From Verrucomicrobiia bacterium (GTDB taxonomy: Bacteria > Verrucomicrobiota > Verrucomicrobiia > Opitutales > Cerasicoccaceae), in NCBI GenBank assembly GCA_030425485.1, contig JAUIAM010000026.1:1-57156 (forward strand): 57,156 nucleotides of DNA. Reading direction: 5' to 3'. The notes below the pieces were generated by a model. That model saw nothing but the letters and a program-made list of their open reading frames with translations. It made no database searches and was not told the origin of the DNA. The position numbers and the translations under genes were made by a program. Positions within the stretch are counted from its first letter, which is position 1, and every line of letters begins with the position of its first letter. Positions 1 through 57,156 of the stretch are shown here, one piece after another.

Positions 1-140
1 TAGCCAAGTTCATTGAATAAGTTAATAGCCGCAAAATGGCACAAAAAACACAAAAGAGCATTAGGCATTGCCTAAGATAAAGCTCATATCTGAAGCTCTC
101 TGCGACTTTGCGTCTCTGCGGTGAAATAGTTTAGACAAGA
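1..140 (+). repeat. Dispersed intergenic repeat, copy 1
   Basis: This stretch downstream of the sulP stop aligns with the reverse complement of 6541-6660. Matching blocks in the same order are TAGCCAA(G/C)TTCATT, GGCACAAAA followed by ACAC, TGCCTAAG, GCG(A/T)CTTTGCG and TTTAGACA(A/G)GAA, separated by short indels. The TTTGCGTCTCTGCG core resembles the common CGCAAAGGCGCAAAGACGCAGAG intergenic repeat known from many bacteria. No protein is encoded here. Confidence 0.6.
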
Positions 141-151
141 ACTAAGCGACA

Positions 152-1978
152 CTAGGCGTCCTCGTTTTTCTTCGTGCCGGGGTTGACGTAGATTTTGATG
201 TCGGCCTGCTGACCATCGAGGATTTTCATGGCGCGCTTGAGGGCGTTCGCTGTGGAGCGGGTCGGATTCTGTGGAGTATCCGGAAAAACGCTGTCAGAGC
301 GCCCCATTTCCTCCAGTAGTCCGGAGTTTTTGAAGACACGGATAACCTCCTTTTTGCACTCGCTGAAGAGCAGGTAGCGGTCGTGCTTTTTCATGAATTT
401 GAGCAGTTCCTCGATGGCCATGACGGCGGTTGCGTCGAGGTGGCGGGCGTTGCGCATTTTGACGATGACGATCTTGAGGTTTTCGTCTTCGCAGACGCGG
501 CGCATCTGGTCGCGGAAGATTTCCGCCGCGCCGAAGAAGAGGTCGCCGACCACGTGAATGATGGATATCTCGGGGTTGCGGCGCTTTTTGTTCTCCTCCA
601 GCTCGGCCAGTTGGCCCTCGTCGTTAAAGCCGTACTCGATCAAATCAGGTGAGGCGGCCTTGCGGAGGAAGAGGATAATGCTCAGGCCCACGCCGAAGTA
701 GATGGCGGTATCGAGCGGGACGAGCAGGCCGGAAACCAGTGTGGCATAAAAGACGATGGCATCGCCGCGGGTGGACTTTGTCACGAGCACGATCGAGCGC
801 TTGTTGACCAGCGAAAGGCCGATGGTGATGACGAGGACGGCAAGGACGGACTGCGGCACGTACTTAATGAGAGGGCCGAGGACAAAGGCCCCGGCGGCCA
901 CGGTCAGGCCGTTGATCAAGCTGGCAATGGGGGTCTGCCCGCCGCTGTCCCAACTCAGTTGCGAGCGGGTCAGGGAGCCAGAGGCGGGCATACCGCTGAA
1001 CAGGCCACACATGGTGTTGGCCGAGCCGATGCTGAACATTTCCTGATTGGCATCGAGCCGCTCACCGGAGCGGGCAGCAAGGGATTTTCCAATTGAGGTG
1101 CCCTCCAGCACGCAGAGCAGGGCGATGGCCATGGACACGTTTGCCACGTGACTAATCATGTCAAAATTCAGCGCGGGAGGGGTGAATTTCCACTCCGAGA
1201 CGCTGATGGCCGAGAGCCATTGGAAGCTCAACTCGTAGCCCTGGGTTGCTGCAATCTTGGTCGCCGCAACCGCCAGGCCCGACATGACCACCAGCGTGAT
1301 GGCGACATTGGGCAGTTTGGAGAAACGGGTATTGAGCAGGTAAAAGAGGCCCAGCGTTCCGAGGCTGAGGATAATCGATTCCGGGCGCGCCTCCGGGATG
1401 TGCTTAAAAGTCAGGTATAGCTTGTCAAAGAAGGTGATCGCTTCTTCGCCGGGCAGGAACTGGATACCGAAGACGTTTTTGAGCTGCCCGATGATGATGA
1501 GCAGCGCAGCGGCGGTGATGTAGCCAACGACAACCGTTCGCGAGATGTATTGGATCAGATTCGCTACCTTGAGGTAGGCGCCTACGATGAGTAGCAGCCC
1601 GACCATGACCAGCAGCAGCGGCATGTAGGCGGCCCGCTCGTCCGCCGCCATGATGCCCATTGCGGCAAAGGCGCTGGCCAGCACGACCGAGGTGGCGTTG
1701 GTCGGGCCAAGCGTGATGAAGCGCGAGCCCGCAAAAAAAGTCGCCACGATAGCAGCGATGGCCGAGCCATAGATTCCGTACTGGATGGGGAGCCCTGCGA
1801 TTAAGGCGTAGGCCATGCCTTGCGGAAAAGCCAGTAGGGCGACGTTTAGCCCCGCGCTGAAATCGCCTTTAAGCGAGGCCGTGGAGTAGCCCTTGAGGTG
1901 GTGGCGCAGGGGCAGGAAATCGAGCTGATTGTGCTCAATCAGCCTGCGGGCAACATGTTTAAAATTCGTCTTATTCAA
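152..1978 (-). CDS. SulP family anion permease with C-terminal STAS domain
   Basis: An inner-membrane SulP/SLC26-type transporter of about 608 residues, of the family that carries sulfate, bicarbonate or other anions. The N-terminal SulP signature (SAGLNVALLAFPQGMAYALI) is followed by a long series of hydrophobic segments and a motif GLFSGMPASGSLTRS typical of the family. The last 130 or so residues form a STAS domain (ISIIHVVGDLFFGAAEIF, then KIVIVKMRNARHLDATAVMA). No ATG precedes the conserved start, so I chose the TTG at 1978, which has only a weak GAG upstream. The open frame runs further upstream only because it is the antisense of the kinase gene. The substrate cannot be deduced from sequence alone. 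Confidence 0.88.
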   Translation of the reverse strand: MNKTNFKHVARRLIEHNQLDFLPLRHHLKGYSTASLKGDFSAGLNVALLAFPQGMAYALIAGLPIQYGIYGSAIAAIVATFFAGSRFITLGPTNATSVVLASAFAAMGIMAADERAAYMPLLLVMVGLLLIVGAYLKVANLIQYISRTVVVGYITAAALLIIIGQLKNVFGIQFLPGEEAITFFDKLYLTFKHIPEARPESIILSLGTLGLFYLLNTRFSKLPNVAITLVVMSGLAVAATKIAATQGYELSFQWLSAISVSEWKFTPPALNFDMISHVANVSMAIALLCVLEGTSIGKSLAARSGERLDANQEMFSIGSANTMCGLFSGMPASGSLTRSQLSWDSGGQTPIASLINGLTVAAGAFVLGPLIKYVPQSVLAVLVITIGLSLVNKRSIVLVTKSTRGDAIVFYATLVSGLLVPLDTAIYFGVGLSIILFLRKAASPDLIEYGFNDEGQLAELEENKKRRNPEISIIHVVGDLFFGAAEIFRDQMRRVCEDENLKIVIVKMRNARHLDATAVMAIEELLKFMKKHDRYLLFSECKKEVIRVFKNSGLLEEMGRSDSVFPDTPQNPTRSTANALKRAMKILDGQQADIKIYVNPGTKKNEDA

Positions 1979-2081
1979 TCCAGCTCGGTGGGTAGTCTGC
2001 GTTGAATAGACTAAAGTGCGTGGAGCGTGGCATATCAACCCCCAAATATGAATCACGCTATTGGCTCTGTTCGCGCAGCGC

Positions 2082-2951
2082 TTAGACGAAGACCTGATTG
2101 GGGTCGTAGCTGGGGATGGCGCCGTCGTGGCTGGCGACATAGGCCCCGAGCTGGCAGGCGTGGCGAAGGGTTTCTTCCATGTCGTCATCGCGGGCCAAGC
2201 CAGCGACAAACGCAGCGGTAAAGGCATCGCCTGCGCCGATGGTGTCGCGTATCTCCACGGCAGGTGATTCTGCCATGATGATCCTGCGGCCGTCGAAATA
2301 GGCAGCTCCGTCGGCCCCCAGCGTAACGCAGATGCGACGCACCCCGGTATAGCTGGCCACGGCTCCGATAGCGCCCTCCAGGTTGCCGGGGGTGAACTCG
2401 AGGTTTGAGAGGTAGGCGAGCTCTTCACCGTTGAGCTTGAGCACGTCTGCCTGCTGGGCGAGGGTGAGCACGGCGAGGCGGTCGTCGTAGGGCGCACGGA
2501 GGTTGACGTCAAACACGCGCAAGGCCCGTGTTTCCTTCAAGATACTGTCGAGCAACTCTTCATTTGGCTCGGAGCGTGTGGCCAGGCTGCCAAAGACCAG
2601 GACATCGGCCAGGGCGAGCTCGCTGTGCGCGGTATCGGTCAGCTCCAGCCTGTCCCAGGCGCTGGGTTCGGGAAAGTGGTAGTTGGCTACGCCATCCGCG
2701 TCGAGGCGGACTTTGGCTATGCCGGTTGGAAAACTGCGGTGGGTGGTGATGGCAAAGGTGTCCAGACCGAAGGCTTTGGCGCGGTCGAGGGCTTCCTCGC
2801 CGAGAAGGTCATTGCCCACGGCACTGACAACCATGGGGCGGAAGCCGAGCTTACGCAGGTGGCAGGCGGCATTGAAGGGCGCCCCACCCAGAAAGAGCCC
2901 GGCAGGAACGCTGTCCCAGAGAATTTCGCCGAAGCAGACGATTTTTTCCAT
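2082..2951 (-). CDS. PfkB family carbohydrate kinase (fructokinase-like)
   Basis: A cytoplasmic sugar kinase of the ribokinase/PfkB fold, 289 residues, a normal length for the family. It begins MEKIVCFGEILWD and has the N-terminal substrate lid motif LFLGGAPFNAACHLRKLG. The C-terminal signature DTIGAGDAFTAAF carries the catalytic Asp and the anion hole. The first residues and the GGAPFN motif are closest to bacterial fructokinases, but related 2-keto-3-deoxygluconate kinases cannot be excluded. The ATG at 2951 sits exactly where the family begins. It lies upstream of sulP on the same strand with a gap of about 100 bp, so the two may be co-transcribed without any obvious functional link. Confidence 0.88.
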   Translation of the reverse strand: MEKIVCFGEILWDSVPAGLFLGGAPFNAACHLRKLGFRPMVVSAVGNDLLGEEALDRAKAFGLDTFAITTHRSFPTGIAKVRLDADGVANYHFPEPSAWDRLELTDTAHSELALADVLVFGSLATRSEPNEELLDSILKETRALRVFDVNLRAPYDDRLAVLTLAQQADVLKLNGEELAYLSNLEFTPGNLEGAIGAVASYTGVRRICVTLGADGAAYFDGRRIIMAESPAVEIRDTIGAGDAFTAAFVAGLARDDDMEETLRHACQLGAYVASHDGAIPSYDPNQVFV

Positions 2952-3059
2952 AGGCCGGAACGTAGTAGTACGGGGGAGTTTGTGCGAGCGAAAAGCAAAC
3001 CATGCTGAATTTGCCGCCCGCGCTTGCCCTGAGCATAAAAGCAGGCTAAACATCTGGCT

Positions 3060-3815
3060 ATGTCCCTGCCCAGTTACGAAAGCAATACCCTGCTCAACCA
3101 GTACCTGCTCTTTCATTACGGGAGTCAGGAGGAGGTCTTACCCTATAGCTTCGGGCCGAGAGAGGCATTGGAGTTTCCCGCGCGTTGTGTGAGTGAGCTG
3201 GTATGCGAGCACCTGCCTTCTGGGCGAGCTCGGGCGCTGGATGTGGGCTGTGCCGTGGGGCGGGCCAGCTTCGAGCTGGCGCGGTACTTCGACGAGGTCG
3301 TGGGGGTCGATTTCTCCGTTGCCTTTATTGAGGCGGCCCAAGAGCTGGCCTCGAAGGGCCTGCTCGATTACGCCCGAGCGCACGAGGGTAAGGTCACCCT
3401 GCGCAGTGTGGCTGCCGTGCCGGAGGGGATTGACCGCGCGCGGGTGCAGTTTGAAACCGGGGACGCGATGGATTTGCGTGAGGATTTGGGGCAGTTCGAC
3501 CTCGTCATGGCCTGCAACCTTATCTGTCGCCTGCCCGAGCCGATGCGCTTCCTGAGCCGCTTGTCTTCGCTGGTCAAGCCCGGCGGCGTGCTGGTGATTA
3601 CCACTCCCTTTACCTGGCTGGAGCAGTACACCCCGCCGGAATACTGGCTGGGCGGACAGGCCGAGGGGGGCGACTCCTTTAACGGCTTGTGCGAGGCGCT
3701 GGAGGGGGACTTTTCCCTCTTGCAGGAGAAGGACATGCCCATGCTGATAAAGGAAACCGCACGCAAGTATCAGTGGACGGCGGTACAGGCTTCGGTCTGG
3801 CAGCGGCAGGGTTGA
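3060..3815 (+). CDS. Putative 4-mercaptohistidine N1-methyltransferase (OvoA C-terminal type)
   Basis: A 251-residue class I SAM-dependent methyltransferase. The N-terminal stretch YESNTLLNQYLLFHYG, followed by a GPREALEFPARCV motif, matches what I know of the methyltransferase domain fused at the C terminus of the ovothiol enzyme OvoA. The SAM-binding glycine loop is ALDVGCAVGRASFEL, followed by the acidic residue in VVGVDFS. Family knowledge: in OvoA this domain N-methylates 4-mercaptohistidine to make ovothiol, a thiol antioxidant. Here it stands alone, with no sulfoxide synthase domain in the window. Function is therefore inferred from similarity, and a different small-molecule substrate is possible. 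The nearest downstream gene, lemA, is 76 bp away. Confidence 0.8.
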   Translation: MSLPSYESNTLLNQYLLFHYGSQEEVLPYSFGPREALEFPARCVSELVCEHLPSGRARALDVGCAVGRASFELARYFDEVVGVDFSVAFIEAAQELASKGLLDYARAHEGKVTLRSVAAVPEGIDRARVQFETGDAMDLREDLGQFDLVMACNLICRLPEPMRFLSRLSSLVKPGGVLVITTPFTWLEQYTPPEYWLGGQAEGGDSFNGLCEALEGDFSLLQEKDMPMLIKETARKYQWTAVQASVWQRQG

Positions 3816-3891
3816 GCGTCCAGGCATGGCGTTGCCGGTGTAGGGAATTTTCTCGCACACCGGGTCAGGGCCACTTTAGGCTAAGGTGATT

Positions 3892-4491
3892 ATGACCGCC
3901 TATATTGTTCTCGGAGTTATCGTTCTTATTTTCGTCGGGCTGGTGCTGATGGTGATCGGCATCTACAACAAGCTCGTTACGCTGCGCAATCGCTTCAAAA
4001 ACGCTTTTTCGCAAATCGATGTACAGCTCAAGCGCCGGCATGACCTCATCCCCAATCTGGTCGAGACGGCCAAGGGCTACATGAGCCATGAGCGCGAAAC
4101 GCTGGAGGCGGTGATCGCCGCGCGTTCGACCGCGGTCAATGCCCAGCAGAAAGCCGCGGGCAGTCCCGAGGACCCGGCCATGATGCGCGAGCTGAGCATG
4201 GCAGAGTCTCAACTGGGCAGTGTGCTCGGCCGCCTCTTCGCGCTCTCCGAAGCCTACCCGGACCTGAAGGCCAACCAGAACATGATGCAACTGACCGAGG
4301 AGCTGACCTCGACGGAGAACAAGGTTGCCTTTGCCCGTCAGGCTTTTAACGACTCGGTTATGACCTACAATACGACGCGTGAGGTTTTTCCCAATGTCAT
4401 CTTTGCCGGGATGTTCGGCTTCCAGCAGGCGGAGATGTTCGAGATCGAGTCCCCCGAGGAAAAGGCCGCACCCAAGGTCTCCTTTACCTAA
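3892..4491 (+). CDS. lemA: LemA family membrane protein
   Basis: A 199-residue LemA protein with one N-terminal transmembrane helix (residues about 1-25), then the conserved IYNKLVTLRNRFKNAFSQID and LKRRHDLIPNLVETAKGYM motifs and a helical bundle. Its role is poorly known. In many bacteria it is encoded beside an M48 or TPM-domain membrane protein, as here. A GTG lies six bases upstream of the ATG at 3892, but AAGG at 3883-3886 is spaced well only for the ATG, which decides the start. The M48 peptidase begins 62 bp downstream, so a two-gene operon is likely. Confidence 0.9.
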   Translation: MTAYIVLGVIVLIFVGLVLMVIGIYNKLVTLRNRFKNAFSQIDVQLKRRHDLIPNLVETAKGYMSHERETLEAVIAARSTAVNAQQKAAGSPEDPAMMRELSMAESQLGSVLGRLFALSEAYPDLKANQNMMQLTEELTSTENKVAFARQAFNDSVMTYNTTREVFPNVIFAGMFGFQQAEMFEIESPEEKAAPKVSFT

Positions 4492-4552
4492 GCCTGCTGT
4501 GCTGCGGATTTTGGGCACTGTAGTGCGTGATCGCTAAGCCAACTCTGGTGCT

Positions 4553-6532
4553 ATGGACTTCTTTACCAGTCAGGATGAGGCCCGGAAAAAAACCGGGACG
4601 CTGATCGTCTACTTCGCACTTGCTGTGGTGGCGATCATAGCGGCCTTGTACGTGGTCGGCGTGCTCATCATGGGTTACGTTCAAGCACAGGATGTGGAGC
4701 ACCCGAGTTTTGCGCTCCAGTGGTGGAACCCGAAGCTGCTACTCGGCGTAGGCGGGGGGACCTTGCTTTTGGTTGGGCTGTCCAGCGCGTTTAAAATCGC
4801 GCAGCTCCGCGGCGGAGGAGGTGTGGTGGCGCAAAGCCTCGGCGGTGTCCGCATCGAACCCTACACGCAGAAGGCAGTGGAGCGACAACTGCTCAACGTG
4901 GTGGAGGAAATGGCGCTGGCCTCGGGCACGCGTGTCCCAGAGGTGTATGTCATTCCCGGTGAGGGAATCAATGCCTTTGCCGCAGGCTATACGGCTGACG
5001 ATGCCGCCATCGGCGTAACGCGCGGCTGTATGGAGCGCCTGAGCCGGGATGAGCTGCAAGGCGTCATCGCCCACGAGTTCAGCCACATCCTCAACGGTGA
5101 CATGCGGTTGAACATCCGGTTGATGGGCGTGCTCTTCGGAATCCTTGTTCTAGCTGTGGCCGGGGGCAGCATACTTCGGGCCTTTAGCCGCGTGCGCATC
5201 TCAGGAAGCAGCCGAAGCCGTGGAAGTAAGGACGGTGGGGGTGCTGGTATCATTCTCATCATCATGCTGGTTGCGTTGACGCTCTGGGTGGTCGGCTACA
5301 TCGGCGTCTTTTTCGGGCGGTTGATTCAGAGTGCGATTTCGCGGCAGCGTGAGTTCTTGGCCGATGCCGCCGCGGTGCAGTTTACGCGCAACCCGGAGGG
5401 GATCGCCAATGCCCTCAAGCGTATCGGTGGCAGCAATGGCGACTCGCTGGTGGATAACCCGCATACGCAGGAGACGGCGCACCTGTTTTTCGCCAATGCC
5501 CTCAAACGGAACTTAGGCGGGATGTTTGCCACGCACCCGCCGCTGGAGCAGCGCATAACGCGCATCGATCCGGGATGGGACGGTAAGTACATCTACCACA
5601 GGCGGGAGCACTTCTCGCGCAAGGAGTCCGAGCCGGGTACGGACACAAAGCCGCCCGAGGCGCAGCACGTTACCCCGGAGCCTATCGGTGTGCCGGCGCG
5701 AAGAACGCTTCAGCCGCATGAGATGCTGCTCGCTGCGGGGACACTGCAGGCGGCCGCCCTGGAAGATGCACGGCAACTGCGAGCGTCGATCGATGCGGAC
5801 TTCGCGCTGCAAATACGTGGACCGCTGGAAGCCCGCTCACTGATTTTTGCCCTGATTCTCGATACGAAAGTCGATGAGCGTGGCAAGCAACTGGCCTATC
5901 TCAAGCAGGAGGCCGGGGAGGAACTGGTGGAGAAGGTGCTTGAACTGCGCAAGCGGATTGAGTTACGGGAGCGGGGCGAATACCTCGCCATTGTGGAACT
6001 GGCGCTGCCAGCTCTGGCCGAGATGGAGCCCGAAAGGCGCGAGGTGTTCCAGGCGCGTTTGCGAAAACTTGCCCGCATGGATAAGGCCGTCTCGCCGCTG
6101 GAATTCGTCATCATGCGCATGGTAAAACAACACCTTGCGGTCAGCCCGCGCGACAAGCGGCAACAGTGGAACGTCATTTACAGCTACAGTGTGCTGGCCG
6201 AACCGATGTCGCTGGTGCTGTCGGTCTTTGTCCGCCTGACGGTACAGAGCGAGGGGCAGGCGGAGGCGTGCTTTCAGCGCGCAAGCGAGAAACTGGTCCC
6301 ATTGGTCCGTGAAAAGGTACGCCTGCTGCCGCCGGAGAAGATAGACATCGACGCGCTCGATGCGGCGATGGACAAACTGGGCAATGCGGCCTACGGGGTG
6401 CGCAAGTCGCTGCTGGAGGCCGCAGCGGAGGTGGTCAGCTACGATGGTGAGACGAGTCCCCGCGAGGCAGAAATGTTCCGTGTACTGGCGCTCGCGCTGG
6501 ATTGCCCCATGCCGCTGTTGCCACGCACCTAG
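4553..6532 (+). CDS. M48 family membrane metallopeptidase, large form
   Basis: A 659-residue integral-membrane zinc peptidase related to HtpX. Two N-terminal transmembrane segments (residues about 18-45 and 62-82) precede the peptidase core. The core has the zinc site HEFSHILNGD (two His and the catalytic Glu), another pair of membrane segments, and the REFLADAAAVQFTRNPEGIANAL motif that supplies the third ligand. After the TNP-like motif FATHPPLEQRI comes a long extra C-terminal region (about residues 370-659) that is soluble and mainly helical, absent from E. coli HtpX. Family role is quality control of membrane proteins. The adjoining lemA suggests a joint function in the envelope. It is followed by repeat sequences rather than a clear terminator. 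Confidence 0.9.
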   Translation: MDFFTSQDEARKKTGTLIVYFALAVVAIIAALYVVGVLIMGYVQAQDVEHPSFALQWWNPKLLLGVGGGTLLLVGLSSAFKIAQLRGGGGVVAQSLGGVRIEPYTQKAVERQLLNVVEEMALASGTRVPEVYVIPGEGINAFAAGYTADDAAIGVTRGCMERLSRDELQGVIAHEFSHILNGDMRLNIRLMGVLFGILVLAVAGGSILRAFSRVRISGSSRSRGSKDGGGAGIILIIMLVALTLWVVGYIGVFFGRLIQSAISRQREFLADAAAVQFTRNPEGIANALKRIGGSNGDSLVDNPHTQETAHLFFANALKRNLGGMFATHPPLEQRITRIDPGWDGKYIYHRREHFSRKESEPGTDTKPPEAQHVTPEPIGVPARRTLQPHEMLLAAGTLQAAALEDARQLRASIDADFALQIRGPLEARSLIFALILDTKVDERGKQLAYLKQEAGEELVEKVLELRKRIELRERGEYLAIVELALPALAEMEPERREVFQARLRKLARMDKAVSPLEFVIMRMVKQHLAVSPRDKRQQWNVIYSYSVLAEPMSLVLSVFVRLTVQSEGQAEACFQRASEKLVPLVREKVRLLPPEKIDIDALDAAMDKLGNAAYGVRKSLLEAAAEVVSYDGETSPREAEMFRVLALALDCPMPLLPRT

Positions 6533-6540
6533 TGTGCCGT

Positions 6541-6660
6541 TAGACAAATTCCTGTCTAAAATATCTCACGCAAAGGCGCAAAGACGCAGAGCTGTTTGGC
6601 CATCACTTAGGCACTTGGTGTATTTTGTGCCCATCTGCATTTTATAATGAAGTTGGCTAA
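6541..6660 (-). repeat. Dispersed intergenic repeat, copy 2 (inverted)
   Basis: The reverse complement of this segment aligns with positions 1-140, including the core GCGCAAAGACGCAGAG and the flanking TTTAGACA and TAGCCAA(C)TTCATT blocks. It starts a few bases after the M48 stop codon, just as copy 1 lies directly beyond the sulP stop, so both copies sit at gene 3' ends. No coding potential was seen. Confidence 0.6.
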
Positions 6661-6662
6661 TA

Positions 6663-6726
6663 CCGTCTTTCCAAAAGCATGATAAAGTCAGTGTGCCGGG
6701 TAGGGCTGCATGCATCTTATCAATTA
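6663..6726 (+). repeat. Short copy of a TIR/hairpin element
   Basis: This segment shares CGTCTTtCC, ATGATAAAGTC, CCGGGTAGGG and ATCTTATCAAT in order with 48276-48380. It lacks most of the inner double hairpin found in that copy. The ends ATGATAAAGTC and ATCTTATCAAT are imperfect inverted repeats of one another. It directly abuts the other repeat at 6541-6660, making a small repeat island between the M48 gene and the convergent TlpA-like gene. Confidence 0.55.
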
Positions 6727-6751
6727 TGGATGGAAACGGTATAACACGTCG

Positions 6752-7516
6752 TTAGCGCCGTGGCTGCGTAAAGTAGGCCAGCGCGCTCAGAAGTTGCTCG
6801 GCGTAGATATGCTCGGCCACGATGGTGCCGTTCTGGTCGATAAGGACATTGGTGGGCAGGGCGGTGACGCCCCAATCGGCGGCGGTCACACGCTCGGGGT
6901 CGTAGTAGCTCTTCCAGGGTTCGCCCAGCTTTTTGTTATAGCTTTCAAAGCGGGAGCGGGTGGTGTCCATATTAACGCCGATTACCTCCATGCCACCGGC
7001 GCGCAGTTGGGGGTAGAGCTTGGCCACTTTCTCCATCTCCTGCAGGGACTGCGGCACGGATGAGGCCCAAAACTGTACGAGGAGAAGCTTACCCGTAAAG
7101 CTGTTGAGCCTGGTTTCATCCAGCTCCATGGTCGAGGGGATACGCCAGGTGATGTTTGGCGGGACGGTGCCGACGGTGAGCTTGCTTAAGCCGGGGTGAC
7201 CACTCTTGGCGGGTTGTTGCTGCTGTTGGGGCTCGCGTGCGGTGGTGGTTGGCTTTTTCGGCTTTTGCGGGGTAATGGTGCGGCTGGCAGGCTGTTTGTC
7301 GCCCTCGGGAAATATTTCGCGGATGTGTGCCTGGTCGGATGCGATAAACTTGCCGATAGAGAACATGGCCTTGCCCCCGGAGTCTTTGACCAGGATGACC
7401 ATGCCGTTCTGGTAGGAGGCTAACTCGCCCTCGATCTTGGAACCATCCTGCAACTCCCACGTGCGCGCAAGAAGTGAGAGTGGCATCAGCGTTACCGCCA
7501 GTATGACTTTCCACAT
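6752..7516 (-). CDS. Secreted SHD1-thioredoxin fold fusion lacking all cysteines
   Basis: A 254-residue exported protein. An N-terminal signal peptide (about residues 1-17) is followed by an SHD1-like domain (RTWELQDGSKIEGELASY...). Then come a Gln/Pro-rich linker (residues about 85-105) and a TlpA/AhpC-TSA thioredoxin fold starting near residue 115. In place of the redox motif WCxxC it has FWASSVPQS. The entire protein contains no cysteine, so it cannot act as a thiol oxidoreductase. The rest of the fold is well kept, including the GVTALPTNVLIDQNG segment with the cis-proline. A binding or structural role in the periplasm is likely. It faces the M48 gene convergently across two repeats. The start at 7516 places the signal peptide correctly. 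Confidence 0.82.
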   Translation of the reverse strand: MWKVILAVTLMPLSLLARTWELQDGSKIEGELASYQNGMVILVKDSGGKAMFSIGKFIASDQAHIREIFPEGDKQPASRTITPQKPKKPTTTAREPQQQQQPAKSGHPGLSKLTVGTVPPNITWRIPSTMELDETRLNSFTGKLLLVQFWASSVPQSLQEMEKVAKLYPQLRAGGMEVIGVNMDTTRSRFESYNKKLGEPWKSYYDPERVTAADWGVTALPTNVLIDQNGTIVAEHIYAEQLLSALAYFTQPRR

Positions 7517-7641
7517 GAGCCCAGCATGCCAACAATAGGTGCGCTGTCCAAGGGCAAAACGCAGCTTGCTGGACGGGAAAATGCCTCAGTTAGCCGGGCT
7601 GAAATATACCAGCCAAGACTTTAGGCGAGCATTCACACGGC

Positions 7642-8796
7642 CTAGTAGCGGGCCATGTCGGGCTCAAAAGCCAGAGCCCACTTGTCGATACCACCGCGCA
7701 TGCTGACGGCGTTTTCGTAGCCGTGAGCGTGGAGGAACTGGGTCGCGCGCAGGCTGCGTCCGCCGTGATGGCAGAAGACGATGAGCTCGCGGTCGCGGGG
7801 GAGGGCATCGTACTTCTCGGGCAGTTCACCCAGCGGAATATGGCGTGCGCCATCGATGGAGCAGATTTCGAGTTCGAAGTCCTCGCGCACGTCTATCATG
7901 ATGGGGGCCGGCTCGGCGGCACATTTTTCCTTGGCCTGGTGGATATCGATTTCCATGTTAGCGTCACTGTCTTGTTCGGGCTCGCTCTGGCAAGCAAACT
8001 CGTAATTTTTTGCCTGCAGGTCCGTAATACTGGGCGATTCGCCGCAGAGCGGGCATTGCGGGTCGCGCTTGAGGTTGAGCCGGGTCAGGCGCGAGGTGAG
8101 GGTGTCGACGACAAGCAGTCGCCCGGCCAGGGTCTCACCTATGCCCATCAGCGCCTTAAGCGCTTCCATGGACTGCATGCTGCCGACGATGCCGCACAGC
8201 GCGCCGAAAACACCCGCCTGATCGCAGTTCGGCACGGTGCCTGGGGCGGGGATCTGGGGGAAAAGGCAGCGGTAGCAGGGAGCGCCGTTGGGGGTGTCAA
8301 AGAGCGAGATTTGCCCCTCGAACTGAAAGATGCTGCCGTAAACGAGCGGTCGCCGGGCCAGGTAAGCGGCGTCGTTGACAAGGTAGCGCGTGGGGAAGTT
8401 ATCCGAACCGTCCACGACGAGATCGTACTGGCCGATGAGCTCGACTGCGTTGTCCAGCGTGATGCCCTCCGGATGGGCCACGAGCTTGCACCCGCTGTTG
8501 AGCGCGCGCAGGCGTGACATGGCGGAGTCGAGCTTTGACTGCCCCACGCTGTCCTCGGTGTGCAAAATCTGGCGCTGGAGGTTGTGGGCTTCCACGCGGT
8601 CAAAATCCGCCAGCCCAAGGGTGCCGACGCCTGCTGCGGCCAGATAGAGCGCGACCGGGCTGCCCAGCCCGCCCATGCCGATAATGAGCACGCGAGCTTG
8701 CCGCAGGCTGGCCTGCTTTTCCACCCCGACATCCGGCAGGCGGATGTGTCGGGAGTAGCGGGAGAGTTCTTCAGCGCTGAGCATGGGTTGAATCAT
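7642..8796 (-). CDS. moeB: MoeB/ThiF-type adenylyltransferase fused to a rhodanese domain
   Basis: A cytoplasmic sulfur-transfer enzyme of about 384 residues. The N-terminal E1-like domain has the nucleotide-binding loop IGMGGLGSPVALYLAAAGVG, the motif DFDRVEAHNLQRQ, and two CxxC zinc pairs (CYRC near residue 175 and CPLC near residue 250). The C-terminal rhodanese domain (about residues 290-380) ends in the active loop CHHGGRS. Such fusions activate the C terminus of small sulfur carriers (MoaD, ThiS or CysO type) and supply sulfur for molybdopterin, thiamine or cysteine synthesis. No carrier gene is in the window, so the exact pathway is open. The ATG at 8796 or 8784 could be the start, and neither has a clear ribosome-binding site. 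Confidence 0.87.
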   Translation of the reverse strand: MIQPMLSAEELSRYSRHIRLPDVGVEKQASLRQARVLIIGMGGLGSPVALYLAAAGVGTLGLADFDRVEAHNLQRQILHTEDSVGQSKLDSAMSRLRALNSGCKLVAHPEGITLDNAVELIGQYDLVVDGSDNFPTRYLVNDAAYLARRPLVYGSIFQFEGQISLFDTPNGAPCYRCLFPQIPAPGTVPNCDQAGVFGALCGIVGSMQSMEALKALMGIGETLAGRLLVVDTLTSRLTRLNLKRDPQCPLCGESPSITDLQAKNYEFACQSEPEQDSDANMEIDIHQAKEKCAAEPAPIMIDVREDFELEICSIDGARHIPLGELPEKYDALPRDRELIVFCHHGGRSLRATQFLHAHGYENAVSMRGGIDKWALAFEPDMARY

Positions 8797-8880
8797 AGCG
8801 GTTAAACAAATAGTGGCACTGGACAACGGCACAGCAAGCATGAGCGTCTGTTGCCGCGGCCTAAGTTGTGAAGCCCTGAT

Positions 8881-9627
8881 CTACTCAGCAGTAGCGGCTT
8901 TCTTGTCCGGCGCAACTGCAGGTTCGTCTTTTGCCTGCTTCTCGTTGAGGTGGCAGGGGGCGATCTGCGCCTGGGCGATGAGCTCGTCGCGGAAGTAGAG
9001 TTTGCACGAAAGGGGGCTGGTGAAGTCCTCGATGGACTGCGTGCCACCGCCGGGCCAGGTCCAGCCCGCTTCGAGCTGGGTGGAGTGAAGCTTTTTCTTC
9101 GTCGTAGTAATGGTCTTGGACTCGCCGGGAGCGAGCTGTATGCCGCCCATATTCCCGTTTGTCAGTTCGGTTTTGGCTTGGGTTTCCTTGCCCTGGAGCC
9201 GGGCGAGGGAGTCATGCGTCGTTATAAACTGGTACTCGAGCCTGAGCCCCTCTGCGGGCAGGGTTGAGTTGTTCGTGATGGTGAGGGTGAAGTAGAGGTC
9301 CCATTCCTTCTGAATGACGCCTTCTTCGGGGATGACTTTGAGATTGTCGGCAATGGAGGTGCCTGTAATCGAAACAAACTGCCCCGTCGCGATGAGCTGC
9401 TGGTAGCGCCAGTCGTTAATCATGGCTTGGTCTTCCGGGACGAAGACCGAGACATCGAGGGTAAAGGTCAGGCCGTCAACGCGTTCGAGCACGACTTCCT
9501 TCTCGTCGGCGCTTGCGATACGGGCCTGCAGAGAGCGACCGTCCTTGAAATTAAACTCCTCGTACTGTGCCTGACTGGGTGTGGCCGCGAGCAGAAACAG
9601 GATGAAAACTAGGCCAAAGATGCGCAT
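8881..9627 (-). CDS. Secreted SHD1-domain protein
   Basis: A 248-residue exported protein with a clear signal peptide (MRIFGLVFILFLLAATPSQA). An SHD1-like beta-barrel follows (residues about 22-72: FNFKDGRSLQARIASADEKE, VDGLTFTLDVSVFVPEDQAMINDW). Residues 100-220 form a predicted all-beta domain containing paired YFTLTITNNS and GWTWPGGGTQS segments. It is a paralogue of the next gene upstream (9661-10371), with the same order of domains and a similar closing motif (KLYFRDELIAQ). SHD1-like domains are abundant in Verrucomicrobia and Planctomycetes. The function is unknown. The charged Lys/Ala-rich C-terminal tail looks disordered. Confidence 0.8.
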   Translation of the reverse strand: MRIFGLVFILFLLAATPSQAQYEEFNFKDGRSLQARIASADEKEVVLERVDGLTFTLDVSVFVPEDQAMINDWRYQQLIATGQFVSITGTSIADNLKVIPEEGVIQKEWDLYFTLTITNNSTLPAEGLRLEYQFITTHDSLARLQGKETQAKTELTNGNMGGIQLAPGESKTITTTKKKLHSTQLEAGWTWPGGGTQSIEDFTSPLSCKLYFRDELIAQAQIAPCHLNEKQAKDEPAVAPDKKAATAE

Positions 9628-9660
9628 GGATAACGCAGTAATACTTTATCGAGGAGCCCT

Positions 9661-10371
9661 TTACCAGCGGTTTTTCAAGAGGGAAGTCGGATTTGCCCAG
9701 TCTACAAGTAATTCGTCCTTGAAGTAGATGCGGATGCGAAAGCCCTCGATCTGGTCTTCGCTTTCGCGGTCTCCGCCCTCGGAGTAAACCCAGCCGGGCT
9801 TGAGCGCACTGTTGAGCATCTTGGCCTTGACCGTCTCAAACTCAAAGGTCGCGTGCGGGGCAATCGGGGGGAGGTCGATCTTGCCGGAAATGATTTCGGG
9901 CTTGCCCTGGTTGCGTTTCTGGGCGGCCAGGTCGCTGCGGAGAATGTGAATGCGGTACTCGGCGCGGAAATCCTTCAGCGTGAGGTCGCTTTCATTTTCG
10001 AGGGAGACCTTGTACAGGGCCTCCCAGAGCTCAAACTCAATGCCCTGGCTCTCGCGGCCCATGACTTCCTGCGGGCTAGCCTCACGGGGGCGGGTTTTGG
10101 AGGACTTTGCGCTGGTCGTGAGGAGGTTGTCCCGCTCGTTGAGCTTTCGCAGCATCCACAGTTGGATAAATGCCTGGTCTTCCTCGCTGAAAACCGTGGG
10201 GGCGACGTTAAAGGCCGCCCCGTCGGCGCGCTTCAGCCGGACCTGAGAGCCAACGACGTTGATGAGCTCGGCCTCCATCGTGCGGCCCTGCTTGTCCGTA
10301 AAGGTTCGCATCTGGGCGGAGGCCTGGAGTGTGCTCAGGAGAAAAAGGGACAGTAGGAGGATAGATTTCAT
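9661..10371 (-). CDS. Secreted SHD1-domain protein, paralogue
   Basis: A 236-residue exported protein. The signal peptide is MKSILLLSLFLLSTLQASA, followed by an SHD1-like domain (MRTFTDKQGRTMEAELINVV, then LKRADGAAFNVAPTVFSEED). The rest is a predicted beta-rich domain ending RIRIYFKDELLVDWANP. It starts 33 bp upstream of its paralogue on the same strand, so the pair probably arose by tandem duplication and is co-transcribed. The biochemical role is unknown. Confidence 0.8.
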   Translation of the reverse strand: MKSILLLSLFLLSTLQASAQMRTFTDKQGRTMEAELINVVGSQVRLKRADGAAFNVAPTVFSEEDQAFIQLWMLRKLNERDNLLTTSAKSSKTRPREASPQEVMGRESQGIEFELWEALYKVSLENESDLTLKDFRAEYRIHILRSDLAAQKRNQGKPEIISGKIDLPPIAPHATFEFETVKAKMLNSALKPGWVYSEGGDRESEDQIEGFRIRIYFKDELLVDWANPTSLLKNRW

Positions 10372-10425
10372 GGCGGTAATGTTTGCGATGGATGTGAGGT
10401 GACGTGAATTAAACGGTGCTTTATA

Positions 10426-11754
10426 TTACGGCTCAAGGATGTACATGCCTCGGTTCAAGTTCAAGCATTCCTCGTAGGTCATGGTTTGAAAAGCATACTT
10501 CGGCCCCCAGGAGTCACTGTAGACGATGTCGCTGCTCTCCGGGTGATAGCCGATGATGAGCCGGGCGTGGCCGGGGATGAGCCAGACGATGGGGATGCCC
10601 TGGTCGATTTTTTGCTTCACCGTGTAGTAGTTGGCCTCGCGTAGCTCTTTCAGCCGAAAAGGGGTGCTGGTGCAAATGCGGCGCATGGAATCGAGGATGT
10701 TCTCCCGTGTGGTGCCGAAGTATTCCGTTTCGGCTAGTTTGGCCACGGCGTGCATGTCTGCCTCGTAACCATAGTAATTCAGCACCCGGGCAATAACCGC
10801 GGCAGCGCAGTAACCTTTTTCCCCCTGATCGATCATGGGGATGGCCTCGATGAAGTGCTCGCCATCGTCGCTGACGCCCACGTTGTGCCGGATGCGCTCA
10901 TGCAGGCGTTCCGGAGAGAAGTCTTCCGGGCTCAGAGGGGTGTATTTGCTAAAGGAAGAGAGCTCGAGCAAGAGGTATTCGCCGTTGCGGTAGCGCAGGG
11001 TGGCGCGGATGTCATTGGGCAGGAAGAAATTCTCCGCATCATCGCCGAGTGCATTGATACCGGTTCCGCCCTCTGTTCGCGCCCGCATGCCCTGTCCGGT
11101 ACCAAAGGCATTTTCAATGAGGTCCAGGTTTTCGCGTAGCGCGGTGTAGGCTCTGCGCGGATCGAGCGTGCTTTTGTGAGACTCGGCCTTGTTCCAGTAC
11201 TCCACGATGATGCGCGTGCCGCCCTGCCGGGTATCGTCGAGCGAGACTTTCAGCGGCATGTAGCCCCAACTGACGCCGTCTTTTTCCGGGTTTGAACTGA
11301 AAACCTTGCGTGGATTTTCCTTGGTGCCGTCTTCGAGGACGGGCTTGTCTTCGAAAAAGCGCATCGCGTAGGGCGGTAAGCCTTCTGGCCAGGGGTCATC
11401 GGTTTCGAGCTGAAATCGCAGCAGGGGAAATTGGTCGATGACGGCGCGTGTGCGCTGGTAGGCGTTTTCGTCGGCCACAGAGAGGTCGGGGATGGCGACT
11501 TGCGCGCGGATGGGGCTGGTGCCGTAGCGGCGGAATTCCACTAGCCAGGTGTTTTGGGCCAGATTGCTTTCCAGCACATGAACTTTGATCCCGGGCTGAA
11601 AGTCGCCCAGTTTCTCGCCATTGGCGGGGTTGGTTGCAGGGGTGGGGCGGGTAAAGGTCCACTCGGTGGGGGTGCCGAGGGGGCGGTAGCCAGCCCAAGC
11701 GAGCGTACAGAGGGTCAGGGCGCACAGGCACAGGCCGCTTTTTCTAGAAAACAT
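10426..11754 (-). CDS. Secreted C39-like cysteine peptidase family protein
   Basis: A 442-residue protein with an N-terminal signal peptide (MFSRKSGLCLCALTLCTLAWA) and a C-terminal papain-like domain of the peptidase C39_2 type. The catalytic Cys is in DQGEKGYCAAAVIARVLNYYG (about residue 320) and the His in PGHARLIIGYH. The Asp/Asn partner may lie in YSDSWG. The middle 250 residues are unassigned. The first 80 residues after the signal could form an SH3-like domain. Unlike bacteriocin-exporting C39 enzymes it has no ABC transporter part, so it is probably an exported hydrolase. It is divergent from manC with 66 bp between starts. Confidence 0.75.
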   Translation of the reverse strand: MFSRKSGLCLCALTLCTLAWAGYRPLGTPTEWTFTRPTPATNPANGEKLGDFQPGIKVHVLESNLAQNTWLVEFRRYGTSPIRAQVAIPDLSVADENAYQRTRAVIDQFPLLRFQLETDDPWPEGLPPYAMRFFEDKPVLEDGTKENPRKVFSSNPEKDGVSWGYMPLKVSLDDTRQGGTRIIVEYWNKAESHKSTLDPRRAYTALRENLDLIENAFGTGQGMRARTEGGTGINALGDDAENFFLPNDIRATLRYRNGEYLLLELSSFSKYTPLSPEDFSPERLHERIRHNVGVSDDGEHFIEAIPMIDQGEKGYCAAAVIARVLNYYGYEADMHAVAKLAETEYFGTTRENILDSMRRICTSTPFRLKELREANYYTVKQKIDQGIPIVWLIPGHARLIIGYHPESSDIVYSDSWGPKYAFQTMTYEECLNLNRGMYILEP

Positions 11755-11820
11755 GACGAATTTCAGTGAAGAGGGAGTTTCATTATTGTCCTTGGACCGG
11801 GGGAAATCAATCATGTTCGC

Positions 11821-12909
11821 ATGCCTGAAAAGTACATCGTTGTGATGGCCGGGGGACGTGGTGAGCGTTTCTGGCCGCAGAGCCGCCTGCGTTGCCCCAA
11901 GCACCTGCTTCCCATCGTCGGGGAAAAATCCATGCTGGGACAAACCCTCGATCGCCTTGAGGGCCTCGTGCCGACCGAGAACATCTTCGTCATCACCAAC
12001 GCCGAGCAGCGCGATGCCGTGCTGGAGGTCTGCCCCGAACTCAAGCCCGAGAACGTCATCGGCGAGCCCGTGGGGCGGGATACTGCACCCGCTGTTGGCC
12101 TGGCCGCACTCCTGGTTAAGCGCCGCAACCCGGAGGCCGTTTTCGGCATCTTGCCCGCCGACCACGTCATCCACGACGCGGCTGGCTTCCAGCGCGTCTT
12201 GCAGGCGGGGTTCGACGCCGCTGCGGCCGAGCCCGTACTCGTCACCATCGGCATTCAACCTGATTACCCGGCCACGGGCTACGGCTACATCCACAAGGGC
12301 GAGCAGTGGACCGCTTTCGGTGACCTGCCCGTCTACCGTGTGCAGCGCTTTGTTGAAAAGCCCGACCTCGACACGGCGCAGGGCTACCTGGACAGCGGGG
12401 AGTACTTTTGGAACGCCGGGATGTTCATCTGGTCAGTCAAGACGGTTGAGGCTGCCTTTGCCGCGCACTCGCCCAGCCACAGTAAGGACTTTTCCGCCAT
12501 GAACGATGCCCTGGATGCGGGTACGCCGCTCGACGAGGCCATGGCGAAGTTCTACCCCGAGATGGAAAAAATCTCCGTTGATTTTGCCCTCATGGAAAAG
12601 GCCGACAACGTCGTGACTATCCCCTCGGCCTTTGACTGGGATGACGTGGGCGAGTGGCCCGCGGTGGCCCGTCACCACAAGCCCGACGGAGACGGCAACG
12701 TGCTCAAGGGCACGGCCATGGTCCACAGCGGCGCGAACAACATCGTCATCAGCTCCGGCCAGCACCTCACGGCAGTAGTTGGCGCGGACGACCTCATCGT
12801 GGTCCACACCGACGACGCTACGCTGGTCTGCCCGAAGTCACGCGCCCAGGAGATCAAAGCCCTAGTCAAAGAAGTCGGTGCCACCGAGGCCTTGAAACAC
12901 CTGACCTAG
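11821..12909 (+). CDS. manC: Mannose-1-phosphate guanylyltransferase
   Basis: A 362-residue nucleotidyltransferase making GDP-mannose from mannose-1-phosphate and GTP, for glycan or polysaccharide synthesis. The N terminus has the pyrophosphorylase signature VVMAGGRGERFWPQSR with the conserved PKHLLPI lysine motif. ILPADHVI and RFVEKPD motifs follow. FWNAGMFIW and FDWDDVGEW are characteristic of GMP-type enzymes. It has only the nucleotidyltransferase part and a short beta-helix tail, without the isomerase domain of bifunctional ManC/AlgA enzymes. The start ATG at 11821 begins right at the conserved region. Confidence 0.92.
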   Translation: MPEKYIVVMAGGRGERFWPQSRLRCPKHLLPIVGEKSMLGQTLDRLEGLVPTENIFVITNAEQRDAVLEVCPELKPENVIGEPVGRDTAPAVGLAALLVKRRNPEAVFGILPADHVIHDAAGFQRVLQAGFDAAAAEPVLVTIGIQPDYPATGYGYIHKGEQWTAFGDLPVYRVQRFVEKPDLDTAQGYLDSGEYFWNAGMFIWSVKTVEAAFAAHSPSHSKDFSAMNDALDAGTPLDEAMAKFYPEMEKISVDFALMEKADNVVTIPSAFDWDDVGEWPAVARHHKPDGDGNVLKGTAMVHSGANNIVISSGQHLTAVVGADDLIVVHTDDATLVCPKSRAQEIKALVKEVGATEALKHLT

Positions 12910-12976
12910 TTTTACCTGCAATGGGCAGTTGAGAATTTGCACATTTGTAAGTTTATAAATTCTAAATTTACCTTCG

Positions 12977-13447
12977 GTGAACTATCTCGGCATTGATTAC
13001 GGTGAAAAGCGTATCGGGCTCAGCTTTGGCGATGATGTCGGGGTGGCGGTGCCCATTCCGGCAGCGGTTGAGCCGACCCGTGAGGCCCGCCTGCAACACA
13101 TCGGGCAGGAGATCACGCGTCGGCGCGTTGGTGCGCTCGTCGTGGGCTATCCGTACAACATGGACGGCTCGGTTGGCTTTAAGGCCAAGGAGGTGGATGC
13201 CTTTATCGAAGAGCTGGAGAAGCGCTTTGGTCTGCCGCTCTACCGTAGTGACGAGCGCTTGACTTCCCAGCAGGCCGAGGCCGGCATGGCAGCCATACAG
13301 GGCAAGAAACGCCAGACGCCCAAGCAGAAGCAGGCTCAGCGCAAGACGGGGGAGCTCGACTCCCGCGCGGCGGCCCTGATCTTGCAGGACTATCTCGACA
13401 CGCTTGCGCCCGGCTTGGCCCCGCTGCCGGAGGATTTTGAGGATTAA
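12977..13447 (+). CDS. ruvX: Putative pre-16S rRNA nuclease / Holliday junction resolvase YqgF
   Basis: A 156-residue RNase H-fold protein of the YqgF/RuvX family. It begins with the metal-binding motif LGIDYGEKRIGLSFGD, followed by VVGYPYNMDGS, the DERLTS motif and a C-terminal DSRAAALILQDYL with the last acidic ligand. Family members process the 5' end of 16S rRNA and were also proposed to act on branched DNA. Translation appears to start at a GTG at 12977. truA follows after 3 bp, so the two are co-transcribed. Confidence 0.92.
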   Translation: MNYLGIDYGEKRIGLSFGDDVGVAVPIPAAVEPTREARLQHIGQEITRRRVGALVVGYPYNMDGSVGFKAKEVDAFIEELEKRFGLPLYRSDERLTSQQAEAGMAAIQGKKRQTPKQKQAQRKTGELDSRAAALILQDYLDTLAPGLAPLPEDFED

Positions 13448-13450
13448 AGC

Positions 13451-14200
13451 ATGGCCGGGATGACGAAATTTAAAGCCGTCTGCGCCTACGACGGAACCGA
13501 CTTCCACGGCTGGCAGAGTCAGCCCGGCGGCAACACGGTGCAGGACTTTATCGAGGCGCGCTTGAAGACGATTTTTAAGGCCAAAACACGCATTCACGGC
13601 AGCGGGCGGACGGACTCCGGCGTCCACGCCAAAGCACAGGTCTTTCACTTCGAAGGAAACTGGAGCCACCCGCCGGCTGATCTCCTGCGCGCGCTCCGCT
13701 CGGGGCTCCCGGCGGGGATACAGGTCGTGCGTTTGAGCCGGGCACAGAAGGGCTTTCATGCGCGTTTTTCCGCCACGGGTAAGCAGTACCGCTACCGGCT
13801 CTACGAGGGCTTTGCGCCGCCCTGGGACAGCCGCTACTGTTACTCGCTCGGCACGCGCAAGCTGGATTCGGACGCCATGTCCGCCGCGGCAGCAGTTTTT
13901 CTCGGGGAGCACAACTTTACCGCCTTCGGGGCCAACCGGGGCGACGGCTCCGAGGACAATCCCCACAAGGACATGCGCCGGGTCGACGTCCACCGGAACG
14001 GCGGCAAGCTCATGATTATTTTCGAGGGCAGCGGCTTTCTCTACAAGATGGCCCGCAGCATGGCCGGGACGTTGATCGATGTCGGCCTGGGCAAGCTCTC
14101 GCCCGACGATGTGGCTACGATCCTGGCCGGAGCCAGGCGCACCGAAGCCGTGACCACCGCCCCCGCCAAGGGGCTCTGGCTGGAGCGCGTCTATTATTGA
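13451..14200 (+). CDS. truA: tRNA pseudouridine(38-40) synthase
   Basis: A 249-residue TruA enzyme, which converts uridines 38-40 in the anticodon arm of tRNAs to pseudouridine. The catalytic Asp lies in GSGRTDSGVHAKAQVFHF. The N-terminal AYDGTDFHGWQSQPGG and C-terminal GSGFLYKMARSMAGTL motifs are both present. ATG 13451 follows the ruvX stop with a 3-bp gap, so translational coupling is likely. An internal ATG at 13460 is an alternative start. Confidence 0.95.
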   Translation: MAGMTKFKAVCAYDGTDFHGWQSQPGGNTVQDFIEARLKTIFKAKTRIHGSGRTDSGVHAKAQVFHFEGNWSHPPADLLRALRSGLPAGIQVVRLSRAQKGFHARFSATGKQYRYRLYEGFAPPWDSRYCYSLGTRKLDSDAMSAAAAVFLGEHNFTAFGANRGDGSEDNPHKDMRRVDVHRNGGKLMIIFEGSGFLYKMARSMAGTLIDVGLGKLSPDDVATILAGARRTEAVTTAPAKGLWLERVYY

Positions 14201-14261
14201 GGTATGTGCAGCCGCATTCCGTTCTTCCCGATCTTTCTGTTTAAGTATTTATTTCAATATC

Positions 14262-14993
14262 ATGACAGTGCTGGCAAAGATTGCGCGCAGCGGACTGGAC
14301 TTGCTTTATCCGCGCGATTGCCTTGTGACCGGGGAGCCGGTGGAGGATGATTCGCCCTGCCGTTATCTTTCCCACCGGGGCATCAAGGACGTATTTTTGG
14401 TCAAGGAGCCGTGTTGCCCGACCTGCGGTTTTCCTTTTTTTGGTGAACTGCTGGCCAGCCGCGTCTGTCCGCACTGCCGGGAGCTCGAACCCGCCTTTCG
14501 GCACGGGCGCACGCTTATGCTGGCCCGCGATGCCGGGCGCACCATCGTGCATGAACTAAAGTACCATCAGGGGCGTTATCTGCTGCCTGACATCCGTGCT
14601 CTGCTGCGGGGTGAGACCGTCTTTTGCGAGTACTTGGCCCATACGGTGCTTGTGCCCGTGCCGCTCCATGCGCGGCGCCTGCGCGAGCGTGGGTTTAACC
14701 AAAGCCTGTTGCTTGCGAAAGCCTTTGCTGCCGAGGCGAATGGGGCGAGAGTAGAGGAGTTGCTCCAGCGCGTGCGCGATACGCAGACCCAGACGCGGCT
14801 TAACCGCAAGCAGCGGGAGGAGAACATGCGCGGTGCTTTTGCCATGAAAAATGGCAAGGTGGCTGAGCCGCAAAAACGCTATGTGCTGGTGGACGACGTG
14901 TTTACCACCGGAGCGACGCTCAACGCCTGTGCCCGTGCCCTGCGCAGAGGCGGGGCCGAGCGCATCGATGTGGCCACGCTGGCACACGGCTAG
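14262..14993 (+). CDS. comF: ComF family protein (phosphoribosyltransferase-like)
   Basis: A 243-residue ComF-type protein. The N-terminal part carries a zinc-ribbon-like pair (CPTCGFPFFG and CPHCRE, residues about 50-75). The C-terminal half is a phosphoribosyltransferase fold with the PRPP loop RYVLVDDVFTTGATLNACA (residues about 205-225). Family knowledge: ComF proteins are cytoplasmic factors used in DNA uptake for natural transformation, although many ComF-family genes occur without a full competence set, and none is visible here. It is 61 bp downstream of truA and may be in the same transcript. Confidence 0.88.
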   Translation: MTVLAKIARSGLDLLYPRDCLVTGEPVEDDSPCRYLSHRGIKDVFLVKEPCCPTCGFPFFGELLASRVCPHCRELEPAFRHGRTLMLARDAGRTIVHELKYHQGRYLLPDIRALLRGETVFCEYLAHTVLVPVPLHARRLRERGFNQSLLLAKAFAAEANGARVEELLQRVRDTQTQTRLNRKQREENMRGAFAMKNGKVAEPQKRYVLVDDVFTTGATLNACARALRRGGAERIDVATLAHG

Positions 14994-15043
14994 TGAATTT
15001 GCCTTGCCCGAATCATAAGTAGACGCACGGTTACATCGCATAG

Positions 15044-15730
15044 ATGAAAGCCTTATCCTGTTTTTTACTGATTACAAATATTCTGTGCCTGCCGTGCATC
15101 GCTGCGGGTGATTTCCGGACACTGACCGCTACGGATGGTCGAACGATGGAAGCGGAGCCCGTTGAGGTAATAGGGGATAAAATCCGCATAAAGCGTGAAG
15201 ACGGGCAGGAGTTTAATCTATCACCGGATCTGTTCATCGAGGCAGACCGCCAATACCTCATTGACTGGGGCATCAGCCGGCTGGCCAAACACGACCGTCT
15301 TTTTGAGCTGGAGTACCACATGACGGGCAAAAAGGATCTGAAGTACGGATCGGAAGTCGTCACAGAGGAGCCGATGCTAGAAGACTTGCTCGATGATGGC
15401 TATATCCTGGTCAACAGCATCGATTTGCGGCTGATGAACAAATCCGGCTTTCAACTCAACAATGTCGTCATGGAGTACATTGTGGAGTATTCCTATCGTT
15501 ATAAAGGCAAGGAGTATGGTGAGTCGATTAGGCGGGGGACGTTTCCGGCTGCAACCATGGGGCGTGATCGCGTCACGCACTTCATTACATTTCCCAGCTA
15601 CTTAAGTATGACAAAGTCGGACTACGGTAATTTCCGGACGACCATAGGCGGGGTCTGGATCAAAATCATCCGGGATGGTGAGATGATCTTTGAGTACGCC
15701 CACCCTTCATCGATCAAGAGTAGATACTAG
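15044..15730 (+). CDS. Secreted SHD1-domain protein
   Basis: A 228-residue exported protein, a further member of the SHD1 group seen between 6.7 and 10.4 kb but on the opposite strand. The signal peptide is MKALSCFLLITNILCLPCIAA. The SHD1-like unit follows (FRTLTATDGRTMEAEPVEVI, then IKREDGQEFNLSPDLFIEAD, residues about 23-75). The remainder is predicted beta-rich and ends in a GVWIKIIRDGEMIFEYAHPSS segment that resembles the closing strands of the other paralogues. The function is unknown. Confidence 0.78.
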   Translation: MKALSCFLLITNILCLPCIAAGDFRTLTATDGRTMEAEPVEVIGDKIRIKREDGQEFNLSPDLFIEADRQYLIDWGISRLAKHDRLFELEYHMTGKKDLKYGSEVVTEEPMLEDLLDDGYILVNSIDLRLMNKSGFQLNNVVMEYIVEYSYRYKGKEYGESIRRGTFPAATMGRDRVTHFITFPSYLSMTKSDYGNFRTTIGGVWIKIIRDGEMIFEYAHPSSIKSRY

Positions 15731-15812
15731 GCCGGGTGCTCAATGCCGTGGCGTGCATGGAGTGTATTTTTCCGCTTCCTTTTCCGGGGCTATTTGTGCA
15801 AGATGCTAGGTT

Positions 15813-16670
15813 ATGTCGATTTTCAGTAAGCCGAAGTACTCCACCGTGCAGGTGAAGAAGAAGGATATCCCGACCGGACTCTGGACAAAATGCCCGGAAA
15901 CCGGGGAGATCATCTTTAACAAGGAACTGGAGCAAAACTGGATGGTGGTGCCCAAGAGCGAGTACCACTTCCCGCTCAAGGCCCGCCGCCGCATTGAGCT
16001 GCTCATCGACGACGGCACCTTCGAGGAGCACGACGCCGACCTCGTCTCGGGCGATCCGCTGGAGTTTACTGACAGCAAGCCCTACACCGTCCGCATGACC
16101 CAAGCCCAGGAAAAAACGGGCGAGAAGGACGCCGTCATCAGCGGGACGGGTAAACTTTCTGGCCAGCCGGTAAGCATCGCGGTAATGGACTTTAGCTTTA
16201 TCGGCGCAAGCATGGGCTCCGTCGTGGGCGAGAAAATCACCCGCGCCATCGAGCGCGGGCTGGAGCAGAAGTGCCCCGTCATCGTGGTCTGCGCCTCCGG
16301 TGGTGCGCGCATGCAGGAGGGCATCCTTAGCCTGATGCAGATGGCCAAGACCAGCGCCGCGCTCAAGCGCCTCTCCGATGCTGGACTGCCCTACATCGCG
16401 GTCCTGACCAACCCGACTATGGCCGGGGTCATGGCCAGCTTTGCCTCGCTGGGTGATGTCATCATCGCAGAGCCCAAGGCGCTGATCGGTTTTGCCGGAC
16501 CGCGCGTTATCAAGGAAACCACCCAACAGGACTTGCCCGACGGCTTTCAGAGTTCGGAGTTCCTGCTCTCGCGCGGCCTGATCGACCAGATCGTGCATCG
16601 CCACGAGATGAAGACGCGCCTGGCTTCCCTGCTCAACGCTTTCAAGAGCGGTTGTGCAAAAAGTGCCTAG
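15813..16670 (+). CDS. accD: Acetyl-CoA carboxylase carboxyltransferase beta subunit with degenerate zinc ribbon
   Basis: A 285-residue AccD, the subunit that together with AccA moves the carboxyl group from biotin to acetyl-CoA, giving malonyl-CoA for fatty acid synthesis. The crotonase-type core is well conserved: [56 protein letters not shown] and [12 protein letters not shown]. The N-terminal zinc ribbon, however, keeps only Cys27. The other three expected cysteines are Thr30, Val46 and Ser49 (KCPETG and MVVPKSE). Zinc binding is therefore unlikely. accA is not in the window. folC follows 79 bp after the stop. Confidence 0.93.
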
Positions 16671-16749
16671 GCGGATTGCTTCCGGTGGGATAAAGGGGGG
16701 GGCTCGCCCCATCGTCTCCGTTGGTCGCTGTCCCTTTTTCGATCTGGTC

Positions 16750-18045
16750 ATGAAAGCACTTTCTGAGACCGAGCAGTATTTATTTTCCCTGCGCAACCGT
16801 GGATCGACCTACGGTATTGAGCGCATGGAGGCCTTCGCCGAGGCATTGGGACAACCCCAACGGCGCTATCCAGTGATCCACGTCGCGGGCACCAATGGTA
16901 AGGGCTCGGTCTGCGCCATGCTGGAAGCGATCTACCGCCGTAGCGGGCGGCAGGTGGGGCTCTTTACTTCGCCGCACCTGGTCCATCTGGGCGAGCGGGT
17001 ACAGCTAAACCGCGTGCCTCTGAGTATGCCCGTGATCGAGCAATACGTGGCGCACCTGCGTGGAGTGGGAGAGAAGATCGCGGCCAAAGACCCGAACTTG
17101 CACCCAACCTTTTTTGAGTTCATTGCCGCCATGGCTATGGTGAGCTTCGCGGAGGAAAACGTAGACCTGGCCATCTTTGAAACGGGGTTGGGCGGCCGTC
17201 TTGACGCGACGAACGTCGTGGTACCCGAAGTTTCAGTCATCACCTCGATTGCCCTCGACCACACGGAGATGCTGGGCGACACCCTGGCCAAGATTGCGCG
17301 TGAGAAGGCAGGTATTATCAAGGCCGGTAAGCCCGTCGTCATCGGGCTGCTTCCCGCTGAGGCCGAGGTCGTTATCCGCGATGTCGCTGCCGAGCGCGGT
17401 TGTGTGGTCCACAGCGTACGTGAGGCTTTTGCCGGGGCAGGGGATTATCCTGAAACTAATCTCGAAGGCAGCTATCAGCGGACGAATGCTGCCACCGCCG
17501 TACTCGTAACGCGTGTCTTGCAAACACCGTTTCCCGTGGATGTGGCGGAAGTGCAGCGTGCGCTGCGCAAGGTGGAGTGGGCGGGCCGCTGGCAGCGGCT
17601 AAAGCTTACCGACGGGCGCGAGCTGATTCTGGATGCCTCGCACAACCCGGAGGGTGCCACCACGCTGGAGGAGAACCTGAAGCATTTGGTGGAGGTGAAG
17701 GGGCGCAAACCTGTCATTCTAACCGGGGTCTTGGGTGAGGAGCGTGCGCGTGCACTTGTGCCCGTTATGACGCGCTATGCCAGCAGCCTCGTACTACTGG
17801 TCCCGGATCAACCCCGTGCCCTCAGTACGGAGCAGCTACGGGCCTGTATCCCGGCAACTTTTTCGGGAAAGGTGCTGGCGGGTGATAGCGTCGATACACT
17901 GTTTCCGGCTCCGTGGCAATGCAGCGCCGGGGAGGCTGGTGATACCCTTGTCGTGGCGGGCTCGATCTACCTTATTGGCGAAATTCTGGCCCGCTTGCTA
18001 CCGGATGAGGCACAGATGGGGGCGGCATTTCAGGATAAGGTGTGA
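16750..18045 (+). CDS. folC: Folylpolyglutamate synthase / dihydrofolate synthase
   Basis: A Mur-ligase-family enzyme of 431 residues that attaches glutamate to dihydropteroate or folates. It carries the P-loop VIHVAGTNGKGSVCAMLEAI, the SPHLVHLGERVQLN segment, the FETGLGGRLDATNVV metal/omega motif, and the C-terminal LDASHNPEGATTLEENL motif. The open frame extends upstream to 16654, overlapping accD. The ATG at 16750 (MKALSETEQYLFSL) matches the usual family N terminus and is preferred. The accD-folC order is common in bacteria and points to one operon. Confidence 0.93.
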   Translation: MKALSETEQYLFSLRNRGSTYGIERMEAFAEALGQPQRRYPVIHVAGTNGKGSVCAMLEAIYRRSGRQVGLFTSPHLVHLGERVQLNRVPLSMPVIEQYVAHLRGVGEKIAAKDPNLHPTFFEFIAAMAMVSFAEENVDLAIFETGLGGRLDATNVVVPEVSVITSIALDHTEMLGDTLAKIAREKAGIIKAGKPVVIGLLPAEAEVVIRDVAAERGCVVHSVREAFAGAGDYPETNLEGSYQRTNAATAVLVTRVLQTPFPVDVAEVQRALRKVEWAGRWQRLKLTDGRELILDASHNPEGATTLEENLKHLVEVKGRKPVILTGVLGEERARALVPVMTRYASSLVLLVPDQPRALSTEQLRACIPATFSGKVLAGDSVDTLFPAPWQCSAGEAGDTLVVAGSIYLIGEILARLLPDEAQMGAAFQDKV

Positions 18046-18339
18046 AGACTGCGGTTTTAGGCCGCATTGTGTATTGCGCAGATGCGACAGCGTCCAGGGA
18101 AGCTTATCCGCGTACCTGAAGCCGAAATTTTTGAAACTTTTTTTGGCTCCGATGCGAAAAGTCCGAGTTACGGACTTGTTCACAGGGCTGTGAATGGGGA
18201 GCGGGCAGGTTGCTCACCATTGTAACAATTGCAAAGATGTCGGCGTCAGCGTGTTACAGACTTGTTAACATATGCACTTTTGTTATGCTGGGAATTGTTC
18301 ACAAGTTGTTGTTTTTTAGTTGCTTATGGTGCCCGTCGC

Positions 18340-18368
18340 TTGACTTTTGGGCAAGTCTGCGTTTTACT
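18340..18368 (+). promoter_or_regulatory. Putative sigma70-type promoter of the structured RNA
   Basis: TTGACT at 18340-18345 and TTTACT at 18363-18368 are separated by exactly 17 bp. Four to five of six bases match each consensus element. Initiation would fall near the A at 18375, just before the dense helix-forming region. The AT-rich upstream stretch (18230-18330) is compatible with a strong promoter. This is a prediction only. Confidence 0.45.
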
Positions 18369-18431
18369 GTTGTCAGTTCTTTGACAGAAAAGGTTGCACG
18401 GCTCCGAAACGCTTCTGGCTTGCCAGGACTT

Positions 18432-19311
18432 GCGCCTAAGATACGTGCACAAACCTCAGGATAATCCCGGGTAACCGGGGAAAGGTCGGCAACCAAACTG
18501 GCGGTTCCGGCCCCTGACACACGCGCTTTGCGGCGAGTCCCTGTCAGGCAGATGTCACCCCTTCCGCCCACGGGTTGTCGTGACCCGTTGGGTTTACCCA
18601 CGACTTGAAGGAAGGCGGCGAGGAGCATCCTATGGATACGGATGCGACTCGAGTGAAGCTTCGGATCTATCCGGGTCCAAGCTGTGACGCGGCGACCCCT
18701 GCGCTATAAGAGGGTCAATGAGTCGCTGCCGCGAGCCAGTCCTCCACGGTGTAACGACCGGCGACGGCACGTCGCCAAAAGGTCATCTCACGATGACACG
18801 AAAAGGTCGGCTGCTGGAGAGCGGGACAGGTGGTGCCGGGCAAAGGCGCCTCCGCGTTCCGAAACATGCAAAACGTCGGCGGAACGGAAAACCGTTTCGA
18901 CGGCGCTGTCAGCGCGAAATGTGATCTGAGGGATGTCCCCCTGGCTCTGTGAGCCTGTGGCGGCGAGAGATGGCCCCGTACAGAGCCGTCGACTCGCCGG
19001 GCCGCTCCGGCAGGACGATTAAGAGGCAAGACCCGTAACCGCAGGGCCAACGCTCCGGCTTTGGCTGGAGGCCGACCCTGCGGACACAGGGTTGAGGCGG
19101 CGAGACAGCGTCACCCCAACCCGGTGCGGCGAGTCGATTGTCCCGACGGGGACAGGACCGAACCGCGCTGAAAGGCCTCACCCAATACACTCAGGGAGGG
19201 TAACTTCCCTGACGGGCCTGCTATGAGCCCGCTGACCCGTAGATGCCACCGGGAATAGCGTCGGGGAAACGACAGCCATCCTCCGGGATAGAGCGCCTAA
19301 TGTCGTTGCAC
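18432..19311 (+). repeat. Paired 19-nt motif at both ends of the structured RNA
   Basis: GCGCCTAA-N6-TGCAC occurs at 18432-18450 and again in the same orientation at 19293-19311, near the two ends of the candidate RNA. The 8-nt and 5-nt parts are identical and the 6-nt spacers differ. It may be a repeated structural module. The span given covers both copies and the sequence between them. Confidence 0.5.
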
Positions 19312-19349
19312 GGGAAAGAGCGCGTGGCGAGCGCCCACACCCACTTTTA

Positions 19350-19386
19350 AAAAGCCCTCCGCGAACATCGTGGAGGGCTTTTTTTG
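19350..19386. terminator. Strong, probably bidirectional intrinsic terminator
   Basis: A 12-bp stem (19352-19363 with 19369-19380, one G-U pair) closes a 5-nt loop AACAT. It is followed on the plus strand by TTTTT and preceded by AAAA, so U-tracts exist in both directions. It would end the structured RNA from the left and the FKBP transcript from the right. Confidence 0.85.
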
Positions 19387-19427
19387 TCCGCATTTGCGGA
19401 AAACGGATTGCTTGGAGGAAGGCGCAG

Positions 19428-20207
19428 TTACTTGCCAGCTTGCTTGTCAGTCCTGGGGTTTAGCTCGACCAGTTCGATCGTGTAGATGAGGGTCGAGCCC
19501 GGGGGCATGGGATTATAGATGTTCATCTCGCTGCCAAAGCCCAACTCAGCGGGGACATACAGTTTGAGGTGGCCGCCGGTGTTGACCAGTTGCAGGCCTT
19601 CGCGTAAGCCGGGCAGCAGGCCCGCGATCGGGAGCTGCACGCTTTCGCCCTGTACGTAGGTGTCGGTGAAGACTGTGCCGTCAATGAGCATGGCCCTGAA
19701 GTCAACGACCGCGATGTCGCCTGGCTTGGGCTTGGGACCATCACCGGGGACGAGTATCTGGTAAAACAGGCCGCTTTCCGTTTGCTGAAGGGTGGGGTCC
19801 TTGGCCAGTTGGGCAAAGAGCGCGTCCTCCTGCTCGCGGTTGTGCGCGATTATCCGCTGCACGAACGGCTTGTAGTGATTGGCCCATTCTTCAAGGAACT
19901 GCGCACTCATCAGCCAGCTCGGCTTCTTTTTCAGCAAAGGTGGAGGCGCACCATTGTAGAGACGCGCTTTTACCCCCTCCAGGTAGGCTGTCTTTTCCGC
20001 CTCAGACATACCGTGTACCTCTGGCCCTGGGGTTGCCAGGTAGCCGAGAGCCTTGAACTGTTCCAACGGGACATCTTCCCCATCCGGGCTTATGACCGGA
20101 GCAGTAGCCGCGGTCTGCAATGCTGGGCTCGGTGCGGTGGGACCAGAGTCAGCTTGAGTAAGTAAGGGAAGGGTGAGGAAGAGTCCGAGTCGGTAAGGAA
20201 TTCTCAT
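19428..20207 (-). CDS. Exported FKBP-type peptidyl-prolyl isomerase
   Basis: A 259-residue secreted isomerase. A signal peptide (MRIPYRLGLFLTLPLLTQA) is followed by an FkpA-type N-terminal dimerisation region (residues about 50-130). The C-terminal FKBP domain (GDIAVVDFRAMLIDGTVFTD, then LPGLREGLQLVNTGG, YVPAELGFG, PPGSTLIYTIELVEL) is near residues 155-250. Such proteins help fold exported proteins. I chose ATG 20207 because the only start upstream in frame is a TTG four codons earlier. It is followed by the shared terminator at 19350-19386 and preceded by a second FKBP gene, its likely paralogue. Confidence 0.9.
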   Translation of the reverse strand: MRIPYRLGLFLTLPLLTQADSGPTAPSPALQTAATAPVISPDGEDVPLEQFKALGYLATPGPEVHGMSEAEKTAYLEGVKARLYNGAPPPLLKKKPSWLMSAQFLEEWANHYKPFVQRIIAHNREQEDALFAQLAKDPTLQQTESGLFYQILVPGDGPKPKPGDIAVVDFRAMLIDGTVFTDTYVQGESVQLPIAGLLPGLREGLQLVNTGGHLKLYVPAELGFGSEMNIYNPMPPGSTLIYTIELVELNPRTDKQAGK

Positions 20208-20276
20208 AGAGTTATTCAAGGATACGGGGGTGCTCCGAAGCGGGGAGCTGTCAGATTGTCCCGTTGGGGCAGGCCC

Positions 20277-21026
20277 TTACTGGGCCTTGGGGTCGATCAT
20301 CTCGACTTCAAAGATCAGCGTCGAGCCGGGGGGGATATCGCTACCCGGGTTAAACTCATCGCCATAGCCGAGATCGGAGGGGATGTAGAGTTTGACCTTG
20401 CCACCCTTGCCAACGAGCTGGACGCCCTCGCCGAAGCCTTTGACCACGCCGTTAACCGGGAATGTAGCGGACTGGCCGCGCTTGTAGGAACTGTCAAATT
20501 CCTTGCCGTTGATCAGGGTGCCACGGTAGTTGACGCGGACAGAATCGCTGGTGGTAGCGTGGGGGCCTTCACCTTCTTCGATGATCTCGTAGAGGAGGCC
20601 AGTATCGCTTTTCTGGATGCCGGGCTTGGTGGCCAGTTCTTCGAGGTAGGTTTTACCCTCGGCTTTGTTGGCCAGGGTGATGGTCTGGATGCGCTGTTGC
20701 ATGAATTGCTGAACCTGCTGTTGCACGAGGCGGGGGTTGGCGTTGACGCTCTCGCCGTCGAGACCTGCCTTGACACCACTGAGGAATGCCTCCTTTTCTG
20801 CTTCAGAGAGCTCCATCTTGCCCAACACGACGGTGGACATCCAGCCGAAGCTGCGCAGTGTGGACAGGTCTTCATTCTGCGTCAGCGAGGTAGAGCTGCC
20901 GATGCCGTGCGAGTTAAAGTTCGGTCCGGAGCCGGTGTTCAACTGAGGGGCACCGTCAGCGTGCAGAGACAGGCTGGCAGTAGTCGTGGCGAGGAGGGCG
21001 ACAATGAGTTGCTTCATGGATTTCAT
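20277..21026 (-). CDS. Exported FKBP-type peptidyl-prolyl isomerase, paralogue
   Basis: A 249-residue secreted isomerase with the same architecture as its downstream neighbour: signal peptide (MKSMKQLIVALLATTTASLSLHA), helical N-terminal region with KAGLDGESVNANPRLVQQQV, and a C-terminal FKBP domain. The domain reads DSVRVNYRGTLINGKEFDSS, VVKGFGEGVQLVGKGGKVKL, YIPSDLGYGDEF, IPPGSTLIFEVEM. This copy is closer to the FkpA/Mip consensus (YRGTLINGKEFDSS) than the neighbour. The gap between the two genes is about 70 bp, so they may share one transcript. The start may be 21026 or the ATG at 21017. Confidence 0.92.
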   Translation of the reverse strand: MKSMKQLIVALLATTTASLSLHADGAPQLNTGSGPNFNSHGIGSSTSLTQNEDLSTLRSFGWMSTVVLGKMELSEAEKEAFLSGVKAGLDGESVNANPRLVQQQVQQFMQQRIQTITLANKAEGKTYLEELATKPGIQKSDTGLLYEIIEEGEGPHATTSDSVRVNYRGTLINGKEFDSSYKRGQSATFPVNGVVKGFGEGVQLVGKGGKVKLYIPSDLGYGDEFNPGSDIPPGSTLIFEVEMIDPKAQ

Positions 21027-21064
21027 ATTAAGAGCTTGTGCGTGAATCAGGGGTTCGGGCAAAC

Positions 21065-21544
21065 TTAAATCTTTGCGAATGAACTGTAAAGGAAGTCTCC
21101 GCTTGGATCTTCTAAAAGTTGCTGGCAGAGGGTTATGACATGAGACTCAACCTCGGGCAAGGCTTGTTCTGGCTCGATAACGTCTATATCGTGCACTTCC
21201 CAGTAGCCTATTTTGTCGGCGTAGGTGGGAAACTTCTGCTCCATCATGGGGCGGTGCTCCGTTTCCTTGAGCGCGATGGCGCAGGCGGCTTCGCGCAGGT
21301 CGGCCTCCGTCAGCGCCGTGCGCGCCGGGCCCGTGTGCCGCATGGCAATGCCCCGGGCCTGCATGGCTTCGCGTGTGTGAGGGGAGAGCTCGGTGCCGTC
21401 TTCCACCCACTCGGGGTAGAGCCCGCGTGAGAAGGCTTCCCAGGGGAGTTTCGCCCTCTCGGCAAAGTGATTAAACAGCGCCTCGGCGAATCGGCTGCGG
21501 TAGTAGTTGCCGGTGCAAATAAAGAGTATGCGCTGCTTGGACAT
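21065..21544 (-). CDS. Low-molecular-weight phosphatase family protein
   Basis: A 159-residue protein of the low-molecular-weight protein-tyrosine-phosphatase / arsenate reductase fold. The P-loop is FICTGNYYRSRFAEALFNHF, which keeps the C-x5-R catalytic pattern but lacks the usual proline after RS and has Tyr-Tyr where most enzymes have Ile-Cys. HDIDVIEPE near residue 125 may supply the general acid Asp in place of the usual DPY. It could be a phosphatase with altered specificity. It ends 38 bp before the FKBP start, so it might belong to the same transcript. Start ATG 21544 begins at the conserved strand. Confidence 0.82.
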   Translation of the reverse strand: MSKQRILFICTGNYYRSRFAEALFNHFAERAKLPWEAFSRGLYPEWVEDGTELSPHTREAMQARGIAMRHTGPARTALTEADLREAACAIALKETEHRPMMEQKFPTYADKIGYWEVHDIDVIEPEQALPEVESHVITLCQQLLEDPSGDFLYSSFAKI

Positions 21545-21639
21545 GATAACAGTGAGCGTATGTATGGGTTTAATTAGATGCAACGCAGATCAAACCCAAA
21601 ATGGCTTTCGTCACGGTCATGGAAGCTTAAATAAACCCC

Positions 21640-21815
21640 CTCTCAAAAAAAAGACCACCTTCCCGGGGGGACGGGAAGGTGGCTCCACTAATTCGACAGA
21701 ATCTCTGCTATGGATCTGTCTCGCTACTTCGGTTGCTATGCTACGCTACTATCTGCCAATACCCATATAGGGCAGGCAAAAGGATGATAAAGATTTAGAC
21801 TACTAAGCTGAGGGT
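21640..21815 (-). ncRNA. Possible small RNA ending at an intrinsic terminator
   Basis: The 537-bp gap between the phosphatase and the 22082 gene has no convincing ORF. A strong minus-strand terminator (21646-21684) stands about 400 bp beyond the nearest gene end. The sequence just before it on the minus strand contains short inverted and repeated units (TAGTAGCGTAGCATAGC). A weak promoter-like TTGAAA lies upstream near 21820. An sRNA of about 150 nt is possible, but the terminator could equally serve the sigma operon. Confidence 0.25.
21646..21684 (-). terminator. Intrinsic terminator, minus strand
   Basis: Perfect 10-bp stem CCACCTTCCC (21655-21664) with GGGAAGGTGG (21673-21682), loop of 8, and a run of at least seven A on the plus strand at the left, giving a U-tract for leftward transcripts. 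It probably ends the sigma-factor operon or an intergenic sRNA. Confidence 0.8.
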
Positions 21816-22081
21816 TTGTTTCAAAAAAAAGTGTGTTTTTAGTGAAACGGGGTTTTTCTTAAAGGGTATGTTATTACTATATTACTTAACGGACGAAATT
21901 CCACTCTAGTTAAGTTATTTTTCGCCAAAAAATCGCTTTTTTGTGCTGCTTGATTCAGGCCTGTCAAAAGGGGGTGCGGTGGCTGAATTTAGGGCAAAGC
22001 CAGACTAGCTGGAAAAGGTGTCATGTTATGGTCAAGCGCAAGCGCATGTGGCCGTATCGACATTCCCACTACAGGGGGCTG

Positions 22082-22717
22082 TTACTTTTTCGGAGCAGAA
22101 GGAGCAGGGGGAGGATTGCCCCCGCCGGGACCATCTGGCCCAGCGCGCTCAGGAGCCTCAAAGCCCAGCTCCTTTGCTTTGGCGATGGTGGCGTCGCGGT
22201 GAGCCCGTCGCTCGTCCTCATTCATGTCGCGGAGTGCTTCGCGCATGGCGCGGCGTTCCTCGCGGCTGAGGCTGCCAAAGTACTGGCGCAGGATCATGTG
22301 GTCTTCCCAACTGATCTCTTCCTGGTACTTCATGTAACGCTGGCGTCGGTCCGGGTCCATTGCGCGCATCTCGTGGATACGTGCGCGCATTTCGGCCTTC
22401 TCCTCGGGGGACATCTGCTCGATGCGCTCAATCACGCCACGGATGCGGGCCAGTTTTTCCGGTGACATGGAGAGGTACTTTTCCAGGACTTCGAGTCGCT
22501 CGCACATGAGGTCCTGCTGGAGATCCTCGGCGGAGGGGGGCGGTTTCGCGCCGCTCTCATCCTGCAGGTAAGGCAGCGGCGCCTCGCGGTCCTGCGGGAA
22601 GTGAGATGGCCCGGCCGGTGGCTTGTCCTGAGCCAGACACAGGCTGGCTGTGCTGCCGAGCAGCACGAGCAGGGCAAGGTGGCGTAAACGGGAAAAAATC
22701 GGGTGCAGGTGTGGCAT
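22082..22717 (-). CDS. Exported helical protein (DUF3106-like) in the sigma-factor operon
   Basis: A 211-residue secreted protein. The signal peptide is about residues 1-29 (LALLVLLGSTASLCLAQ), followed by a charged, entirely helical region. Repeated MSPEKLARI, MSPEEKAEM and LSREERRAM units recall DUF3106 and the Spy/CpxP-type envelope sensors. The C-terminal tail is Gly/Pro-rich (GGGNPPPAPSAP). It starts 2 bp after the anti-sigma stop codon, so it is the third gene of the sigma operon. A role in envelope stress sensing is an inference from this location. Confidence 0.75.
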   Translation of the reverse strand: MPHLHPIFSRLRHLALLVLLGSTASLCLAQDKPPAGPSHFPQDREAPLPYLQDESGAKPPPSAEDLQQDLMCERLEVLEKYLSMSPEKLARIRGVIERIEQMSPEEKAEMRARIHEMRAMDPDRRQRYMKYQEEISWEDHMILRQYFGSLSREERRAMREALRDMNEDERRAHRDATIAKAKELGFEAPERAGPDGPGGGNPPPAPSAPKK

Positions 22718-22719
22718 GA

Positions 22720-23349
22720 TTAGTTCACAAAGGCGATGAGGGTTTCCATGGTGTCGGCGTCGCTGAGGTCGTCGATCTCGGCGAAGGCATCCTGCAGGAT
22801 GAGGACGTCGGCGTAGGCCGCTTCGGCAGTGTCACTATCGGCCAGGAGCATGTCCACCGGGGTGGCGGGCAAGCTGGTGTCCTCAACGGTGACTTTGGCT
22901 ACCATGCGGGTGTCGTCAATATTGCTGACGGGGTCGGTACTGCTGTCTGCTGACTGCCCCACGACGCCGTCGGGCAGGGTGCTCACGACGACTGCGCCCT
23001 GATCGTAGGCGTGCTGAAAAAGGGCTTGAAAGGCGAGGGCGCCAATGGCCAGCGCGGCGGCCATGCCGCCGAGGGTGAGAGCCCAGACTGGCATGCCGAG
23101 GAGGCGTCGATCGGATTGCTCGGGTGCGCTCTGGCGGATGGCCTCAAGCGTGTGCTGGGTAAAGTCCACCGAGGGCGATACGGGCTGCGCTTCGAGCCAG
23201 GATTCGAGCTGGGCATCGGTATCCATGGGAGCATCGACCTCCTCGCGTATGCGCATGAGGGTGCGCTCCGTGAAGTCTGCCTTGGGCGTTACGGGTTGTG
23301 ACGCCAGGCGCTTGTCCAGAGAGTCGGACGGTGTGTTATCGGCGTTCAT
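22720..23349 (-). CDS. Putative membrane anti-sigma factor with duplicated N-terminal motif
   Basis: A 209-residue single-pass membrane protein (transmembrane helix about residues 95-115, VWALTLGGMAAALAIGALAF). Its N-terminal cytoplasmic part contains two copies of a roughly 25-residue unit: RLASQPVTPKADFTERTL (near residue 12) and WLEAQPVSPSVDFTQHTL (near residue 50), each followed by an IR-containing helix. No HCxxC zinc anti-sigma motif is seen. Its ATG overlaps the sigma-factor stop codon (ATGA), which strongly suggests coupled synthesis and a sigma-binding role. The exported C-terminal part is acidic and has no recognised domain. Confidence 0.72.
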   Translation of the reverse strand: MNADNTPSDSLDKRLASQPVTPKADFTERTLMRIREEVDAPMDTDAQLESWLEAQPVSPSVDFTQHTLEAIRQSAPEQSDRRLLGMPVWALTLGGMAAALAIGALAFQALFQHAYDQGAVVVSTLPDGVVGQSADSSTDPVSNIDDTRMVAKVTVEDTSLPATPVDMLLADSDTAEAAYADVLILQDAFAEIDDLSDADTMETLIAFVN

Positions 23350-23966
23350 GATGGGTAAAAATCGGAAAGTTCCTGCTTCAGCTTTTGGCGAGCCCGGTGG
23401 ATCCAACTTTTGACGGCGCTCTCGCTGGCCTCCATGGTCTGGGCAATTTGTTCGTAGCTGAGTTCTTGTTGTTTGAGTAATAGGATAGCGGTGCGCTGGT
23501 TTTCTGGCAAGCTCTCCAAGGCACGGGAGAAGGCCTCTTCGATTTCGAGCAGGCGGAGTTTATCCCGCCCCGGTGTACTGCCGGTGAGCTCGGTCGGGTC
23601 AACGGCTTCCAGCGGTTTTCGGCTCTGCCGGCGGTATTCGTTAATCAGCAGCCGTCGGGCGATGTGGAAGAGGTAGGTGGAAAATTTCGCGCTGGGTTCG
23701 TAGCGGTTAGCCGCGCGGTAGATGCGGATAAACACCATCTGGGCGAGGTCTTCGGATTGCTCGACGGACCCCAGCGAGCGGTAAAAAAAGTTAATCAGCG
23801 GCTTTTGCCACTTTTCGATGAGCATGCGCAGGGCCTGCTCGCTCCCGGCGGCAACCTCCAGCATGAGGGCAGCGTCGGGATCGGCACCTTGCGCAAGTTC
23901 TGCGGACATGGTGTTACTGTTTGGCATGTTTTCACTGGGCAGCCAAGCAGGAAGGGAGTTGGCCAT
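23346..23966 (-). CDS. ECF-type RNA polymerase sigma factor
   Basis: A sigma-70 family factor of about 206 residues. Region 2 (residues about 30-100) includes LINFFYRSLGSVEQSEDLAQMVFIRIY and FSTYLFHIARRLLINEYRR. Region 4 (about 145-200) is LPENQRTAILLLKQQELSYEQIAQTM followed by SAVKSWIHRARQKLKQEL. The first 25-30 residues are not conserved, so the real start may be one of the internal ATGs. The downstream overlapping membrane gene is its likely anti-sigma factor. The regulon is unknown. Confidence 0.9.
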   Translation of the reverse strand: MANSLPAWLPSENMPNSNTMSAELAQGADPDAALMLEVAAGSEQALRMLIEKWQKPLINFFYRSLGSVEQSEDLAQMVFIRIYRAANRYEPSAKFSTYLFHIARRLLINEYRRQSRKPLEAVDPTELTGSTPGRDKLRLLEIEEAFSRALESLPENQRTAILLLKQQELSYEQIAQTMEASESAVKSWIHRARQKLKQELSDFYPS

Positions 23967-24206
23967 GGCTAGATTCACATAGGAGTAATCACCAGCAGCG
24001 CGAAAAAGTTGCGCCCGCGGGCGGAATTTCCACCGGCCAGAATGGTGTAAATCCCATGCTGATGGGCTTCGTAGCTGCTTGTGAATAACTCGTGGACAAG
24101 AAAGCAGATTTAACGGTTGTCGCCGCATCCAGCTGGCGTTGAGTTGTGCTATGCGTGTAGCAAGTCCTGTTCTGCCAAGCCTTTAGCTCGATGCATTGTT
24201 GTATTT

Positions 24207-24254
24207 TTGCTATATCTAGTGTGGCAATGTGAAAAATAACCCTAGATTTAGGGG
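24207..24254. promoter_or_regulatory. Paired NrdR-like boxes upstream of nrdB
   Basis: TTGCTATATCTAGTGT (24207-24222) and ACCCTAGATTTAGGGG (24239-24254) resemble the NrdR box consensus, roughly ACACWATATATWGTGT. They are 16 bp apart, centre to centre 32 bp, which is three helical turns and the spacing known for NrdR box pairs. They lie about 140 bp before the nrdB ATG. A matching pair precedes nrdA. Repression by NrdR when dATP is high is expected. The rest of the 423-bp gap before nrdB holds a TTGACA at 24261-24266 but no gene. Confidence 0.72.
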
Positions 24255-24389
24255 TGTGCCTTGACAAAGCTGCACGCAAGTCTCATCCTTGTCCACGTCA
24301 CTTTAGGTCGCCAGGTTACAGTTTTGTGGCATGTGCGAATAAAACCCGTCCTTTATCCCCTGTAAATAAATAGCTTCTGGAGCATACGC

Positions 24390-25481
24390 ATGGAAACCAC
24401 CACGATTACGATTGGAAACAAGTCCTTCACCCTCGACAAGGACAAGGCCGAAAAAGCCCTCGCCGCAAAGTCCGTCATCAACGGCCGCGACACGATGTTC
24501 TTCAACATCCTCCCGCTCAAGTACCAGTGGGCCTACGACCTGTATAAAAACATGAAGGCGAACCACTGGGAGCCCGAAGACGTGCCGATGCAGAAGGACT
24601 GTGAGCAGTGGCGGGATACTTCCGGGGCGATTACGGACATCGACCGCTGGATCATCAAGATGGCCATTGGTTACTTCTCTGCCGCCGAGGGCATCGTGGG
24701 TGACAACATCCAGCACGTCATCCGTGATCTCGTGACCGCTGCTGAGCTCAAGCTCGTGCTGGGACGCCACGCCCACGAGGAGAACATTCACGCCGACTCA
24801 CTCGTGTACATGATTAGCTCGCTGGGCATCAACCCGCACGAGTGCGAGGCCATGTTTAGCGACATCAGCACCATCGAGAAAAAGACGCACTTCGTTGTGT
24901 CGAACTCCCGCTCCATGCGCCGGGACATTGACCTGTCCAAGACCGAGAACAAGCAGGCCCTGGCCAAAAACATGTTCCTCTTCGGCCAGTGCATGGAGGG
25001 GACGCAGTTCTACGGGCTTTTTGGCATGGTGCTTTCACTCTACCGCCAGAACAAATTCCCCGGTATCGGCCAGATGTTCCGTTATACCCTGCGCGACGAG
25101 TCCAACCACATCGACCTCCTGCGCAACCTGCTCATGGACCTCGTGGAGGAAAACCCTGACATGTGGACCCAGTCCTTCCGCCAGGAACTTGTCGATATGA
25201 TGAAGGAAGCCATTTCGCTGGAAAAGGAGTTCATCCGTGACTGCCTGCCGGTCAACGCGCTGGGTCTCTCCGCCGAAGAATTCGAGCAGTACATCGACTA
25301 CATCGCCGACCGCCGCCTTGAAGGCTGTGGGCTGCCCATTCTCAACCCCGGCATCAAGAACCCCTTCCCTTGGCTCTCGGAGGCCATCGATATGAAAAAG
25401 GAGCAGAACTTTTTCGAAGGGCGCGTGACTGAGTACCAGAAGGCGTCCGCTCTGGAGTCTGTCGACGACGACGACCTTTAA
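24390..25481 (+). CDS. nrdB: Class I ribonucleotide reductase small subunit, tyrosine-less (class Ic-like)
   Basis: The 363-residue radical-generating subunit of ribonucleotide reductase, partner of the NrdA at 44.9 kb. Metal ligands can be read as Glu100 (GYFSAAEGIVG), Glu131 and His134 (EENIHADSL), Glu203 (CMEGTQF), Glu237 and His240 (RDESNHIDLL). The radical-bearing Tyr expected four residues after His134 is Leu138. Together with Glu rather than Asp as first ligand, this matches the chlamydial-type class Ic enzymes, which use a Mn(IV)/Fe(III) cofactor and have Phe, Leu or Val at this site. The C-terminal Tyr of the radical pathway is present (RVTEYQKAS). GGAG at 24379-24382 serves the ATG. 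A terminator follows at 25537. Confidence 0.94.
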   Translation: METTTITIGNKSFTLDKDKAEKALAAKSVINGRDTMFFNILPLKYQWAYDLYKNMKANHWEPEDVPMQKDCEQWRDTSGAITDIDRWIIKMAIGYFSAAEGIVGDNIQHVIRDLVTAAELKLVLGRHAHEENIHADSLVYMISSLGINPHECEAMFSDISTIEKKTHFVVSNSRSMRRDIDLSKTENKQALAKNMFLFGQCMEGTQFYGLFGMVLSLYRQNKFPGIGQMFRYTLRDESNHIDLLRNLLMDLVEENPDMWTQSFRQELVDMMKEAISLEKEFIRDCLPVNALGLSAEEFEQYIDYIADRRLEGCGLPILNPGIKNPFPWLSEAIDMKKEQNFFEGRVTEYQKASALESVDDDDL

Positions 25482-25536
25482 GGATTCATCGGCACCCTTG
25501 CGCGGGTGCACCGATTATGTGTGATTGAGTGATTTG

Positions 25537-25565
25537 CAGGCCGGGTTCGCCCGGCCTGTTTTTTG
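25537..25565 (+). terminator. Terminator of nrdB
   Basis: Nine-bp stem CAGGCCGGG / CCCGGCCTG (25537-25545 with 25550-25558) closed by a TTCG tetraloop and followed by six T. A classic intrinsic terminator 55 bp after the nrdB stop. Confidence 0.92.
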
Positions 25566-25572
25566 TGTAGAT

Positions 25573-25605
25573 AAAAAAACGCGCAGCCGAGAAAATCGAC
25601 TGCGC
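25573..25605 (-). terminator. Terminator for the glycosyltransferase operon
   Basis: A hairpin with stem GCGCAG-c-CGA / TCG-a-CTGCGC around GAAAA (25581-25604), with seven A on its left, reads as a terminator for leftward transcription. It lies about 340 bp beyond the stop at 25948. The sequence between has no gene but has a five-fold TAG trinucleotide repeat at 25914-25928. Confidence 0.65.
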
Positions 25606-25913
25606 GAGTGGTGTAGTAGTTGATCGTAGCAGGCTGCCAGCTTAGCTCGCAACGGGTGCGATTGTAAGCAAGTGCTGTGCCATAAGTGCTTATTGTCGCG
25701 AGTCTTTTGGGTCTAAGCTTATTTTGTTAGCTCGTCGCAGAATCAGTGAGATGGCCTTTCTGCGCAAAATAACGGAAAACTTTACGTGAAATTTATGCGA
25801 ACTTTCCTCAGAGCTTGCGGTCTGTATCTTCAAATCAGCTCTCTACCCAAGCGTTAGCATCAGGTTTTCGAGCACAGTCACTTTCTTACAGGCAATAGTA
25901 GCAGTAAGTAAAA

Positions 25914-25928
25914 TAGTAGTAGTAGTAG
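25914..25928. repeat. TAG trinucleotide repeat
   Basis: Five uninterrupted TAG units, preceded by imperfect relatives (TAGTAGCAGTAAG), lie about 20-35 bp downstream of the minus-strand glycosyltransferase stop. No function is suggested; such short repeats can vary in length. Confidence 0.6.
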
Positions 25929-25947
25929 CACAAGCGGGGCGTTTCTT

Positions 25948-26898
25948 TTAAAAGGACGCCTCGCTCCATTTTTTGAGCAGCGTTTCTTCCAGGTCGGGGT
26001 GACGGTCGAACTGGTGCAGGACCGCGATGGCGGAACCGTCCTCGTTGATGATTTCCCCGACCGCGTTCTGGCGGATGGTTTCCGGCTTGGCTGTGCCCAT
26101 GGTAAAGACCGGGCCGTCAAAGTTCTCGAAGCGGGTGGGCTGGCCGAAGGCGCCCCGGTGCCAGAGGTAGTTGTGCGCGGCCTGGTCAAATCCGTGGTAG
26201 CCCATGATGCTAGTCGAGAGGCGGGCCATCTCGCGGCACATGATTTCGAGGTAGGAGATGAGTGCCGTACGCGTCCCAAAGAGGGTGCCACAGCAGGAGG
26301 TACGCTTACCGTGGAGGGTCTCCCATTCGGATTCGCCGTAGAGCTTTTTCAGCCATCCATCATCGGGTGTCCCCGAGCCGTAGAGGTAGTGCCGGGGCTC
26401 AAGGGCAAAACCCAGCTCAACCCCATCGAGCGAAGCAAAGGGGTCGGCCTGAAAAACCACGTCGCGCACGTCGGCAAAGATGACCTGCTCGTAGTGCCTG
26501 CCGGGTCCCTTCAGGTATTGAAGGTAGTAGGAGTAGCGCGAGCAGGCAATGTGGTGAAAGAGGCGGTTGGCCCGGCCGAGCAGGGCGTCGCGACAGCTCC
26601 GCGTGACGGGCAACTTGTCGATGGTAGAAAAGTAGCTACGGTGGAGCTTGCCCCATTTTCGCCCGTGAAAGCGGCGGTACTTGAAGTCATCGCCCCAGCG
26701 GCGGAGCGTTTCCTCGGCCGGGATTGCCGTGACCTTGTACTGGGCGAAGGCGGCGCTGTCCTCGGGGCTGAGTTCGTGCGTGAGCAGGACTAGGTCGCCC
26801 GTGTATCCGCTGCCCCGAAGGCTTTTGACGAAGTGCGCGATCTGCGCAAAGGTGTACCCCGTCGCGCTTCCCATAATGAGTGTGTTTGGCTTGGACAT
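25948..26898 (-). CDS. Putative glycosyltransferase (GT-A like)
   Basis: A 316-residue cytosolic protein that resembles small GT-A glycosyltransferases with a nucleotide-binding start (TLIMGSATGYTFAQIAHFVKSL) and a DxD-like motif in VIFADVRDVVFQADPF (about residue 140). A GYHGFDQAAHNYLWH segment (about residue 240) is typical of enzymes that add sugar to cell-surface glycans. I do not recognise a specific family or acceptor. It is followed by a terminator and preceded, 20 bp away, by a GT4-type glycosyltransferase, with which it likely forms an operon. Confidence 0.7.
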   Translation of the reverse strand: MSKPNTLIMGSATGYTFAQIAHFVKSLRGSGYTGDLVLLTHELSPEDSAAFAQYKVTAIPAEETLRRWGDDFKYRRFHGRKWGKLHRSYFSTIDKLPVTRSCRDALLGRANRLFHHIACSRYSYYLQYLKGPGRHYEQVIFADVRDVVFQADPFASLDGVELGFALEPRHYLYGSGTPDDGWLKKLYGESEWETLHGKRTSCCGTLFGTRTALISYLEIMCREMARLSTSIMGYHGFDQAAHNYLWHRGAFGQPTRFENFDGPVFTMGTAKPETIRQNAVGEIINEDGSAIAVLHQFDRHPDLEETLLKKWSEASF

Positions 26899-26918
26899 GG
26901 TGCTTGGGAAAAAAGTGC

Positions 26919-28022
26919 CTAGAGGGCTTTGAGGACGTTCCACATGCGCTCGCCCGCGCGCTCCCAGTTAAAGGTTTTCAAGGCGTGGGCACGTCCGGCC
27001 TGCCCCATGGTGAGGAGCTCGGATTCGGGCTTGTGCAGCATGGTCTCAATGGCGTCGGCCAGAGCACGGCTATCGCAGGGCGGTACCAGTGAGCCGGTTT
27101 TTCCCTCCAGGACCATTTCCGGGATACCATCGACCGCCGTGCTGACCACGGGGAGCCCGTGGTGCATGGCCTCGGCGATGACCAGCGGCGAGGGGTCGCA
27201 GATGGACGGTAGGACGAAGAGCCCGGCCTCGGCGTAGAGGCGGTTCATCTCCGCGGGGTCGGTGACCTTGCCCAGGCGGTTGACGCCCTCGGGCGGATCG
27301 TCTGCATCTTCGCCCACGACGTTCAGGGTCAGCTCGGGGTACTTTTCCCGTAGCAGGGAAAAGGCTTCGTACAGATACCTGCCGCCCTTGCGCTCAAACT
27401 CGTGGCCAACGTAGAGCAGGTGGTGGGGGTTGAGGTGCTTGCGTGGGGCGGACTCCTTATGCGGGCAGCCCACGCCGACGGTGGTAACGCTGTCCTCGGC
27501 AATGCCGAATCGCTCAATCACAAAGCGCCGGGTGTTCTCCGTAAAGGTAAAGAGGTGGCGGGCATGGCGGAGGGCGATGCCTTCGTCGCGGATATGGGCG
27601 GCGAGCTGGAGTTTACTGCGACCCCGCGTCCATAGGGGGTAGCGTTCGGCAGCCTGGGCCATGGTGTAGTCCATGTAGATGACGTAGGGCAGGGTGCGCG
27701 AGATCATGAAGGGGCAAAAGTGCTGAAGCATCTGCAGGCAAAGATCCGGCACGGGCTCGTGGGCCAGTATCTGCTCCTCGGCGTAGGCAGAGCGGGCGCG
27801 GTAGGAGAATATGCTGCGCTGTTTTTTGTGCCAGATTTCCTCAGAACTGCCGTTTCGGTACAGGCGGTTGATGAGCTTTGCCCGCCAGCCGGCCATCTTG
27901 ATGCCAGCCGGGAAATGCACGATCTCGGGAATGTGCCGGGCCAATTCGTGCAGGATGCCGTGGAAGCGTCCGGAGCGATTATCTCCGGTCATTTCCGAGA
28001 CGGCCAGTCGGCGTATTTCCAT
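26919..28022 (-). CDS. Glycosyltransferase family 4 protein
   Basis: A GT-B enzyme of about 367 residues using a nucleotide sugar. The C-terminal domain is clear: HHLLYVGHEFERKGGRYLYEAF, LNVVGEDADDPP, and the donor-site motif LFVLPSICDPSPLVIAEAMHHGLPVVST. The open frame continues upstream to 28154, only 2 bp from the divergent acs start and without room for a promoter, so I prefer the internal ATG at 28022 (MEIRRLAVSEM). That start is not backed by a ribosome-binding site and remains uncertain. Context suggests glycan or LPS synthesis together with the downstream transferase. Confidence 0.82.
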   Translation of the reverse strand: MEIRRLAVSEMTGDNRSGRFHGILHELARHIPEIVHFPAGIKMAGWRAKLINRLYRNGSSEEIWHKKQRSIFSYRARSAYAEEQILAHEPVPDLCLQMLQHFCPFMISRTLPYVIYMDYTMAQAAERYPLWTRGRSKLQLAAHIRDEGIALRHARHLFTFTENTRRFVIERFGIAEDSVTTVGVGCPHKESAPRKHLNPHHLLYVGHEFERKGGRYLYEAFSLLREKYPELTLNVVGEDADDPPEGVNRLGKVTDPAEMNRLYAEAGLFVLPSICDPSPLVIAEAMHHGLPVVSTAVDGIPEMVLEGKTGSLVPPCDSRALADAIETMLHKPESELLTMGQAGRAHALKTFNWERAGERMWNVLKAL

Positions 28023-28156
28023 GCATTTCAGACTGGCCTGAGATTGCCGGAAAGCAAATCGAAAGCGTCCGGAGGCGTCTTTGCCTAATTTGCGTTTGAC
28101 CGAACGCGATGGGATGAAATGATGGCGCAAACGTAAACCCCAATAATCTCTCATTT

Positions 28157-30109
28157 ATGTCCAATACCCCGGCCTCTGAAGACCGTTTGTTTCCGCCCTC
28201 CATTGAATTTTCCGCCAAGTCCCACGTGGGCAGCATGGCGACTTACCAGGAACTGCACCGTCGCAGCATCGAAGACCCTGAAGGCTTCTGGGCAGACGTT
28301 GCCTCTGAGCTGACCTGGACCAAGCCCTGGGATCGCGTGCTCAACGCAGACGACGCGCCTTTCTACAAGTGGTTTGAGGGTGGCAAGACAAACGTTACCC
28401 TGAACTGCCTCGACCGCCATGTCGAAGCCGGGCTGGGGGATAAGCAGGCCATCCTCTGGGAAGGCGAGCCGGGCGATAAGCTCGTGCTGACCTACAAGCA
28501 ACTCCTGGCCGAAGTCTGCCGCTTTGCCAATGTCTTGAAGGGCCTCGGTATCAAGAAGGGTGACTCGGTCGCCATCTACCTGCCCATGATTCCCGAGCTG
28601 GCCATCTCCGTGCTGGCTTGCGCGCGCATCGGTGCGGTCCACTCCGTTATCTTTGCCGGTTTCTCTGCCGAGTCCGTACGCGACCGTGTGACCGATGCTT
28701 CCTCCAAGTGCGTCATCACCGCTGACGGCGCATGGCGTCGCGGCAAGGAGCTTCTGTTGAAGAACATCGTGGACGACGGCATCTCGGGTTCCGACTGCGT
28801 GGAGTCCGTGCTGGTCGTACAGCGTCACCTGGACAAGGAGCCTTTTGCCCACAACTGGACCGACGGCCGCGACCACTGGTACCATCAGAAAGCCGAAGAC
28901 GTCTCGGATGAATGCCCCGCAGAAGAGATGGACGCCGAGGACATGCTTTTCCTGCTCTATACGAGCGGTTCAACGGGCAAGCCCAAGGGCATCATGCACA
29001 CCGTTGGCGGCTACATGGTCTACGCCTACTACACCACCAAGCTGACCTTCGACATGAAGCCGGAGGACGTCTACTGGTGTACGGCGGACGTGGGCTGGAT
29101 CACCGGGCACAGCTACATTGTTTATGGACCGATGGCCAACGCCGCCACACAGGTCATGTACGAGGGCGCTCCGAACTTCCCCGACGAAGCCCGTTTCTGG
29201 GACATCGTCGAGCAGTACAAGGTCAGCATTTTCTACACTGCGCCGACCGCTATCCGCGCCTTTATGAAGTGGGGCGACCAGTTTCCGCAAAAGCACGACC
29301 TCTCCAGCCTCCGCCTGCTCGGTACTGTGGGTGAGCCGATCAACCCCGAAGCCTGGATGTGGTACCACGAGGTTATCGGTGCAGAGCGCTGCCCGATCGT
29401 AGACACCTGGTGGCAGACCGAAACCGGCGGTCACATGATTACGCCACTGCCCGGAGCCATCCCGACCAAGCCCGGTTCGGCCACCATGCCCTTCCCGGGC
29501 ATCGACGCCGCCGTGGTTGACGAGGCCGGTAACGAAGTCGAACGCGGCCTGCTCTGCGTGCGCAAGCCCTGGCCGGGCATGCTGCGTGGCATCTGGGGAG
29601 ACGCCGAACGCTTTAAGAACACCTACTGGTGCAAATGGGACGGTAAATACTACTTCCCCGGAGACGGCGCGATCAAGGACAAGGACGGCTATATCTGGGT
29701 AACAGGCCGCGTGGACGATGTGGTCAATGTCTCCGGACACCGCATCGGTACGGCCGAACTGGAAAGCGTCTGCGTGGCGCACCCGGCGGTGGCGGAAAGT
29801 GCCGTCATCGGTGTCCCGCACGAGATCAAGGGGCAGGGTCTAGTTGCCTTTGTCATCATCCGCACCGGAGCCGAGGGCACGGAAGACCAGTGGCGCAAGG
29901 AACTGGTCAAGATGGTGGATGAAAAGATCGGCAAGTTTGCCCGTCCGGAAAAAATCATCTTCTCTTCCGACCTGCCCAAGACCCGCTCTGGCAAGATCAT
30001 GCGCCGCTTGCTGCGCGACATTGCCGAAGACCGCCCGCTGGGCAACATCACCACGTTGGCCGACCCGGCCATCGTTGAAGTCATTAAGGAGAAGTATCAA
30101 CTCGGTTAG
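28157..30109 (+). CDS. acs: Acetyl-CoA synthetase (AMP-forming)
   Basis: A 650-residue acetate:CoA ligase, converting acetate, ATP and CoA into acetyl-CoA. The adenylate-forming signature [20 protein letters not shown] (about residue 270), the [18 protein letters not shown] motif and the C-terminal [15 protein letters not shown] with the acetylatable lysine are all intact. [15 protein letters not shown] and the tryptophan in the WWQTE acetate pocket support acetate rather than longer acids. It provides acetate activation, and with pckG 3.6 kb downstream would support growth on acetate. Confidence 0.96.
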
Positions 30110-30159
30110 GCTTCGTGCTTGCCGAGTCATTCACCATAGCCTAGTCGAACGCTTATACC

Positions 30160-30990
30160 ATGAACCGTACAACGAGCTCAGGGCACCTCGCCCGTCTGTG
30201 GATATTCTGCACCCTTATCCTGGCCGGTTTGGTCAGTGCGCATGCTGCCGGGGACGGTGACGGCCCGCTGGCCCCGAACTTCAGCGACCACAAGCCGAGC
30301 GACAAGGTCTTGCGCGTGGGCATCACTCCCACCGGTCCGCCCATCATCTTCACTCAGGGGGATAAGGTCTCCGGTATCGAAGCAGATCTCGCCCAGCACC
30401 TCGGGGCATACCTCGATCGAGAAGTGGTTTACGTGCAGCTCAAATTCAACGAGTTGATCCCTGCGCTCCTGGACAACCGTATCGACATTATCATGTCGGG
30501 CATGTCCTTTACCGAGATGCGTGCCATCCGGGTAAACTTCAGCCAGCCTTACATGAAGGTCGGCCAGATGCCGCTGGTGCGTCGGGCAGACGTCAACAAG
30601 TACGGCAGCACACTGGGCCTGATGAATACCAAGGGCAAGGTCGGGGTCGAGCGCGGCACCACGGGCGACCTCTTTGTGCAGGAGAACTTCATCTATGCCG
30701 AGCGCGTGCCCTACGTGGATATTGAGAACGCAGTGGGCGACTTGGCCGAGGGCAAGATCGAGATGTTTATCTACGACTCGCCTGTCATCTGGTGGATGTC
30801 CTCCGAGTACGAGAGCGATGGGCTGGCCCCGCTGGTCGTTACGCTGACCGAGGAATACCTCGCCTGGGCCATCCGCAAGGACGACACCCAGCTCCTCCAG
30901 CAGGCCAACGCCTTTCTGGAGGATTTCCGCAGCTCGGGTAAACTGAGCGCGGTAATTAAAAAGTGGATGCCCTACGCCAAGGACATGTAA
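30160..30990 (+). CDS. Periplasmic amino-acid-type solute-binding protein
   Basis: A 276-residue extracellular solute-binding protein family 3 member, the usual binding component of polar amino acid ABC transporters. The signal peptide spans about residues 1-30 (ARLWIFCTLILAGLVSAHAA). The family motifs are LRVGITPTGPPIIF, the signature KVSGIEADLAQHLGAYL, LLDNRIDIIMSGMSFTEMRA and VNFSQPYM. No permease or ATPase gene is nearby, so it may serve an unlinked transporter or act as a sensor-type protein. Spacing from acs is 50 bp. Confidence 0.88.
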   Translation: MNRTTSSGHLARLWIFCTLILAGLVSAHAAGDGDGPLAPNFSDHKPSDKVLRVGITPTGPPIIFTQGDKVSGIEADLAQHLGAYLDREVVYVQLKFNELIPALLDNRIDIIMSGMSFTEMRAIRVNFSQPYMKVGQMPLVRRADVNKYGSTLGLMNTKGKVGVERGTTGDLFVQENFIYAERVPYVDIENAVGDLAEGKIEMFIYDSPVIWWMSSEYESDGLAPLVVTLTEEYLAWAIRKDDTQLLQQANAFLEDFRSSGKLSAVIKKWMPYAKDM

Positions 30991-31105
30991 CTGCACGCCA
31001 CGCGTTTACCACGGTCGCTGTCTGTTTGCGTGGTCTGGTGGGGCTAGGCCGGAAATGTGTTTGTCTCGGCGGGTAATTTCCCCCAAAGTCAGCCCAGCTT
31101 ATACC

Positions 31106-32638
31106 ATGCAGGACTTAAATAGTTTTCGGCTCCAAAAAATCAGCATGATCGTGGCCGACGTTATCCTCGTCGCGATCGGTGTCATCTTTGCCTTCAGTGG
31201 GGAAGGGCCCATGAGTCCGCTACAGGCGTTGGTGGTGACCTTTTGCGTTACGATGGGCGCGGCATTGGGATTCATTCCGTTTTACCTCGAGTTTAAGCAC
31301 AAACTCAACTTTGCCGCCTTCGAGCTGGGGCAGGAGAGTAAGGAGAATACCGAGCGCATTGAGGCTGCCCTGGGCGAGATCAAAGCTATCTCAGACGCGG
31401 TCTCACAGATGGCTGACCGGGCCGAGCAGATGTCGTCCAAGTTTGAGGGGCAGATCGGGCGTTTTCAGGCCGAGGCTGCCAAGGCGGACGAGAGCCGGAC
31501 CTTGCGCGCCAAGGAGCGTAGCGACTTTGCCCGCGAGCTGGCCAACCTGCGTGAGGATTTGACCAAGGCGATCAGTGAGACTCCCGGCGCAGAGGATACC
31601 GCGGCCCTCATTGGTGGGATCGAAGTCGCATTGGCTAACCTCTCCAGCCAGATCGAGCAGCTCCAGTTTGAGCAGGTCAAGGAGGCCGCCGCTCGTCGCG
31701 AAGCCGACACCGTGGTGGACGACTTTGTCCCCAGCAGCGAAAACGAGAGCGACGAGGCGGTCGAGCCCTCGGACTTCTCCGAGGACATCGCTGACGCAGA
31801 ACAGAAGCCTGAGACAGCAAGGGAGGCTACACCGGCTGATCCCGAGCCTGGTTTCGAAAATGTGGAATCCACACCCGAGCCCGCCAAGGACGATGAGGCC
31901 GCCTTTTCGATTGAAGATGTGGAGCTGGGCGAGGATGAGGACGACGACGAGGATTACGTTGATGAGGACTCCCTCAGCACCGACTTTCTGGACGAGGAGG
32001 CGATGGCCGATGAGAGTTCAGATGACGACGATGAACCTGCTCAGACCGACGACGCTGCCGACGAAACCAAACCTGATGCTGCCGACGACTTAACCGAGCC
32101 CGACACGGATGAGTCCGAGGCACAGAGCAACGAGCCGATCTTTGTCGATGCCCGCAAGGACGTTCCGGCCACCGTGGAAAAAGCCAGTGCGGCCAGCAAG
32201 CTCGACAAGGCAAAGCGCGAGGAACTGGAGGAGTTTGGGGAGATCGAGTTCAGTGCCCCGGAACCTGAGCTTGACGCCGACGATGATGAGGAGCTTGACG
32301 AACCTTTAGAGCCAGAAACCGACCTTCTTGGCGAGGTGCCGCCAGCCCAGAAAAAGAAGCGCAAGCGTGCCCCCAAGGATGCGACCACACTCGTGGCCCA
32401 GGTGCTCATCGGTATCGGCAACAAGCCCTACGTGCGCGGCACGGGCCCCGGGCTTTCCACTGACAAGGGCGTGCCTATGGAGTTTGTCGAGATCGGCAAG
32501 TGGCAGTGGGTCGCTCCAGAGAGCGACGAGCCCGTTACTTGCCAGATTTACCGTAACGACGAAATCGTGGCCGAAGGGGAGGAGATCGTCCTGGAGCCCG
32601 GTCAGCGTCGCACCATATCCCCCATCTTCCCGGTCTAG
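31106..32638 (+). CDS. Membrane-anchored coiled-coil protein with a long acidic linker
   Basis: A 510-residue protein of unknown function. Two hydrophobic helices at the N terminus (residues about 12-30 and 38-58) are followed by a coiled coil (about 65-180, with heptad-like leucines and alanines). Then comes an extremely Asp/Glu-rich disordered region (about 190-430). A final small domain of about 80 residues begins DATTLVAQVLIGIGNKPYVRG. The C-terminal domain has no Pfam assignment that I can recall. The acidic linker may act as a spacer or bind basic partners. I chose the ATG at 31106; an in-frame start further upstream has no support. Confidence 0.75.
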   Translation: MQDLNSFRLQKISMIVADVILVAIGVIFAFSGEGPMSPLQALVVTFCVTMGAALGFIPFYLEFKHKLNFAAFELGQESKENTERIEAALGEIKAISDAVSQMADRAEQMSSKFEGQIGRFQAEAAKADESRTLRAKERSDFARELANLREDLTKAISETPGAEDTAALIGGIEVALANLSSQIEQLQFEQVKEAAARREADTVVDDFVPSSENESDEAVEPSDFSEDIADAEQKPETAREATPADPEPGFENVESTPEPAKDDEAAFSIEDVELGEDEDDDEDYVDEDSLSTDFLDEEAMADESSDDDDEPAQTDDAADETKPDAADDLTEPDTDESEAQSNEPIFVDARKDVPATVEKASAASKLDKAKREELEEFGEIEFSAPEPELDADDDEELDEPLEPETDLLGEVPPAQKKKRKRAPKDATTLVAQVLIGIGNKPYVRGTGPGLSTDKGVPMEFVEIGKWQWVAPESDEPVTCQIYRNDEIVAEGEEIVLEPGQRRTISPIFPV

Positions 32639-32755
32639 GTTCTCATGAGTCGCACGAGGCTGAGCTATAACTTTTAGCATCTAGCTACGCGCAGCTGACC
32701 ACATTTTTTTTATCGCTATGAAATAGAGCATCTCAAGCTTGACGACGTACTGTAT

Positions 32756-32773
32756 TTTCATTACTTAATGAAA
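32756..32773. promoter_or_regulatory. Palindromic operator before the GbsR-like gene
   Basis: A perfect inverted repeat TTTCATTA-CT-TAATGAAA ends two bases before the start codon. A TTGACG at 32739-32744 with TACTTA 17 bp further on would place initiation at or next to the ATG, so the mRNA may be leaderless. Autoregulation by the encoded regulator is the simplest reading. Confidence 0.55.
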
Positions 32774-32775
32774 GT

Positions 32776-33321
32776 ATGAAAAATAAGAACAATGCCGATG
32801 TGGCTTTGCCCAGCGATTTGAAGGTAGCCCGCGATGAGTTCATCGGGAGCTGGGGGGCGATGGGGAGCGCGTGGGGCATCAACCGCACGATGGCTCAGAT
32901 CCACGCCCTGCTCATGGTCAGCGCACGGCCGCTGACGACAGACGAGGTTATGGCCGAGCTCCAGATCAGCCGAGGAAATGCCAACACCAACCTGCGTGAG
33001 CTGGTGGGGTGGGGCCTGATTCGCACCCTCATCGTCAAAGGCGAGCGCAAGGAGTACTTTGAGGCGGAGAAGGACGTCTGGCGCATCTTCTGTATTGTTA
33101 CACGTGAGCGCAAGCGCCGCGAAATCGAGCCGATCCTGGACATGCTTGGGCGCATGCGCGATGACAGCCGAAGCATGAAGGGCGGAGAAGCTCAGGAGTT
33201 TCATAAAATGATGAAGGGGCTCCAGGATTTCGTCTCGCTGGCAGACAATGTCATGGAAAAAATCGCCCGCAGCGAAGAGGGGAAGGTCATACCATTTGTG
33301 GTGAAAACTTTTGGGAAATAA
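32776..33321 (+). CDS. GbsR/MarR-family transcriptional regulator
   Basis: A 181-residue winged-helix regulator related to GbsR/OpuAR proteins, which control osmoprotectant genes in other bacteria. The N-terminal segment FIGSWGAMGSAWGINRTMAQIHALLM is characteristic. The recognition helix region follows (LTTDEVMAELQISRGNANTNLRELVGWGLIR, residues about 55-87). The C-terminal half is a helical dimerisation region. It sits directly behind a palindromic operator. No transporter or betaine gene is near, so its regulon is unknown. Confidence 0.85.
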   Translation: MKNKNNADVALPSDLKVARDEFIGSWGAMGSAWGINRTMAQIHALLMVSARPLTTDEVMAELQISRGNANTNLRELVGWGLIRTLIVKGERKEYFEAEKDVWRIFCIVTRERKRREIEPILDMLGRMRDDSRSMKGGEAQEFHKMMKGLQDFVSLADNVMEKIARSEEGKVIPFVVKTFGK

Positions 33322-33336
33322 CGGGAAGGAAACGTG

Positions 33337-33486
33337 ATGTTAGACATAAAGAAGCCAGAAGCGGGAAAGGCCATGGGCTGGCCCCGAAACCCACGCAAAG
33401 GCACTTACACGCAAGCCAGGAGGCAGAAGCTGACCCGTGCCTTTGGGCACGTCACAGCGCTCCTTCAGGCTATGCGTGATCTTTAG
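33337..33486 (+). CDS. Small basic protein of 49 residues (hypothetical)
   Basis: A short frame starting MLDIKKPEAGKAMGWPRN and ending ALLQAMRDL, rich in Lys and Arg. A good Shine-Dalgarno GGAAGG lies 7 bp before the ATG. It begins 15 bp after the regulator stop codon, so it may share its transcript. It has no recognised domain. The short length means it could be a chance frame; the strong ribosome-binding site is the main support. Confidence 0.42.
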   Translation: MLDIKKPEAGKAMGWPRNPRKGTYTQARRQKLTRAFGHVTALLQAMRDL

Positions 33487-33698
33487 TGTTATTGTAATTT
33501 TCAAAATTACCTGAAATTACAGTATTGGTACGGGTTGCTCAATGCCATTTGTCCCGCGTGCATTAGCGCAATCCATCCTGGTTGGTATTCATGCAGCATT
33601 TCTGTTATGGGAACACGCATGAGATTTTACGTTGCTGTGGGAGAATATCTTGGGTTATTCAAGTGCTCAACGAATTTATATTAACCCAAACGCTACGC

Positions 33699-35507
33699 AT
33701 GAGCATTACGGAAAAACCGGACCCCAAAACTGATAACGCTGCCCTCCTTAAGTGGGTGAACAAGATGATCGAGATGTGCAAGCCCGAGTCGGTGCACTGG
33801 TGCGATGGTTCGCAGGCGGAGGCGGATGCGCTTTTTGCCGAGATGATCGAGGCAGGCATGTGTGTGAAGTTGGCCGAGGACAAACGCCCGAACAGCTATC
33901 TGTTTCGCTCTGATCCCCGCGATGTGGCCCGGGTCGAGTCGCGCACCTTTATTTGCTCTCAAAACAAGCACGGCGCAGGACCGACGAATAACTGGGAGGA
34001 GCCGCGCACGATGCGCCGTAAGTTGCGTGGCCTTTTTGACGGCTGCATGAAGGGGCGCACGATGTACATTATCCCGTTCAGCATGGGCCCGGTCGGTGGC
34101 CGCATTTCGCAGATCGGGGTGGAAATCACCGACTCGCCCTACGTGGTGGTAAATATGCGTATCATGGCGCGGGTGGGGGACAAGGTCCTCGAAGCCTTGG
34201 GCAACGACGGTTTCTTCGTGCCTTGCCTGCACTCGGTGGGTTGCCCGCTCCAGCCGGGTGAGACAGGTCCGGTATGGCCCTGCGACCCTGAGAACACCCA
34301 CATCGTGCATTTCCCCGAAGAGCGGACGATTGTCTCCTATGGCTCGGGTTATGGCGGTAATGCGCTGTTGGGGAAAAAGTGTTTCGCCCTGCGTATTGCC
34401 TCGACCATGGCCCGGGACGAAGGCTGGATGGCCGAGCACATGCTCATCCTCGGCGTGGAAGAGCCCAGTGGCCAGAAGAGCTACGTCACGGCCGCCTTTC
34501 CCAGTGCGTGCGGTAAAACGAATTTCGCCATGCTCATCCCGCCCAAGGAAATGGAGGGCTACAAAATTACCTGCGTGGGGGACGATATCGCCTGGCTCAA
34601 GCCCGGCCCCAACGGCAAGCTCCGCGCGATCAACCCCGAGGCGGGGTTCTTCGGCGTGGCGCCCGGGACCTCGAACGACACGAACCCCAATGCCATGGCC
34701 TCTTGCAGCCGCGACACGATCTTTACCAATGTCGCGCTGACCGATGACGGGGACGTCTGGTGGGAGGGCATGACCAAGGAGGCCCCGGCCCACCTTATCG
34801 ACTGGAAGGGCAACGACTGGACGCCCGAGTCGGACTCCGCAGCCGCGCACCCGAACAGCCGCTTTACCGCACCGGCAGCAAACTGCCCCGCGATTGACCC
34901 GGACTGGGAGCACCCGGACGGGGTTGAGATTAAGGCCATCATTTTCGGCGGTCGCCGCATGAGCGATGTGCCGCTGGTTTTCCAAAGCTTTAACTGGAGC
35001 CACGGCGTCTACCTTGGGGCCACGATGGGCTCGGAGCGTACGGCCGCGGCCGAGGGAACGCAGGGCGAGATGCGCCGCGACCCGATGGCCATGCTGCCCT
35101 TCTGCGGCTACCACATGGGGGACTATTTCCGCCACTGGCTGCGTATGCAAAAGGTCTGCTCGGTCATCCCGCGCATTTTCCACGTCAACTGGTTCCGCCG
35201 GGGTGAAAGCGGCGAGTGGCTCTGGCCGGGCTTTGGGCAGAACATGCGCGCGCTGCGTTGGGTCGTCGACCGTGCCAATGGCCGCGGCTATGCCAAGGAG
35301 ACGCCCATCGGCTGGATGCCGCACTACCACGATATTGACTGGCGCGGGCTGGACTTCCCCGAGGAGCAGTGGGACCAGCTCATGGGCTTCGACCGCGAGC
35401 GGCTCAAGATGCAGACCCTGCAGCACGAGGAGCTCTTCCTCCAGCTCTTTGACCATCTGCCCAAGGAGCTGATCTTCGAGCGCGAGCTGCTCATCTCCCG
35501 GCTCTAG
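33699..35507 (+). CDS. pckG: Phosphoenolpyruvate carboxykinase (GTP)
   Basis: A 602-residue GTP-dependent PEP carboxykinase, which turns oxaloacetate into PEP in gluconeogenesis. Substrate-binding motifs near residues 80-105 ([16 protein letters not shown], then [26 protein letters not shown]) are intact. The P-loop [12 protein letters not shown] with the reactive cysteine, the metal/omega-lid region [15 protein letters not shown], and [18 protein letters not shown] also fit the GTP class, not the ATP class. The start is the ATG at 33699, where the homologous sequence begins. Together with acs it fits growth on acetate or amino acids. Confidence 0.96.
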
Positions 35508-35528
35508 AGCATCTCTTTGGCTGATTCG

Positions 35529-35559
35529 CGCCTTCTCTTGGAAAATCTGAGAGAAGGCG
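35529..35559. other. Hairpin after pckG
   Basis: A perfect 10-bp inverted repeat (CGCCTTCTCT at 35529-35538, AGAGAAGGCG at 35550-35559) with an 11-nt loop lies 22 bp after the pckG stop. It has no U-tract, so it may stabilise the mRNA end or act as a weak terminator. Confidence 0.5.
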
Positions 35560-35634
35560 GGGTTGGCCGTGTTTGCGCCAGGAATCTATGCTCAAATCGC
35601 ACTCAAAACTTGCCTCTAGGGGGGGAGTTCCGTG

Positions 35635-36468
35635 ATGCTTTGGCCTATGTTAAAGCACCTTTTCGCCCTCAGTCTGGTTTGCCTGCTCATGGTAGGTTGT
35701 GGCGATACGGGCAGTCTCGAAGTGGTATCCGAGCGTGACGAAAAACACTTTAATCGCGGCCAGCTCAAGCTCAGTCAACAGCGTTACGACGAGGCGTTGG
35801 GCGCCTTTCTCAAGGTTATTGAGAAGCGGCGCGAGGCCCCGGAGTCGCACCTGGAGGCCGGACGGCTTTACCAGGACTACCTCGGCGACCCCGTTGCGGC
35901 CATCTACCATTACCGGATGTACCTTGAGTACCAGCCAGCCAGTGACGAAGCCCCCATGGTCAAGCAGATGGTTGAGGAGGCCAAGAAGGACTTTGCCCGT
36001 CAACTGCCAGGCCGTCCCTACGACGACGACATCGACCGACTGGACCTGCTCGAAATTATCGAGACCGTGCGCGAGGAGAACCTGGAGCTCAAGCGTCAAC
36101 TGGCCAGCGCCACCCAGCGCGTTGCCCAGCTTGAGGGCGCGGAGATCCGTCCGCCGAGCTTTTCCGGCAGCACCAATGCCGGGCAAACTAACACGCGTAC
36201 GCCCGGCCAGAACACACGCCCGTCAAGTCAGAGCACAACCTATCGTCCACCGAGCACGACCTCGCGCCCCTCGACCAATACCGCTCCGGTCGCGGCGAGC
36301 AGCGGTAGAACCTATACGGTGAAGTCGGGCGACACACTGTCGCGTATCAGCACGGAGGTGTACGGTAATTCGGCCCGCTGGCAGGACATCTTTAACGCCA
36401 ACCGCGACGTTCTGCCCAACCCGAACGCGCTTCGTGTGGGGCAGGTCTTGAAGATTCCCGCCGAGTAG
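35635..36468 (+). CDS. Lipoprotein with TPR-like region and C-terminal LysM domain
   Basis: A 277-residue predicted lipoprotein with signal peptide and lipobox (CLLMVGC, Cys near residue 21). Residues 35-120 resemble TPR repeats (RGQLKLSQQRYDEALGAFLKVIEKR, then DPVAAIYHYRMYLEYQP). A coiled coil (about 140-165) and a Ser/Thr/Pro-rich linker (about 170-225) follow. The end is a LysM domain (TYTVKSGDTLSRISTEVYGNSARWQDIFNANR, about 228-276), which binds peptidoglycan. It probably bridges the outer membrane and cell wall. A GTG lies in frame just before the ATG at 35635, but GGGAG at 35622-35627 fits the ATG better. Confidence 0.85.
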   Translation: MLWPMLKHLFALSLVCLLMVGCGDTGSLEVVSERDEKHFNRGQLKLSQQRYDEALGAFLKVIEKRREAPESHLEAGRLYQDYLGDPVAAIYHYRMYLEYQPASDEAPMVKQMVEEAKKDFARQLPGRPYDDDIDRLDLLEIIETVREENLELKRQLASATQRVAQLEGAEIRPPSFSGSTNAGQTNTRTPGQNTRPSSQSTTYRPPSTTSRPSTNTAPVAASSGRTYTVKSGDTLSRISTEVYGNSARWQDIFNANRDVLPNPNALRVGQVLKIPAE

Positions 36469-36477
36469 TTTACGCTC

Positions 36478-37638
36478 ATGTCATCCATGGTTTATTTCGA
36501 TAATAACGCGACGACTCCGCTCGACCCGCTGGCCGAGCAGGCCTGGCTGGAAGCGAGCCGCGACTTTTGGCACAATCCGTCCAGCCCCTACCGTGCCGGG
36601 GCCCGTGCGCACAACAAGCTGGAGGAGGCCCGCGAGCGGCTGGCCCGAATGCTGGACTGCCAGCCCGAGGCGCTGGTGTTTAACTCCGGGGCAACCGAGG
36701 GGAACAACACACTTTTCCAATATTTTCAGCGAACGCAGCCCGATTCGCAGGTCGTCGTCTCGGCGATTGAGCATCCTTGCGTGCTCGACGCGGCCCGCGC
36801 CTGTTTCCCCAACAAATGCGATGTGCTCGGGGTGAATGCGCAGGGCGTGGTCGACCTCGATGGCTTGGAGACTCACCTGAGGGCGGGCAGGGTGTCGCTC
36901 GTCTCTGTCATGGCGGCCAATAATGAAACCGGCGTGATCGAGCCCTGGCCGGCCATCATTAAGCTTTGTCGCCGCTATCAGGTCCCGGTTCACCTCGATG
37001 CGGCCCAGTGGATTGGAAAGCGGACGGCCGCCGGCATGGGGAAGGCTGACTTTATCACCGGTTGCGCCCATAAGTTCGGCGGTCCCAAAGGCGTGGGCTT
37101 CCTCAAGCTGAATGAAGACTACGGCGACTTTCACTGCTTCATCGGTGGCGGGCAGGAGGCCGGGCATCGTCCCGGGACAGAGAACCTCCCCGGCATCCTC
37201 TCGATGGTGGCTATTCTCGAAGAGCGCGAGAAGCGCATGGAGGAGACGGCGACGGAGTGGATCGTCGGTCGGCAAGTTTTTGAGCACACGCTCAAGCAGG
37301 CCATCCCGGGGATGCGCATCGTGAGCGAAAAGGCCGACCGCTTGAGCAACACCTCGAGCCTCATCATGCCGAAGTTTCCCAGCCCGCGCTGGGTGGCGCA
37401 ACTGGACAAGCTCGGCTACGCCATCTCGACGGGCTCGGCCTGCTCTACGGGTAAGGAGGGTGGCTCGCACGTTATGGTAGCGCTCGGCCTCTCTGGAGAG
37501 GAGACCAAGCGTGTGGTCCGCGTCAGTGCCGGGTGGAGGACAAGCCCTGAGGAGTGGAAGGGGTTGGCCTCAGCCTTTCTGAAGGCCTGGGAGAAACTCA
37601 AGGGGGAAGCCAGTCCGGCTAGCGTTATCACGCTCTAG
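36478..37638 (+). CDS. Cysteine desulfurase family protein (NifS/IscS type)
   Basis: A 386-residue PLP enzyme that takes sulfur from cysteine for Fe-S cluster or thio-modification pathways. It starts MVYFDNNATTPLDP and has the PLP lysine in the motif GCAHKFGGPKG (about residue 200). The nucleophilic Cys is in the loop STGSACSTGKEGGSH (about residue 325), placing it in the group I/NifS-IscS type. Two ATGs (36478 and 36487) can start it, and the second matches family N termini. It is 9 bp from the LysM gene. No iscU or sufB is nearby, so the sulfur acceptor is not known. Confidence 0.92.
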   Translation: MSSMVYFDNNATTPLDPLAEQAWLEASRDFWHNPSSPYRAGARAHNKLEEARERLARMLDCQPEALVFNSGATEGNNTLFQYFQRTQPDSQVVVSAIEHPCVLDAARACFPNKCDVLGVNAQGVVDLDGLETHLRAGRVSLVSVMAANNETGVIEPWPAIIKLCRRYQVPVHLDAAQWIGKRTAAGMGKADFITGCAHKFGGPKGVGFLKLNEDYGDFHCFIGGGQEAGHRPGTENLPGILSMVAILEEREKRMEETATEWIVGRQVFEHTLKQAIPGMRIVSEKADRLSNTSSLIMPKFPSPRWVAQLDKLGYAISTGSACSTGKEGGSHVMVALGLSGEETKRVVRVSAGWRTSPEEWKGLASAFLKAWEKLKGEASPASVITL

Positions 37639-37663
37639 CTGTATCCATTTTCTCAATACAAGG

Positions 37664-38749
37664 ATGGAACTGCGCCAGCTTAACGCGGAAAACTTTCGCA
37701 ACATCCCGCTGGTGTCTTTGCGTTTTGAGGGTGCGAGCACCTTTCTGCTGGGACGCAACGGTCAAGGTAAAAGCAACCTCCTCGAAGCAGCCGGGCTGAT
37801 AACCGCGCTGCGCTCTTTTCGCACGTCCGAGACGCGCGCCATGGTGCGTTACGGCGAGAAGCAGGCCCGCGTTTACTATGTTTGCGAGCGCGAAGGCGAG
37901 GGGACGTCGGAGATCACGCTTACCTTGAGCGGTGGTAAAAAGCAGGTCAGCTGCGACGATGAGCAGGTCCATCGTCTGGGGGATTTTCTCGGGCGTTTTC
38001 CCTCGGTGACGCTCGCGGCGGAGGACATCCAGCTTGTGCGCGGTAGTCCGGGGCTACGGCGACGCTTCTTGGACATCACGCTCTCGGCCACCTCGACAGA
38101 TTATTTCGAGGCACTGCGACGCTACCACCGGGCGCTGAAAGAGCGTAACCAATTGCTTAAGCTACGTTCGCCGCGCGAGGCAGAGCTGCTGGCTTTTGAC
38201 AAGGCGCTGGCCCCGGCGGCGGTGACGGTTTGTCGCTTCCGGGCTGAGGCTCTGGCAAAATTAAACACACAGCTTGCAGAGGCTTATGCCACGGTGAGCG
38301 AGTCGGCGGAGACGCCTGAGCTGCGTTATCGGGCGAACGCCGAGTGGTCCGATGAAGAGGCAGTGCTGCGCGCCCTGCACGATGACCGCAGCGCGGACCT
38401 GGCGCTGAAAACCACTCGCCACGGGCCGCACCGGGACGACCTGGGCTTTGTGTTGGCGGGACGAGCTGCGCGGGAGTATGCCTCGGACGGGCAACAGCGT
38501 TCGTACGTTATCGCGCTGCGTCTGGCGCAGATGGTCTGCTTTCAGAAAGCCTCTGGCGTGGCGCCTGTTGTTCTGGCAGATGACGTGCTGGGCGAGCTCG
38601 ACCCGCAGCGTCGCCGAGCCTTTTGGCGAGCAGTCAGTCCGGATCAGCAGGTGATCGCTACCGGGACGGAGCCGCCGCCGGGAGACGAGCGTGACTGGTC
38701 CGTGCTCGAAGTCAGTGCGGGAAGTTTCCAGCCGCATACGGAGGCTTGA
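37664..38749 (+). CDS. recF: DNA replication and repair protein RecF
   Basis: A 361-residue SMC-like ATPase that acts with RecO and RecR in loading RecA on gapped DNA. Walker A is LLGRNGQGKSNLLEA (near residue 32). The ABC-type signature lies in YASDGQQRSYVIALRL and Walker B in APVVLADDVLGELDPQRR. It is not beside dnaA or dnaN as in many genomes, but lies between a cysteine desulfurase and ruvC. The ruvC start is 50 bp downstream, so recF and ruvC are probably co-expressed. Confidence 0.94.
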   Translation: MELRQLNAENFRNIPLVSLRFEGASTFLLGRNGQGKSNLLEAAGLITALRSFRTSETRAMVRYGEKQARVYYVCEREGEGTSEITLTLSGGKKQVSCDDEQVHRLGDFLGRFPSVTLAAEDIQLVRGSPGLRRRFLDITLSATSTDYFEALRRYHRALKERNQLLKLRSPREAELLAFDKALAPAAVTVCRFRAEALAKLNTQLAEAYATVSESAETPELRYRANAEWSDEEAVLRALHDDRSADLALKTTRHGPHRDDLGFVLAGRAAREYASDGQQRSYVIALRLAQMVCFQKASGVAPVVLADDVLGELDPQRRRAFWRAVSPDQQVIATGTEPPPGDERDWSVLEVSAGSFQPHTEA

Positions 38750-38798
38750 GGCGGAAGAAGATTGCCGTTTGCAGGCAGCGTTGCCATTACCTTCAACC

Positions 38799-39404
38799 AT
38801 GCCGCGAAAATCCAGCCGCAGCCTGTGGACGGCCAAGCTCTCCGGGAAACCCATACCTGAACCCAAGGCGCGCCCGGCCTCCCCGGGGACGCAGGATATT
38901 CTGGCCCGGCGCGAAGCCTTTAACGGGGTCGTGCTGGGGATCGACCCGAGCCTGCGCGGTACGGGGCTTGCCTTGGTGGTGTTTAAGCCCGGTGAGCCCG
39001 CGAAAATCCTGGACAGTATGACGGTGAAGAACAAGGCCAGCCTCTCCTTTGCCGCGTGCCTGGGGGAGATTGCCCGCCAGGTCACCAGCATGCTGGACAA
39101 GGCTCCTGTGGCCAGTGTTGCGCTGGAGCAGACGATTTACGTGCAGAATTTCCAGACGGCGCAGATACTGGGGGCGGCCCGGGGAGCAGCCATCACTCCC
39201 GCGGCCATGCGGGGCCTGCCTGTTTTTGAATACGCCCCCAAGCGCATCAAGCAGGCCGCCACCGGTAACGGTCGCGCCAGCAAGGAGCAGGTCGCAGCGA
39301 TGGTAAAGGCCATGCTGGGACTGCCCGAGCCCTTACCGCTGGACGAGGCCGATGCGGCTGCCACCGCCATTTGCCACGCGGCCAACTGGCGAGCGGAGAC
39401 ATAA
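38799..39404 (+). CDS. ruvC: Crossover junction endodeoxyribonuclease RuvC
   Basis: A 201-residue Holliday junction resolvase. Catalytic acids can be read in LGIDPSLRGTGLALV (Asp near residue 51), VALEQTIYVQNF (Glu) and LDEADAAATAICHA (two Asp). The first 45 residues are basic and Pro/Ser-rich and longer than the usual RuvC N terminus. The ATG at 38799 is the last start before the core, so this extension appears real unless a non-ATG start is used. Neither ruvA nor ruvB is adjacent. Confidence 0.92.
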   Translation: MPRKSSRSLWTAKLSGKPIPEPKARPASPGTQDILARREAFNGVVLGIDPSLRGTGLALVVFKPGEPAKILDSMTVKNKASLSFAACLGEIARQVTSMLDKAPVASVALEQTIYVQNFQTAQILGAARGAAITPAAMRGLPVFEYAPKRIKQAATGNGRASKEQVAAMVKAMLGLPEPLPLDEADAAATAICHAANWRAET

Positions 39405-39431
39405 AAAAAGCCCGGACATGCCGTCCGGGCT
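39403..39431 (-). terminator. Terminator for the YceI gene
   Basis: Perfect stem AGCCCGGAC / GTCCGGGCT (39409-39417 with 39423-39431), 5-nt loop, and a run of seven A on the left that becomes the U-tract of leftward transcripts. It sits between the converging ruvC and yceI ends. Confidence 0.88.
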
Positions 39432-39456
39432 GATAAAAGGTCTATCGCACTCGGGC

Positions 39457-40065
39457 TTACTTTTTAGGGCCGGGCTCGTGCAGTGAAGCGTGCCCCTGGA
39501 TGCTGAGCTCGATCTCGACTTCATCACCGACCACCGGGCCGCCGGAGTCGAGGCCCCAGTCGGAGCGGTCCAGCTTGCCCTTGGCAGAAAAGCCGTTGAT
39601 GAGCTTGTCGGCGTAGTACTTGCCCGTGCCTTCTTGCTGGCCGAGGTAGGTCACGTCGAGCACGACGGGCTTTGTGGTGCCGAGCATGGTGAGGTTACCC
39701 GTTACCTTATAGGTGTCCTTGCCCGTTTGCTCCCATTTGGTGCTTTCATAGGTGATGGTGGCAAACTTGGTGACGTCAAAGTAGTCGTCTTCTTGCAGGT
39801 GAGAGTCGCGGTCTTCGTTACCCGTGCTGATGCTGGCGGGCTGGATCGTGGCCGTCGCCTTGGTCTGGGTCATGTCGTTGGTATCGACAAGAATCTGACC
39901 CGAGAACTTGGTAAAGCTGCCCGGGATCTGGTTGAAGAAGTGGCGCACCTTGAACCCGACCTGAGAGTGGTTCGGATCGATGGTGAAGGTTTTGACCTCG
40001 GCCTGAACGGCAGAGGCGAGCGTGAGCGAAGCAATGATGCTAACGGTACTGAGGAATTTATTCAT
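39457..40065 (-). CDS. YceI family periplasmic protein
   Basis: A 202-residue secreted lipocalin-like protein. The signal peptide is MNKFLSTVSIIASLTLASAVQA. The YceI motif FTIDPNHSQVGFKVRHF comes next, then STGNEDRDSHLQEDDYFDVTKF and GNLTMLGTTKPVVLDV, ending in KLDRSDWGL. Family members bind isoprenoid-type lipids in the periplasm, and some are induced by stress. It is 34 bp downstream of the anti-sigma gene, suggesting that the sigma factor at 40884 controls it. Confidence 0.93.
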   Translation of the reverse strand: MNKFLSTVSIIASLTLASAVQAEVKTFTIDPNHSQVGFKVRHFFNQIPGSFTKFSGQILVDTNDMTQTKATATIQPASISTGNEDRDSHLQEDDYFDVTKFATITYESTKWEQTGKDTYKVTGNLTMLGTTKPVVLDVTYLGQQEGTGKYYADKLINGFSAKGKLDRSDWGLDSGGPVVGDEVEIELSIQGHASLHEPGPKK

Positions 40066-40098
40066 AGGATGTATTGGTTGGTGAATACCGACACATCC

Positions 40099-40911
40099 TT
40101 ACAACAACTGTTTCAATTCTTCAACATTTCCGCGCAAAATCAGTACATAGAGATTACCCTGGTCGGTCCATGTCATGAGGGCCAGATCGCTGTCTGCCAC
40201 GACCTGGGGTTGCTCGATGCTGGGCGCTTGGTCGAAAGTGGCCTGAGAAACGACATAGAGATGGTACGCGTCGTCATCGTGCATGCTGATGTAGGCGACG
40301 GGGTGCCCCTGATAGTCAAAGGTCCCGTAACCAAGTTCCAGCAAGGCGTCTACCTTCGGGGGGAGCTCACCGGGTACGGGCTGCCCCTGTTCTCCGAGCT
40401 GGGAGCGGATTTTGTCCAGATCATCCGAGGTAACGTGGAGCTTGGGGTTGCTGCGGAAATGATTCGCCACCGAGTCGTGGAAATGGGTCAGGTTTGCCTC
40501 GGCCTGCACCTGGGTGGGCTTGAGCAGGATGGCGGCAAAGCCAAAGAGGATGGCCACGGTGGCGGCAGCGGAGAGCAGTCCCTTGCTTTTCCACCAAGGG
40601 GTGGGCATGGGGATGACCTTGTCCTCTTGGGCGGGCTCGTGGCTGGCGGGTTCGAGCGCAAGGAGCTTGTCCTTGAGGTCGGTGGGGGGCTCGATGCTCT
40701 CCAGGGCCTTGGAAAAAGTGCTGTCAAAGGCGGACTCCTCAGCCAGCCATGCAGCGAGCTCGGGCTCCGTCTCGGCAAGCTTGAGTGCTTGCGCTACCTC
40801 GGCGTCGTCCGGGTGGGAGCCGTCTGGATGGGCAGCAGCCAGGATGGATTTAGCTTCTTCTATGGTCATAGCGGCAGGTGCGGTCAGGAGGGGCTGCGTT
40901 GGAGAAGACAT
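40099..40911 (-). CDS. Putative membrane anti-sigma factor
   Basis: A 270-residue single-pass membrane protein (transmembrane helix about residues 112-130, LLSAAATVAILFGFAAILL). Its cytoplasmic N terminus is acidic and helical. The periplasmic part has a conserved-looking domain with CpxP-unlike features (YGTFDYQGHPVAYISMHDDD). It overlaps the sigma gene by 28 bp, so the true start may be the ATG at 40869 (MTIEEAK). The pairing with an ECF sigma factor and the membrane topology support anti-sigma function. It has no recognised zinc anti-sigma motif. Confidence 0.74.
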   Translation of the reverse strand: MSSPTQPLLTAPAAMTIEEAKSILAAAHPDGSHPDDAEVAQALKLAETEPELAAWLAEESAFDSTFSKALESIEPPTDLKDKLLALEPASHEPAQEDKVIPMPTPWWKSKGLLSAAATVAILFGFAAILLKPTQVQAEANLTHFHDSVANHFRSNPKLHVTSDDLDKIRSQLGEQGQPVPGELPPKVDALLELGYGTFDYQGHPVAYISMHDDDAYHLYVVSQATFDQAPSIEQPQVVADSDLALMTWTDQGNLYVLILRGNVEELKQLL

Positions 40912-41390
40912 TTCTTTAGCTGGACTTTTCCACGGGAGAGGCGAGACATAACGGTCCCGATAGGGATGTCCAGGGTTGCAGCGATTTCCTTGTAGCTGAG
41001 ATCCTTGAGGTAGAACAGTGTAAGCGGTGCGCGGTAGGCTTCGTCGACTTGCTGTAGTGCCTCGACAGCGGTGTGCCCGTCGAGGGTATTGGCCACGCCG
41101 GGTTCGACGTTGGGAGCTTCGATTTCGAGAATTTCGTTTTCTTGAGGAGTAACATTAGCCGCTCTGCGCCGCAGGCGTAGAAACTCGCGGTAGAGCGTTG
41201 TAAACAGCCACGACTTGATCTTGCTGGCGTCACGCAGGCTGTCGCCTTTTTGGGCGTAAATGGTAAAGGTCTGTTGTGTGAGGTCGGAGGCTTCATGTTC
41301 ATTCTTGGCCAAACTGTACGCGAAGCGGTAGAGCGGCTTGTAGTACTGCTCAACCAATTGCTTAAAATCCAGCTTGGCGTGTTCTGACAT
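40884..41390 (-). CDS. ECF-type RNA polymerase sigma factor
   Basis: A 168-residue sigma-70 family factor. Region 2: LVEQYYKPLYRFAYSLAKNEHEASDLTQQTF and IKSWLFTTLYREFLRLRRR (residues about 10-75). Region 4: VDEAYRAPLTLFYLKDLSYKEIAATLDIPIGTVMSRLSRG (about 115-155). The length and order are typical for ECF sigmas. It overlaps the downstream anti-sigma gene, and YceI follows, forming a three-gene unit. It is a different subgroup from the sigma factor at 23346. Confidence 0.93.
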   Translation of the reverse strand: MSEHAKLDFKQLVEQYYKPLYRFAYSLAKNEHEASDLTQQTFTIYAQKGDSLRDASKIKSWLFTTLYREFLRLRRRAANVTPQENEILEIEAPNVEPGVANTLDGHTAVEALQQVDEAYRAPLTLFYLKDLSYKEIAATLDIPIGTVMSRLSRGKVQLKKCLLQRSPS

Positions 41391-41511
41391 GAGAGCGTAA
41401 TTATATATAATTTATTCCCGCGCAATGCTGGGGAACCAATTGTTTTCGGCTAAAAGAGAGGAAATTGAGTAGTGTAGCCCATTGCGGGAATAGGGTCAAT
41501 CGCTTATGTTG

Positions 41512-42594
41512 CTAGCGGATCAGCATCGCGTCTCCGTAGCTATAAAAACGATAGCGCATGGCTATAGCTTCGGCGTACAAGGCTTTCAACGTTTTAATCC
41601 CGCTGCCTTCGCCGGGAGCGAGGAAAGCGGAGACCAGGCAGAGCAGGGTGGAGCGCGGGAGGTGGAAATTCGTCAATAGCAGATCGGTGGCGAGGAAGCG
41701 GGCCGGGGGGTAGAGGAAGAGCTCGGCCTCGGCTAGAAATGTGCCTTCGCCGCGATAGGGAGCGTGGATCTGTTTTTGCGAAAAATCCTCGCAGGCGCGG
41801 ACGCTGGTCGTGCCGATGCAGAGCCGGGGGGTTGTTGGTGGCACGCTGAGCACGCGGGCGGTGGCTTCGGGAATTTCGTAAATCTCGCGGTGGATGATGT
41901 GCTCCTCGATCGTGTCTGCCTTGATCGGCTGAAAGGTATCCAGCCCGACGTGCAGCCGGATGTCGTGAAAGCTGGCTCCGCGTGCCTTGAGCTGGCTGAG
42001 CAAGTCCGGCGTAAAGTGCAGGCCCGCGGTGGGGGCGGCAGCGGCAACTTTGCTCGCGGGGTCGGCGTAAACGGTTTGGTAGCGGCGGGTGTCGAGCTCG
42101 CGCAGGCTGGGGTCGGCTTCGCGGGCCCGTTCGATGTAGGGCGGGAGCGGGATTTCGCCGATGTTCTCGGCCAGCGCGATGACGTTGTCGGCGGACTCCA
42201 GTTGGAAGCGCACCTTGCGCTCGCCCGTGTCCTTGATTTCCAGCACATCCGCGCGGAAGCCCTCCCCGAGAAAGTGGCTGCCGACAGGAAGTTTTTTACC
42301 CGGCTTGAGCAGGCACCAGAAGGTGTGGGCTTCGGGGTCCGGGTGGAGGAGCAGGCACTCGACCGCGCCGCCGGTTACGCGACGCCCGCGCAGACGTGCC
42401 TTAAAGACCGACGCACTGTTGCGGAAAACGCACAGCTTCTCCGGCAGGTAATCCGGCAAGTGACGGAAGATCGTGTGCTCGGTTTTGCCCGTGGCGCGGT
42501 CGTAGACCAGCAGGCGGGACTCGTCGCGGCGCTCGGCAGGCACTTGCGCGATGAGCTCCTCCGGCAGCGGGTAGTCAAAGAGGTCGGTGTTCAT
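41512..42594 (-). CDS. queA: S-adenosylmethionine:tRNA ribosyltransferase-isomerase
   Basis: A 360-residue QueA, which transfers the ribosyl part of SAM to preQ1 in tRNA during queuosine synthesis. It begins MNTDLFDYPLPEELIAQVPAERRDESRLLV. The family motifs are FRNSASVFKARLRGRR, AAAAPTAGLHFTPDLL, HVGLDTFQPI, TTSVRACEDF and TNFHLPRSTLLCLVSAF. The open frame runs further upstream in the antisense of hpnB, but ATG 42594 is the family start. Its ATG overlaps the stop of the glycosyltransferase gene (ATGA), so the two are translationally coupled. tgt is not in the window. Confidence 0.95.
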   Translation of the reverse strand: MNTDLFDYPLPEELIAQVPAERRDESRLLVYDRATGKTEHTIFRHLPDYLPEKLCVFRNSASVFKARLRGRRVTGGAVECLLLHPDPEAHTFWCLLKPGKKLPVGSHFLGEGFRADVLEIKDTGERKVRFQLESADNVIALAENIGEIPLPPYIERAREADPSLRELDTRRYQTVYADPASKVAAAAPTAGLHFTPDLLSQLKARGASFHDIRLHVGLDTFQPIKADTIEEHIIHREIYEIPEATARVLSVPPTTPRLCIGTTSVRACEDFSQKQIHAPYRGEGTFLAEAELFLYPPARFLATDLLLTNFHLPRSTLLCLVSAFLAPGEGSGIKTLKALYAEAIAMRYRFYSYGDAMLIR

Positions 42595-43721
42595 GCCTGA
42601 GCCCGCCCTTTCCATTGGCCGCCCTTGCCCGCGTGGTAAGCCTGGGCGGACTGGATAGTTGCTTGCAGGTAGAGCAGCGCAACGACGGGAAGCAGTAGAG
42701 CCCAAAGCGGAGAGCGCCCGTAGAAGCGAAGCATGGGCACATAGCTGCCGCCCAAGATAATATAGGTGGCCAACGGAACGAGCACCAGCGGCCAGGGCAT
42801 GAGCAGCACGCCGAAGAGCGGCATGAGGAAAACAAGCGCCATCCCCAACACGCAGCCCGCGAGTTGCCACTTCGAATAACCAAGCTGGGTGTAGGCCGTG
42901 CGTCGGATCATGCGCAGGATACCGTCGAGTCCATCGTAACCGCGCAGGCTGTGCGAGGTGTTTGTCAGGTGCAGGCGGATGGGGCCGATTGCCTTGAGCT
43001 GTGCGGCCAGGGTGCAGTCATCGATGATGGCTCCGCGCATGGCTTTGAGTCCGCCCGTGGCGGCGAGTTTCTCGCGGTTAACCAGCATGCAGCCACCCGC
43101 ACCGCCCGCGAGCTTGTCCGCGGGGTTGTTGACCCGGCGAAAGGGATAGAGCATGCGGAAAAAGTGGACAAAGGCCGGAATCATCAGCCGCTCCCATCCG
43201 CTTTGGCAGACCAGCATGACCATGCGGGAGTTGAGCGCGAGCTGCTCGGCTTCGGCTTGCGAAACCAGGTCGCGCAGCGTCTCCGGAGCGTGGGAGATGT
43301 CCGCGTCCGTCAACCAGAGATAGGCCGGTTGCTCGTCCTCCAGTCCGCGTTCGATGCCCTGATGCATGGCCCAGACTTTACCGGCCCAGCCCTCGGGCAG
43401 CGGCTCGGCGTCGAGGATTTGTATGCGCTCCGCAGCGTTAAATTCCTCCGCCACGGAGCGAGCTTCGGCTACGGTGTCGTCTTCACTGTGGTCATTAACC
43501 AGAACAACGCGGAACTTGCCCGGGTAATCCTGCGCGAGCAGCGAGGTGATGCACACACCGACGCCGTTGGCTTCGTTGCGGGCCGGGACGATGGCGACGA
43601 CCTCCGGCCAGACAGCGGGCTCAGGAGCTACGGGCAAACGCTCGGGCTGCCAAAATCGACCCCGTCCGGTGAGCAGGACGAGCCAGATGAGCAGCGAAAG
43701 GATGGTCAGAGCCAGGAGCAT
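42591..43721 (-). CDS. hpnB: Hopanoid-type glycosyltransferase HpnB
   Basis: A 376-residue GT2 membrane protein. It has an N-terminal transmembrane helix, the nucleotide-binding start VVAIVPARNEANGVGVCITSLLAQDYPG, the DDHS-like motif VLVNDHSEDDTV and the DAD metal motif in LWLTDADISHAPETL. It has several C-terminal membrane segments (about 275-350). The pattern RGAIIDDCTLAAQLK with RRTAYTQLGYSKWQLAG matches the hopene-associated HpnB family. Family knowledge links HpnB to hopanoid gene clusters, but no squalene-hopene cyclase is in the window. Its substrate therefore remains unproven. Confidence 0.82.
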   Translation of the reverse strand: MLLALTILSLLIWLVLLTGRGRFWQPERLPVAPEPAVWPEVVAIVPARNEANGVGVCITSLLAQDYPGKFRVVLVNDHSEDDTVAEARSVAEEFNAAERIQILDAEPLPEGWAGKVWAMHQGIERGLEDEQPAYLWLTDADISHAPETLRDLVSQAEAEQLALNSRMVMLVCQSGWERLMIPAFVHFFRMLYPFRRVNNPADKLAGGAGGCMLVNREKLAATGGLKAMRGAIIDDCTLAAQLKAIGPIRLHLTNTSHSLRGYDGLDGILRMIRRTAYTQLGYSKWQLAGCVLGMALVFLMPLFGVLLMPWPLVLVPLATYIILGGSYVPMLRFYGRSPLWALLLPVVALLYLQATIQSAQAYHAGKGGQWKGRAQA

Positions 43722-43797
43722 ATCGTCAGGTCAAATGACGGCAGGTGCTCTGCGCCCATTGCGTCTTTGCACTGAAATCGTTTTGGGGCGAATCGAA

Positions 43798-44469
43798 CTA
43801 GCGCTTCAGGCGGCGGCGCAGGACTACGGTCAGCGCGCCCAGTGCGGCCAAGGTGCTCCAGGTGCCGGGCTCGGGCACGGCGGTGATCTGGATGTTGTCG
43901 AAGTCGACCTTGCCGTTGATATTGATCCAGCTGGAGGTACGAATGCTCAGGGCGATGTTGTCTTTGCCGTCGATAATGTCAGGCATAGCAATGGACTCGA
44001 GCTCATACTGGCCATTGTTGGTCGTGCGGTTTTCGTCCCAGTCGATCCAGTTTTCACCGTTGTCGAGACTGTAGTCGACGTGAAGGTGCTGATTCCAGGT
44101 GAATGAATTATCAGCCCGGATCGCGAAGGAGATAACCACCTCGGTCATGTTGGTAAAGTCGAGGTTGAAAATCTCGAGTTGGCCATCATTGCCAAAGTTC
44201 AGACCGGTGTAGAATTCCAGTGCCTGGTTGGGGTCGCCTTCTTCACCGTAGAGGTTGATGTTCGTTCCGGTGTCATTGCCCAGGTCGGAAAGAAAACCGC
44301 TGGGGGAGGCATCCATGACCACGGCTTCGGCCTGCGAGCCCGCGTTGGCTTCAAATTTGTCGAGCACCGCAGTGGCGTCCATGTTCCAGTAGGCGATAAG
44401 CGTCTCCTGGGCCTGGGCGAGCAGGGGAGTGGTGAGTGCGATGAAAAGAAGTGCGCGCAGTGGGTTCAT
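43798..44469 (-). CDS. PEP-CTERM sorting domain protein
   Basis: A 223-residue exported protein. The signal peptide is about residues 1-20 (LRALLFIALTTPLLAQAQ). The central 170 residues are beta-rich (YWNMDATAVLDKFEANAG, then FSLD-like turns) and could form a jelly-roll fold. The C-terminal sorting signal is unmistakable: VPEPGTWSTLAALGALTV followed by RRRLKR. Family knowledge: such proteins are handled by an exosortase and are linked to exopolysaccharide. No exosortase gene is in the window. Confidence 0.85.
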   Translation of the reverse strand: MNPLRALLFIALTTPLLAQAQETLIAYWNMDATAVLDKFEANAGSQAEAVVMDASPSGFLSDLGNDTGTNINLYGEEGDPNQALEFYTGLNFGNDGQLEIFNLDFTNMTEVVISFAIRADNSFTWNQHLHVDYSLDNGENWIDWDENRTTNNGQYELESIAMPDIIDGKDNIALSIRTSSWININGKVDFDNIQITAVPEPGTWSTLAALGALTVVLRRRLKR

Positions 44470-44595
44470 TGGCGAAGCACGCTACGCAAAATCTGTAATA
44501 AAGCAATGCTTTCTGTATGAAGTTTGCATCAGGACACTTTCGGCGGTGAACAACAAGTTAAGAATTTTTCACCAAAAACAGTTTGACAGGCCTGC

Positions 44596-44643
44596 TTACT
44601 ATATATTGGGTTAAGGGCATAAGCCCGATAGCATATCTAGTGT
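44596..44643. promoter_or_regulatory. Paired NrdR-like boxes upstream of nrdA
   Basis: TTACTATATATTGGGT (44596-44611) and ATAGCATATCTAGTGT (44628-44643) resemble NrdR boxes and are 16 bp apart, exactly as in front of nrdB. The second shares CTAGTGT with the first nrdB box. They lie about 215 bp before the nrdA ATG. The 388-bp gap before nrdA contains no gene. Confidence 0.72.
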
Positions 44644-44857
44644 CTCTCTCTCGCGCTTCGCATGGTAATAATAAGCAACAACTTGCCATTGTTTTCTGAC
44701 CGATTTTTCGGATAATGCGCCAGTCCGTTCGATTTGAGAGCCTCCGATACGCTTACCAGTCGCGACCTCCGGGGAGCTAAACCCTCCCTTTCCCCACAAC
44801 GCGTTCTTCGCCTTTAATCCGCAACTTCATTGCAAACTTCCAGCCTACACACCTATC

Positions 44858-47800
44858 ATGATACGTCACTTCTCTTTTGATGAAGACCTCGCCCTGAAAC
44901 GCTATGTCGCCACCCCGGCGGAGCAAAAACCGCGTTTTAACTGGAGAGAGGCCTTGGACGATGCCAGCATCGACCAGCCAGCCGTGAAAATCGAATCCGG
45001 CGGCGAGGAGCGTGACTTCGACGTGGCCGACGTGGCTGAGATTATCGGTAATGCCCTGACCGACCTGCTCCTGTCCCGCGAAGAGGAAAAGGAAAAGATC
45101 TTCACCGCCCAGAACCGCAGCTTTGTCGCCGCCGTGGCCAAGGCCGTGTCCGAGCGTCTGGCCAACCAGATCAGCGACGAGACCGGCATAAGCCTCACCC
45201 AGCGCGAGATTCACCTCATTATCGAAACCGCTCTGGTGCAGCACGACGCCCACGACGTCGCCCGCAGCCTCGTTGCCCACTACTCGCGAAACCACAGCGA
45301 GGGCAATCAGTTTGATGACGATGAGGGGCAGATGACTGTACGCCTCATCCGCCGCAATCGCCAAGTTGTGCCTTGGGACCAGAACAAGATCGAGGTTGCC
45401 GTGCGTAAGTCCTTTCTCGCGCTCCAGCTTGACTCCACGCCCGCGGTCGAAGTGGCCAAGGCCGTGACCGAGCGCATCCGCAAGGAGGGCCAGGCCTTTG
45501 TCAACATTGAGGACGTGCAGGACATCGTGCAGGAAACCCTCATGAAGTGTGGTCACTTCAAGGTTGCCGAGTCTTACATCCTTTACCGTGCCCACCGCCG
45601 CCGCCTGCGCGAGCTTGAGACCGAAGACGTTGCGTCCGAGGACAGCCGCCAGGACACCATGATTATGGTCAAGGGCACGGACGGCAGCACCGACTTCTGG
45701 GACCCGGCCGAGCTGCGCAAGCGCATCGAGTTTGCCTCCATCGGCCTGGACCTGTGCATTGAGCGCGAGGAGATCGAGGCCGAGCTGCGCCGTTCGCTCT
45801 ACGCAGAGATGACCCGCGAGGACCTCAAGAAGACCATCATCCTCAACGCCAAGTCGCTCATGGAAAAGGATGCCGACTTCGCCAAGTTCGCTGGTCGCGT
45901 CCTGCTTTCCTATATCTATGAAGAAGTCCTCGGCTGGGACATCCTCCGCGACGGCATCGAGGGCCTCCAGCGCGCCCACCAGCTTTACTTCAAGACCTAC
46001 CTCAAGCGCGCGATCGAGATTGAGCGTCTCGATCCCGTTCTGCTTGACTACGACCTCGACCGCCTGGCCGCTGCGCTCGACCCCTCCGCCGACCTCGACT
46101 TCGACTACCTCGGCATTTCCACCCTTTACGACCGTTACTTGCTCGTCGACAAGCAGGTCAAGCCGGCCAAGCGCCTGGAAACGCCCCAGCTTTTCTGGAT
46201 GCGTGTTAGCATGGGCCTCTTCCAGGCGGAGAAGGACGACCGCGAGCACTGGGTCATCCAGCTTTACAACCTCTACAAGAGCCGCCGCTTCTGCTCCTCC
46301 ACGCCGACGCTTTTCAACTCCGGCACGCTGCACTCGCAGCTCTCGTCCTGCTACCTCTATCAGGTCAGCGACAGCATTGAGAGCATCATGATTCGCGGCA
46401 TCTCCGAGAACGCCTTTCTCTCCAAGTGGGCGGGTGGCCTCGGTGGCTCGTGGACGTCTGTCCGCGGCACCGGCAGCTACATCAAGGGCACCAACGGCGA
46501 AAGCCAGGGCGTCATCCCGTTCCTCAAGTTGCATAACGACCAGCTTGTGGCGGTCAATCAGGGCGGCAAGCGTCGGGGCTCCGGCTGTGCCTACCTCGAA
46601 ACCTGGCACAACGACATCCTCGACTTCCTTGAGCTGCGTCGTAACACCGGTGACGACCGTCGCCGCACGCACGACATGAATACGTCCAACTGGATTCCCG
46701 ACCTGTTCATGAAGCGCATGGAAGCCCGTGAGGAGTGGACGCTCTTCCGCTCGAACGAAGCACCCGACCTTCACGAGACCTACGGCAAGGAGTTCGAGGA
46801 AAAGTACCTCGCCTACGAGGAGAAGTTTGAGCGCGGCGAAATGTGGGGCCAGAAGATCAAGGCCATCGACCTGTGGAAGTCGATGCTTCGCATGCTCTTT
46901 GAAACGGGTCACCCCTGGATCACCTTCAAAGATCCCTGCAACGTCCGCAGTCCGCAGGACCACGCTGGCGTAATCCACAGCTCCAACCTTTGCACCGAGA
47001 TCACGCTCAACACCGGTCCGGACGAGACCGCTGTCTGCAACCTCGGTTCCGTTATCCTCGATTCGCACCTGGACAAGGAGGGCAAGCTCGACCTCGAAAA
47101 GCTCCGCGAAACGGTCCACATCGCCGTGCGCGCGCTGGACAACGTGATCGACATCAACTTCTATCCGACGGACCCGGCCAAGAACGCCAACAGCCGCCAC
47201 CGCCCGGTCGGCCTCGGCATCATGGGCCTGCAAAACGCGCTCTACCGTCGCGGCACTCCCTTTGCCAGCGAGGAAGCGGTCGAGTTCAACGACGAGTTCA
47301 TGGAGGCCATTGCTTACTACGCTTACGAGGCATCCAGCGATCTCGCAGCCGAGCGCGGCACGTACTCTTCTTATAAGGGCTCGAAGTGGGAACGTGGCCT
47401 CATGCCGCAGGACACCCTCGACCTGCTGGAGCAGGAGCGCGGCGTGCGCATCGACGTAGCCCGCAGCAGCAAGATGGACTGGGAAGCACTCCGCGCGAAA
47501 ATCAAGAAGCAGGGTATGCGCAACAGCAACGTCCTCGCCATCGCGCCGACCGCCACCATCTCGAACATCATGGGCACCAGCCCCTGCATCGAGCCTTACT
47601 ACAAGAACCTCTACGTTAAAAGTAACCTCGGCGGCGACTTCATCGTGCTCAACCCGGCCCTGGTCAAGGACCTCAAGGCAATTGGCCTCTGGGACAGCGA
47701 CATGGTGGACAAGCTGAAGTACTTCGACGGTGAGCTGGACAACATTGACGGCATCCCGGAGGAAATCCGCGCCAAGTACTCCACCGCCTTCGGCATCGAG

Positions 47801-48124
47801 TACAAGTGGTTCATCGAGGCAGCCGCCCGCCGTCAGAAGTGGATCGACCAGTCGCAGAGCGTGAACCTATTCCTCAGCAAGCCCGACCTGAAGACCCTTT
47901 CGCATATGTACCGCGATGCCTGGCACAAGGGCCTGAAGACGACTTACTACCTGCGCACGCAGCAGGCCTCGAACATCGAGAAGTCTACCGTCTCGGTGAA
48001 GAAGGAAGTTCGCGTCCTCGGTGCCAATGGCGAGGCGACCAAGAAAACCTACACCGAAGAGGAGAAAACGGCCTGCTCGCTCGAAGCCATGCGCAATGGC
48101 GAAGAGTGCGAAGCCTGCCAGTAA
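44858..48124 (+). CDS. nrdA: Ribonucleoside-diphosphate reductase large subunit with repeated ATP-cones
   Basis: The 1088-residue catalytic subunit of class I ribonucleotide reductase, reducing NDPs to dNDPs. Two ATP-cone modules can be recognised near residues 160-255 (VRLIRRNRQVVPWDQNKIEVAVRKSF) and 268-360 (MVKGTDGSTDFWDPAELRKRI). A third, degenerate one may lie in residues 40-145. ATP-cones sense ATP/dATP. Catalytic residues visible are Cys in QLSSCYLYQ, the NLCTEI motif (Asn, Cys, Glu), AVCNLGSV, the Tyr pair in TYYLRTQQ, and the C-terminal CEAC pair that receives reducing power. The partner NrdB lies 20 kb away. A strong terminator follows. Confidence 0.95.
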   Translation: MIRHFSFDEDLALKRYVATPAEQKPRFNWREALDDASIDQPAVKIESGGEERDFDVADVAEIIGNALTDLLLSREEEKEKIFTAQNRSFVAAVAKAVSERLANQISDETGISLTQREIHLIIETALVQHDAHDVARSLVAHYSRNHSEGNQFDDDEGQMTVRLIRRNRQVVPWDQNKIEVAVRKSFLALQLDSTPAVEVAKAVTERIRKEGQAFVNIEDVQDIVQETLMKCGHFKVAESYILYRAHRRRLRELETEDVASEDSRQDTMIMVKGTDGSTDFWDPAELRKRIEFASIGLDLCIEREEIEAELRRSLYAEMTREDLKKTIILNAKSLMEKDADFAKFAGRVLLSYIYEEVLGWDILRDGIEGLQRAHQLYFKTYLKRAIEIERLDPVLLDYDLDRLAAALDPSADLDFDYLGISTLYDRYLLVDKQVKPAKRLETPQLFWMRVSMGLFQAEKDDREHWVIQLYNLYKSRRFCSSTPTLFNSGTLHSQLSSCYLYQVSDSIESIMIRGISENAFLSKWAGGLGGSWTSVRGTGSYIKGTNGESQGVIPFLKLHNDQLVAVNQGGKRRGSGCAYLETWHNDILDFLELRRNTGDDRRRTHDMNTSNWIPDLFMKRMEAREEWTLFRSNEAPDLHETYGKEFEEKYLAYEEKFERGEMWGQKIKAIDLWKSMLRMLFETGHPWITFKDPCNVRSPQDHAGVIHSSNLCTEITLNTGPDETAVCNLGSVILDSHLDKEGKLDLEKLRETVHIAVRALDNVIDINFYPTDPAKNANSRHRPVGLGIMGLQNALYRRGTPFASEEAVEFNDEFMEAIAYYAYEASSDLAAERGTYSSYKGSKWERGLMPQDTLDLLEQERGVRIDVARSSKMDWEALRAKIKKQGMRNSNVLAIAPTATISNIMGTSPCIEPYYKNLYVKSNLGGDFIVLNPALVKDLKAIGLWDSDMVDKLKYFDGELDNIDGIPEEIRAKYSTAFGIEYKWFIEAAARRQKWIDQSQSVNLFLSKPDLKTLSHMYRDAWHKGLKTTYYLRTQQASNIEKSTVSVKKEVRVLGANGEATKKTYTEEEKTACSLEAMRNGEECEACQ

Positions 48125-48228
48125 TCCTTCCATCCATTCATCATGCTTTCCCTTTGCTAGAAGAAACCCGTGTCATCTCGACACTTTCCCAAAGCAGAGA
48201 CAGACAGACAAACTGACTGGAAAAAAGT

Positions 48229-48260
48229 GGCGGCCCCTTGAGCAAGGGCCGCCTTTTTTA
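48229..48260 (+). terminator. Terminator of nrdA
   Basis: Stem GGCGGCCC / GGGCCGCC (48229-48236 with 48246-48253) followed by TTTTTT. It is about 105 bp beyond the nrdA stop. Confidence 0.88.
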
Positions 48261-48275
48261 TGCCTGTATTTCATA

Positions 48276-48380
48276 ACGTCTTCCCATAAAAATGATAAAG
48301 TCGGTGGCCCGGGTAGGGATGCCTGCCTTCAGGCATCCGCGGACGGCTGGGGTAGCCGTCCCTACCAAGATCTTATCAAT
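48276..48380 (+). repeat. Hairpin-rich element with terminal inverted repeats (full copy)
   Basis: Ends ATGATAAAGTC (48292-48302) and GATCTTATCAAT (48369-48380) form imperfect inverted repeats. Inside are two perfect hairpins: GGATGCCTG-cctt-CAGGCATCC (48317-48338) and GGACGGCT-5-AGCCGTCC (48341-48361). These could alternatively be closed by GGTAGGG/CCCTACC. A reduced copy lies at 6663-6726. The pattern fits a REP/MITE-like family; no transposase is visible. Confidence 0.65.
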
Positions 48381-48407
48381 CTTTTATAGAAGAGTATCAG
48401 AGCTTGA

Positions 48408-48438
48408 CAAATTGACTTTGCATTGCAGAGTCAATTTG
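48408..48438. promoter_or_regulatory. Inverted-repeat operator candidate
   Basis: Perfect 10-bp inverted repeat CAAATTGACT (48408-48417) and AGTCAATTTG (48429-48438), spacer 11, directly before the ATG of the first gene of the 48.4-51.4 kb operon. It could bind the winged-helix regulator encoded by the last gene of that operon. Confidence 0.55.
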
Positions 48439-48440
48439 CA

Positions 48441-48842
48441 ATGAAGAGCAAAGCCATCTCTATCCAATCCGAAAATCCACCGTGCTGCCGTCCGGGGCTG
48501 TACGCTGCCCCCTCTGTCAAAGTTTCCTATCGTTGCCTGGAAAAGGCTCCCGGCAGCTTATCTTCTGACCGTGAGTCAGCGGGAAATCCATCATGGGAGC
48601 ACGGCTTCCCTTACGAGGGGAGGGCCGCGGAGGTGCTTGGGCTGGCTGGGCTGTGGAGCCGGAGTCGATGGCTGCATTTTCTGGGAGAAAAAGGGCAGGA
48701 GAAATCAGGTGACGAACTATCCTACAGTTTAAGTGATATACATAGTGTGAGAGGCGAACTTATGGAAGCTACCCTGACCATACGGGATGACGAGCGCGGC
48801 ACACGCCATGTGCTAAACGTCAAGCGCGGGGGGCAGCCATGA
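48441..48842 (+). CDS. Hypothetical protein, first gene of a membrane-protein operon
   Basis: A frame of 133 residues with no recognised domain. Its N terminus is Ser/Pro-rich with several cysteines and looks unusual. The last 40 residues (SLSDIHSVRGELMEATLTIRDDERG) look more protein-like. The stop overlaps the start of the next gene (ATGA), which supports expression of at least the end of this frame. The real start may be the ATG at 48762, giving a 26-residue leader peptide. An inverted repeat lies immediately upstream. Confidence 0.38.
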   Translation: MKSKAISIQSENPPCCRPGLYAAPSVKVSYRCLEKAPGSLSSDRESAGNPSWEHGFPYEGRAAEVLGLAGLWSRSRWLHFLGEKGQEKSGDELSYSLSDIHSVRGELMEATLTIRDDERGTRHVLNVKRGGQP

Positions 48843-50383
48843 GCGAATCTGGCACAACAGACTTTTCGCCTCCCGAGTCATCTACTGGACAGGCCATGCC
48901 TGCAGTGCCAGTTGTCCGGGTCACGCTTAGCCTCGCGCTTTGTGTGATTCTGGGCGACTGGCTGCTGTGGCACCATAGCTATGGCATGGGCTACGGGCTG
49001 TATGCCATTGTGCTGTGCGGGCTGATCTGGCTTAGCCGTGCCCGCGCTCAGCTCAAGTCCCGCCACCTGCTGATTAGCGGGCTGCTCGTGCTCTCAGCCG
49101 TGCAGACGGCAATTCGGCCCAGCCTGTGTAACTTTGTCGCTATCCTGGCCATGCTGCTTCTGTTGGCGGGTGATAGCTGGTACACACAAATCTCGCACTT
49201 GAGCTCACGCTGGATACGGGCGGCGATTGGGCTGCCAGCCTTTGTTTACCGCTGGATTGATTACGCCAAGCATTGCCGTCAATTCCTCCTCGGGCGTAGC
49301 GGCCTGACGGGGCGGGCCATCGTACGTCTATGGGAAGTCTCCTGGCTGGGTCTTGTGCTGGTGATCGTGTTCTCTGTTTTCCTGGCCTTGGGTAATGAGC
49401 GGTTTGGTGAGTTCGTCTGGGAGGTGTATGACTGGGTTTATGCTGCGCTGTTAGACTTATCTTTGCCGAGCATCCTGCACATACTCTTTTGGTTTGTTTT
49501 GGCGACGCTGGGGCTGGTTCTTTTTCTCCCGGCCGCTGCGGATAATAACTACGAAGCGTGGGTGGATAAAGATTTAGAGCGTTATCCCTGTAAGCAAATG
49601 CGGGTGGCTTTAGTGCGAACAGCCATCGCGCTGGTGGGGGTCAATGTCCTGTTTCTCTTTAATAACAGCCTGGACGTGGTGCACCTCTGGGTGCGTCAGG
49701 AGCTGCCGGCAGGCATGGGCGGTCGCTACTCGGACTATGTGCACGATGGTGTGTACAGTCTGATCTTTGCCGTGATGCTCTCGGCTAGCGTGCTGGCCCT
49801 GCTGTTCCAGCAACAGGAGCGGGTGGTGCAGTCGAAGCTCCTCAAGTCGCTGGGCATGCTCTGGGTGGTGCAAAACCTATTCCTCGCTCTCGGCGTGCTG
49901 CTGCGGCTCAAGCTCTACGTCGATGCGCACTGGCTGACGCCGAAGCGGGTTTACGTAGCCTTATTCCTCGGGCTGATTGCGGTAGGGTATGTGCTGCTCT
50001 CGCGCTACATTTTGAAGAGTGGTAATCTGAAAAAGCTTATGCTGAGCAACATGCTGGCTGTGGTTGGCTATTGCTTCGTGCTCCAGTTTATCAACGTGCC
50101 CGCGCTGGTGGCCGACTACAACTTCCGCCAATGGCGAGAAACCCCCGAACGCAGCATTGAGCGCATGGAGATGGGCAAAGTGCTGGGGCGGGAGATGGTG
50201 CCCATGCTGGTGCAGGTCGTGGGGTCGGGCGAGACGACCTCGGCCGTAGCCGAGGCGAGGAGGAGTCTCAAACAATGGCAGCTAAAGCTGGCGGCTGAGG
50301 TGGAGCAGGGGAGCTGGCAAGAGTACCAGTGGCGGCGGGTGCAGTTAATTTCTATGGCAAATGCAGCCTTGGAGGGGAAATGA
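48839..50383 (+). CDS. Polytopic membrane protein (DUF4173/DUF4153-like)
   Basis: A 514-residue protein with about 11-12 predicted membrane helices, e.g. residues 25-45, 75-95, 165-185, 215-235 and 265-285. The sequence around VGVNVLFLFNNSLDVVHLW, the following VHDGVYSLIFAVMLSASVLAL and the late FINVPALVADYNFRQW recall the DUF4173 / DUF4153 family, which often has this layout. The last 90 residues are cytosolic or periplasmic and helical. Function is unknown. Coupled to the gene before it, and followed after 37 bp by a second membrane protein. Confidence 0.78.
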   Translation: MSESGTTDFSPPESSTGQAMPAVPVVRVTLSLALCVILGDWLLWHHSYGMGYGLYAIVLCGLIWLSRARAQLKSRHLLISGLLVLSAVQTAIRPSLCNFVAILAMLLLLAGDSWYTQISHLSSRWIRAAIGLPAFVYRWIDYAKHCRQFLLGRSGLTGRAIVRLWEVSWLGLVLVIVFSVFLALGNERFGEFVWEVYDWVYAALLDLSLPSILHILFWFVLATLGLVLFLPAAADNNYEAWVDKDLERYPCKQMRVALVRTAIALVGVNVLFLFNNSLDVVHLWVRQELPAGMGGRYSDYVHDGVYSLIFAVMLSASVLALLFQQQERVVQSKLLKSLGMLWVVQNLFLALGVLLRLKLYVDAHWLTPKRVYVALFLGLIAVGYVLLSRYILKSGNLKKLMLSNMLAVVGYCFVLQFINVPALVADYNFRQWRETPERSIERMEMGKVLGREMVPMLVQVVGSGETTSAVAEARRSLKQWQLKLAAEVEQGSWQEYQWRRVQLISMANAALEGK

Positions 50384-50420
50384 GATTGTCTCGAATACCT
50401 TAACACTTAAACTTTTGTTC

Positions 50421-51074
50421 ATGCGACATCCCATCCAGCAGGCCCTGCAAGAAGTGCGCGAAATGCGGCAGCGCATTTTAGAGAAGCAGCGCTTCAAGGG
50501 CTACTCGGGGCGCGCTCGGGCCTTGAGTGGGTGCATCGCGTTGCTCATGGCGCTGGCCATGCGGTGGGGCCTCATTCCTCCCACCAGCGAAGCCTACCTG
50601 CTGGGGTGGGCAGTCGTGGTCATGCTGGCCTTTGGGCTTAACTTCGGGGCCCTCATTTACTGGTTTCTCTACGACCCGGAGGTGGAGCGCGACTGGCGTC
50701 GCCTTAAACCCGCCCTGGAGGTGCTCCCGGCGCTCTTCGCGGGCGGGGTGCTCACGCTGACGCTCGTCCAGCACCATCAATACGACTTACTCTTTGGCCT
50801 CTGGATGACGCTCTACGGGCTGGCCAACTTCACCTCACGTCATGTGCTGCCGCGCAATATTGCCTGGGTGGGGTGGTACTACCTCCTCGCGGGTGCGATC
50901 TGCCTGCTCACGCCCGGCATCAGCTTTACTCAACCGCTTGTCATGGGACTGGTGTTCTTCGTAGGCGAGTGGTTTGGCGGCCTGGTCCTACACTACGATG
51001 AACATCCCCAGAACACCGTTTGGGCCTTCCTCGGTTTACCTAATCCTTTTACCCCCCATGACACCGAAATCTGA
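50421..51074 (+). CDS. Small polytopic membrane protein of unknown function
   Basis: A 217-residue protein with an N-terminal coiled-coil-like helix (MRHPIQQALQEVREMRQRIL) and about five to six membrane segments (ALSGCIALLMALAMRW, AVVVMLAFGLNFGALIYWFL, and others). It is encoded directly before, and overlapping by 17 bp, a winged-helix regulator; together with the upstream DUF4173-like gene this suggests that it is a signalling or sensing component. The start is the ATG at 50421. Confidence 0.75.
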   Translation: MRHPIQQALQEVREMRQRILEKQRFKGYSGRARALSGCIALLMALAMRWGLIPPTSEAYLLGWAVVVMLAFGLNFGALIYWFLYDPEVERDWRRLKPALEVLPALFAGGVLTLTLVQHHQYDLLFGLWMTLYGLANFTSRHVLPRNIAWVGWYYLLAGAICLLTPGISFTQPLVMGLVFFVGEWFGGLVLHYDEHPQNTVWAFLGLPNPFTPHDTEI

Positions 51075-51441
51075 CAACCCGATTGACCAACTGGAGCGCA
51101 GCATGCACGAGCCCAAGCGGCTCGCCATCCTCTCTCTCATCGCCTCGACAGAAGAGGGCCTCAGCTTTACTGAGCTGAAGGACGGCTGCGACTTGACCGA
51201 CGGCAACCTCAACCGACACCTCAAGGTGCTGGAGGAGGAGAAAATTGTACGCCTGAAGAAAGTCCTCTTCGAGGGCCGGGCGCGAACACTGGTTTACCTG
51301 ACCGCAAGCGGGCGGCGAAAGTTTCTCGCCTACCTGGACTCGCTGGAGGCCGTGCTGGCTCAGGCCGCGCAATCAATGGGCAAGCCGCTACGCAGCAACT
51401 CCACCGGCGCGGAAAATCTGCTCCCACAAGCTCAGGCCTGA
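51058..51441 (+). CDS. Winged-helix transcriptional regulator
   Basis: A 127-residue DNA-binding protein of the ArsR/MarR-like winged-helix group (HTH_34 type). The wing-helix region is PKRLAILSLIASTEEGLSFTELKD followed by the recognition helix segment DLTDGNLNRHLKVLEEEKIV (residues about 16-62). A dimerisation helix (FLAYLDSLEAVLAQAAQSM) ends the domain. In Verrucomicrobia and relatives, this type is often next to integral membrane proteins, as here. Its operator may be the inverted repeat at 48408-48438. Confidence 0.85.
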   Translation: MTPKSDNPIDQLERSMHEPKRLAILSLIASTEEGLSFTELKDGCDLTDGNLNRHLKVLEEEKIVRLKKVLFEGRARTLVYLTASGRRKFLAYLDSLEAVLAQAAQSMGKPLRSNSTGAENLLPQAQA

Positions 51442-51504
51442 GGGGAGGGTGGTTTTTTTCTCGTATCACGTATGCGTCAACGGCCCCGAGTGGGCGATCG
51501 TCGC

Positions 51505-51663
51505 TTACTGTTCGCTGGCCTTGTCCGGGTAAGGGACATAGCCGCCGTTGCCGGTAGTGGCCTGCTCGCCGCCATTGGTCGAGCCGTAGTCGGGCTGAGT
51601 TTGCTTGCTGTCGCAGCCTGCAAAGAGCAGGGCCAGGGGAAGAAGAAGGAGAGTGAATCGCAT
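51505..51663 (-). CDS. Small lipoprotein
   Basis: A 52-residue protein with a signal peptide and lipobox LLFAGC (Cys at about residue 17), leaving a short Gly/Gln/Thr-rich mature part (SKQTQPDYGSTNGGEQATTG). The lipobox and the charged MRF start with a hydrophobic core argue for a real gene, although it is short. Function unknown. It follows the 51731 gene on the same strand by 67 bp. Confidence 0.65.
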   Translation of the reverse strand: MRFTLLLLPLALLFAGCDSKQTQPDYGSTNGGEQATTGNGGYVPYPDKASEQ

Positions 51664-51730
51664 AGTTGTCTTTAGGTTGCGCGCGTATAAAAGCACGTAT
51701 CCTGCCTGTTTGGCAATGACTTTACACAGC

Positions 51731-52216
51731 CTAGCCTTGGTAGCCGTACTCGTCGAGCATGTCGGCTAGCAGGTCTTTGAGGTGGGGCTTGATCGGCTTG
51801 GAGGTCACGGCCTCGACGCAGCAGCCGAGGTAGGCGAGCATGCTCTCGTAGGCCGCCTGCCGCTTGTTCTGCTTGAGCCAATCGTAAAAGTACTCGATCG
51901 CAAGCACCCAGCCTGCGAGATCGTAGGGGGAGTCATCGACCTGCTCGGCCAGCAGGACAAAACCTTTGGCTCGCTTGGGGTGCTCCTTGGCATGCTCATC
52001 GAGTGCCTCCATCATCATGGCAAACTGGCGCGGTGAGGCGCAGGATTCCAGCAATTGCTCAAACGCTCGCTCTCCCAGTTGGGCTTCGCTTTGCAGGGTG
52101 CGACCTTCGGAAAGCGCATCCAGCCATTGCATGTAGGGTTCGCCGGTTTCGCTGGCGCGCTGCCGGGCAAGGGATTCTAGTTCCTCTGACATGGTTGTAT
52201 TAGAAATATTTATCAT
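51731..52216 (-). CDS. Hypothetical protein, all-helical
   Basis: A 161-residue soluble protein without membrane segments or a signal peptide and rich in helical, acidic stretches (LGERAFEQLLESCASPRQFA, HAKEHPKRAKGFVLLAEQVDD). I recognise no domain. The ATG at 52216 is preceded by GAGG at a spacing of 5 bp, which decides this start over the later ATG at 52192. It lies 117 bp from the divergent peroxiredoxin gene. Confidence 0.65.
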   Translation of the reverse strand: MINISNTTMSEELESLARQRASETGEPYMQWLDALSEGRTLQSEAQLGERAFEQLLESCASPRQFAMMMEALDEHAKEHPKRAKGFVLLAEQVDDSPYDLAGWVLAIEYFYDWLKQNKRQAAYESMLAYLGCCVEAVTSKPIKPHLKDLLADMLDEYGYQG

Positions 52217-52333
52217 ATGTTCCTCGATTAGCAAGCAATACTGTTGGATTAGGGCGAAAAAAATATTGGGCTGACGTCTAAAAAGGCTGCTTGGGACTTG
52301 CCCGAACCGGGCGGGCAGGTTTCACTCCGGAGC

Positions 52334-52810
52334 ATGATCCAACCCGGCCAAAAACTCGATACCTCAGTTAATTTTCACGCGCTACTCGGCGGCGAAAAAA
52401 CACCCTGCACGCTGGGGGAGCTGCTCAAGCGCCGGACGATTCTTTCCGTCTACATGAAGAATAATACCAGTGCCTGCGACGTGCAAACCGCGCAACTGGC
52501 TGCAGCCACGGAAGAGTTTTCCGGCATGGGCTGGGACATCATCGCGGTGAGCAAGGACACCTGTAACTCGCACAAGAAGTACGCCGAAAAGCAGGGCATT
52601 GCCTACACGCTGGTCTCTGACCCGGACTACAACCTCACCCGTGCCGCCGACGCGCTGGTGGAAAAGTCCATGTATGGGAAAAAGTTTCTCGGGCCGCTGC
52701 GCTGCGCCATCCTCGTTGAGGCCGACGGTACTGTGCTCGGGGTGATCGAGAAGATCAACGCCAAGGCCCATGTCGAAGAATTGAAAGATTTGATCGCGGA
52801 AGTCGGCTAA
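52334..52810 (+). CDS. Peroxiredoxin (Bcp/PrxQ type)
   Basis: A 158-residue thiol peroxidase. The peroxidatic Cys is in the motif KNNTSACDVQTAQL (about residue 46), with a possible second Cys in SKDTCNSHKKYAEK (about residue 76), five or so helical turns away. The KYAEKQGIAYTLVSDPDYNLTR segment is typical of Bcp-like proteins. It reduces peroxides using thioredoxin. The usual FTPGCT has changed to NTSAC, which is tolerated by the fold but not typical. The ATG at 52334 has GGAG almost directly upstream, with tight spacing. The nucleosidase gene starts 18 bp after its stop. Confidence 0.85.
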   Translation: MIQPGQKLDTSVNFHALLGGEKTPCTLGELLKRRTILSVYMKNNTSACDVQTAQLAAATEEFSGMGWDIIAVSKDTCNSHKKYAEKQGIAYTLVSDPDYNLTRAADALVEKSMYGKKFLGPLRCAILVEADGTVLGVIEKINAKAHVEELKDLIAEVG

Positions 52811-52828
52811 GTTGCCTAGGGCTGGGGC

Positions 52829-53809
52829 ATGTATCGTGTCTTGATAGTTTTCCTGCTCAGCCTGGGTGCTTGCACGTTACGGGCTGAGGAATACGGGCCG
52901 CGGGAGTTCTCCGGCGAGCCCTTCACGGCTATCGTCTCGGCCTTTGAGCCAGAGATCGACGCCGTGATCCAGCACATGCTCGCTAGCGGTGAGGCCAGCA
53001 TCGAAGGCAACGTCAACATCCGCGGCGTAACCTACTACCACGGGCACTATCGCGGGCAGCCTGTGCTCATATTTGCCACGGGCATCAGCATCACCAATGC
53101 GGCCATGACCACGCAGATGGCATTGGATTACTTCCCCATCGAGCGGCTTGTCTTCATGGGGATTTGCGGCGGGATAAATCCGCAGTGGAAGCCGGGTGAC
53201 GTGGTCGTGCCTGCGCGCTGGTTTTACCACGATGAGGCCTACTATGCCAACCCGCTCGAGGACCGGACATCAGGTTACCGTGTGCCGGATTTTTACTCAA
53301 ACTATCTGGAGGAGGCCAACGCACGACGCAAAGAGGACCCGGGTTTGCCCAAGTACATGCCCTTTGACTTTATCTATCCGCGCGAAGTCAAGGTGGTGAT
53401 GGAGGGACAAACAATGCCGACGCCAAGCCCGTATTTTGCGGTGAGCGCAGAGCTGCTGGCTGCCACACAGCGGGCAGTCGAGCGCATGCCGCTGCAAGTA
53501 CTGGGCGAGCGTGAGATCCAATTATCTGTCGGCGGACACGGTGTGGCAGGCTCCGTTTTTCTGGATAATCGCGACTACCGCGAGTGGGTGCGCGAGGTCT
53601 ACGCCGCAGAAGTGGTCGACATGGAGTCGACCGCCATCGGGCAGGTCTGCACCGTCAATGGCGTGGACTGGATCGTCATCCGCGCGGTCAGTGACCTGGC
53701 TGGCGGTCAGCATGGCCCGAACGAACTCTCGCAGTACAAACTGAGCGCCTCTGCCTATGGCACGAAACTGCTCTTTGCCCTGCTCGACGAGTTGACTGTT
53801 ACGGAGTAA
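52829..53809 (+). CDS. Exported MTA/SAH nucleosidase-like phosphorylase family protein
   Basis: A 326-residue protein of the nucleoside phosphorylase superfamily. It starts with a signal peptide that may also be a lipobox (VFLLSLGACTLRAEE). The core has the MTAN-like FMGICGGINPQWKPGDVVVP and the substrate motif VVDMESTAIGQVC (Met-Glu pair). The proton donor Asp is in IRAVSDLAGG, as in MTA/SAH nucleosidases. A 30-40-residue insertion (around 150-190) is longer than in cytosolic MTAN. An exported nucleosidase would split nucleosides in the periplasm, perhaps for salvage. It sits next to metH, which is convergent. Catalysis is inferred from motifs. Confidence 0.85.
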   Translation: MYRVLIVFLLSLGACTLRAEEYGPREFSGEPFTAIVSAFEPEIDAVIQHMLASGEASIEGNVNIRGVTYYHGHYRGQPVLIFATGISITNAAMTTQMALDYFPIERLVFMGICGGINPQWKPGDVVVPARWFYHDEAYYANPLEDRTSGYRVPDFYSNYLEEANARRKEDPGLPKYMPFDFIYPREVKVVMEGQTMPTPSPYFAVSAELLAATQRAVERMPLQVLGEREIQLSVGGHGVAGSVFLDNRDYREWVREVYAAEVVDMESTAIGQVCTVNGVDWIVIRAVSDLAGGQHGPNELSQYKLSASAYGTKLLFALLDELTVTE

Positions 53810-53844
53810 GCGGATGCTGGAACAGCACTGAACTGCCTGGGAAG

Positions 53845-53868
53845 CGCCCCATCGGGAGCGATGGGGCG
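53845..53868. terminator. Hairpin between convergent genes
   Basis: Perfect 10-bp stem CGCCCCATCG / CGATGGGGCG with GGAG loop, halfway between the ends of the nucleosidase and metH genes. There is no clear U-tract on either side, so termination efficiency is uncertain. Confidence 0.5.
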
Positions 53869-53894
53869 AAGCCACATGAAAGCGGTTAAGCTTA

Positions 53895-56582
<2,688 letters not shown>

Positions 56583-56610
56583 GAAATGTGTATCCAGTTT
56601 TTCAATACGA

Positions 56611-57156
56611 TTAGTCTATGCTGATGGCTTCGAGGCCACTGAGTCGCAGGTGAGTTGCCAATTTGGGGACCTTGCGCGGGCTGCGCTGGGAGACGGCCTC
56701 GACCACAGCGGCGATGTGCCCCGGGGTCGTGCCGCAGCAACCGCCAACGAGGTTGAGGAATCCGCTGTCGGCGTACTCGGCCAGCGCTTTGGCCGTGTGC
56801 TCGGGCAGCTCATCATAGCCGGTGGGGGCGAGAGGATTGGGCAGGCCTGCGTTGGGGTAGCAGGAGGTGTAGCAGTCGGCTACGTTGGAGAGTTCCTCCA
56901 TGAAGGGGCGCATTTCGTTGGCTCCGAGTGCGCAGTTGATGCCGACACTGAGCGGTTTGGCGTGGCGAATGGAATGCCAGAATGCCTCGACGGTTTGGCC
57001 GGAGAGGGTGCGGCCGGACTTGTCCGTGATGGTGACGGAGATCATGACCGGGAGGCGCTCGTGGTGCTGGTCAAAGAATTGCTCAATGGCAAAGATCGCT
57101 GCCTTGGCGTTGAGCGTGTCAAAAATGGTTTCGACCAGCAGGGCATCGACGCCGCC
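56611..57156 (-). CDS. Homocysteine-binding domain of methionine synthase (partial, 5' end beyond window)
   Basis: The last 181 residues of a homocysteine S-methyltransferase domain, cut off by the window edge. Zinc ligands are visible as [13 protein letters not shown] (one Cys) and [14 protein letters not shown] (two Cys). The frame is open through the window edge at 57156, so the start lies outside. The stop is 28 bp before the ATG of the downstream MetH part, so it ends as a separate protein instead of continuing. It probably supplies the homocysteine site to the MetH protein encoded downstream. Start and any upstream cobalamin riboswitch cannot be seen. Confidence 0.9.

Follow-up and report, generated by a model that had tools for sequence, protein, structure and literature searches.

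The window that we analyzed is a stretch of 57,156 nucleotides, from contig JAUIAM010000026.1 of a Verrucomicrobiia bacterium (assembly GCA_030425485.1; family Cerasicoccaceae). It contains the gene series accD-folC-MISL-FKBP-LMW phosphatase, which is also found in a congeneric genome (G001). Downstream of MISL, two tandem genes for FKBP-type prolyl isomerases occupy 19428-21062 on the minus strand. With Rfam's cmscan, we found a single match at the gathering threshold in the whole window, which is to the MISL RNA (RF03079), at 18459-19335 on the plus strand. This match covers the full model (1-751 of 751; E = 1.4e-81), with a score barely above the gathering cut-off (277.5 bits versus 274.6). 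It is the only copy in its genome. In a tree of 121 MISL sequences, the window groups with the congeneric G001 and G002 (support of 1.0) and then with the other loci of family f1 (0.984). Given the score over the full model, the shared ancestry, and the covarying pairs described below, we identify the locus as a MISL RNA gene; MISL is an orphan family already in Rfam. An earlier, sequence-only reading had taken this RNA for a new class, and the full-length Rfam match ends that claim. The same reading recognized none of the giant RNAs OLE, GOLLD, or ROOL, which agrees with our search: none of the three is among the 11 Rfam matches up to E = 10 in 18200-19500.

MISL RNA was reportedly first described by Weinberg and colleagues in 2017. 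A MISL window also served as a chemical-mapping example in a paper that uses the phrase "MISL RNA"; the part of its text that we consulted states no function.

We rejected a protein-coding role for this region: its longest open reading frame has at most 111 amino acids, the best Pfam match for the six reading frames tested has E = 0.056, and each of the six is interrupted by 5-11 frameshifting indels relative to G001 and G002. This upholds the earlier view that no plausible protein is encoded. The dense RNA structure was also confirmed. The minimum free energy of 18390-19387 is -465.2 kcal/mol, as compared to -408.5 ± 10.1 kcal/mol for dinucleotide shuffles (z = -5.63; 0 of 20 shuffles were as low). 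In the same fold, a 16-bp stem-loop at 19349-19383, followed by a run of T's to 19387, forms a predicted intrinsic terminator (plus strand), as had been proposed. (This stem-loop was not picked up by a simple scan for terminators in 17500-20500.) By our own criterion, 68 of 82 MISL loci have terminator-like tails. The proposed promoter, TTGACT-17-TTTACT, is at 18340-18368 on the plus strand (18340-18345 and 18363-18368), and it matches the sigma-70 consensus at 9 of 12 positions. A promoter scan of the region, which requires A at position 2 of the -10 box, found none. The proposed limits of 18375-19386 are close to the comparative limits, with a conserved element from 18376 and the terminator stem to 19383. 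Overall, the fold and the comparative gene model bear out the reading as a large, structured RNA that is non-coding and has a promoter and a terminator of its own.

A cis-regulatory leader of the neighboring gene is unlikely: the terminator follows the RNA, and among the 30 largest clusters of neighboring proteins (four open reading frames on each side), none is found under more than two family labels. Within family f14, one protein cluster lies at most three reading frames upstream of MISL in 27 loci (for instance L177:5038-7581), and the member that we tested is a HrpB-type helicase.

The comparative analyses began with 85 MISL loci, and the alignments exclude nine incomplete or odd copies. 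For covariation, we used 121 sequences and 867 columns, with a tree-based null that imitates R-scape but is distinct from R-scape itself. This check, similar to one that the earlier reading had proposed, identified 14 covarying pairs at E < 0.05, and each of these pairs is formed in at least 94% of the sequences. The real alignment has 11 helices with at least eight extra pair types, as compared to 0.03 per simulated alignment. Among the 11 are two pseudoknots, PK1 (15 extra types) and PK2 (8 extra types). Covariance models cannot hold pseudoknots, and both helices are absent from the nested Rfam model.

PK1 joins 18720-18726 to 18921-18926 (plus strand; consensus GGUUGC/GCAACC). It is a long-range helix that crosses a local helix, it includes a significant pair (18723-18924, E = 3.2e-3), and it is 94.5% paired, versus 27-41% if the strands are slid. 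In PK2, the hairpin loop UGCUAU at 19219-19224 pairs with AUAGCG at 19255-19260 (plus strand). Across 56 sequences, 96.7% of the cells for PK2 are paired, and four of its six pairs have changes on both sides. A seven-helix structure that includes PK2 exceeds all 500 shuffles by every measure. That PK1 and PK2 are real is thus well supported by covariation.

A candidate third pseudoknot, PK3, would join CUGGC at 18498-18502 to GCCAG at 18735-18739 (plus strand). It is 98% paired, and in the window a C-G pair replaces a U-A pair of the consensus CUGGU/ACCAG. Its support is only moderate, since helices with six extra types arise about three times per null alignment. Two other pairings (PK4, 18579-18582 with 18599-18602, and 18906-18909 with 19105-19108) were too weak relative to the null, and we dropped them.

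We then consider where MISL is found. In the order that includes the window, at least 129 of 331 genomes have a match to the Rfam model with E ≤ 0.001, and at least 119 exceed the Rfam cut-off. A custom model of the 3' 166 nt matched at least 123 of 314 genomes, of which the weakest (E = 1e-5 to 1e-3) are perhaps chance matches. In a draw from across the phylum, which overlaps the draws from the order, the counts were at least 32 of 383 (Rfam model) and at least 33 of 383 (3' model). All of these are lower bounds, as only 2 candidates per genome were scored with the Rfam model and 7-9 with the 3' model. Five of the 32 genomes from the phylum draw are outside the order (two from f29 and one each from f41, f48, and f55). 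The suggestion that the RNA is "perhaps lineage-specific" is consistent with these results: our genome searches covered the window's own phylum, and they found MISL in its order and in five genomes from other orders or classes. Outside the phylum, the search was by exact 19-mer only. The five hits with labels from other phyla (Gemmatimonas, Zixiibacteriota, Bryobacterales, and Chelativorans; L068, L070, L075, L079, and L084) gave no MISL match, so we set aside a spread beyond the phylum. The exact 19-mer GGGAAAGAGCGCGTGGCGA had no match in viral contigs, and we set aside a viral RNA as well.

Another congeneric genome, G003, has accD-folC-FKBP-phosphatase, and MISL was found neither between these genes nor elsewhere in the genome. 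This looks like a real absence. The patchy presence of MISL suggests that it is dispensable over evolutionary time.

The inheritance of MISL looks mainly vertical, since the tree of its sequences shows six families (f1, f2, f4, f8, f21, and f29) as monophyletic. For the same reason we set aside the idea that MISL is a mobile RNA. The loci from f14 form a clade with 45 further loci that have no family label. Loci from f11 cluster with those from f22 and also with those from f29, a family from another order; this placement with f29 could possibly reflect transfer or misplacement. Duplication does occur: in G039, two copies (L317 and L318) are identical over 141 nt, from the contig end to just past the terminator, and their flanks are unrelated beyond that. 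Most of the positive genomes have one match, and five had two in the order search (G134, G169, G195, G196, and G211; loci L168, L175, L183, L185, and L193). These do not form a single clean clade in the tree. A 3' end that has diverged (GGAGCGCGCGGCGA) is seen in one of the two copies from each of G134, G169, G195, and G196, and the only copy in G248 is similar. Also, 12 of the 79 MISL loci that we fetched are within 300 bp of a contig end (2.6 expected), which suggests repeats or sequence that is difficult to assemble.

Upstream of the Rfam model, most families outside f14 have a TTGAC -35 box about 36 nt before a conserved element, and a promoter score of at least 8/12 is found for 31 of 79 MISL loci, versus 12 of 154 control windows. 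The promoters of f14 fit poorly. The conserved element, GTTCYTTGANAGAA, starts about 83 nt before the model and is followed by a hairpin. It resembles the boxA of rRNA leaders from related genomes. In the window, the boxA-like element GTTCTTTGACAGAA is at 18376-18389 (plus strand), where the transcript is predicted to begin. In an alignment of 76 loci, it corresponds to a block, GTTCYTTGANAGAACAG, at 18376-18392, which ends 67 nt before the model. The hairpin, P0, is at 18391-18456 (plus strand) according to single-sequence folds. P0 is predicted between the element and the model, and the sequence of its helix varies between families.

In that alignment, which was not selected by pattern, bases 1, 3, 4, 6, 7, 8, and 9 of the element are at least 90% conserved (weighted by similarity). 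The pattern NNTCYTTGR is present within 260 nt in 78 loci. Along with G005, whose element is at -305, this makes 79 of the 82 loci that could be assessed (out of 85), with related loci counted separately. (In G004, the match that we counted is not the proper element, which is at about -205.) The loci without the pattern are those of G292 and G229, whose RNAs lack the 5' part, and G109, which has the variant GTTCATTGATA. As bases 3-9 are set by the pattern itself, the informative bases in this set are the others: all 78 loci have G as base 1 and A as base 14, and 71 have T as base 2.

We did not find the 16S gene in the window's own genome, either by the SSU family search or by the start pattern, and the comparison to boxA rests on related genomes. 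(Among 30 genomes, 16S was located in 6 by family search and in 10 by start pattern.) G-N-TCTTTGA is present in the rRNA leaders of seven of nine assessable genomes with MISL: as GTTCTTTGAAA in G096, G134, G205, and G048, as GCTCTTTGAAA in G005 and G622, and as GATCTTTGATA in G388. The leaders in G355 (GTTCTTTTAAA) and G593 (GATCTTTCACA) have another base at position 8, and too little of the leader from G569 was available. In f14, most of the MISL elements are GTTCCTTGA, which is one base away from the GTTCTTTGA of the two f14 rRNA leaders that we examined. The consensus for boxA from gamma-proteobacteria is given as GYTCTTTAANA in the consulted part of PMC5725501, whose survey, as described there, left out non-coding RNAs. 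GTTCTTTGACA has one mismatch to this consensus, at position 8, and the related rRNA leaders have G there in seven of nine cases.

An alternative is that the conserved sequence is a 5'-terminal hairpin (GUUC..GAAC) or an initial-transcription element, and not a boxA. GTTC-N7-GAAC could pair in most loci (base 15 is C in 68 of 78), and where a promoter is recognized outside of f11, f22, and f29, the element is at about +1, which is unusually near the start. But base 1 is G in all 78 loci even though its partner is not C in 10 of them, and in seven loci with GATC, the second pair is lost and nothing compensates for it. Also, in six loci from f11, f22, and f29, the best predicted -10 box ends 20-25 nt before the element, instead of 6-10 nt as elsewhere, so the element seems to be tied to the RNA and not to the start site. 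(A short hairpin lies between the -10 box and the element in the minimum-energy folds of four of these six, from G056, G068, G072, and G593; for the other two, one can be drawn by eye.) We consider the hairpin or initial-transcription explanation to be rather doubtful, and the six loci argue that the boxA-like element acts as RNA.

GTTCTTTGANA is also abundant in some genomes without a MISL match, with 47 matches each in G008 and G009 and 12 in G006 (reversed-pattern controls gave 7, 4, and 3). The copies of GTTCTTTGATA that we inspected (such as L263-L274 and L280-L282) belong to an intergenic repeat, preceded by GC-rich sequence and followed by a poly-C run, TTTACCCCCCCC.

Further upstream, the window contains three 9-mers on the plus strand that resemble DnaA boxes. 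TTGTTCACA is at 18176-18184 (-200 relative to the boxA-like element), within the inverted repeat TTCACA..TGTGAA, and is of a class of sites that is also found at other MISL loci. TTGTTAACA is at 18262-18270 (-114). TTGTTCACA is present again at 18295-18303 (-81), and a register of -80 to -83 recurs in many families. The pair at 18262-18303 is the sole match to TTRTTMACAN{1,30}TTRTTMACA in the genome. The window's own sites are marginal: the tandem matches at 13 of 18 positions (p = 0.045), and the single site has p = 0.06. In addition, TTGTTCACA departs at position 3 from the DnaA consensus TTWTNCACA, which the commoner form at MISL loci, TTATTCACA, fits.

For the family-wide tests, related loci were treated as separate throughout. 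TTRTTCACA occurs 63 times in 77 upstream regions of 260 nt, as compared to 4 occurrences in the remaining flanking DNA (about 917 kb); p-values for this 9-mer are inflated, as it was found and tested in the same loci, and the dnaA regions, spacing profile, and control windows are more independent. Compared to dinucleotide shuffles (200 for MISL and dnaA regions and 100 for control windows), the tandem score has p ≤ 0.05 at 67 of 77 MISL loci and p ≤ 0.01 at 58, leaving 10 of 77 not significant; among the 69 control intergenic windows, two reached p ≤ 0.05. For tandem sites with 15 or more matches out of 18, the favored spacing is 11 (28 loci), ahead of 22 (12), 12 (11), and 23 (7), with 0-4 loci at each of the other spacings from 9 to 21. 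When the pattern is relaxed, the sites on the strand of the transcript concentrate around -71, -81, -92, -103, and -114. Their best period is 11.2 bp (54 family-unique positions, with the loci from f11, f22, and f29 shifted by 15 nt beforehand; 0 of 3,000 simulations were as strong). This positioning suggests activation of the promoter.

The genomes' own dnaA genes have similar sites. Of 21 genomes searched, 15 had usable dnaA upstream regions, and these were positive for the tandem sites in 12 cases and for the 9-mer in 13. The tandem negatives are G017 (p = 0.085), G593, and G569; the last two lack the 9-mer upstream of dnaA and have it upstream of MISL. No such boxes were found in 15 kb of DNA upstream of 16S genes.

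An unrelated transcription factor might recognize TTRTTCACA and also act on dnaA, with DnaA itself uninvolved. The 9-mer is linked to DnaA by sequence similarity only, and a loose tandem pattern has 14 matches across 21 genomes, with 8 of them at MISL promoters and the other 6 at different places, such as near the gene for MraW in G004 or a sigma-70-family gene in G017. Against this, TTATTCACA fits both the recorded consensus TTWTNCACA and the epsilonproteobacterial form TTWTTCACN (core TTCAC), as given in the consulted part of PMC5043019; the 9-mer recurs upstream of dnaA, as described above; and the tandem spacing is as for E. coli DnaA, which prefers boxes 2-3 bp apart, or 11-12 bp from start to start (consulted part of PMC11317965). 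We view an unrelated factor as unlikely. As for the rare tandem pairs elsewhere, L326 (G004) precedes a reading frame of no assigned family and then the MraW gene, L338 (G017) is near the sigma-70-family gene, and L334 (G035) precedes a DEAD-box helicase gene.

The comparisons support a gene model in which the upstream boxes are followed by a promoter, a boxA-like element, P0, a pseudoknotted core, and a terminator, all as predicted from sequence. From this model we lean modestly towards a trans-acting structured RNA whose transcription is linked to DnaA and antiterminated. DnaA would bind the tandem boxes about 70-115 bp upstream of the predicted start and activate the promoter, which would couple the output of MISL to the level of DnaA or to the replication cycle. 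Just as boxA does on rRNA, the boxA-like element would recruit the NusB/S10 antitermination complex, allowing RNA polymerase to cross about 1 kb of untranslated RNA without termination by Rho. MISL would form a transcription unit by itself, between its promoter and its terminator, with a predicted transcript of about 1.0 kb, and hence it most likely acts in trans. Most speculatively, the folded RNA may be a structural or ribonucleoprotein machine in growth or replication physiology that is dispensable in many lineages. We advance more tentatively, as possible rather than probable, that MISL is a replication-cycle RNA of Verrucomicrobiota, with its promoter driven by DnaA and its elongation by the rRNA antitermination machinery, so that the activity of DnaA sets the dose of an RNA machine. 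An abstract-level literature search, with most subscription papers outside its coverage, found no paper stating that MISL is DnaA-driven and antiterminated.

The RNA might instead form a homo-oligomer, with the control of its expression being incidental. Its size and dense fold are similar to those of GOLLD-, ROOL-, and OLE-type RNAs, which form homo-oligomers (according to the consulted part of PMC12286853), but it has no Rfam match to any of them, and we consider this improbable as an alternative to the DnaA-linked, antiterminated RNA. We think it very unlikely that the boxes are a titration or reactivation site with an incidental RNA gene, akin to datA and DARS2, the E. coli loci for control of DnaA (consulted part of PMC13036160): MISL is not adjacent to dnaA in the closed genomes that we compared, but the register to the MISL promoter (about -81, -92, -103, and -114) recurs across families, the boxes move with the promoter in the six loci from f11, f22, and f29, and the RNA itself is under structural selection. 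MISL is not beside oriC either: in the closed or nearly closed genomes that we compared, between about 4% and 44% of the genome separates it from dnaA.

MISL is large and conserved, and the literature that we could search states no function for it. If the DnaA-type and boxA-type control region is as we propose, then it tells when and how MISL is made, it links MISL to replication and to rRNA-like transcription, and it extends regulation by DnaA and antitermination by boxA to a large structural RNA. It would also offer precise mutations and binding assays as a starting point for the function of MISL.

Compared to Rfam's MISL, the window's copy covers the entire model, with the conserved core and structure. 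It differs in that the model starts about 83 nt after the conserved 5' element begins, P0 and the terminator are outside of the model, and the nested structure printed by cmscan lacks PK1-PK3 (the Rfam seed may differ). Measured against the consensus of 76 MISL loci, the window's copy also has about 86 inserted nt, at 18933-19018 on the plus strand (the limits depend on the alignment); near there, cmscan left 99 nt unmatched to the model. MISL is like the large ornate RNAs GOLLD, ROOL, and OLE in its size class and dense structure, but not by any Rfam match. Relative to boxA and Nus antitermination of rRNA, GTTCTTTGANA resembles both the gamma-proteobacterial consensus and the related rRNA leaders, but the MISL element has G at position 8 and is found on a single structured RNA, often at its predicted start. 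As in the double DnaA boxes of E. coli, the tandem 9-mers at MISL are 11-12 bp from start to start, but the 9-mer is TTRTTCACA instead of TTATCCACA, and it lies upstream of a large non-coding RNA. Finally, CcnA is a cell-cycle non-coding RNA from Caulobacter (consulted part of PMC8959179), and MISL would be like it in the proposed tie to the cell cycle.
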